Position numbers and translations under genes: made by a program. Below are positions 1 through 34,326 of a DNA stretch of 34,326 nt, piece after piece (position 1 is the stretch's first letter; each line of letters begins with the position of its first letter). The stretch spans positions 1 to 34,326 of the forward strand of contig CANFKC010000048.1 of the NCBI GenBank assembly GCA_947447265.1. The letters are read 5' to 3'. A model generated the notes under the pieces. It made no database searches, was not told the DNA's origin, and worked only from the letters and a program-made list of their open reading frames with translations. This stretch comes from Chitinophagaceae bacterium. GTDB taxonomy: Bacteria > Bacteroidota > Bacteroidia > Chitinophagales > Chitinophagaceae.

Positions 1-30
1 ATTGATAATCATATTTTTGCGCCTCTCTTT

Positions 31-51
31 TTCTAATGCGTAGCATTAGAA
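31..51 (+). terminator. Rho-independent terminator of an upstream plus-strand gene
   Basis: Perfect 9-bp stem (TTCTAATGC / GCATTAGAA) with a 3-nt loop, followed by CTTTTT. The T-run lies on the plus-strand side only, so it would end a gene entering from the left edge rather than the minus-strand thioredoxin. The rest of 1-163 shows nothing else recognisable. Confidence 0.6.
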
Positions 52-163
52 CTTTTTAAGACAAAAATCAAGTGAAACCCTTTACTGTATTGACTTCTAG
101 CCATAGCGGCAGTAGCAAAAAATAATCTTATTGCGTAATCTGGGTTTAAGCACATTATTCATT

Positions 164-472
164 TTATAGAGTAACATGCTGGTCTATAACCTGTTTTAAT
201 TGCTTTGCAGGCATTACTCCCGACTGTCTCCACAGTACTTTCCCACCCTGAAAAATGATTAAAGTAGGCACACCTGATACCTGGTAAGCCTGCGCCGCTG
301 CCGGGTTCTTGTCTACGTCTATTTTTACTATTTTCACACTATCCCCCACCATTTTCTTCAACTCGCTCAATATAGGCGCCATCATTTTACACGGTCCGCA
401 CCATTCCGCAGAAAAATCGACCAGTACCGGCGTAGCGCTGTTTATCAATTCAGAGAATTTATTCGCTTCCAT
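164..472 (-). CDS. Thioredoxin (first of two near-identical copies)
   Basis: A 102-aa single-domain cytoplasmic thioredoxin with the WCGPC active site (W24, C25, C28), the conserved lysine after it, and the cis-proline loop SGVPT at about residues 67-71. It would reduce protein disulfides or persulfides. It is about 70 percent identical by eye to the thioredoxin at 2205-2510, so the two are recent paralogues. The gene is separated from the rest of the sulfur operon by a 152-bp gap that carries its own AACA-N2-TGTT palindrome, so it may be a separately started part of the same regulon. No signal peptide. Family assignment is certain; the special substrate is unknown. Confidence 0.95.
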
Positions 473-549
473 AACTTTTTTATTACAACATTATTAAATT
501 TTAGTCCACTCGCGTATAGGGTTACGTACGTTCTTTCATAATTTAAAGT

Positions 550-559
550 AACAGATGTT
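550..559. promoter_or_regulatory. Candidate Crp/Fnr operator before the thioredoxin gene
   Basis: The palindrome AACAGATGTT lies about 78 bp upstream of the thioredoxin start at 472. It differs at one base from the core AACAAATGTT of the palindrome at 3689-3702, which precedes the main operon. Two matching sites before two thiol-redox transcription units next to a Crp/Fnr gene suggest a shared operator. This is inference from two sites only. Confidence 0.35.
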
Positions 560-624
560 GTCCACTTTATTATTCTCTTAACGCCAATCCCCTTGCTTGT
601 TAACTTATACGTATGGCAAGCGCC

Positions 625-996
625 TCAGCTCTTCATAAAGAACATTTTTGCGGCAATAAGGCAAAGTAATATAGCAAATCCTTTCCTGATGCCTTGTTCA
701 GGCAAACTCAGTGCCATTTTTGAGCCAAAATATCCGCCCAACATAAACGCAATGGCTATTACGGCAGCATACTTTACATTTACGTAGCCAGCTTTATAAT
801 AACTATAGGCAGCCATAATACCAATCGGTGGCAACATTATTGCTATACTTGTTCCTTGGGCAGTTCGTTGGTCCATAGCCAGAAACATAACCATCGCGGG
901 TATTATAATTACTCCACCACCCAAGCCGATAACGCCGCCCAGTATGCCAGAAAATAACCCAATCGCGACCAGAATAAGAAACGTTGTTATATTCAT
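625..996 (-). CDS. Half-size TSUP (TauE/SafE-like) membrane permease
   Basis: A 123-aa protein with about four membrane segments and the glycine-rich TSUP signature GLGGGVIIIPAMV near residues 25-37. TSUP family permeases move sulfite, thiosulfate, sulfoacetate or related organosulfur anions across the inner membrane. Full-length members have about 250 residues made of two such halves; this one is a single half and would have to act as a dimer. It begins 4 bp after the rhodanese-thioredoxin gene and is the last gene of the tight operon, which fits export or import of a sulfur anion linked to the rhodaneses. The substrate cannot be read from the sequence. Confidence 0.85.
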   Translation of the reverse strand: MNITTFLILVAIGLFSGILGGVIGLGGGVIIIPAMVMFLAMDQRTAQGTSIAIMLPPIGIMAAYSYYKAGYVNVKYAAVIAIAFMLGGYFGSKMALSLPEQGIRKGFAILLCLIAAKMFFMKS

Positions 997-1000
997 AATA

Positions 1001-1747
1001 CTACAGTTTTGTTTCCTTCAGCAAATCAGCTTCTTCAATCAGCCCAGTATGTTGCCATATAAGTTTGCCATTTTCGTATAGTTCCAGGTAAGGTATTGAT
1101 GCTATGCCTTTTGCCTTCAGCAGACCTTCGTTTGCGTCGGCATCAATTTTAAGTAGCGTCAATTTATCTTTCCGCTTGTCAACCAATGCCTCTAGTACAG
1201 GCAGCATCTTTTTGCAGGGTTCGCACCATTTTGCATTATAATCTACCAATACATACCTACCCTTGCTTACTTGTTGATTCAGCTCAGCAACAGTCATGCC
1301 CGGCGCTTTAGGGGCAGCATTGCCCGTCTCTACGGCCTTACCGGCACTTTCCCAACGCATAATGCCACCATCCATGTTGTATATCGCCTTAAAACCCATT
1401 TCCTCCATTTTGGCGGCAGCTGCTCCGCTCCTGCCACCCGACAAACAATACACCAAAACAGGTTTAGCTCTATCAAGTTTACCCACCTCCGCTTCAAATT
1501 CATCCGCCCTTACGTCAATATTGATTGCATTTTTCAGATGCCCTCCTTTATATTCATCCGGTGTTCTTACATCAAGCAATTGCGCTTCTGGCAATGTGGA
1601 CATTTTTTTCTCAAAATCATCGACAGCTACCGTTTGTTTAATTTGCCCCGCGGTTGTCGTTTGCGAAGCAGTAGTAGTACTGCGGCCCTGGCAGGATGCC
1701 ATATAGCTTGCTGATGACAGCAATAAAATTGTGACTAATCTTCTCAT
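1001..1747 (-). CDS. Rhodanese-thioredoxin fusion lipoprotein
   Basis: A 248-aa protein with a lipoprotein signal (lipobox MASC, C19), a rhodanese domain at about residues 42-137 with the catalytic loop CLSGGRS (C101), and a thioredoxin domain at about 150-248 with WCEPC (C175 and C178). Rhodanese domains form a cysteine persulfide by accepting sulfane sulfur; the fused thioredoxin could reduce that persulfide and release sulfide. The lipobox places the protein in the periplasm or outer membrane, unlike its cytoplasmic neighbours. Its start codon overlaps the stop of the OsmC gene (TAATG), so translation is probably coupled. The coupled persulfide chemistry is inferred from the domain pairing. 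Confidence 0.9.
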   Translation of the reverse strand: MRRLVTILLLSSASYMASCQGRSTTTASQTTTAGQIKQTVAVDDFEKKMSTLPEAQLLDVRTPDEYKGGHLKNAINIDVRADEFEAEVGKLDRAKPVLVYCLSGGRSGAAAAKMEEMGFKAIYNMDGGIMRWESAGKAVETGNAAPKAPGMTVAELNQQVSKGRYVLVDYNAKWCEPCKKMLPVLEALVDKRKDKLTLLKIDADANEGLLKAKGIASIPYLELYENGKLIWQHTGLIEEADLLKETKL

Positions 1748-2199
1748 TACGCTTCTACAGTTGAAAGTATGGTTACAGTAGGTTCAAAAATGATCCTGGA
1801 CTTTACCGAGTTCGAAATTAAGCAATTCTGCTCCGCCTTTTGCAGCACTCTGTCTGCCTTTGCCCGGTCTTCCTCATTGTTTATCATTACTACAGGCCTC
1901 AATGTAACTTCACTCATTACATACTTACCGTCCACCATTTCCAGCTTACCTGCAGCAGAAGAACTAAACTCAGCATATTGTAATCTTGAATTTTCTGCGA
2001 TTGATAAGAACGTGGTCATCAGGCAACTATTCACTGCTGCTGTAAACAGGTGCTCCGGCGACCATATACCCTCCATACCGTTAGGAAATTGTGGCGGGGT
2101 TGCTACTTCAATAGTCTGAGTAGCATCTGGGGTTGCCATTAACCCCATTCTGTCCTTCTGCCACTTTACACTTACGTTATAATCGTGTGTTACGCTCAT
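1747..2199 (-). CDS. OsmC/Ohr family peroxiredoxin-like protein
   Basis: A 150-aa OsmC-fold protein with both family cysteines, C59 in VNSCLMTTF and C126 in QNCLISNS, and the usual SPEHLF motif before the first cysteine. OsmC/Ohr proteins reduce organic hydroperoxides with thiol electrons, and some act on sulfane sulfur or persulfides. Its stop overlaps the start of the rhodanese-thioredoxin gene, and the second thioredoxin ends 5 bp upstream, giving a likely electron donor in the same transcript. It is typical in length. Whether it is closer to OsmC, Ohr or the YhfA-type subgroup is not decidable here. Confidence 0.9.
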   Translation of the reverse strand: MSVTHDYNVSVKWQKDRMGLMATPDATQTIEVATPPQFPNGMEGIWSPEHLFTAAVNSCLMTTFLSIAENSRLQYAEFSSSAAGKLEMVDGKYVMSEVTLRPVVMINNEEDRAKADRVLQKAEQNCLISNSVKSRIIFEPTVTILSTVEA

Positions 2200-2204
2200 T
2201 GTTT

Positions 2205-2510
2205 CTAATTTGAATGTTGTTCAATTATCTTTTTTAACTGTGTTGCGGAAACGACACCGGACTGACGCCATAAGACCTTGCCACTCTGAAAAAGTATGAT
2301 TGTTGGAACGCCGGAAATATTATAGGCTTGTGCGGCCACCGGGTTCTTATCAACGTCAATTTTTATTACGGTGGCCTTATCACCAATAAGTAACTTCAGC
2401 TCACTTAATACAGGCACCATCATTTTACATGGCCCACACCATTCTGCCGAAAAATCAACCAGTACCGGTTTACTCCCGTTTATTAATTCAGAAAATGCTC
2501 TCGTTTCCAT
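2205..2510 (-). CDS. Thioredoxin (second copy, inside the operon)
   Basis: A 101-aa thioredoxin with WCGPC (C25 and C28) and the SGVPT cis-proline loop. It matches the 164-472 copy over its whole length, including the unusual KVLWRQSGV segment, so the pair arose by local duplication. It sits between the YgaP-like membrane protein (7-bp gap) and OsmC (5-bp gap). Likely role: thiol reductant for OsmC or the rhodaneses in the same operon. Cytoplasmic, no signal peptide. Confidence 0.95.
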
Positions 2511-2517
2511 ATGTTTA

Positions 2518-2781
2518 TTATTTTATTTCTTCGTAATCAACGTCAACTTCCTGAGCCTGCTTTTGTTGCCGGTATGTTTGGCGAGGTGTTCTTGTATTAC
2601 ACCCCCCTGCACCGCAACAGGTAGCATCGGCCAAAGCCTGATAGAGGAAGAATGCACCCATAACACCAAACATCCACTCCTTCATGTAAACTGCGCCTAC
2701 TGCCATGTACAAGCCGATTGCCAGCCTTACAATGCGCATCAGGTGCCAGTTGCTCATTAATCGTTCTTTTGAAAAAATCAT
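2518..2781 (-). CDS. Small YgaP-like membrane protein with a cysteine-rich tail
   Basis: An 87-aa protein with two hydrophobic segments (about residues 14-32 and 36-50) followed by a cysteine cluster, TCCGAGGC, and a charged tail. The layout resembles the membrane part of YgaP-type rhodanese proteins, here encoded separately from the soluble rhodanese directly upstream. The start at 2781 overlaps the rhodanese stop as ATGA, which supports that start over an internal methionine at codon 9. It may anchor the rhodanese at the membrane; the cysteines could accept sulfur. That role is inferred. Confidence 0.75.
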
Positions 2782-3092
2782 TTCTCGAATTTTTTCAGGT
2801 TCATCCAGCTACCACCATTATGCACTTCCTTAAATCCACCAGAAATCAACATCGACTTAGCCGAACTGCTCCTCATTCCTGAAGCACAACAGGTAATGAT
2901 GGGCGTATCCTTTTTTAGCTTTGCTGCATTCCTGCCCAGGTCATTTAATGGAATGTTTAACGAGCCCTTAATGTGGCCACCTGCATATTCACCCGGTGTG
3001 CGGACGTCTAAAATAATTGCGCCATTTGCAATTAACTCCCCAAGATCTGTCTTTGGGCCCATGCCCAGCATTTGTTTAATTGAATCTAACAT
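2778..3092 (-). CDS. Single-domain rhodanese (sulfurtransferase)
   Basis: A 104-aa protein with one rhodanese domain: the N-terminal motif ILDVRTPGEYAGGHI at about residues 27-41 and the catalytic loop CASGMRS (C69), preceded by a second cysteine (C68). It would carry sulfane sulfur as a persulfide. It overlaps the following YgaP-like membrane gene by 4 bp; in YgaP itself both parts are one polypeptide, so the pair looks like a split version. Cytoplasmic. Confidence 0.92.
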   Translation of the reverse strand: MLDSIKQMLGMGPKTDLGELIANGAIILDVRTPGEYAGGHIKGSLNIPLNDLGRNAAKLKKDTPIITCCASGMRSSSAKSMLISGGFKEVHNGGSWMNLKKFEK

Positions 3093-3112
3093 TTGTTTGC
3101 TTTTTAGTATTC

Positions 3113-3328
3113 TTATTGCTTCTTTTTAATAACATCACTTTTACTTCCCAACACGCTGAAAACTAACCCACCCATTAATGCCCCATACATTGTTGCATTC
3201 AGTGGCCTTGAAGAAATTAAGCAACTGCCGGATGCACACCCCACGAAAAACCAATAACACCATCCGACAGTAGCCCCTATCACTACACCACCTATTTCAA
3301 TTTTATATTTACCTAACCATTTGATCAT
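3113..3328 (-). CDS. DUF6132-like small membrane protein
   Basis: A 71-aa protein from the ATG at 3328, with two membrane segments and the motif VGCASGSCLISSRP, which resembles the short DUF6132 family (glycine-rich first helix, GC-SG-C-I-S core). An upstream in-frame ATG at 3388 would add 20 polar residues that do not look conserved, so the internal start is preferred. The paired cysteines in a short inter-helix loop fit the sulfur theme of the operon, but the biochemical function is unknown. Confidence 0.7.
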   Translation of the reverse strand: MIKWLGKYKIEIGGVVIGATVGWCYWFFVGCASGSCLISSRPLNATMYGALMGGLVFSVLGSKSDVIKKKQ

Positions 3329-3430
3329 TGCCACTAAATTTGAACGCTGAAGTGAAATTTCATTGTTTCTGGAAACAAAGTTCGGCACTTACAAAGGCGC
3401 GGTCTGGAACATTTGTTGGATAGCAGGAAA

Positions 3431-3634
3431 TTATTTTTTCCCCTTCGTAGAGATGCCAAATGGCATGTATAATGGGCATGTGCTGATAAGACTTGTCAGC
3501 ATAAAAATACCCGCAAGGGCCAACAGCACCAGTGCGATAGTGCCCGTAACCACATGAGTAAAGTATAAAATTGCAATTACAATAGCGACCACGACTCTCA
3601 GTAAGCGGTCAATTGTTCCCATATTCTTTTTCAT
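3431..3634 (-). CDS. DUF2892 (YgaP transmembrane domain) protein
   Basis: A 67-aa protein with two membrane helices and the family features MKKNMGTIDRLLR at the start and STCPLYMPFGIST at the end, with one conserved cysteine. DUF2892 proteins correspond to the YgaP membrane domain and are usually found beside rhodaneses. It is the first gene of the minus-strand operon; the palindrome at 3689-3702 lies about 55 bp upstream of its start. Confidence 0.88.
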   Translation of the reverse strand: MKKNMGTIDRLLRVVVAIVIAILYFTHVVTGTIALVLLALAGIFMLTSLISTCPLYMPFGISTKGKK

Positions 3635-3688
3635 AAACAGTAGTTTTAAATGATGATGTAAAACTACGTCTGAGATATGGCCCTGTAA

Positions 3689-3702
3689 GGAACAAATGTT
3701 CC
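3689..3702. promoter_or_regulatory. Candidate Crp/Fnr operator before the thiol/sulfur operon
   Basis: GGAACA-AA-TGTTCC is a perfect 6-bp inverted repeat with a 2-bp spacer, placed between the Crp/Fnr gene and the first operon gene, about 55-68 bp before the start at 3634. Size, symmetry and position fit a Crp/Fnr-family dimer site. Its core recurs at 550-559. A looser relative (GTAAGGAACCTGTTGC) lies at 4361-4376 before the regulator gene itself and might be an autoregulatory site, but the spacing differs. Confidence 0.45.
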
Positions 3703-3742
3703 CTAAATGCAGATTATTTAGATGACTGTCGTCATCATTTGC

Positions 3743-4348
3743 CTATATAAGTTCGATGGTATTCCGTCCAAGTCTGACAATGTCCTTCTGTTCCATTGTA
3801 CGTAAAAGCCTGCTCACGGCCTCTCTATGGGTGTGCAACTCATCTGCTATTTGCTGGTGGGTAATAAATAAGGCTTTTGTATTCGCTGCTTTTGCGCGCT
3901 CCTGCAGATAATGCAATACCTGCTTATCCATATTGCTGAATGCAACAAGGTCAATTACATCTAGCAACTCTGCAAATCTTTGGCCATAAGTGCTGCTGAT
4001 AAACGTCTTCCAATCGCTATACTTCATCCAATCATCAACCTTGCCAACTGGTACCTGCAACACTTCGGTATCGTCTTCAGCTATAACTTTTACCATTGCC
4101 TTCTTATTAGCCTGACAACAGTTTATTGCCATGGCACACGTTTGCCCGGGATAGAGATGATACAGAAATATTTCTTTGCCATCATCATTTTGCCGCACAA
4201 TACGTAATACACCCTGCACCACAATAGGCACAAAGAAAATTTCGCTGCCTGGTTGCATGAGTATCGCATCTTTTGCAACATGCTTTACCCTGCAATATCT
4301 GTCTATTTCCTCCAGTAAACCCGGGTCCGAAAATGGTGTATTGTTCAT
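3743..4348 (-). CDS. Crp/Fnr family transcriptional regulator
   Basis: A 201-aa protein with an N-terminal cyclic-nucleotide-binding-like beta barrel (about residues 20-120) and a C-terminal winged helix with the recognition helix HTHREAVSRLLRTME near residues 168-182. There is no N-terminal Fnr-type four-cysteine cluster; a Cys pair (INCCQ, near residues 96-97) lies in the barrel and could be redox sensitive. The operon of rhodaneses and thioredoxins starts about 110 bp downstream, with a palindrome between, so this is its likely regulator. The signal (oxidant, sulfide or NO) is not readable from sequence. Confidence 0.92.
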   Translation of the reverse strand: MNNTPFSDPGLLEEIDRYCRVKHVAKDAILMQPGSEIFFVPIVVQGVLRIVRQNDDGKEIFLYHLYPGQTCAMAINCCQANKKAMVKVIAEDDTEVLQVPVGKVDDWMKYSDWKTFISSTYGQRFAELLDVIDLVAFSNMDKQVLHYLQERAKAANTKALFITHQQIADELHTHREAVSRLLRTMEQKDIVRLGRNTIELI

Positions 4349-4408
4349 TTACAGGCTAAAGTAAGGAACCTGTTGCAATTTATTATCGTTGCACCTACAA
4401 TCAGTAAG

Positions 4409-5239
4409 TTACCGTAGCTGAATATGCAGATGGTCATCATGCCTTATGGCATGGCACCCCTGAAACCTGACTTTGGGGCTTATGAGCTTTAATCTTGTTT
4501 TTAAATGAGGTTCAATAAACAGTTTGCCAACTTCCTGCTGGCTGGCGAATATATCCACCAAATGCCGGGTACGAACAGCGTCAAATTTAAAATTGTCGCC
4601 TTGGTATTGCGGAACCAGTCTTGTCAATATATCGTAACGCTTGAACCCACACGACTTACAATATGCTGTGGTATTTTCTTCACCAGGCAATTGTTCTTCA
4701 TTTATCCCATACCCTATTGGCGACGGCGCCATGTTCGTTGCCACCCCAGTTGCTTTATCTATGTAGCAGAAAGCAACATCAACCTTCTTGCCGTCGCTAT
4801 GACTTAAATGCGGCAACAGCGGGAAGCCATTCATGAACGGAAAACCGGCATCAAGGTAATTTATTACACTTCCCGGGCATTGCTCATTCAGCTGGTTACC
4901 TGCAGCAAACATCACTGCTTTAAGTTGGGGACGAACATAATGCCGGTTAAGCAGGCAAGAAAAAAAGTGCAGTGGCTTAACATGGTTTGTTTCTGAAATT
5001 GGCAGTGACACCCTGCCAAATGGCTGGGCTATTACTGGTACAATTGCAAATGTGACTATACAATAGAGTATTACAAAGATACCAAACAACAAAGACCGTA
5101 AAGACCATTTAGCAGTAATGCGCTTTGCTAGTAAGGGCCGCGCGAGGAGCGTCAGAACATAGATAATCCCCCCAACCTGGGTAATCAGGGTAAGAACGAT
5201 AAAAACTACAATATGGCCAATATGAACGAGTGTCCTCAT
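4409..5239 (-). CDS. Membrane-anchored MepA-like (LAS-type) peptidase candidate
   Basis: A 276-aa protein with two N-terminal membrane segments (about residues 8-32 and 48-71) and a soluble C-terminal domain. That domain has the zinc-site layout of LAS peptidases such as MepA: HSDGKKVD (H147, D154) and the C-terminal RHDDHLHIQL (H270, H272). MepA has a corresponding H-x6-D and a HDYHFH ending. If correct, it would be anchored in the inner membrane and act on peptidoglycan cross-links in the periplasm. Four cysteines in the soluble domain (including AYCKSCGF) could form disulfides. The call rests on motif spacing, not on overall similarity. Confidence 0.6.
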   Translation of the reverse strand: MRTLVHIGHIVVFIVLTLITQVGGIIYVLTLLARPLLAKRITAKWSLRSLLFGIFVILYCIVTFAIVPVIAQPFGRVSLPISETNHVKPLHFFSCLLNRHYVRPQLKAVMFAAGNQLNEQCPGSVINYLDAGFPFMNGFPLLPHLSHSDGKKVDVAFCYIDKATGVATNMAPSPIGYGINEEQLPGEENTTAYCKSCGFKRYDILTRLVPQYQGDNFKFDAVRTRHLVDIFASQQEVGKLFIEPHLKTRLKLISPKVRFQGCHAIRHDDHLHIQLR

Positions 5240-5386
5240 GTAGTGTGTTCTTAGCTATTTTTCAATTAGAAGGACCTTTCTCGTACATCACTATAACAAG
5301 CCGCCTGCCATAGTTACTTTCATTTAACCACTCTGTTGCAATATCATGTAACGGCGCTGCTGTTGTATCTATTTTTAGTGCACCTA

Positions 5387-7777
5387 TTACAGATCAGAGG
5401 CCATCATTCTGCGATACGCCTTTATGAATATCGCACCCAGGTTTTTATAAGGCGGAACGTAATCAGAAAATTTCTCTTTTTCGGCTGCGTTTACCTTTTT
5501 ATTGAATTCCACTTCTATGCCTCGCCACATGCTTATCCAGTTAGCATCCTGGCCGGCAATAAGCGAATTATTAAGCGATTTCAGTATCTCATCATTTACC
5601 CCCATAGTACCAGTCTGTTTCGATGATACAATATGTGCATCTGGCGATTTATCTAAAACGGCTGCAAGATTATGATAGCCGCCACAAGACCCCAATATCA
5701 CTACTTTCACATGTTTATCAAGGTTCGCGAGCGATACCTGCAAGTGGTAGCTATGCCCCCTGTGTATCATGATGGACGGATAGATGTGGCTGGTAGCAAG
5801 GTAGCTGGTAAGCGAATCGATTGCGTCATCATCTTCTGGCTCAGGCAGGGGCAGATTAGCATAGATTACTATTTTTTTACCGCTCAAAGAAGATATTACG
5901 CTCCAGTATTTTTCGGTAACTATCCTCCATTTTTTGTCTTTCCTGAACTGGTCGGTGAAGTGCTCATAAGAGTGTTTGCCATCTTCGTCGCCGAAGAAAA
6001 ACACCCGCTGGTGAATAATACCAGAATCGCCAACCATATCATTAAACGGGACTTTATTAATGTTATTAAGCCCTAAACGTGCCGACAACAAAAGCGCACC
6101 GGTATCGGTTGTCGCAGTTTTATTACCATCAAAAAGACGCGATAAAAGGCTGTATATAATTACACCCTTCCGGCTTTTTTCTTTGTATGACAGTTCGTAA
6201 TTCTCTTTTACTTTTACCCTGAGAAAGGCAGCAAGGGTACTGTCAGAAATACTGCCAAATGCATCAGCAACATCAACAGCATCTTCCAGATCATATTCAG
6301 CCCCCTTTTGCAGGTTACTGATAAAATTCGCCATCAATGTTGATCTGGCGGTATCATTCATTGTAGCCAGGAATTCAGACAGCGTATTGTAACCCGCACA
6401 CATGCGTATAAAAGTGCGGAAGTGGTCATAGTTCAGACCATCCAACATTTCGTCGCCTTTCAGCGGTTTCATTTTTTCGAGCAAGCGTTTAAATGAGCCC
6501 AGGAAGCTACTGGTATAAATTTCGTCCTGGCCGTAAACCATTACAAAATAAAGTTCGCCCGTCGTCATGCCTTCTATGCATTTGAAACGCTCTGCATCAG
6601 GAGACTCATGCAACTCGTTCATCTTTCTCACATAATTCAGCGAGCGGAGTGCAAGCTCTTTTGAATAAGTACCTCTACCAATTGAATCATTCTCCAACCT
6701 TAATCTTACCAGGTTTTTAAAATACAGATCAGCATCACCGGTTATTTTATCAATCTCGGCAATTGTCTTCCTTCCGCTTATCAGGTCGTTCAGAAATGCC
6801 ATAGCCTTCAGCGGCGATTTAGAGTGATCTGCTATCTTAACTATCGCCTGCACATAAGGGTCAGTACTCCTATGTACAGCATTGGTAAGCGGCGGGTTGG
6901 TTGATGTAGCATAACTATATATCAGGTCCGTTTCCAGGCGGGCATCAAGCGCAACAATTGCGGTAGCAAAAGTATCGTAGGCATATTCCGGCAGGCGGCG
7001 TATCATCATTTTAGGGTCCTTCTTACCCATTTCCGTATAGATATAGGCCCTGAGGTCCTTATAGTTTTCGAATAACACTTTAGAGTTATCAAGCGTGTAG
7101 ACGTTTGTATTTTTAACCGTAAAGCTGGCCAGCTTACCCTCGTTAAACGCCACCAGCATATCGTGCAGGTTTGCGACCAGCTTTTTGTAATACTCCGGCT
7201 TTTTATCGCCGTCATTATTATATGCGCTTAAAAATTTAAACACTGCGTTCAGGCACCGGATTCGCTCCTGGTTATCAGCGAAAGAGTCACGGTCATTTTG
7301 TGGCATGTTTTCTATCATTACCTGCAAAAATGCCCCGTCAACCAGAATTGCCTTTGTAAGCATATCACTTTGTGCAGTGTCCGGGAAAAACCTGATATGG
7401 TTGTCAACAATTCCATCTGCCGCATCAGCGCGCTTCAATTCCTTGTCTATCTTATCTTCATGAAAATACCTTCTCTTAAAAGGCACTTCGTTCATATAAG
7501 TCGTTACTTTGTATGGATCGATTTTAGGGGGAACAACAACAGCAACTGTGTCCTTATTCCTACGCTGAGGCTTAACGACAGGGCTGTCTGTAATTACGAT
7601 TGTATCGGTTTTAATAACATCTACACCCGGAGAATCGGTCCTAATTGTAATAACACGGCTCGTGTCCGTTTTAACAGTATCGGCAGGAAAAACAATTTCG
7701 TGTTTCACTTGCGCACACAACCACTGCGAAAGTGAAAGTAGCATGCAGAGCGATAAAAGAAATTTCAATTTATTCAT
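5387..7777 (-). CDS. Large exported protein of unknown function with a peptidase-like C-terminus
   Basis: A 796-aa protein with a clear signal peptide (cleavage probably after WLCAQ, residue 23), then a Thr/Asp-rich linker (about 30-75) and a long mostly helical region. The C-terminal quarter reads like an alpha/beta fold: a strand IVIYANL, then IHRGHSYH (H672, H675), then VVILGSCGGYHN (C698). A GH motif followed about 23 residues later by a strand ending in a cysteine is the arrangement seen in clan CD (caspase, gingipain, CHAT) peptidases, so this is a candidate. I do not recognise the protein family as a whole. It stands alone between intergenic gaps of about 150 bp. Confidence 0.7.
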   Translation of the reverse strand: MNKLKFLLSLCMLLSLSQWLCAQVKHEIVFPADTVKTDTSRVITIRTDSPGVDVIKTDTIVITDSPVVKPQRRNKDTVAVVVPPKIDPYKVTTYMNEVPFKRRYFHEDKIDKELKRADAADGIVDNHIRFFPDTAQSDMLTKAILVDGAFLQVMIENMPQNDRDSFADNQERIRCLNAVFKFLSAYNNDGDKKPEYYKKLVANLHDMLVAFNEGKLASFTVKNTNVYTLDNSKVLFENYKDLRAYIYTEMGKKDPKMMIRRLPEYAYDTFATAIVALDARLETDLIYSYATSTNPPLTNAVHRSTDPYVQAIVKIADHSKSPLKAMAFLNDLISGRKTIAEIDKITGDADLYFKNLVRLRLENDSIGRGTYSKELALRSLNYVRKMNELHESPDAERFKCIEGMTTGELYFVMVYGQDEIYTSSFLGSFKRLLEKMKPLKGDEMLDGLNYDHFRTFIRMCAGYNTLSEFLATMNDTARSTLMANFISNLQKGAEYDLEDAVDVADAFGSISDSTLAAFLRVKVKENYELSYKEKSRKGVIIYSLLSRLFDGNKTATTDTGALLLSARLGLNNINKVPFNDMVGDSGIIHQRVFFFGDEDGKHSYEHFTDQFRKDKKWRIVTEKYWSVISSLSGKKIVIYANLPLPEPEDDDAIDSLTSYLATSHIYPSIMIHRGHSYHLQVSLANLDKHVKVVILGSCGGYHNLAAVLDKSPDAHIVSSKQTGTMGVNDEILKSLNNSLIAGQDANWISMWRGIEVEFNKKVNAAEKEKFSDYVPPYKNLGAIFIKAYRRMMASDL

Positions 7778-7818
7778 AAAGTACTAATCCTCATCTGGCT
7801 TCCCACATGCTTTAACTA

Positions 7819-7826
7819 CAAATCTA
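7819..7826 (-). promoter_or_regulatory. Candidate Bacteroidota -7 element
   Basis: On the minus strand TAGATTTG fits the TAnnTTTG consensus and lies about 40 bp before the start codon at 7777. A good -33 TTG is not visible at the normal distance, so support is partial. Confidence 0.3.
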
Positions 7827-7933
7827 CCCTTAAAATTGTGAAAGAAAAATGAAATTTAACCCGGAGATGCATTGCGCCGCCAATTGTTTTACACACTTTT
7901 GATTAATTAGCAAGCCACCACAGCTTAACTGCT

Positions 7934-7941
7934 TACATTTG
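7934..7941 (+). promoter_or_regulatory. Candidate Bacteroidota -7 element
   Basis: TACATTTG matches TAnnTTTG and would give a transcript starting near 7948, 25 bp before the ATG at 7972. It argues against the upstream TTG at 7939 as a start codon. No convincing -33 TTG at about 19 bp. Confidence 0.35.
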
Positions 7942-7971
7942 CAACATCAATACAAATATCCCAACAGCATA

Positions 7972-8367
7972 ATGGAATCTGACAATACTAAGCAAAAGTA
8001 CATTCCCGGCGTTTGTAACATCGGCATAAAGGAGTTACGTTCCAGACGCATGGCATCCATTGCCGCAATGCTAGCTGCATTTATAGCTGATGCCATGATA
8101 CGCCATTATTACCCGGGTAACCGGCAAATGGAGTTACTCGTATTTTTACCGCTATGCGCTGCGTTCATAAGTGCCTTGCAGGTGCATTTTAAATTCTGTA
8201 TCGCCTTCGGGCTGATAGGTGTTTTCAGTTTTGACGGTGAGCAACACAAAATAACAGACGACCAGAAAGAATTTCTTAAGGCCGACCGCCAGAAAGCCAT
8301 AAAAATAATCGGACTGGGAATTTTAATGGCTGCTGCAGTAACTGCCGTTTATTATTTCTGGCACTAG
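7972..8367 (+). CDS. Small polytopic membrane protein of unknown function
   Basis: A 131-aa protein from ATG 7972. An extension to TTG 7939 is possible but would overlap the likely promoter. It has a short polar N-terminus with PGVCNIGIKELRSRR, two adjacent membrane segments (about residues 30-70), a charged loop (TDDQKEFLKADRQKA) and a last membrane helix near the C-terminus. The cysteine-containing N-terminal motif looks conserved in character but I cannot name the family. It converges with the nucleoid-associated protein gene with only 16 bp between stop codons. Confidence 0.75.
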   Translation: MESDNTKQKYIPGVCNIGIKELRSRRMASIAAMLAAFIADAMIRHYYPGNRQMELLVFLPLCAAFISALQVHFKFCIAFGLIGVFSFDGEQHKITDDQKEFLKADRQKAIKIIGLGILMAAAVTAVYYFWH

Positions 8368-8383
8368 CCCACTCCTTGTTCCT

Positions 8384-9433
8384 TTAAGACTCTTCGTCGA
8401 AGTATATTTTGTAATAGCTTTTGCCCGTTGCATCGTCATAACCACGCTCAATAAGGCTTTTATCTCCGTGAATATAAACGTGGAAATTATGATCGAGCTT
8501 AAGTACGCTCTTAAATACCTTAGCCTGCTTTTTTACCGCTTGTAGCGAAATGCCAAATTTATCGGGTATATCTACATCGTTATTTTCAGAATAAGTATCA
8601 CCAAAATTCCGGAAAGAATCAATAAGCTCTTTATCGTAAAGCACTTCTTTTTCAAACTTTTCCTTCTCGAACATCTCATTGCCCTTAAAGTACTCCACAG
8701 ATCTGTTAAGCAGGTCTATCTGGTCAGTCTTTTCCATCTCAAACTCCTGCGGAACCTGTTTTGCAATAAATTGCTTGGTAAGTGTAAGAAACTGGTTCGT
8801 CTGGAAATATTCATTGGCCTGTGGCGCTACGCTTAAAAACGTTTCCCTCCAGAATACAGCTTCTGTACCTTTTGTCGCATTATCGGCAATCAGCACATCA
8901 AAGCCTTGCTCCCCTTTTGTAGGGAATACCAGGCAACCTTTATCGAACTTCGACACTTCCACCCCCTCACGCAACACCATATTAAATTCCTTGCCGTCTA
9001 TCGAAAGATCAAGAAAATTGCTTTTAGTTTCTGTTTTAAAAATACCGATACCTTCCACATAGGCACCATCAACAACACAGTTTCCATAATGACAAACATA
9101 GAGTTCTCCCTCTTTTATTTGCGGGTGCTCCGTGCTTTCAAAAAGGTGTTTGGCTATATTAATGGAGTTCTGGTGAAAAGTTGTCTCATCCGTAAATATC
9201 TCCAGACAAAAGTTATAAACTTCGTTATAATTTAATGATGACAGGTGGTGAAACGAATACATGCTCATCTGGTCAGTAAACCGACTGAGAAATGGCGCAG
9301 TTATCTTCTCTTTATCCTTCTGAGCAAGTTCCAACGGAGCTTTAGATAGCACAAGTTCGCCACCCGTACCCTTGTTACCCACAAAATGCACTGACATATT
9401 CAGTAAGTTGCTATCACTAAGGTCCATCGCCAT
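8384..9433 (-). CDS. Nucleoid-associated protein (NdpA/YejK family)
   Basis: A 349-aa protein matching the NA37/NdpA family in length and layout: an N-terminal region with NLLNMSVHFVGNKGTGGELVLS, a central region with EVYNFCLEIF and KHLFEST, and a C-terminal domain with YFDEES at the end. E. coli YejK is a nucleoid-associated protein; the function in Bacteroidota is not well defined. Cytoplasmic, no signal peptide. A TATTTTTG hexamer-like -7 element on the minus strand at 9451-9458 could drive it. Confidence 0.85.
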   Translation of the reverse strand: MAMDLSDSNLLNMSVHFVGNKGTGGELVLSKAPLELAQKDKEKITAPFLSRFTDQMSMYSFHHLSSLNYNEVYNFCLEIFTDETTFHQNSINIAKHLFESTEHPQIKEGELYVCHYGNCVVDGAYVEGIGIFKTETKSNFLDLSIDGKEFNMVLREGVEVSKFDKGCLVFPTKGEQGFDVLIADNATKGTEAVFWRETFLSVAPQANEYFQTNQFLTLTKQFIAKQVPQEFEMEKTDQIDLLNRSVEYFKGNEMFEKEKFEKEVLYDKELIDSFRNFGDTYSENNDVDIPDKFGISLQAVKKQAKVFKSVLKLDHNFHVYIHGDKSLIERGYDDATGKSYYKIYFDEES

Positions 9434-9505
9434 ACAATTACAATTTTGCTCAAAAATAGGTTAACCGCTGTTCTTATTATAGAACAACTGTCCACAAAAT
9501 AAAAA

Positions 9506-9529
9506 GGGTTCAGGTGTTTACCTGAACCC
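9506..9529 (-). terminator. Rho-independent terminator of htpG
   Basis: 9-bp perfect stem GGGTTCAGG / CCTGAACCC with a 6-nt loop, lying 21 bp after the htpG stop; on the minus strand it is followed by a T-rich run (TTTTTATTTT). Confidence 0.85.
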
Positions 9530-9549
9530 CAAATAATTACAGTCTAAAT

Positions 9550-11433
9550 TTATATCAATTCAATGCTTCTGGTAACAAATTCTGTTAATTCAGCACCAGT
9601 CAACATTCCCTGAGAAAGCATAGCAAGGTCGAATGCCTGCTTCGCCAGTTGCTCCTGCAAACCTGCATCGGCTTTAAGAATTTTATCAATAAGCTTGTGG
9701 TTTCCGTTAATAGCCACTTTATAGTTATCTGGTAATGAGCCATAGAAGCTCATTCCGCCACCACCCATTTTGGCCATATCCTTCATGCGGCGCATGAATT
9801 CATCCATAGTAACGGTAACCGGAAATTCACCCGGGTTTAATGCTTCCACCTCTACCTTCATATTACTGTTGGTAATAGCCTTTTCAAAAATACCTTTTAC
9901 CTGGCCTTTTTGTTCTTCATTCAGTACCAATGAAATTTCTTCGCCTTTGTCAATCAACTTATCTGCAACATCAGCATCAATACGCTTTAATGTTGTTTTA
10001 TCCAGCTTGCGCTCCAACTGGCTGATGAAGTGCGGATCAATTGGAGAATCCATTACCAACACATCATAATCCTTTTTGCCTGCGCTTTGTATAAAGCTGT
10101 CTTGCTTGGCAGGATCTGACGCATATAGAAAAACAACATTACCATCCTTGCCGGTTTGTATGTCTTTCACCTTATCAGAATACTCACTTATAGTGTAATT
10201 TTCCTTCTTAGTGTTTGTAAGCAGAGCAAAATCCTTAGCCTTATCATAGAACTTGTCTTCGCTTATCATGCCGTATTTCACGAACATACCAATGTCTGAC
10301 CATTTTTCTTCGTAAGCCTTACGATCGTTCTTAAATAATTCCGACAATTTGTCTGCCACCTTCTTGGTGACATAAGTGTTGATCTTCTTTACATTGCTAT
10401 CCGCCTGCAGGAAGCTGCGCGATACGTTCAATGGGATATCCGGAGAATCTAACACACCATGCAACAACATCAGGAACTCAGGCACGACATCCTTTACCTC
10501 ATCGGTAATAAACACCTGACGGCTGAACAATTTAATTTTGTTACGCTGAAGATCCATATCGTTCTTCACCTTAGGGAAATACAATACCCCGGTAAGATTA
10601 AACGGATAGTCTACGTTAAGATGTATCCAGAATAGCGGATCTTCACCCATAGGGTACAATTCCCTGTAAAATTTCAGGTAGTCTTCGTCCTTAAGTTCCG
10701 AAGGCGGCTTAGTCCAGATAGGTGTTGTATTGTTGACAATGTTGTCCACTTCAACATCCTTCATCTTTGGCTTACCTTCCTCATCTACACCATCCTCTTC
10801 AGATTCTGTATTGGTTCCAAACTTAACTGGCACAGGCAAGAATTTGCAGTACTTATCTAAAATACCCTGCAACTTCCACTTGTCGAGAAACTCCTCGCTT
10901 TCAGCATTCAAATGCAAAATAACGTCAGTACCGCGCGTGGTTCTGTCACCTGCAGTAATTTCAAACTCTGTGCTACCATCGCATATCCAGCGCGCTGGTA
11001 CGGCACCATCCTGATAGGACATTGTATTGATCTCTACAGAATCAGCAACCATGAATGCTGAATAAAAGCCAAGACCGAATTTACCAATCAGTTCATTCGC
11101 ATCCTTAGCTTCCTTAAACTTATCTAAAAACTCAGTTGCTCCCGAAAAAGCGATCTGATTAATGTACTTTTTAATCTCTTCAGCCGTCATACCCAGACCG
11201 TTATCACTAATAGTGATGGTCTTTTTGTCAGCATCAAACGCAACATCTACCCTGCTCTCACCAATCGGGCCACTATATTGCCCAAGCGCTGCAAGACGAT
11301 TGATCTTCTGAACCGCATCAACGGCATTGCTTACTAACTCGCGTAAAAAAATCTCATTATCCGAGTATAAAAACTTCTTGATGATCGGAAATATATTTTC
11401 CGTGTGAATGGAAATGGTTCCTTTTTCCTGCAT
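9550..11433 (-). CDS. htpG: Molecular chaperone HtpG (Hsp90)
   Basis: A 627-aa Hsp90 protein. The GHKL ATPase domain is at about residues 1-230, with the motifs FLRELVSNAVDA, ISDNGLGM and GKFGLGFYSAFMVAD. The middle domain includes YFPKVKNDM and LNVSRSFLQ, and the C-terminal dimerisation domain ends in VTRSIELI; there is no eukaryote-type MEEVD tail. A charged acidic segment near residue 210 (EEDGVDEEGKPK) links the first two domains. It is an ATP-dependent cytoplasmic chaperone. Monocistronic, with its own terminator. Confidence 0.98.
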   Translation of the reverse strand: MQEKGTISIHTENIFPIIKKFLYSDNEIFLRELVSNAVDAVQKINRLAALGQYSGPIGESRVDVAFDADKKTITISDNGLGMTAEEIKKYINQIAFSGATEFLDKFKEAKDANELIGKFGLGFYSAFMVADSVEINTMSYQDGAVPARWICDGSTEFEITAGDRTTRGTDVILHLNAESEEFLDKWKLQGILDKYCKFLPVPVKFGTNTESEEDGVDEEGKPKMKDVEVDNIVNNTTPIWTKPPSELKDEDYLKFYRELYPMGEDPLFWIHLNVDYPFNLTGVLYFPKVKNDMDLQRNKIKLFSRQVFITDEVKDVVPEFLMLLHGVLDSPDIPLNVSRSFLQADSNVKKINTYVTKKVADKLSELFKNDRKAYEEKWSDIGMFVKYGMISEDKFYDKAKDFALLTNTKKENYTISEYSDKVKDIQTGKDGNVVFLYASDPAKQDSFIQSAGKKDYDVLVMDSPIDPHFISQLERKLDKTTLKRIDADVADKLIDKGEEISLVLNEEQKGQVKGIFEKAITNSNMKVEVEALNPGEFPVTVTMDEFMRRMKDMAKMGGGGMSFYGSLPDNYKVAINGNHKLIDKILKADAGLQEQLAKQAFDLAMLSQGMLTGAELTEFVTRSIELI

Positions 11434-11599
11434 AGTATTATGGTTTTAGTAACCTAATATCAATTGATGTTCCAAACAAAGAATATTGCCAAATTGACAG
11501 AAAATAGTCTGTTCCATGACGGTATTCAACACAACTTGACTGGATATACCTCACCCCAAAACAACGACAAAGACAATCCTGTCAAAACAAAATTGAAAA

Positions 11600-11630
11600 A
11601 AAATGGCTGCAACCAAGTTGCAGCCATTTT
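11600..11630 (-). terminator. Rho-independent terminator of the gldKLMN operon
   Basis: A perfect 14-bp stem (11600-11613 with 11617-11630) and a 3-nt loop, 22 bp after the gldN stop. On the minus strand it runs into a T-tract. It marks the end of the gld operon. Confidence 0.9.
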
Positions 11631-11651
11631 GAATAAAAGTAGTTATTGAAA

Positions 11652-12743
11652 TTAGAATTTCCACAGATTCCTTTTGTAGCGTTGAATTTCACGCTCGATC
11701 CTGTTTGATTCCTTGATCTGCCTAGCCCTATCTGGATATTTATCCTTGATCCTCAAATCTTGCGGATTTGATTCCTTAATGATAGTTGATTTAAATGCAC
11801 GTTGCAAGAAGATGTCATCGAAGCTGATATTGTAGATATCCCTTTGCGGATCGATAACTTCTTTCGCTGCGAACAAGTTACGGCAATGTTTGAAGTTAAG
11901 GTAGAACGGATGGCTATCGCCGATTTCAACACCAGTAGTAGTCTTCAATTTCTTAACAGGTCCCATTCCGATGATTTCAGTTACTACACGTCCCCTTACC
12001 TTATCGAAGAAGATATCTTCTTTAAGTTCGAAACGGGTTACTGAATCCGGGTTAAACTGATTAGCTACAGTTTTAGTACCTGTGATCTCACCAGTAGTGT
12101 CAATAAGTGTCATGATAGAGCTATCACGGAACTTCTGCATTACTTTACTATACGTGATTTTCTTTTTGAATGCATCATCTTCATAAGCGATCAACTTACC
12201 ATTTTTGATACCATCCATGATGAACTGGATAAGTGTTTCGCCAGGTATAGCGAAGATCCTGTTTTCAGAATCCCTTGTATCAATTTCTCTCCAGATCCTC
12301 TTGTAGAACTTAGCACTGTTCTTATCATTTTCAGGGAAAGGGAAAGGTTTTGCACCTTTAAGATTCGCCAATTTGTAGTAACCATCCAAAGGCTTCGTTG
12401 AATCCACATCCACCGACTTAAAGTCAAATGAATCAGCATCAGCAACTATGTCAGCAGACGCAATACCGGTATCTTCGACTGGCATTGGTACTTCCGGTTC
12501 AGTACTAGCAGCTGGCGGAGGCGTCGTAGTAGGCGCAGCTCCGGCATTACCAGTTTGTGAATCGCCAGCGCCACTCTTATCACCTTTTCCCTTCTTCTTG
12601 TTAGATTTCGTAGTAGTAGCAGACTTTTTAGCAGCACCACCACCAGCACCTGCGCCCTTTTTCTTTGCCTTTTGCGCTACTGAATCAACAGTTAAGCAAA
12701 CTGCAAGGAGGAGAACCATTGAAAATAAAATATTCCTTTTCAT
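11652..12743 (-). CDS. gldN: Gliding motility / type IX secretion protein GldN
   Basis: A 363-aa periplasmic protein: signal peptide ending near SVAQ (residue 24), then a Lys/Gly/Ala/Ser-rich low-complexity stretch (about residues 25-85) and a proline-rich acidic linker. The GldN domain follows from about residue 125, with RIWREIDTRDSENRIFAIPG, IMDGIKNGKLIAYEDD and a C-terminal KESNRIEREIQRYKRNLWKF. GldN binds GldK to form the periplasmic ring of the type IX secretion system. It is the last gene of gldK-L-M-N. The long low-complexity linker is larger than in Flavobacterium GldN. Confidence 0.95.
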   Translation of the reverse strand: MKRNILFSMVLLLAVCLTVDSVAQKAKKKGAGAGGGAAKKSATTTKSNKKKGKGDKSGAGDSQTGNAGAAPTTTPPPAASTEPEVPMPVEDTGIASADIVADADSFDFKSVDVDSTKPLDGYYKLANLKGAKPFPFPENDKNSAKFYKRIWREIDTRDSENRIFAIPGETLIQFIMDGIKNGKLIAYEDDAFKKKITYSKVMQKFRDSSIMTLIDTTGEITGTKTVANQFNPDSVTRFELKEDIFFDKVRGRVVTEIIGMGPVKKLKTTTGVEIGDSHPFYLNFKHCRNLFAAKEVIDPQRDIYNISFDDIFLQRAFKSTIIKESNPQDLRIKDKYPDRARQIKESNRIEREIQRYKRNLWKF

Positions 12744-12765
12744 AATAACAATTTTAATTTTTTAA

Positions 12766-14304
12766 TTACTGTACAGTGAAAATCATAGGGTCAAGAGGAC
12801 GCCTTAAACCATCAGGGCCTGTAGCAAAGATATCGTCAAATATAACTCTTGTACCCGGACCAGCACCATTCAGCGCTGCTTTCATTTGCGCATTCAATAT
12901 ATTACCATTCAATTCAAAAGGCTGAGGGTCTTGTCTTGGCCTGATAACGAACATCTTAAAGTGGTTCACGTTAAAAGTAGCTGCAAAATCGAAGTCTTCA
13001 AGATTAGCAAATACTTTATCAGTAGAAGTTAACTGCGCTTTAGGAACAGCACCACCTGTCTTACCACCGAATTTAGCTTTCGGATTAGGAAGACGTTTGC
13101 AACGGAAATCAGATTCACCAAGCTTAACGCTCTTACCTGTTGCATCAACACCGTAGATAGCAACTTTTGCAATGCCTGACTTTGTAACAGTAACATTGTA
13201 TTTACCCTTGCTACCGGTCATAGTACCGTTATCAATTGTCGTTTTCAACTTGTCAGTAGGTGTACCTGGAGCAGATACAGAAACAGGGTTATCAACACCA
13301 ATGTAGAACACGTTCATTTTATCAGGAGAAACAACAGCTGAAGGCTTAGCTACAGTATAGCTAATTTCAGGTGTTTTCCAGTTACCCATAGTACCGTCAG
13401 CCTTCTTCATTTGCAAAGTAGCAGACCATTTGAAGTCACCCTCGTGAGATGTGCTAACGGTATAAGTACCCTTACCCTCTTTTACATTCAACCTTTGACC
13501 ACCAACTGTAATATCTGGATTAATTGAATTACTGAAAGCAGTAAGGAAAACTTCAGCAGTATATGGCTGACCAACCAACAGGTAAGTAGGAGATGTAGGC
13601 ACCGCTATCGCTGCATATTGATCCAATACAAGATCAGTATGAGTAACGTCGCCCAATATCTTCTTAACAGCAGCGTTTTCAGTGCTTACCAAGTCAGCGC
13701 TGATCTTAGTCAGAGACGTAAATGCAGCAGTAAGTGGAATACCTTCTCCGAAGAAATTATCTTCCCACGTGGTCTTTACACCACCTTTGCCCCTTGCAGG
13801 TGCGTCAGCATTCAAAGCCATTTTGAAACCTGCTCTGTCTTTCGGATCAAGCTCATTCAAAATTTTCGCCTGAGTTTCTTCAATTTTCTTCTTTAGAACC
13901 TCACCACCATGTTGATTTATCATCAGACGGTAGCTAAGATCAACATCTTCACGCATTTTGTAGTCGCCTAAATTAGTATCAAGCTTACCACAAACTGCTT
14001 CAAATTTACCCCTTGTTTCGTCAATAACCTTCTGAAGATCAGCTGACGCCGCTTTTACGCGGTTAGCCCTTTCCCAGAAAGGCTTTGCACGAGCCGGATC
14101 ATCCTTCAAAGTACTGGCGGCAAATGAGGCAAATGTTTGGTCAATAGAACCCTGAACGTTATTCGTAGAATTTTCAAGCCCTATTGTAATATTCCTAAAT
14201 GAATCAAGTACTTTTTCAGTAATTGTGGTAGCTGCGAGACCTAGCAGTACAAGGTATAAAATACCCATCATTTTCTGCCGCGGGGTTTCATTTACTCCTG
14301 CCAT
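12766..14304 (-). CDS. gldM: Gliding motility / type IX secretion motor protein GldM
   Basis: A 512-aa protein beginning MAGVNETPRQKMMGILYLVL, the hallmark GldM start, with one membrane helix at about residues 12-30. The rest is periplasmic: a helical region (30-220) and then beta-rich domains. GldM forms the rod of the inner-membrane GldLM motor, which uses the proton gradient and reaches the GldKN ring. Gene order and the 22-bp gap to gldN support co-transcription. Confidence 0.96.
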   Translation of the reverse strand: MAGVNETPRQKMMGILYLVLLGLAATTITEKVLDSFRNITIGLENSTNNVQGSIDQTFASFAASTLKDDPARAKPFWERANRVKAASADLQKVIDETRGKFEAVCGKLDTNLGDYKMREDVDLSYRLMINQHGGEVLKKKIEETQAKILNELDPKDRAGFKMALNADAPARGKGGVKTTWEDNFFGEGIPLTAAFTSLTKISADLVSTENAAVKKILGDVTHTDLVLDQYAAIAVPTSPTYLLVGQPYTAEVFLTAFSNSINPDITVGGQRLNVKEGKGTYTVSTSHEGDFKWSATLQMKKADGTMGNWKTPEISYTVAKPSAVVSPDKMNVFYIGVDNPVSVSAPGTPTDKLKTTIDNGTMTGSKGKYNVTVTKSGIAKVAIYGVDATGKSVKLGESDFRCKRLPNPKAKFGGKTGGAVPKAQLTSTDKVFANLEDFDFAATFNVNHFKMFVIRPRQDPQPFELNGNILNAQMKAALNGAGPGTRVIFDDIFATGPDGLRRPLDPMIFTVQ

Positions 14305-14343
14305 GCGAATTAATAATTTAAGATTAGGTTAGCTGTTGTAAGG

Positions 14344-15090
14344 TTAGTTTTTTCTGAATGCATCCAATTGAGCCTGGTAAACTTTCGCCAGATCCGTGAT
14401 GTTTTTGTTGTAAGCTTTCATACCCTGTGTTGCAGCTTCGAATTCTTTAAGCATAGTAGCAGAAGAAGTAGTCATTGCATTGATAGCACCTAATGTTTTG
14501 TTGAATGTGTCGAAGCTTGCATTCATGTCGCTCATGTTCTTAGCATAAGCCTTCATACCCTGGCTTGCTATCTCAAAATCTTTCAGCATCTGAGTTGATG
14601 CAATTGACATTTGGTTGATAGACTGTAAAGTCTTACCAAAAGCATCGAAATCCTTTCCAACTGTAGAAACGTTATCACGGAATTTCCTCAAATCACCAGT
14701 AGCACCTTCTATTTCTTTAACCATGTTCAGAGTTACATTTCCTGTTCCTGCAACCTGGTTAACTGTTTCAACTGTTTTAGTAAATTGTTCAAACCCTTTG
14801 CTTAATTTCTGTATAACAGCAGGGCTGATAGCAGTAGCTAACAAATCGTCAAGGCCAGATCCAGATGCTTTTTGCTCTTCCGGAGTTGGTTCCTTAGAGT
14901 CCATCGCAGCAAAACCAAGAATGGCGAATAACACAGATTCTGTCATTAGACCAGCGGCAATCATGAACTCACCACCTCTCCAGTGGAGAATTTTGAACAT
15001 CAAACCAATGATAACCACACTGGCACCCCATGAAATTACGCTATTAAGTCCCGGTCTTTTTCCTGCTGATTGCTGAGGATTATTGCTCAT
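14344..15090 (-). CDS. gldL: Gliding motility / type IX secretion motor protein GldL
   Basis: A 248-aa inner-membrane protein with two N-terminal helices (about residues 16-36 and 42-62). It carries the GldL signature FKILHWRGGEFMIAAGLMTE, including the membrane glutamate (E51) that corresponds to the proton-pathway residue. The C-terminal cytoplasmic part is predicted helical and contains an internal repeat of roughly 55 residues: QMLKDFEIASQGMKAYAKN and TMLKEFEAATQGMKAYNKN. It pairs with GldM as the motor. Confidence 0.96.
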   Translation of the reverse strand: MSNNPQQSAGKRPGLNSVISWGASVVIIGLMFKILHWRGGEFMIAAGLMTESVLFAILGFAAMDSKEPTPEEQKASGSGLDDLLATAISPAVIQKLSKGFEQFTKTVETVNQVAGTGNVTLNMVKEIEGATGDLRKFRDNVSTVGKDFDAFGKTLQSINQMSIASTQMLKDFEIASQGMKAYAKNMSDMNASFDTFNKTLGAINAMTTSSATMLKEFEAATQGMKAYNKNITDLAKVYQAQLDAFRKN

Positions 15091-15160
15091 AGTTCAATTG
15101 AATTTTAATGGATTTATTAAAGTTGATTGTGATTTTTAGATTTTCTCTTTAGATTTTGAA

Positions 15161-16792
15161 TTATTTCTTTTTTGTTGGTGCAGCCTTTTTACGGGTAGCA
15201 GTTACATTAGTCAATATTTCCGGAGCAGCCATTACACACCTGAAACCGATGAAGCAATGTGCTGTATTCTGCATTTCGAAATCACGAGAATAAGGACTTA
15301 ATGATTTTGCATTACTTAAGAAAGAACCACCACGAACAACTTTACGTTTCATTGGGTCAGAATCGTTTGCGTCTGCATCATATAATAATACAGGGTTAAC
15401 GTCAGCTACGAAAGCGAAAGTTGATGGACTATAAGCGTCCATTGTCCATTCTGCAACGTTACCTATCATATTGTAAACACCGAAATCGTTTGGAGAATAA
15501 GACATTACAGGAACTGTGAACGGAGAACCGTCACCAGTGTAATTACCTTCATCTTGTTTGAAGTTAGCTGTAAGACCTTTTTTGTCAGAAGGAATTGAAG
15601 TTTTATCATCAGCAACCATTGGATCGTAGAACGCCAAAGTATCTTCTTTCAGCGCAGCTGAGTTATCAACAGTTGTAGTTGCAGAAGACAACCAGCTTGA
15701 GTTTGGATCTTCAGAACCAGCAGCAGGCGTAGTAGGAGCAGGAGTTTCTACCGGTGTAGCAACAGTTGCAGTAGAATCAGTAGCTTTTTTGCCACCTTTC
15801 TTCACTTTCTTATCTTTCTTGCTTGCCTTTTCTTCTTTAGCGGTAGACTTATCTTCTTTAGCCGCATCTTTTTCTTTAGATTCTTTTACCTGACTAAGTG
15901 AACCACCGTCAGCTAACATTTTATTGTAAGCCCTCATATCCTGCTGAGCAGCATACACCCACTGTGCTTCAGAAGGCAGGCTGTAAGATAAATGATAGCT
16001 CTTCATATAATCAGCAACTGTAGCAAAGCCATTAGAAGTCATTGACCTCCACGAGCAGAACGCCCTTGCCTGCTTCCAGTTAACACCTACAACTGGATAA
16101 TCGTCGTATGGAGGGCTGGTGAAATAGTTTTCAACAAGGATGTCAGTTTGAGCGTTAGTAAGATCTTTTGCCCATATTTCCTCATCAGGAAACACAGAAA
16201 TCGATTCTGTAGCATAAGAACCAGCCTTCACCTTAGGATTAGTACCTTTTGAACGCATGTAAGTGAAAGCGAACTGGATAGAATCTTTCCTGATCTGTCC
16301 CCTCTCGTCAAGCAATGCACGAAGCTTAGCCCTCGTTTCTGCGTTATCAAAAAGTTCTTTATGGTCTACGTGAGCCCAGTTGATACGCCTTACTGTGTTT
16401 ATCTCATGACTGGCAGAATCAAGGACCTTTGCGTCTTTGAAATACTTATCGTCATCCTTAAGATAGTTAGTCACAGCGATTGAGTCAACTACCCACTCCA
16501 CGAACTGCCTGTACTGCTGGTTCGTAACCTCAGTTTTGTCAATAAAAAATGAAGAAAGACTTACTTTCTTAACACAATTGCTATCCGTAGCCTGCTGGCT
16601 ATATTTGATAACTGTTGTACCACCTGGAACATAAACCATTCCCTGAGGCGCAGTCAATTTCTGGTGCTCATATGGTATCACCGGACGAATGCGGGACTTT
16701 TGCTGTTGAGCGCTACAAAACATGGACAACGAAGATGCCGTAACAAACAATGACAATGCAAAATGCGTACCCTTCATATACATATTTATCAA
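15161..16792 (-). CDS. gldK: Gliding motility / type IX secretion protein GldK
   Basis: A 543-aa exported protein with an FGE-sulfatase (SUMF1-like) fold: it starts with GMVYVPGGTT and FFIDKTEVTNQQYRQFVEWV near residues 55-100 and ends with NVAEWTMDAYSP, RKVVRGGSFL and CFIGFRCVMA. An N-terminal signal precedes it (SMFCSAQ); a lipobox is weak. The true start may be the ATG at 16777 (MKGTHF). A Lys/Glu/Ala/Thr-rich low-complexity insertion of about 70 residues (around 300-375) interrupts the domain. GldK with GldN forms the periplasmic ring. First gene of the operon. Confidence 0.95.
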   Translation of the reverse strand: MINMYMKGTHFALSLFVTASSLSMFCSAQQQKSRIRPVIPYEHQKLTAPQGMVYVPGGTTVIKYSQQATDSNCVKKVSLSSFFIDKTEVTNQQYRQFVEWVVDSIAVTNYLKDDDKYFKDAKVLDSASHEINTVRRINWAHVDHKELFDNAETRAKLRALLDERGQIRKDSIQFAFTYMRSKGTNPKVKAGSYATESISVFPDEEIWAKDLTNAQTDILVENYFTSPPYDDYPVVGVNWKQARAFCSWRSMTSNGFATVADYMKSYHLSYSLPSEAQWVYAAQQDMRAYNKMLADGGSLSQVKESKEKDAAKEDKSTAKEEKASKKDKKVKKGGKKATDSTATVATPVETPAPTTPAAGSEDPNSSWLSSATTTVDNSAALKEDTLAFYDPMVADDKTSIPSDKKGLTANFKQDEGNYTGDGSPFTVPVMSYSPNDFGVYNMIGNVAEWTMDAYSPSTFAFVADVNPVLLYDADANDSDPMKRKVVRGGSFLSNAKSLSPYSRDFEMQNTAHCFIGFRCVMAAPEILTNVTATRKKAAPTKKK

Positions 16793-17474
16793 TTTTAATG
16801 TGAATTCCTGAATTTAGTAATTTAACTGTTGATTGCTCAAGACCTCTACACATGAATGATACCACAGGCGGTAATATATCACACCAACTTTCACGTTTCT
16901 TTAAGCAACTTTCGACAAAAAAAATAAAATTCCAGCACAATAACAAGTTTTTGGCCTGTTATTGATTTATTTATTTTTCGTAAAGATAATTAACTTATCG
17001 TAAAAGTAAAAAAAAAATGAAAAAATATCGACGGATGCTAACAATAACCACAAAATTAATAAACCATTACACTGCAAAATAAAGCACTTTATTAACTAAA
17101 GGTTATACTAATATAGCTGCTGGTGTGGGTTTTACGAAATAATTACCATGTGGATAACATGTTAGTTGATTGTGAATTACTCAATATAAAATAATTGTTA
17201 GTTAGTTATTACACGCCTGTTTTCCTCTTAAAATTAGTCAATTATCACCTACTCTTCTGCCCTGTTTAGCTGCGTATAGAAGCAAATTCCGGCATTTACA
17301 TGCAAATTTTATAGAACAAAGCCCAATGGTTAACATATCGATAGCTTAACGTACAAATTTTAAATGAAAAATATCAATAAACCATTAGGGAGTAGTTAGA
17401 ACATAGAAAATGTATCCGATAATTTACTTTAGGAAGCATCCGATAAAACAGAAAACCAAAAGTATCATATAAAT
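16793..17474. other. AT-rich intergenic region before gldK
   Basis: 682 bp without a credible gene. It must hold the gldKLMN promoter. A minus-strand TAATTTTG (17051-17058) fits the -7 consensus, with a TTTG 16 bp upstream, but would leave a leader of about 250 nt. A 9-bp direct repeat (ATCCGATAA) occurs twice near 17414 and 17439. I see no terminator for msrA and no RNA gene. Confidence 0.4.
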
Positions 17475-18173
17475 TTATTTTCCAGTTGCAAAATTGCGCC
17501 CGGGTTTAATCATCTCCGGATGACGTTGCTGGTAGTGCTGTATATCAGGGATGCTCACCCCAGAAACATAAGGATTTTCAGTGTGGGTATTGATATAATC
17601 CTGGTGATAGTCTTCAGCTTCCCAGAATTTTGTCAGGGGATCAACTGTAGCGGCTATCGGATTATTGTACTTTCCCGTAGCATTCAATTTCTTAATATAA
17701 TCCTGAGCCATGTTTTTTTCCGCCGCATTGCGATAAAAAACAATTGATCTGTATTGGGTGCCATGGTCTGGCCCCTGGCCATTTACCTGTGTAGGGTCTT
17801 CCATAGCCGCAAAATATATGTCCAGTAATTGAGGGTAAGATATTTTGCTACTATCGTAATATATATTCACGGTTTCAGCATGACCTGTAGTGCCGGTTTC
17901 AATACTTTCGTAAGTGGGGTGCTCCGTATCACCGCCCGCATAGCCGGACACCACTTCAGCAACTCCCTTAATGCTTTCAAACAGCGTTTCTTCATGCCAA
18001 AAACAACCTGCAGCAAATGTAGCCTGGCTATACTTTGAAAGATCCGCAGGCTTATCGCCATCTGAATATTTTCGTGCAATTACCGATTGCTTTGGACGTT
18101 GCACAGATTGACCACAAGAGAACAACACAAAAGAAGTAAGAACCACGCATGCAATAATTGTTATCGTTTTCAT
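17475..18173 (-). CDS. msrA: Peptide-methionine (S)-S-oxide reductase MsrA, lipoprotein
   Basis: A 232-aa protein: lipoprotein signal (LFSC, C20), then the MsrA domain from about residue 50, with the catalytic GCFWHEE (C57), GYAGGDTEHPTYE, TGHAETV, GPDHGTQYRS and the C-terminal HQDY. MsrA reduces methionine-S-sulfoxide in proteins. The lipobox places it outside the cytoplasm, probably repairing exported proteins. The resolving-cysteine tail seen in some MsrA proteins is absent, so recycling must use another thiol. No MsrB domain is fused. Confidence 0.95.
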   Translation of the reverse strand: MKTITIIACVVLTSFVLFSCGQSVQRPKQSVIARKYSDGDKPADLSKYSQATFAAGCFWHEETLFESIKGVAEVVSGYAGGDTEHPTYESIETGTTGHAETVNIYYDSSKISYPQLLDIYFAAMEDPTQVNGQGPDHGTQYRSIVFYRNAAEKNMAQDYIKKLNATGKYNNPIAATVDPLTKFWEAEDYHQDYINTHTENPYVSGVSIPDIQHYQQRHPEMIKPGRNFATGK

Positions 18174-18264
18174 CAGTTTAATTAGTTTATGATATTAGAA
18201 ACGAAAAATTGAGGAGTTTGGCTTGGTTCAAAAAACATAATTTTGGCTCCTTCAATTCAATCAA

Positions 18265-18834
18265 ATGACATTAAACTTCAAGGCATCTATTGGGCTTGCA
18301 GCACTTTCGTTAGCTATAACACTTACTGCCTGCCAAAATACGGTAGTGAACAATACTGAAAACCTGGACAGCAGCACACATGTACACGAATACAATGACA
18401 GTGCGGCAAACAAGGATGCAATGATTGATGAAGCTAGCAGAGACTATCAAACTGTATATCTGGCAATATCCGATACCGGCGGTAACTATTACCAGCTGCA
18501 AACACTGATGTACCAACTACACGCTGCTACCCCATTAGCTATTGACACCCTGAACCGTTATTACAATCCCACAAAAAAAGAAATAGTTGTTGCAGAAAAT
18601 GATAAGGATGAAATGTACCGGGGCGAATATTTTCCGAGAAGATTCCCGGGAAACGAACTTAGCATTGAACATATGAACACGTACAACCAGAATAGCAATA
18701 ACAGCACATTTGCTTTAGTAGCCGCGATATGCGAAACAAAGGCCAGTGCCGATTCCGTACTAAAAATTATTGCCCCTTCGGCAAAAAAAGCATTTGTAAT
18801 AAAGGGTGAAATCTACGCCGGTTGCATTCATTGA
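18265..18834 (+). CDS. Lipoprotein of unknown function
   Basis: A 189-aa protein with a clean lipoprotein signal (ITLTAC, C23). Then comes an Asn/His/Asp-rich stretch (about 24-55) and a single domain with YQTVYLAISDTGGNYYQLQ and FALVAAICETKASADSVLK, ending in two cysteines' worth of AGCIH. I do not recognise the family. It is divergent from msrA with a 91-bp gap and converges on the thioredoxin gene. Confidence 0.75.
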   Translation: MTLNFKASIGLAALSLAITLTACQNTVVNNTENLDSSTHVHEYNDSAANKDAMIDEASRDYQTVYLAISDTGGNYYQLQTLMYQLHAATPLAIDTLNRYYNPTKKEIVVAENDKDEMYRGEYFPRRFPGNELSIEHMNTYNQNSNNSTFALVAAICETKASADSVLKIIAPSAKKAFVIKGEIYAGCIH

Positions 18835-18850
18835 GCTGGCAACAAATAAA

Positions 18851-18874
18851 CAAAGGAGGCACGTGCCTCCTTTG
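18851..18874. terminator. Bidirectional terminator between convergent genes
   Basis: A perfect 24-bp palindrome (CAAAGGAGGCAC followed by its reverse complement) between the lipoprotein stop (18834) and the thioredoxin stop (18904). T-runs on each side are short, so efficiency is uncertain. Confidence 0.7.
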
Positions 18875-18903
18875 ACTGAAATGTTATGCTGTAGCCGAAA
18901 ATA

Positions 18904-19224
18904 CTACGAAATTAATTTCTGTATTTTTTTATCGAATGCTCCTTTTGCAGCCATGCCGATTTGCTTGTCAACAACCTGGCCATCTTTAATAAATAAAACG
19001 CAAGGAATGCTGGTAATACCGTACTGAACTGATACGTTAGGGTTTTCGTCAACATTAATTTTGCCAACGTTTACCTTACCATCATATTCTTTAGCAAGTG
19101 CATCAATTGTTGGACCTAGTGCCAAACATGGTCCGCACCATGGAGCCCAAAAATCAACTACTGAAAGTTTGTCTGCCTTTAAAACGTCTGATTCGAAGTT
19201 AGAATCAGTGAATACTGCTGCCAT
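18904..19224 (-). CDS. trxA: Thioredoxin, probably the housekeeping TrxA
   Basis: A 106-aa thioredoxin with the classical FWAPWCGPC site (C30, C33), the KINVDENP segment and [13 protein letters not shown], with an extra cysteine after the cis-proline. It resembles E. coli TrxA more than the two copies in the sulfur operon. It is a cytoplasmic disulfide reductase. A good TTG-N19-TAnnTTTG promoter lies just upstream. Confidence 0.95.
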
Positions 19225-19257
19225 ATAAAAAGTTTAATCTTGTTTGATAATATGAGG

Positions 19258-19287
19258 CAAAGTTAAATTAATATTACCTATCGGCAA
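19258..19287 (-). promoter_or_regulatory. Bacteroidota-type promoter of trxA
   Basis: On the minus strand TTG (19285-19287), a 19-bp spacer and TAACTTTG (19258-19265) match the -33/-7 consensus TTG-N19-TAnnTTTG. The predicted start near 19251 gives a leader of about 27 nt before the ATG at 19224. Confidence 0.7.
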
Positions 19288-19372
19288 CATTGCGAATGCA
19301 AATAGCGCTATAAGTATTACACATGCTTTGCACACTTTTAACTTATGCTATGCAAACCATTTGCAATTCTCA

Positions 19373-22300
19373 TTATACCTTCTCCACTATATATTGCACC
19401 GCCTCATTAGTTTGTAGAAAACCTATAAACTCGTCATTCAATTCCATTTTCAGTTGCTGAGAACGTAACCGAACAACATGTCCCGCTTCGTCATCGCTGA
19501 TCTGGACAAATAATTCGGTATTACCTGGGTATCGCTTCACATTTTCTTCTATGAATCTCGCAAATGGTTCATCAACATTTTGAATCGGCACTGCTATACT
19601 TACCTTCTTGGTCAGAAGTTTTCTCACATCGTCTAGCAACATAATATTGCTGATGCTAAACTCCATAACACCCGGCCGGTATTTATGCTCATCATAAGTA
19701 CCCTGTATCATTAGTTTCTGGCCGTTAACCAGGAAGTTGCCATATTGCACATAACTCTTCTCCCACAGCATTATTTCGTAATGGCCGGAATAATCGTTGA
19801 TGGTCAGCTTACCAAACTTTGTCCCCTTCTTACTGGTCATGTGTCCAACGTCGGTAATAAAGCCAGCTATACGCACCAGCCTGCCTTTATTATCTTCCAG
19901 TTCATTTACCGGCGTCATGCCGTAATTGTCCATTTCAAATTTAAATCCATCCAGTGGATGCGCACTCAGGTAAATACCTACCACTTCTTTTTCCCTATCC
20001 AGCAATTCAGGTAATCCCCACTTTTCACATTCAGGTATCAGCGGCGGCTTTACCTCAGGCATCGTAGCCGCGCCAAAAAGGCTGTTGGTCGCCATTGATG
20101 AGCTTGCCTGGAACTGGTTACCAAATTTAACCAGCCTTTCCAAACCTGTTTGTGGGTCGGTACTTGGGCTGTAAAAATACTGCGCCCTGTGCAGTTGCGG
20201 GAAACAATCAAGCGCCCCTGCAAGCACAAGGTTTTCCATCGATTTTTTATTTACCGTACGCTGGTTAACTCTTTTTATAAAATCAAAAACACTTACAAAG
20301 GGACCATTACTTTCGCGCTCCGCAACAATATCTTCCACCGCGGCCTCTCCTACCCCTTTTATCGCATTTAAGCCGAACCTGACTACATTGGCCTTTGCAA
20401 CGGCAAAGCCCTTCAGACTTTCATTTACATCAGGCCCTAATACCTCCAGCCCCATTCGCTGGCACTCCTCCATGTAGAACTTTATCTTATCAATATTGCC
20501 TTGGTTATTCAGCACAGCCGCCATGTATTCCGCCGGGTAATGGGCTTTCAGGTATGCTGTTTGGTAGGCAACTAAGGCGTAGCAGGTAGAGTGCGATTTA
20601 TTGAACGCATATTGCGCAAATGCTTCCCAGTCCGTCCATATCTTTTGCAGCTTGTCCTCTGGGTGGCCTTTAGCCTTTGCCCCTTCAACAAATTGGCCCT
20701 TCATTTTATCAAGCACTGACTTCTGCTTCTTACCCATTGCTTTACGCAATACGTCGGCATCACCCTTGCTAAAGCCCGCCAGGCTTTGCGATAGCAACAT
20801 CACCTGCTCCTGGTACACGGTGATACCATAGGTATCGCCCAGGTACTCTTCCATATCCGGAACATCGTAAGTAATAGGCTCCAGGCCATGCTTACGTTTT
20901 ATGTAATTGGGTATGTACTCCATCGGACCCGGCCGGTAAAGGGCATTCATGGCAATGAGGTCATCAAACTTATCGGGCTTCAGGTTGATGAGGTGCTTTT
21001 GCATACCGGCACTTTCAAACTGGAAAGTACCATTAGTATCACCATCCTGGTATAATTGATACGTGGCTTCGTCATCAAGCGGAATCGTATCTATGTCTAT
21101 TACAATGTCATAGTTTCGCTTAATCAGGTCAAGCGCATCTTTAATAATGGTAAGTGTTTTAAGCCCGAGGAAGTCCATTTTAATAACGCCAGCATTCTCA
21201 ATTACGTTGCCCTCGTATTGGGTAATCAATGAGTCTACGTCCTTAGCCATAAATACCGGCAACAGATCGGTAAGGTCGCTAGGCGCAATAATGATACCCG
21301 CAGCATGAATACCCGTATTACGGACGGACCCTTCCAGCTTAACGGCATTCTGTAATATTTGCCCTAATGGCGTATTGGGTTGTGCATATATCTCGCGGAG
21401 TTTCATTACTCCTTCCATTTCATCGGCACCCAGCCCTTCTTTTTCATCCAGGCTATCTTTACCCTTCAGCTCCGCATGTATTAATCTCTTTAGATTGATA
21501 CCCGGGCGCTCCGGAACGAATTTGGCCAGCATATTGCTTTCAGAAAGTGGCAGGTCCATTACGCGCGCCACATCTTTAATACTACTCTTGGCCGCCATTG
21601 TACCATAGGTAACAATCTGTGCTACCTGGTTTTTACCATACTTCTTTACAACATAGTCAATAACACGCTGCCTGCCCACGTCATCAAAGTCAGTATCGAT
21701 ATCGGGCATGCTCTTACGGTCCGGATTCAGGAAACGTTCGAACAGTAACTTATATTTAATGGGGTCGATATTGGTTATACCAATGCAATATGCCACAGCC
21801 GAACCCGCAGCAGAACCACGGCCCGGGCCAATAAATACGCCCATATCCCGACCTGCCTTAATAAAGTCGCTCACGATAAGGAAATAACCGGCGAACCCCA
21901 TTGTGCGTATCGTAAACAGCTCAAATTTCAGCCGTTCCTCTACCTCGGAGGTAATCTCTTTATACCTTTCATGGGCACCTTTCCAGGTAAGGTCTTCAAG
22001 AAATGCATTCTGATCATTATTAAATTCGGTAGGCACAACAAAGTGGGGCAACATAATGTCGCGCTCCAGCTTCAGCGGTTTTATTTTATCGAGTACAAGG
22101 TTTGTATTATCAATAGCTTGAGGGAGGTCGGCGAACAAGCCGGTCATCTCTTCCTGAGTCTTAAAGTAAAACCTGTCGCTCGGAAAGGCAAAACGCCCGC
22201 CCTTGGGCTGCACCTCATCATCATCGCCAAGGTCCTTCCATTTCGGGTCGGCCTGCTTACTACCCGTGTTTATGCACAACAATATATCGTGCGCGTTTGC

Positions 22301-22990
22301 ATCCTGCTGATCTACATAATGGCTATCATTACTCGCAATTACAGGCACATTGTATTTTGCCGCAAAGCGCATCAGCACTTCATTTACCTTTATCTGGTCG
22401 GCTATTTCATGCCGTTGTAATTCAATGAAGTAATCATCTCCAAACAGATCGAGCCACCATTTAAATTCCTTCTCCCCTTCTGCTTCCCCTTTTTTCAAAA
22501 TAGTACGCGGAACAGATGCTGCAAGGCAGCAGGTTGTAGCAATCAATCCCTCATGGTATTGCAAAACCAGTTCTTTGTCAATTCGGGGATACTTACTGTA
22601 AAGCCCCTCCATGTACCCTAGCGAACATAGTTTTACCAGGTTCTTATACCCTACTTCATTCTTCGCCAGCATCAGCTGGTGATACCTCAAGTCTTTATCA
22701 TCTTTAGAGAAAGCACGCTTATGGCGGTTTTCCACGAGGTAAAATTCACAACCAACAACGGGTTTTACAACCGGCTCCAAAATATCCTTCCCTTCAGGCG
22801 TCTGGCCAACGACCTTAGTCTTCTTCCACGCCTGGGCCACAAAATCAAAAACCCCAAACATATTACCGTGGTCAGTAATTGCCATTGCCGGCATACCATC
22901 TTTCTGAGCCTTATCAAAAAGCTTGGATATATTAGACGCCCCATCGAGCAGGGAGTATTGTGTATGGTTATGTAAATGGGAAAATTTCAC
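19373..22990 (-). CDS. dnaE: DNA polymerase III subunit alpha
   Basis: A 1205-aa C-family replicative polymerase. The N-terminal PHP domain opens with FSHLHNHTQYSLLDGAS and contains ITDHGNMFG. The catalytic palm has GPGRGSAAGS near residue 385 and PDIDTDFDD near 428-436; the fingers and thumb follow (ALYRPGPMEYIPNYI). Near the C-terminus come helix-hairpin-helix (FGLNAIKGVGEAAVEDIV) and OB-fold segments (VRIAGFITDVGHMTSKKGTKFG). Length is normal for DnaE. Cytoplasmic, replisome core. No proofreading exonuclease domain is fused. Confidence 0.98.
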   Translation of the reverse strand: MKFSHLHNHTQYSLLDGASNISKLFDKAQKDGMPAMAITDHGNMFGVFDFVAQAWKKTKVVGQTPEGKDILEPVVKPVVGCEFYLVENRHKRAFSKDDKDLRYHQLMLAKNEVGYKNLVKLCSLGYMEGLYSKYPRIDKELVLQYHEGLIATTCCLAASVPRTILKKGEAEGEKEFKWWLDLFGDDYFIELQRHEIADQIKVNEVLMRFAAKYNVPVIASNDSHYVDQQDANAHDILLCINTGSKQADPKWKDLGDDDEVQPKGGRFAFPSDRFYFKTQEEMTGLFADLPQAIDNTNLVLDKIKPLKLERDIMLPHFVVPTEFNNDQNAFLEDLTWKGAHERYKEITSEVEERLKFELFTIRTMGFAGYFLIVSDFIKAGRDMGVFIGPGRGSAAGSAVAYCIGITNIDPIKYKLLFERFLNPDRKSMPDIDTDFDDVGRQRVIDYVVKKYGKNQVAQIVTYGTMAAKSSIKDVARVMDLPLSESNMLAKFVPERPGINLKRLIHAELKGKDSLDEKEGLGADEMEGVMKLREIYAQPNTPLGQILQNAVKLEGSVRNTGIHAAGIIIAPSDLTDLLPVFMAKDVDSLITQYEGNVIENAGVIKMDFLGLKTLTIIKDALDLIKRNYDIVIDIDTIPLDDEATYQLYQDGDTNGTFQFESAGMQKHLINLKPDKFDDLIAMNALYRPGPMEYIPNYIKRKHGLEPITYDVPDMEEYLGDTYGITVYQEQVMLLSQSLAGFSKGDADVLRKAMGKKQKSVLDKMKGQFVEGAKAKGHPEDKLQKIWTDWEAFAQYAFNKSHSTCYALVAYQTAYLKAHYPAEYMAAVLNNQGNIDKIKFYMEECQRMGLEVLGPDVNESLKGFAVAKANVVRFGLNAIKGVGEAAVEDIVAERESNGPFVSVFDFIKRVNQRTVNKKSMENLVLAGALDCFPQLHRAQYFYSPSTDPQTGLERLVKFGNQFQASSSMATNSLFGAATMPEVKPPLIPECEKWGLPELLDREKEVVGIYLSAHPLDGFKFEMDNYGMTPVNELEDNKGRLVRIAGFITDVGHMTSKKGTKFGKLTINDYSGHYEIMLWEKSYVQYGNFLVNGQKLMIQGTYDEHKYRPGVMEFSISNIMLLDDVRKLLTKKVSIAVPIQNVDEPFARFIEENVKRYPGNTELFVQISDDEAGHVVRLRSQQLKMELNDEFIGFLQTNEAVQYIVEKV

Positions 22991-23191
22991 TTTTCAGCAC
23001 CTCCTGTTAAACTGTTTATTAATATCATTTGAAGATCAGTTGACCCGCAAAAGCTGTCTACAAAATAACGAAATAATAGGCTGCCAAATGGCGAATAGTT
23101 TTCCACAGCAACAGATCGCAATTCTCTGGTTGTGCACTGTGAGTCTTTTCAGAAAAAATCACTACTTTAGATTATTAATTAAGGGCATCTA

Positions 23192-26100
23192 TTGAAATAT
23201 ATCCAAAATATCATTCTGTGCATTTTATTGTTTTTTGCAACTTTTGCTACCCAAATCTCACCAGGGCAACAAAAATTCAAATATAATTTCAATGCTGAAA
23301 ACGGTCTGCCATCAAATCACGTCTGCAACATAATCGAAGATAAATTTGGGTATTTATGGTTTACAACGCCAAAAGGCATAGTTAAATACAATGGATACGA
23401 TTTTAGGTTCTTCGGTCTACCCGATGGCTTATCCACAGAAGATAATTGGGAATTATTTGAAGACAAAAAAGGTAGGATGTGGCTGGGTAGCAATTCAGAA
23501 GAGATCGGATACCTATATCACAATAACTATCACAAAGCCATATTAGAGAATATTTCAACTGAGATATTCCCGCAACACATGCATTCATTTAACAATGGAA
23601 TCATCTTTTCAAGTCCATTCTTAAATAAATCCAATCATCCCATTCTGTGTATCGAATCAAACGACACCATTCGCAAAATCAACATTTCCGATACTTTTTT
23701 TGAACAATTAGCGACCTACCTACCTCCCTACAAACAAAAGTATGCAGTTCCTTCTCTGAACGAAAAGAATGAAATTTGTTTCTTCTTAAATAAACACATT
23801 TATAACTGCAAGATACGAAACAACGCCCTAATCTGTGAAACAAAATTGCTTATCAATGATACAGATTTCTTTCAAAAAAACTTTAGTAACCCCTACTTTT
23901 CAATAGGGGATCTGATGATATACTATCAAACAATCCCCAAAATTAATTCTTTCAATTTTTTAAATACCAAGACCGGACAAACAAAAACAATATATATTGA
24001 CAGCTTCGTAAATAACGAAAACATAGAACACATTTATTACGAAAAGTCAACCATAAAACAAGTCTGCTTTTACATAATCACTGAAAATAAAATCTTGAAA
24101 TATAACCCCAAAAACCCCTCTCGTCCAGAGCAAATTTTTGATTTAGATAGCTTTAGAACATCACCCACGATGTATGGATCGGAAATCAAAGTTTACTGCC
24201 AGAGCCGGTTCTGGGGAAGCCTGATAGGGAGCAATACCTCGGGTGCAGATGCACTTTTGAAGTATGAGAATCATTTTAAAAAGGAGCCCGGTATCTCCCT
24301 TTCTGGCTTTAAATATGTTGGAGGATCAACTGACCATCAACAATTTTGGTGGAATAAAACAAGTTCGACTCTCGCGCAGATTGATAGCCACTTCCATGTA
24401 AAATTCAGTATTCATAAAAAACTGAGTACTATAGGGAACATCGTACCCTACAATACTGACACCTTTTATGCTGTGGGGTCGGACTTGCATACTACACAGT
24501 GGTTTTTAAGCAAATACAACAAATTCATCCCATCAAACATCGACAGCATCGGCAAAACGATCATAACAATTGACGTAGATAAAAACGGAGACTTATACAT
24601 AGTTGACTCCAGGTTTTTTTTTGAACTCAAACTTCTTCAGGGGAGAATTGAAAGACGCCGATCTGAGGCGGGTAAGTACTTTGATATGGTACGCGACGAG
24701 TTATCAAATAGCTACCTCGCCTATAATGCTTTTAAAATCTCAGTTCATGGAGAGAAAGATTCTACAATTTCAAGAAATAAGATACACGAACTTGAAATCG
24801 ACAGAATTGATAAGATAGTTATTGACAATAAATACGGCAACGTCTTCATTAAGGGCAGTTCAAAAAATGAGTCCAAATTAATGATATGCGACTTACACAC
24901 CTACAAACATACCGAGCTATTCAGGAACTATAATTTAAAGGGTGCTCAAGTAGTAATTTATAAAGGAAGAATTATAGTTGCCGGAAGATTTGGAATCCTG
25001 TTTTGTAAAATACTTGCGCGCGATAAACTGTCCGACCCAGTAATATATCCGAACATCAAAGATATTAACTACAAAAACATTACCGACATACAAACCTCAT
25101 GGAACAGATTGCTGTTAAGCACCGACAAGGGGTTTTATAGCGTGAAAATCCCCCCAGATAATTTCATCGAAGATAATTCACCAGCTCAAAACAATTTCAA
25201 GCTAATTCTGCAAAACAATGACAGCTTTAGAACGGTCACTAAAAATGACACAATAGTTATCGACCAAAAGGATTATCACCTTCAATTTGACATTATTAAT
25301 GCACTGGGAAACGGGAAATTATGGTACAACTATAAACTCTCGGGGTCTGAAAAATGGGTGCAACTGAACTCGAATGAATTAACGCTACCCGCAAACATAA
25401 AACCAGGCACCTATCATACCTTATCATTAAAATTCTATGATAATGTATGGAGAAGTGACATTATTACCATTACTATTTACGTTACACCCTACTGGTGGCA
25501 ATCGCTTTTCCAAAGTCATCTTTTCTGGGCCGGTTTAATTTTGATAGTTATCGCACTGTCTTTACTCTTGATTTATTTTACCAGAAGAGCCACTAATAGA
25601 AACAATCTCAGGCGTAATCTGCAGCAGGAAATGGAATTAAAATCGGTACACTCTCAAATTAACCCCCATTTCATATTTAATACACTCAACACGGCACTCT
25701 TCTTCATTAAGAAGAAAAAAATGGACGAAGCGTATGAGCACGTATCCAAGTTTTCGAGACTTTTGAGAGCTTACATCAAATCATCGAGGAGCAAATACAT
25801 CAGCATTGCAGACGAAGTTGTCAACCTTAATAATTACATACAGTTACAGCAAAGCCGGTTTGAAGATAAATTTGACTATGAGATACGGGTCGACGATAAA
25901 ATTGATACCGCTCAGATAAAGATTCCGGCCTTACTATTACAGCCTATAGTTGAAAATGCAATTGATCATGGTCTATTTCACAAAACTGAACATGGTCATT
26001 TGAAAATTGAATTTAAGAAAATACCTTTATCCAACGAAATTCAATGTATTGTTGACGATGATGGCATTGGTCGACGAATGGCTAAGATACTATCTGCAGA

Positions 26101-26269
26101 TAGCCTCGTAAAAGCAGAATCATATGGCGATAGCCTGGTAAAAGACCTGATCGCTGTTTTTAACAAGTATGAAAAAACAGGCATTTCGATCAATTATATT
26201 GATAAACCGGAACCGGAAAGTGGTACAACAGTTGTAGTAACGATAAAGAACCCTTTGCATGAAAAATAA
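23192..26269 (+). CDS. LytS-type sensor histidine kinase with periplasmic propeller
   Basis: A 1025-aa kinase. TTG at 23192 is the only start that keeps the signal peptide (a stop lies four codons upstream). Order: signal peptide (1-25); two-component propeller repeats (FNAENGLPSNHVCNIIEDKF, then EDKKGRMWLGS) over about 30-680; a Y_Y_Y domain (about 690-765); one membrane helix (about 777-797); and a His_kinase domain with HSQINPHFIFNTLN (H826) and LLLQPIVENAIDHGL; then GHKL ATPase with DDDGIGR. It senses an unknown periplasmic ligand. Its end overlaps the response regulator by 11 bp. It is visibly more AT-rich than dnaE. The partner regulator is disrupted. Confidence 0.93.
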   Translation: MKYIQNIILCILLFFATFATQISPGQQKFKYNFNAENGLPSNHVCNIIEDKFGYLWFTTPKGIVKYNGYDFRFFGLPDGLSTEDNWELFEDKKGRMWLGSNSEEIGYLYHNNYHKAILENISTEIFPQHMHSFNNGIIFSSPFLNKSNHPILCIESNDTIRKINISDTFFEQLATYLPPYKQKYAVPSLNEKNEICFFLNKHIYNCKIRNNALICETKLLINDTDFFQKNFSNPYFSIGDLMIYYQTIPKINSFNFLNTKTGQTKTIYIDSFVNNENIEHIYYEKSTIKQVCFYIITENKILKYNPKNPSRPEQIFDLDSFRTSPTMYGSEIKVYCQSRFWGSLIGSNTSGADALLKYENHFKKEPGISLSGFKYVGGSTDHQQFWWNKTSSTLAQIDSHFHVKFSIHKKLSTIGNIVPYNTDTFYAVGSDLHTTQWFLSKYNKFIPSNIDSIGKTIITIDVDKNGDLYIVDSRFFFELKLLQGRIERRRSEAGKYFDMVRDELSNSYLAYNAFKISVHGEKDSTISRNKIHELEIDRIDKIVIDNKYGNVFIKGSSKNESKLMICDLHTYKHTELFRNYNLKGAQVVIYKGRIIVAGRFGILFCKILARDKLSDPVIYPNIKDINYKNITDIQTSWNRLLLSTDKGFYSVKIPPDNFIEDNSPAQNNFKLILQNNDSFRTVTKNDTIVIDQKDYHLQFDIINALGNGKLWYNYKLSGSEKWVQLNSNELTLPANIKPGTYHTLSLKFYDNVWRSDIITITIYVTPYWWQSLFQSHLFWAGLILIVIALSLLLIYFTRRATNRNNLRRNLQQEMELKSVHSQINPHFIFNTLNTALFFIKKKKMDEAYEHVSKFSRLLRAYIKSSRSKYISIADEVVNLNNYIQLQQSRFEDKFDYEIRVDDKIDTAQIKIPALLLQPIVENAIDHGLFHKTEHGHLKIEFKKIPLSNEIQCIVDDDGIGRRMAKILSADSLVKAESYGDSLVKDLIAVFNKYEKTGISINYIDKPEPESGTTVVVTIKNPLHEK

Positions 26270-26711
26270 CTTTAGCTGTATTATTGTAGATGACGAACCA
26301 AAAGCCATAGAACTATTAAAGGATTGTATTAATTACTTATTCCCCAATCTCGATGTAATTGGTTCCTATACATCCTGGACTGTAGCGCTGCCCGCTCTGC
26401 GAACTACGGAGTGCGACATTCTTTTCCTTGACGTTTCGATGCCAGGTAAAACGGGATTGGATCTGCTTACGCTGCTTCCCGATCTGGAAACAGAGATTAT
26501 ATTCGTTACGGCACATTCCGAGCATGCAATGAGTGCATTTAAATTTGCTCCGTCGGGATACATATTAAAGCCAATTGACGATACGCAACTCACTCAGGCT
26601 GTTAAAAAGAGTATGGAGCGGTCGCAACTTAAGAAAGCTGCAAAAAACACTCCCCCAACATCGTCCTCGCAAAAAATAGCGGATTATATACAACTTGGGA
26701 CTAAGGGGTAA
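26259..26711 (+). CDS. LytTR response regulator, 5' part (receiver), disrupted by IS1595-family element
   Basis: The first 140 codons encode a complete receiver domain: the acidic pair D11/D12, phosphoacceptor D58 (LFLDVSM), T at VTAHSE and KPID. From 26679 the reading frame enters the transposon end and reads ADYIQLGTKG before a stop, so the product is a receiver with a 10-residue foreign tail. The original continues at 29145. Joining 26678 to 29145 gives a single 247-codon LytTR regulator (SSSQKI / GIPNNKGTDY). The gene overlaps the kinase by 11 bp, so receiver and kinase are still co-translated. DNA binding is lost from this polypeptide. Confidence 0.95.
   Translation: MKNNFSCIIVDDEPKAIELLKDCINYLFPNLDVIGSYTSWTVALPALRTTECDILFLDVSMPGKTGLDLLTLLPDLETEIIFVTAHSEHAMSAFKFAPSGYILKPIDDTQLTQAVKKSMERSQLKKAAKNTPPTSSSQKIADYIQLGTKG
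26671..26678. repeat. Target-site duplication, left copy (AAAAAATA)
   Basis: The 8 bp next to the left inverted repeat are identical to 29137-29144 next to the right inverted repeat. Eight-base AT-rich duplications are typical of IS1595-family insertion. Confidence 0.95.
26679..26702 (+). repeat. Left terminal inverted repeat
   Basis: 24 bp starting GCGGATTATATACAAC and ending GGGACT, the exact reverse complement of 29113-29136. It is read as coding sequence at the end of the truncated regulator. Confidence 0.95.
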
Positions 26712-26714
26712 AAC

Positions 26715-26746
26715 AAATAAGCTACTCGTAATTGAGTAGCTTATTT
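26715..26746. terminator. Hairpin terminator at the left end of the element
   Basis: 13-bp perfect stem (AAATAAGCTACTC and its complement) with a 6-nt loop, between the truncated regulator stop (26711) and the stop of the secreted passenger protein (26757). It can serve both convergent genes and would insulate the element from host transcription. Confidence 0.8.
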
Positions 26747-26756
26747 TCAGATATTT

Positions 26757-27158
26757 TTATTCGCCAAATAATTCATCAGAGGTTTTCCAATCGGGTACAT
26801 CTGCATATTCTACCATCTTATCGTTTATCTCCTTTTTAACCATAGTTGCGGTATAAGTAGACTTTTTACTCGTTGATAACCGCCAGTCGTGTTTTGATGA
26901 TCTATTCATATTGCTCATACAACCACTATTCTTTACATCAGAACTTACAAACATCATAGTTCGTTGCGATTGCTCCTCTAAGGAGTTTTTTATTTTCACA
27001 TTTTTGACCGTTTTGATATTCGGAAGAGTAGGTAAAGTGAACGTTTTTTTGCAATAGAAGCACTCGTAGGTGCTTCTAACGAATTGCACTTTTTCTGTTT
27101 GCGCATTTACCTGAAAATAGGTGCTAATTAAAACTACTATTAGAATTATTTTTCTCAT
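26757..27158 (-). CDS. Passenger gene: secreted CxxC protein of unknown function
   Basis: A 133-aa protein with a signal peptide (cleavage probably after VNAQ, residue 20), then YECFYCKKTFTLP (a CxxC pair near residues 33-36), a third cysteine at KNSGCMS, and a charged C-terminus. CxxC followed by a basic, aromatic stretch suggests a small zinc-binding or redox motif outside the cytoplasm. I do not recognise the family. It lies wholly inside the transposon, with the structured segment 27242-27480 upstream of its start. Confidence 0.75.
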   Translation of the reverse strand: MRKIILIVVLISTYFQVNAQTEKVQFVRSTYECFYCKKTFTLPTLPNIKTVKNVKIKNSLEEQSQRTMMFVSSDVKNSGCMSNMNRSSKHDWRLSTSKKSTYTATMVKKEINDKMVEYADVPDWKTSDELFGE

Positions 27159-27241
27159 GTTTTTAGTTTAAGTGATTAATAAATTGGCTTTCGTTTATTA
27201 TCACTCGTACCGGTGGTGACTTATTCCTTCGGAAACTCGTT

Positions 27242-27480
27242 AGAGTATTCATTTTCTGACAGTTTGCTATGTCAGAGGTTCCTATGACTTGTGTAAAATA
27301 ATCAGGGGCGTGAACCTCAGAGCTACACATTCAAGTCCAAAGGAACCGCCAAGTCCCACTAATCCTGAACAAATAGATGAAGCCACACCCCTTTGAGGGT
27401 GCGTCTTGCATCTTTCTCGGATTAGTCGTTTTAAAATTGGCGGTTTTATGGACTGTCAGAAAGATAGCTAACGCTACTCT
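27242..27480. ncRNA. Candidate large structured RNA (orientation unresolved)
   Basis: No open reading frame, but a dense set of nested helices, found by reading. Helices: 27242-27247 with 27475-27480 (6 bp); 27253-27263 with 27452-27462 (11 bp); 27344-27352 with 27437-27445 (9 bp); 27358-27365 with 27419-27426 (8 bp); 27375-27382 with 27405-27413 (8 bp, one bulge); 27386-27390 with 27397-27401 (5 bp hairpin). An H-type pseudoknot forms from 27275-27281 with 27312-27318 and 27286-27295 with 27324-27337 (10 bp, 4-nt bulge). All listed pairs are Watson-Crick, so strand cannot be told. It could be a free RNA, or the leader of the 78-aa gene (plus) or of the 133-aa gene (minus). Not a riboswitch class I recognise. 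Confidence 0.6.
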
Positions 27481-27633
27481 TTTAAATATCAATATTTTAT
27501 GTTCTTCCTTTTCTCTAAACCATTCGAAACTTTTGTTTAATTAGGCGATAAAAGTAACATAAATCATTCGATTTTCTCTGATAGCAATCAACTAAACTGC
27601 TGTCAGAATAACGTTAAAAAATTAAAACTAAAA

Positions 27634-27870
27634 ATGGATCAAAAAATGGAAGACCGGATTTACCAGCTGATTGAATCGTGGGAAAAATTCCTGGAAAAGG
27701 ATGGATTAACTTGTTGGGGAATTGCAATCCGATATTATGATTATAAAATTGAGGAGGCACAAAGTAACCGGTCAAGAATATTTAAGTATATAGAATTATT
27801 GAAAGACGAAGGTAGAATTTTTTCACATTTTGATTTTAATGGTGACATTCGATATAATACGCATCAATAA
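27634..27870 (+). CDS. Passenger gene: 78-aa protein of unknown function
   Basis: A small acidic/basic mixed protein with a helical N-terminus (MEDRIYQLIESWEKFLEKDG), then GIAIRYYDYKIEEAQ and a final beta-like FSHFDFNGDIRY. The composition looks like a real soluble protein. The start is preceded by an A-rich leader typical of this phylum. It is the only gene on the plus strand of the element and ends 14 bp before the 3' end of the tRNA-like gene on the other strand. A small DNA- or RNA-binding regulator is possible but unsupported. Confidence 0.65.
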   Translation: MDQKMEDRIYQLIESWEKFLEKDGLTCWGIAIRYYDYKIEEAQSNRSRIFKYIELLKDEGRIFSHFDFNGDIRYNTHQ

Positions 27871-27883
27871 TATAAATATTTAG

Positions 27884-27957
27884 TAACCCCGACTGGATTT
27901 GAACCAGTAACCTACCCTTCGGCAAAAGGTTGCTCTGTCCAGTTGAGCTACGAGGTC
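27884..27957 (-). tRNA. tRNA-like gene, anticodon GCC (Gly codons), arginine-like body
   Basis: 74 nt fold as a full cloverleaf. Acceptor GACCTCG / CGGGGTT (7 pairs, two of them G-U), discriminator A. D-arm GCTC / GAGC with GG and A20 in the loop. Anticodon stem ACCTT / AGGGT with loop TTGCCGA, so anticodon GCC. Five-nt variable loop; T-arm ACTGG / CCAGT with loop TTCAAAT. No CCA is encoded. The acceptor start and D-loop A20 look like bacterial arginine tRNAs, while the anticodon reads glycine codons, and G37 is unusual for glycine. It lies 24 bp after the transposase stop on the same strand, inside the transposon. Confidence 0.8.
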
Positions 27958-27979
27958 AGGAGATAATTTCTCCTGACCT
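27953..27979. other. Hairpin overlapping the 5' end of the tRNA-like gene
   Basis: An 11-bp perfect stem (AGGTCAGGAGA with its complement) and 5-nt loop lie between the transposase stop and the tRNA. On the minus-strand transcript the 3' arm includes the first five bases of the tRNA acceptor (GACCT). It may end the transposase transcript or compete with tRNA folding in a joint transcript. Confidence 0.7.
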
Positions 27980-27981
27980 TC

Positions 27982-28935
27982 TTATTGCAATTCAGATTTT
28001 ACTTTCAAGGTTACAGCAACTTTATTTTTACCCGTTAAAGTTTTGTATGTTAAACGGCCATCCAACCTGCCCATTAATTTTTCGAACCTCTCTGGGTCTT
28101 TGATTTTACGAGTGTTGTACCGGTAACTAAATTCATGGCAATATCGTTGGAGGTGCTTAGGACTCATACGGATGTAAATGCCATACATACCTCGCCTTAG
28201 TTGTGAAAATGCTCCCTCTATACCATTTGTATGGTATATGCCACGAACATACTCACCTTCGCTATGCTTAACAACCTCATGTCCTGCAAACTCTTTAGAT
28301 AAACCGGAATAGGATTTGTGCCCGTCAGTATTGATAACTGCTGTGGTACTTACCAACTCACGAATAATAGGTTTAAGCGTATCAGCTTCTGTATTCTCTA
28401 CTACTTTATAGGTAACATTACCGCCTCTTTCAAGCACGCCAAATACTGGAACTTTATTTACTGCACCTCTACCAGCTTTTAATTTGTCGTCATCTTTTTT
28501 GTGTCTGTCCTGTCCTCCGTGGTAAACTTCATCTGCTTCTACCATTCCAGTAAATAGTGGGTGTTCTTCTTCAAACATTTTACGGATTCGATGACCTAAG
28601 AACCAAGCAGATTTCTGTGTGACACCTATATCTTTACCGAGCTGTATAGAAGAAATTCCAGCTTTGTGACCGGCGAGTACGTAAATTGCCATTAGCCAAC
28701 TGGAGAGAGGAATATTGCTATTTTCCATTACAGTACCGACAGTAACGGAGTACTTCTTTTTGCAGTCACCACATTTATAACGGGGCGGTGTGATTTTGTA
28801 CCACTTTTGTGATGAGCAGTGCGGGCATGTTGGTATGCCTTCCCAACGATGTGCTTCTAAAAATTCCCGTGCTACTTCTTCAGTGGCGAAATATTGAATT
28901 ACCTCTTTTAAACTCTTAAAACCTGTAAGCTTCAT
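27982..28935 (-). CDS. IS1595-family transposase
   Basis: A 317-aa transposase. N-terminal zinc ribbon with C37, C40, C55, C58 (CPHC and CGDC). DDE-type (ISXO2-like) catalytic domain with VEADEVYHG (D135), NTDGHKSYSG (D204) and YHTNGIEGAFSQLRRG (N237, E240), followed by the typical SPKHLQRYCHEFSYRYNTRK. Where many relatives have LKR after the N/E motif, this one has LRR, so the last catalytic lysine appears to be arginine. Full length, no frameshift, so the element may be active. It would cut at the 24-bp inverted repeats and create 8-bp duplications. Confidence 0.97.
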   Translation of the reverse strand: MKLTGFKSLKEVIQYFATEEVAREFLEAHRWEGIPTCPHCSSQKWYKITPPRYKCGDCKKKYSVTVGTVMENSNIPLSSWLMAIYVLAGHKAGISSIQLGKDIGVTQKSAWFLGHRIRKMFEEEHPLFTGMVEADEVYHGGQDRHKKDDDKLKAGRGAVNKVPVFGVLERGGNVTYKVVENTEADTLKPIIRELVSTTAVINTDGHKSYSGLSKEFAGHEVVKHSEGEYVRGIYHTNGIEGAFSQLRRGMYGIYIRMSPKHLQRYCHEFSYRYNTRKIKDPERFEKLMGRLDGRLTYKTLTGKNKVAVTLKVKSELQ

Positions 28936-29096
28936 TTCCTGTTTCTTATACCGCTAATGTATAGTCGTTATGCTCTGGTTCTTTGATAATTTCCGTTAGA
29001 GTTGCTATAGGAAAACGTCAGAGTTTTGGTGACTTTACATAGGGTATATTACAGTAATGGTATTTGATTTCAGACAAGAATATATAATATGAAAAA

Positions 29097-29117
29097 GGAC
29101 TGATGCTTAGTCAGTCC
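29097..29117. other. Subterminal hairpin at the right end of the element
   Basis: GGACTGA (29097-29103) pairs with TCAGTCC (29111-29117) across 7 nt, overlapping the inner edge of the right inverted repeat and covering the ATG at 29103. It could hinder read-through or translation from the element into the LytTR remnant. Confidence 0.5.
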
Positions 29118-29468
29118 CAAGTTGTATATAATCCGCAAAAAATAGGTATACCTAATAATAAAGGCACTGATTATCTCAGCACTGAAGAAATCATATACCT
29201 GGAGTCGGTAAATGGCTGCACCAAAGTGGTGACAATACATGGCGATATTACCAGCTCTTATAATTTAGGTAGGTTTAAAATTGTTATGGAGAAATATAAT
29301 TTCTTCCAGGTTCACAGATCCTTCATTATTAACCTGAACCATATCAGACGATATAATACCGATGGAGAAATATTGCTTAGCAATGGACAGGAAATTCCGA
29401 TCTCGCGGAATGTGCGCGATGAGTTCCTGCTTAAGTTCAATAAGGTGTCGAAAACAGACATTTTATAG
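29103..29468 (+). CDS. LytTR response regulator, 3' part (DNA-binding domain), disrupted
   Basis: From 29145 the sequence is the host gene: 107 residues of LytTR DNA-binding domain (YLSTEEIIYLESVNGCTKVV, FQVHRSFIINLNHIRRY, ILLSNGQEIPISRNVRDEF). Upstream of that, the frame stays open through the transposon's right inverted repeat to an ATG at 29103 inside the element, so a 121-aa free-standing LytTR protein with 14 foreign residues could be made. Without its receiver it could not be controlled by the kinase. Expression is doubtful, since the ATG lies in a hairpin. Confidence 0.9.
   Translation: MLSQSQVVYNPQKIGIPNNKGTDYLSTEEIIYLESVNGCTKVVTIHGDITSSYNLGRFKIVMEKYNFFQVHRSFIINLNHIRRYNTDGEILLSNGQEIPISRNVRDEFLLKFNKVSKTDIL
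29113..29136 (-). repeat. Right terminal inverted repeat
   Basis: 24 bp, exact reverse complement of 26679-26702. The bases inward of the two ends are related but offset by 4 nt (CTTAGTC). Confidence 0.95.
29137..29144. repeat. Target-site duplication, right copy (AAAAAATA)
   Basis: Same 8 bp as 26671-26678. Deleting the element and one copy rejoins the LytTR regulator in frame. Confidence 0.95.
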
Positions 29469-29520
29469 CTCCAGGCATTATAAACCGGGTTACGGATTTT
29501 CACACATGAACACTACAAAA

Positions 29521-29546
29521 AAAGCTCCGGCATATACCGGAGCTTT
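29521..29546. terminator. Bidirectional terminator after the LytTR remnant
   Basis: 10-bp perfect stem AAAGCTCCGG / CCGGAGCTTT with a 6-nt loop, between the LytTR stop (29468) and the stop of the convergent small gene (29570). Preceded by an A-run and followed by TATAAAT. Confidence 0.85.
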
Positions 29547-29569
29547 ATAAATATTGTAAAGTAGAAAAA

Positions 29570-29776
29570 TCAGAAGCCTTGTTTTGCAACGCCATCTTTA
29601 ATAGCCTGCAGCGCTTTTGCTTCGCTCATGATAGCAGCCATTTTATTGCCATTGCCATCATGACCACCTGCCATGTAACCGCCTTTAGCAGTTTTTGTAA
29701 TTACCGCGTCTTGCATAGGCACGTTTTTCTCTTTGGTTTTCAAGCAATAAGCCTTAATCATTTTTGAAGTATCCAT
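29570..29776 (-). CDS. Small DUF5679-like protein lacking the zinc cysteines
   Basis: A 68-aa protein: KAYCLKTKEKNVPMQDAVIT, then KGGYMAGGHDGNGNKM and an Ala/Lys-rich helix (EAKALQAIKDGVAKQGF). The first half recalls DUF5679-type ribbons (YCVKC, then K-G-R-A-x-G-x-C-P-x-C-G-x-K-M), but with a single cysteine in place of four. It is probably a soluble cytoplasmic protein. The similarity is judged by eye and the function is unknown. It shares the terminator at 29521-29546 with the convergent LytTR remnant. Confidence 0.7.
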   Translation of the reverse strand: MDTSKMIKAYCLKTKEKNVPMQDAVITKTAKGGYMAGGHDGNGNKMAAIMSEAKALQAIKDGVAKQGF

Positions 29777-30012
29777 TTTCTTGAATTTTAAGCGTTAGAC
29801 TGTTTTAAATTTGTTTTACGGCACAATCTACATATTTTTTCAGAAATGAACGGCTTCCCAAAAAATAATACCTCAAAAAGGTGAATAACTTGGTAATACC
29901 CGTCAATTTAGCTCTTTCCAGCCGGCAGAACAGCTAAATATGCCTTGCGTAGCATCATTTTGCATTTTGAAGTGCTTTTTAATTATTTTCACCAATCGTA
30001 ATCGATTTCCGC

Positions 30013-31740
30013 ATGTTAGTTATACTTTTTGTCTGGATATATATTTTTCTTTCTTCGTTTTCCGTGGGGCTTTTTACTCAAAGACTTTTGCAAAAGGTTA
30101 CCGGCGGAGCATCTGCGTTTTCTGCTGCTTTAACCTCTGTATTGGGTTTAATAAGTATTACTGTAGTACTGAGTTACTGTTCCTTATTCCTACCGATTAA
30201 TAATTGGATACTGCATAGCATACTTGCCCTGATAACGGCAAGCAGCATCTGGTATTTTAGAGATGCCTTTTTAAAAGTCATCCGGGACCTGGCTACCTCG
30301 TTTGCCGATGCGGACATTATACATAAACTACTGCTCGTTGTTTTCTTCCTTTTCATCCTTATCAAGGCTTCTGGACAGGTGCAAAGCCTTGATTCTGGCT
30401 CATATCACCTGCCCTTTATCAAGTGGGTGGAAGCACACCACCTTATTACGGGTCTGGCTAACGTACACTCCCGCTTCGGGTTTAATTACCATTACCACAT
30501 CCTTTATGCGTTCTATGGTTTCGCCTGCGTATTCGGCACTACTATTCATGCGCTCAACGGCTACCTCTTTCTTATGGGGTTCGTATACCTGTATGGCATG
30601 TACACTAAAAATGCCGCTAACCCTTTGTATAAACTGGCGGCCATAATTGCGTTGCTCTATATATCGCAGATTAATAAAGGCATGACGGGCTTCAGCCCAG
30701 ATTTCCCGGTCGCTATTGTCCAGATGATGATCGTTTTTGAATGTCTTAAATATCTCGACCTCAAATACAACAATGGCATTACGCAACATAATGAACAGCA
30801 CGTACTGCTTACTATCTTCCTGCTCACTTTTGGCGCTATCAGTTTGAAGCTGGCTACCGTTTCCGTGGTTTTTGTGGTGACGATCGTATTTTTCCGCAGC
30901 ATATTCAATTTGAAAACCTTTGCGACATTATTTGTTTTTGGCGTGGTTATACTTAGCCCTTATCTTTTCCGTAACTACACCATGTCCGGCTACCTGGTAT
31001 ACCCTTTCTACTCGGTCGATCTTTTTCATGTGCCATGGAAAGTACCCATGGCCCGCACAATTGATGAGAAGATAGTCATTAAAAATTTCGCACTGGGTTA
31101 CCCTTATTATTACAAGGGAGCCTACCACTATAATGCTGAGCTTTTTAAAACATGGATAAAGAACCTGGCCTACCTGAATAAAGCCTATCCGCCAATAATT
31201 GCGGTTATTGCCTTTTGCATAGTGGTTGCGTTTGTAAAGTGGACAATGGCCCTTATCTCGCGAACCAAGGAAAATAATTTACTGGCACCGGTAAACGTAA
31301 TACTCTATGGACTTGTAGCCGGCATATTTTTCTGGTTTTACAATGCGCCTGACCCCCGCTTTGGCAATGGCATAATACTCCCGCTTATCGCAATTGTACT
31401 GGCAGATCTTTTAATTAGTCTGAAACTTCTACGACTCATAAAACCAATTGCCATTGTTTGTTGTCTGGCTATTGTCGTTTCGTCTGCGGCATCACTATCC
31501 GGTTTTGCAGTGTCTCAAACTGTATACCAAACCAACAAAGTCAACTTCACCTTTGTAATGCAAGAGCCCTATCCTGCCCCTGATACCGCATCAATATCGG
31601 TACAAGGATACCACAGCTATCAGGCCAAAGAAAGGTGCTGGGAATGTCCTTTGCCATGCAGTTATACGATAGACTCCTTCCGATACACAGAACCTGGAAA
31701 TGTAAATAAGGGTTTTCTGCCAATGCATGAAAACCAGTAG
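30013..31740 (+). CDS. Polytopic membrane protein (LIC_10190-like, GT-C-like)
   Basis: A 575-aa protein with about 12-13 membrane segments and a short soluble C-terminus with cysteines (RCWECPLPCSY). Features recalling the LIC_10190 family and GT-C glycosyltransferases: an early loop SLDSGSYHLPFIKWVEAHH (near residues 125-145), GLANVHSRFGFNYHYH, and APDPRFGNGIILPL late in the protein. It may transfer sugars from lipid carriers at the membrane, but a catalytic acid pair is not certain. It stands alone; the 236 bp before it contain no clear promoter. Confidence 0.75.
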   Translation: MLVILFVWIYIFLSSFSVGLFTQRLLQKVTGGASAFSAALTSVLGLISITVVLSYCSLFLPINNWILHSILALITASSIWYFRDAFLKVIRDLATSFADADIIHKLLLVVFFLFILIKASGQVQSLDSGSYHLPFIKWVEAHHLITGLANVHSRFGFNYHYHILYAFYGFACVFGTTIHALNGYLFLMGFVYLYGMYTKNAANPLYKLAAIIALLYISQINKGMTGFSPDFPVAIVQMMIVFECLKYLDLKYNNGITQHNEQHVLLTIFLLTFGAISLKLATVSVVFVVTIVFFRSIFNLKTFATLFVFGVVILSPYLFRNYTMSGYLVYPFYSVDLFHVPWKVPMARTIDEKIVIKNFALGYPYYYKGAYHYNAELFKTWIKNLAYLNKAYPPIIAVIAFCIVVAFVKWTMALISRTKENNLLAPVNVILYGLVAGIFFWFYNAPDPRFGNGIILPLIAIVLADLLISLKLLRLIKPIAIVCCLAIVVSSAASLSGFAVSQTVYQTNKVNFTFVMQEPYPAPDTASISVQGYHSYQAKERCWECPLPCSYTIDSFRYTEPGNVNKGFLPMHENQ

Positions 31741-31770
31741 TAAAGACGATATGTAGCTCTCTGCCGACCA

Positions 31771-33669
31771 CTAATAAGCATCAAGCAAGGCAATTACACC
31801 GTGTTCATCTATGCTGAGGGTGCCTTCGTCGAGCATATCGCGGATAATCTGAGTGGCTCTTTCCCTTTCATTGGGGGTAAGTTGCGCTGTAAGTTGCGGG
31901 AGGGTCCTGTTGCTTTCTGCGAGTTGCAATAACAGGTCGTTGGTCAGGTCTTTTATGGAGATGGTTTTGTTAGCGTTGTTACGGCACACATCGCAATGGC
32001 CGCATTGCTGCGCTTCGGCTTCGCCAAAATACTGCAATACAAATTGTTCCCTGCAAACCGTCGTGTTTCTTAAAAATGCGATCATTTTATCCGTTCGTTC
32101 CTGGTGCCGCTTGCGTAAAATGGCTATCCTGTTCAGGTCAATCAGCAGGTGCTGACTATCTACCCTCCTGTGATGGAAGAACATTTGCGGCCCCTCGCCA
32201 GTCTTGTTATAATCAATTATTTCCATGCGGTGCAGTTGCTCCATGGCCATAATCAATTCTGGCTGCTTAATTTTTAAACGGAACGCTACTGCAGATTCCC
32301 GTATTGCGGTAGGGTAATAAAAAATAGAATTGAACATGCGCAACAGGCCGACGGCAACATAGGCCAATTTTTCATGCGAATGGCCAAGGCTATCTATAAC
32401 ATGGCGGTCGGCAATAAACTGGACTGTTGACGGCTGGTAAACTGCTTCCGAAAGCGTCCATAAACCATCGCGTTCCAATAGCTTGAGCGCATAAATCGCT
32501 TCAATGGGCAGGAGTGAAAACTTCTTACAGAAATCAAACACATCAAAAGGATAATAATGATACGGTTCTGCGCTTATGGGTATCTGCAGGTATTCTGCTA
32601 CAGCCTGATATACTTTGCGCAAGTAGGCTTCGGGTGGATATTGCAAATCCGTACTTTCTTCCAGCCGTTTAATGTCTACTTTATTGTACATTGATATGGC
32701 ATCGGATGCCAAGCCATCCCGGCCCGCCCTACCCGCTTCCTGATACCAGGCTTCCAGGTGTTCCGGCGAATCGTAATGTACTACCAGGCGCACATCGGGT
32801 TTATCAATACCCATACCAAAAGCAGTGGTGGCTACCATAACATTCGCCTCGTTTTTCATCCACTTCTCCTGCGCTGCTTCCCGCTCTTCCTTTTTTAATC
32901 CTGCATGATAAACGGCAGCCCTTATGCCGTTTTGCGCGAGGTAGTCGCCGGTCATTTCTGTTAGCTTCCGGCTGCGGCAATATACTATGCTGCAATCATT
33001 ACCGATGGCACCCAGCATATCAGCATTCTTCTTTTCGGTATAATTTACCTGGTAAAAAATGTTCTTCCGGGCGAAACTTTGCTTAAAAAGTTCGTAGTTT
33101 TTAAGTTTTAGCTGTTTGGCAATATCGAGCTGCACCTCCTGCGTGGCGGTTGCTGTGAGAGCCAGCATGGGGACATTAGTAAACAGTTCGCGTACGGTGG
33201 CTATCTTCAGATAATCGGGCCGGAAATCATGCCCCCATTGCGAAATACAGTGCGCTTCATCAATAGCCACCAGGTTAAGATCGAGCGTGGGCAGAAAATC
33301 GTTAAACAGATAAGTTTGCAGGCGCTCGGGAGAAACATACAATAACTTATACTCCCCCGCCCGGGCCATTTCTAAGGTAGCCTTTACCATTTTATGGTTC
33401 ATACCTGAGTGCAGGCTGACGGCCGGTATGCCAATGTCAGTAAGCCGCTTTACCTGGTCCTGCATGAGGGCAATGAGCGGCGAAATAACCAGGCACATGC
33501 CTTCCCGCACCATTGCCGGCACCTGGTAACAGACAGATTTGCCGCCCCCCGTAGGCAGCAAGGCAAGGGTATCTCTATCGGCCAATACCGACATGATAAT
33601 ATCCTTTTGCAATGGACGAAAACCATTGTACCCCCAATACTGCTTCAATACTGCCTCAGGCGTAATCAT
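31771..33669 (-). CDS. recQ: RecQ family ATP-dependent DNA helicase
   Basis: A 632-aa SF2 helicase. RecA1 has the RecQ motif 0 (YWGYNGFRPLQKDII), Walker A LLPTGGGKSVCYQ (near 37-50), the DEAH box (AIDEAHCISQWGHDFRPDY near 136-154) and SALTATAT-like LALTATATQEV. RecA2 has IVYCRSR, AFGMGIDKPDVRLVVHYD and QEAGRAGRDG. The four-cysteine zinc site (CREQFVLQYFGE, CGHCDVC) lies near residues 545-570, about 200 residues after the helicase core rather than directly behind it. There is no clear HRDC domain. It unwinds 3' to 5' in recombination repair. Confidence 0.95.
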   Translation of the reverse strand: MITPEAVLKQYWGYNGFRPLQKDIIMSVLADRDTLALLPTGGGKSVCYQVPAMVREGMCLVISPLIALMQDQVKRLTDIGIPAVSLHSGMNHKMVKATLEMARAGEYKLLYVSPERLQTYLFNDFLPTLDLNLVAIDEAHCISQWGHDFRPDYLKIATVRELFTNVPMLALTATATQEVQLDIAKQLKLKNYELFKQSFARKNIFYQVNYTEKKNADMLGAIGNDCSIVYCRSRKLTEMTGDYLAQNGIRAAVYHAGLKKEEREAAQEKWMKNEANVMVATTAFGMGIDKPDVRLVVHYDSPEHLEAWYQEAGRAGRDGLASDAISMYNKVDIKRLEESTDLQYPPEAYLRKVYQAVAEYLQIPISAEPYHYYPFDVFDFCKKFSLLPIEAIYALKLLERDGLWTLSEAVYQPSTVQFIADRHVIDSLGHSHEKLAYVAVGLLRMFNSIFYYPTAIRESAVAFRLKIKQPELIMAMEQLHRMEIIDYNKTGEGPQMFFHHRRVDSQHLLIDLNRIAILRKRHQERTDKMIAFLRNTTVCREQFVLQYFGEAEAQQCGHCDVCRNNANKTISIKDLTNDLLLQLAESNRTLPQLTAQLTPNERERATQIIRDMLDEGTLSIDEHGVIALLDAY

Positions 33670-33689
33670 AATACCGGGTAAAGATAAAC

Positions 33690-33806
33690 AGTTTGCAGTT
33701 GGCAGTTGTTTAGTCGGCAGTATTCAGTTGGCAGGTTACAGTTGGCAGTAGGCAGTTGGCAGTCTCCGGTTTGCTGTTGGTAGTTGGCAGGTTACAGTTG
33801 GCAGTT
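33690..33806. repeat. Degenerate short tandem repeats (CAGTTGGCAG units)
   Basis: Roughly ten imperfect copies of (CA)GTTGGCAG(T) just upstream of recQ. A 24-bp stretch is repeated exactly at 33726-33749 and 33782-33805. Such arrays are common intergenic filler in Bacteroidota. No gene is evident; an open frame on the minus strand is made of translated repeats. Confidence 0.8.
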
Positions 33807-34326
33807 TCCGGTTGGGGTATCTGGTTTGTGCAATTGTGCAGGTTATTGAATTGTTAAGTGGGGTCACGCCGAATTGAAAAAAGTTTGCGGTCTTTGTTCT
33901 CGAGTGTTGTTTCCCTTGCCTTTTCTCGTATACCACAAAACGTTCTACATGTTTTTTATTTTTTGCTGCCATCCTTAAGCATCCTTGTTGCCTGTTCCCA
34001 ACTGCGTGACAACGAAACAAAGGTGCCACATTTTCTGTTGGTAGAAAAACGTTGTGCACATAGCTTTCACAGTGTGAAAAGTGTTGGGAAAACTGCGGTG
34101 TGTAAGCGGGTTTGTGAGGTTAGCGCTTTGCAGCGTAGCACTTGTGTAAAATGAGATTTTACAACTTTTTGGAAAGTTGTCAAATCGAAACCTGTGCCAA
34201 CTGTTGTGCCTTCCATTTTAACAACACCAACCGCTTTGGCAACTCTCCAAAGAGTTGTCAGAGCTAACCACAGCAAACCCATGTATTGCCCCCGTATATA
34301 AGAAGATTTGACAACTTTTTAGAAAG
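33807..34326. other. Non-coding region with palindromic repeats, to the window edge
   Basis: 520 bp with no convincing gene. It holds a 15-bp palindrome TTTCACAGTGTGAAA (34065-34079) and members of a hairpin repeat family at 34155-34186, 34238-34259 and 34305-34326. Short open frames on both strands have no family features. Confidence 0.5.
34155..34186. repeat. Palindromic repeat, GACAACTTT-TTGG-AAAGTTGTC type
   Basis: 14-bp arms with one mismatch and a TTGG loop. A shorter relative lies at 34238-34259 (GGCAACTCT-CCAA-AGAGTTGTC), and a third starts at 34305 (GATTTGACAACTTT-TTAG-AAAG) and runs off the window. The arms are conserved between copies, as in REP-like elements. Confidence 0.7.

Follow-up and report, generated by a model that had tools for sequence, protein, structure and literature searches.

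The window, by which we mean the whole stretch of 34,326 nucleotides of a Chitinophagaceae genome analyzed here, very likely carries on its minus strand a member of a family of cis-acting leader RNAs, and we regard this RNA as probably a portable, riboswitch-like transcription attenuator for the gene behind it. Both statements draw on the same data, namely sequence comparisons and the folds predicted from them.

The minus-strand RNA and its carrier element

The segment 27242-27480, in which the sequence-only reading had seen a large RNA-like fold, folds beyond chance on both strands (z of -5.11 for the plus and -5.15 for the minus strand; 0 of 200 shuffles were as good), and is thus unlike shuffled sequence in folding energy; as that reading also held, it contains no open reading frame (ORF) of at least 70 aa. 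The plus strand implied by its coordinates had to be given up, as the promoter box, the gene orientation and the balance of G-U against A-C pairs all favor the minus strand. G-U exceeded A-C on the RNA strand by 214:67 and 93:20, a balance that the reference row's own G-U pairs favor. By reading, 31 of 33 contexts (4 from the DNA search and 29 from R1) have an ORF opposite to the strand of model R1 (see below) that starts no further than ~400 nt from the RNA; L051 and L052 are the exceptions, and L052 is cut by a contig edge. This shows that the RNA lies on the other strand, which is the minus strand of the window. That the element acts at the DNA level, as a folded single strand or a site of recombination or replication, is hardly credible to us: both strands fold well and copies sit on mobile DNA, but the G-U excess on the proposed strand, the strand-specific promoter box and the single direction of the genes all speak for an RNA.

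As described here, the RNA runs from ~27476 down to 27271 on the minus strand, within the limits first proposed but shorter than them. Model R2 (see below) matched the window at 27297-27471 (minus strand) with 57.2 bits and an E value of 1.3e-9, and the window copy is one of the divergent members of the family (57 bits vs up to 149). The parts of the RNA are as follows, in 5' to 3' order.

27271-27476, minus strand: whole leader RNA, from P0 to the 3' pseudoknot strand (R2 match plus hand mapping of the outer parts)
27465-27476, minus strand: P0, 5' hairpin UAGCGUUAGCUA
27458-27465, minus strand: PK1 5' strand AUCUUUCU, 8 bp perfect with 27410-27417, covarying
27446-27453, minus strand: P1 5' strand, ending in a conserved A-rich junction
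27437-27444, minus strand: P2 5' strand ACCGCCAA
27419-27427, minus strand: P3 5' strand
27410-27417, minus strand: PK1 3' strand AGAAAGAU, between P3 and P4
27397-27412, minus strand: strand A (5' side of P4/P5), partner X; A:X duplex -17.4 kcal/mol
27376-27391, minus strand: strand X GGGGUGUGGCUUCAUC (3' side of P5/P4), partner A or B
27358-27365, minus strand: P3 3' strand
27345-27352, minus strand: P2 3' strand UUGGCGGU
27335-27341, minus strand: P1 3' strand, after a conserved CCU
27305-27319, minus strand: strand B UGAGGUUCACGCCCC, partner X (terminator-like) or C
27295-27304, minus strand: U-rich tract UGAUUAUUUU directly 3' of B, weaker than that of most relatives
27285-27288 with 27271-27274, minus strand: GUCA with UGAC across C, the 3' pseudoknot (read from the alignment)
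27275-27282, minus strand: strand C GGAACCUC, alternative partner of B

Two pseudoknots are conserved, namely PK1 (27458-27465 with 27410-27417) and the 3' one, in which B pairs with C together with GUCA/UGAC. Read by alignment, the latter forms with GUCA/UGAC in the window and L003 and with GCCA/UGGC in L004 and L005, and has one mismatch in L002. The P0 segment folds better than its shuffles (median z of -1.75 in 110 sequences sampled from 210 family members). AA before P2 and CCU after P2 are among the seven invariant columns of alignment A7. This alignment did not draw on the P2 pattern; it puts P3 and PK1 in the wrong place, and nothing but its invariant columns was used. The A-rich/CCU core between P1 and P2 is putatively the likeliest binding core. 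An 11-bp perfect inverted repeat (TTTCTGACAGT at 27253-27263 and ACTGTCAGAAA at 27452-27462) flanks most of the segment. It was not seen by eye in the sister loci L037 and L038, and thus is probably not part of the conserved fold.

The RNA was rightly placed inside an IS1595-family transposon, as borne out by the transposase, the terminal inverted repeats (TIRs) and the target duplication, and the tRNA-like gene beside it is a tRNA-Gly(gcc).

26679-29136, no strand assigned: IS1595-family element, TIRs 26679-26702 and 29113-29136
27982-28935, minus strand: IS1595 transposase (DDE_Tnp_IS1595 plus zinc ribbon, by domain matches)
27883-27957, minus strand: passenger tRNA-Gly(gcc), inside the element
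26757-27158, minus strand: 133-aa secreted protein with CxxC, gene 3' of the RNA

The two 24-bp TIRs are identical and both flanks carry the 8-bp target duplication aaaaaata; together with the DDE_Tnp_IS1595 transposase, these features assign the carrier to the IS1595 family. Its insertion split a response-regulator gene, of which the LytTR-like part seems by eye to resume beyond the element. Among the four ORFs around the RNA, Pfam recognized the IS1595 transposase and the response regulator only; no IscB/TnpB-type nuclease gene of the kind that accompanies omega/HEARO-type RNAs was thus found to adjoin the RNA. The 133-aa secreted protein had no Pfam match, showed 27% identity to the protein at the same place in L002 (E value of 3e-6 in a single comparison), and had no counterpart listed in L037 or L038 by tblastn at E values up to 1. 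Its gene starts ~110 nt behind the RNA and should be the one that the RNA controls.

IS1595-type transposases adjoin the RNA in L002 and L003 as well. In L037, the L002 element is present in full (6056-8672), with a transposase of 90% identity and aaatttaa as its duplication, and this sister element carries the RNA followed by a protein related to the window's secreted protein; the presence of the RNA and a related gene in both elements indicates that the two travel with the element. In L003/L038, the transposase is 65% identical, and the window's terminal repeat was not found. ARAGORN detected no tRNA in L002 or L003, and no transposase ORF was recognized within the 3 kb of L004 or L005. The source genome has other IS1595-type transposase matches, and G000:C47:27732-28694 was matched in two pieces.

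The recurrent transposase, in a complete element in L002/L037 and again in L003/L038, would suit an RNA for transposition control or a ribozyme of the element, both proposed in the sequence-only reading. We consider this highly improbable, as many relatives stand ahead of genes for SusC/SusD, sigma factors, response regulators, methylases and RibD_C/DHFR-like proteins, and the source genome holds a single R2 copy despite its other IS1595-type transposase matches. Because many relatives precede unrelated genes in chromosomes, conjugative-type plasmid records and viral contigs, transposon-centered readings are unsupported. Among the interpretations offered at that stage, the regulatory leader of a passenger gene is the one that fits.

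Relatives and their distribution

Six of 296 related genomes, the source genome among them, were matched in a DNA search. The source genome and four loci (L002, L003, L004 and L005) aligned over the RNA and were used; L006 (G182), which matches only window positions 27572-27635 outside the RNA, was left out. Model R1, built on the plus strand from these five loci, had matches in 27 of 395 genomes from the window's phylum, counting the source genome. A minus-strand DNA pattern of the P2 region was found in at least 118 stretches of named genomes, 56 of which, with no window sequence among them, were used to build model R2. R2 matched 110 of the 118 stretches (56 by construction) and had no match in L079, L099, L105, L123, L124, L161, L178 and L186. 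All 33 relatives of the R1 stage were found again by R2 on the opposite strand, R2 having been built without them; the segment is thus kept in relatives, as the earlier reading had required.

With stricter filters that lose weak matches, and with the center genome counted in each tally of matches, the phylum-wide R2 scans detected the RNA in 64 of 395 genomes of the window's phylum (Bacteroidota), 48 of 194 of the phylum of a Limisphaerales MAG, and 4 of 198 of the phylum of Desulfonema magnum, where one match is weak (E value of 4.5e-4). None of 299 genomes of the phylum of Bartonella matched under the same filters, a scan that serves as a false-positive check only. R2 also matched 34 of 99 near relatives and 8 of 13 viral stretches. 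The RNA is present in many genomes of Bacteroidota and Verrucomicrobiota, for example in Flavobacterium, Chryseobacterium and Bacteroides. As the complete chromosome of Desulfonema magnum holds two R2 matches, MAGs are not the sole evidence that the RNA occurs beyond Bacteroidota. A genome holds up to 7 copies among the 395, 11 in Bacteroides xylanisolvens XB1A, 16 in a Lentisphaerae MAG and one in the window's source genome. Some stretches carry two copies ~0.8-6.3 kb apart, on the same strand in L135 and on opposite strands in L130 and L117. In L157:1-3133, assigned to a Pelotomaculum MAG, the RNA is accompanied by a gene clustering with RibD_C/DHFR-like genes of Bacteroidales, and this contig is probably a contamination of the MAG.

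A large pseudoknotted leader RNA without an Rfam family thus occurs in about one-sixth of the sampled genomes of the window's phylum and about one-fourth of those of the Limisphaerales MAG's phylum, ahead of genes for surface proteins, regulators and mobile elements. With Rfam 15, neither the window (27240-27520) nor a Flavobacterium relative (L074, 6860-7110) gave a match to the RNA at E values up to 10, and at the gathering score the window and 20 other loci gave tRNAs only; the sub-threshold matches lie outside the RNA, the two that are not tRNAs being in the IS1595 element. No Rfam 15 family thus matches the RNA, in line with the first impression from the sequence. In the literature, exclusive of supplementary motif tables, we recognized no description of it; the RNA appears to be a family without an Rfam entry, possibly one already listed in such supplements. 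Weinberg 2010 (PMC2864571) names motifs of the same phylum as the window RNA, namely 6S-flavo, Bacteroid-trp, Bacteroidales-1, Bacteroides-1, Bacteroides-2, Flavo-1 and GUCCY-hairpin. Those with Rfam numbers there did not match the RNA in our scans; Bacteroides-2 and GUCCY-hairpin carry no such number and stand outside this comparison. Bacteroidetes candidates are also mentioned in PMC8040213.

Covariation and competing strands

Covariation among relatives, the check proposed at the outset, is strong. In A9, a plain, unfitted MAFFT alignment of 56 relatives, 34 of the 39 pairs of the main fold vary on both sides (29.4 in shuffles; 0 of 500 reached 34), 82.3% of cells are paired vs 65.7% when shuffled, and the covariation score is 0.471 vs 0.199 (0 of 500). 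When the structure was slid along the alignment, the score was at most 0.137 and the signal was lost. P1 by itself is paired in 94.5% of cells, with 7 of 7 pairs varying on both sides. The X:B pairing, which is in neither R1 nor R2, is paired in 94.0% of cells in its first helix (7 of 7 pairs varying on both sides); X:B as a whole scored 0.316 vs 0.226 in shuffles (0 of 500), and 13 of its 15 pairs vary on both sides, a count reached by 24 of 500 shuffles.

When partner strands were exchanged among 110 sequences, the native partners proved by far the better binders, with duplex-energy z values of -15.5 for PK1, -29.5 for A:X and -19.8 for X:B, all inflated by relatedness, vs -0.8 for the same-sequence control A:B and a mild background for PK5':B (-2.9) and PK5':X (-2.6). 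A second exchange among 54 sequences, 33 of which were found without the DNA pattern, gave -16.4 for X:B, -13.6 for A:X and -11.7 for PK1, with controls of -1.3 (A:B) and -0.1 (PK5':B). For B:C, in 110 sequences sampled from 210, z was -11.2, and the control pairing B with a stretch further downstream gave -0.0. P1 was left out of these results owing to pairs without any duplex (standard deviation of 90). As A:X and X:B occupy the same X columns (95-101), they are mutually exclusive. In the window, X:B reaches -23.2 kcal/mol with flanking bases included. Nested minimum-energy folding of the full leader yields X:B in only 19 of 213, with A:X winning, so that X:B needs strand invasion or a pseudoknot.

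The succession of A:X, X:B and B:C with a U-tract right after B is, as far as sequence can tell, the anatomy of an attenuator. Directly after B, at least 6 U in 8 nt occur in 186 of 213 RNAs vs 16.5% of control windows, and X is predicted to be common to A and B ahead of this tract, as is required of a riboswitch. We propose that the nascent RNA would fold P0, PK1 and the stacked P1-P5 first, with X held by A. Strand B, once transcribed, may displace A from X, and the GC-rich X:B followed immediately by the U-tract would form a putative intrinsic terminator. A signal, ligand or protein, that holds PK1 and the A-rich/CCU core would let A:X persist and the polymerase read through, after which B may be captured by C; the 5' structured part would decide whether A keeps X. 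Since the signal would keep A:X and permit read-through, it would switch the gene on. In the window, this would place the secreted-protein gene of the IS1595 element under the leader's control. Should the switch be real, compensatory mutations in the conserved switching strands would offer a direct test of the mechanism.

Several findings count against attenuation. The distance from X to B, ~56 nt in the window, is long for the loop of an intrinsic terminator, and nested folds form X:B in the 19 of 213 cases only. The window copy has a weak U-tract and one mismatch in its -7 box (TACTTTTA at 27556). Strand C comes after the U-tract, so that termination at the tract cannot be averted by B:C itself. 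Attenuation is put no higher than probable because of the low share of nested X:B, the long X-to-B distance and a termination step that we infer.

The same strands may serve a cis-acting leader without termination, in which the 3' part (B:C with GUCA/UGAC), near the start codon, acts on translation or on the stability of the mRNA, with X:B as one of the helices in a pseudoknotted fold. Consistent with this are the covariation of B:C (z of -11.2), a median of 79.5 nt from RNA end to gene start, the weak U-tract of the window, and a topology in which X:B may coexist with P1-P3 as a pseudoknot. We rate this account as unlikely, as the U-tract after B is strongly kept (186 of 213) and the use of the same X by A:X and X:B points to a switch.

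Promoter, downstream genes and known systems

TAnnTTTG is a -7 box (PMC7366714, PMC9723704). Of 212 RNAs, 152 have it upstream on their own strand and 14 on the opposite one, while 5 of 124 genes have it between the RNA and the gene start. Counting ORFs of at least 75 aa within 600 nt by crude ORF calls, the nearest downstream ORF of 231 distinct RNAs is co-oriented in 168, opposed in 25 and absent or cut by a contig edge in 38; the nearest upstream ORF is on the same strand in 84, on the opposite strand in 116 and absent or at an edge in 31. This count supersedes an earlier one of 94 of the 118 stretches (60 same-strand, 12 opposite, 22 none). The RNA is thus a conserved, structured 5' leader of co-oriented genes, as riboswitches are; the 25 opposed ORFs count against an attenuator.

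An own -7 box (152 of 212), a terminator-like 3' end, mutually unrelated downstream genes and up to 16 copies per genome would befit an independent small RNA, equipped with a promoter and a terminator of its own, that acts in trans and lies upstream of genes only incidentally. This is quite doubtful, more so than a leader without termination, as ORFs are co-oriented downstream (168 vs 25) but not upstream (84 vs 116), and 119 of 124 genes lack TAnnTTTG between the RNA and their start.

The 167 downstream genes form 86 unrelated clusters, which sets the RNA apart from ordinary metabolite riboswitches and counts against the attenuator. By domain matches and by eye, the largest clusters comprise 21 SusC-type receptors, 13 RibD_C/DHFR-like proteins, 11 response regulators, 10 members of a family of unknown function and 8 sigma factors. 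RteC, Tae4, colicin immunity, HicA, HEPN and type III methylase were each matched by a single cluster representative, and three representatives carry a T9SS sorting domain. Among the families listed for the 86 representatives (best 25 per search), none was of IscB/TnpB type. A defense-gene theme was rejected: methylases accounted for 21 of the best 25 of 33 PADLOC families, each with one cluster representative, and no clear theme emerged.

As the genes served are so varied, the signal sensed by the proposed attenuator is probably general; a real switch of this kind may place many unrelated accessory genes under a single signal. Tentatively, and with considerably less conviction than for attenuation itself, we advance the joint reading of a portable switch of at least two phyla, borne on mobile DNA, that would gate acquired accessory genes (those for surface proteins, sigma factors, response regulators and methylases, toxin/immunity-like genes and genes of conjugative elements). 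Its cue would then be one general signal, or a factor acting in trans (a NusG paralog or Rho, for example), and not the metabolite of a pathway.

Ribosome-dependent attenuators of the trp type proceed through successive pairings 1:2, 2:3 and 3:4, which A:X, X:B and B:C resemble; in contrast to them, the RNA shows no sign of a leader peptide, has its U-tract after strand 3 and not 4, and possesses an elaborate pseudoknot core. ATG ORFs of at least 10 codons occur inside 93 of 213 leaders vs 67.7% in shuffles. The frame of the GTG in X stays open as far as the U-tract in 53 of 129. Those of the window, L002 and L005 are open and resemble one another, which may be put down to the similarity of their DNA. 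Bacteroides capsule-locus leaders are served by UpxY, a NusG paralog, and likewise exert control inside a 5' untranslated region of Bacteroidota. To our knowledge, these leaders have no common RNA fold. No upxY-like gene was recognized by eye behind the 11 copies of B. xylanisolvens, and a link of UpxY/NusG to the RNA is speculation. Riboswitches with terminator platforms share with the RNA a 5' leader, a pseudoknotted core, exclusive helices, a U-tract and a co-oriented gene; here, by contrast, there is no matching Rfam family, and the genes served are unrelated and suggest no single pathway. A further difference is that family-wide covariation extends to the switching strands of this RNA; with diverse expression platforms, covariation is difficult to use (PMC13273304).

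In plasmid records of Bacteroides and Parabacteroides, the RNA has on one side a primase/helicase gene, or a short HTH gene that follows the latter, and on the other a gene of the DHFR family; an RteC gene is nearby. L043, L044, L046, L050, L053, L063, L064 and L068 stand ahead of a SusC-SusD pair, after which comes a third gene of ~855-903 aa; behind this lies an opposed gene of 90-94 aa in five of the eight loci and of 129 aa in L043. Several of the SusC-SusD loci have, by eye, an extra hairpin between the RNA and susC.
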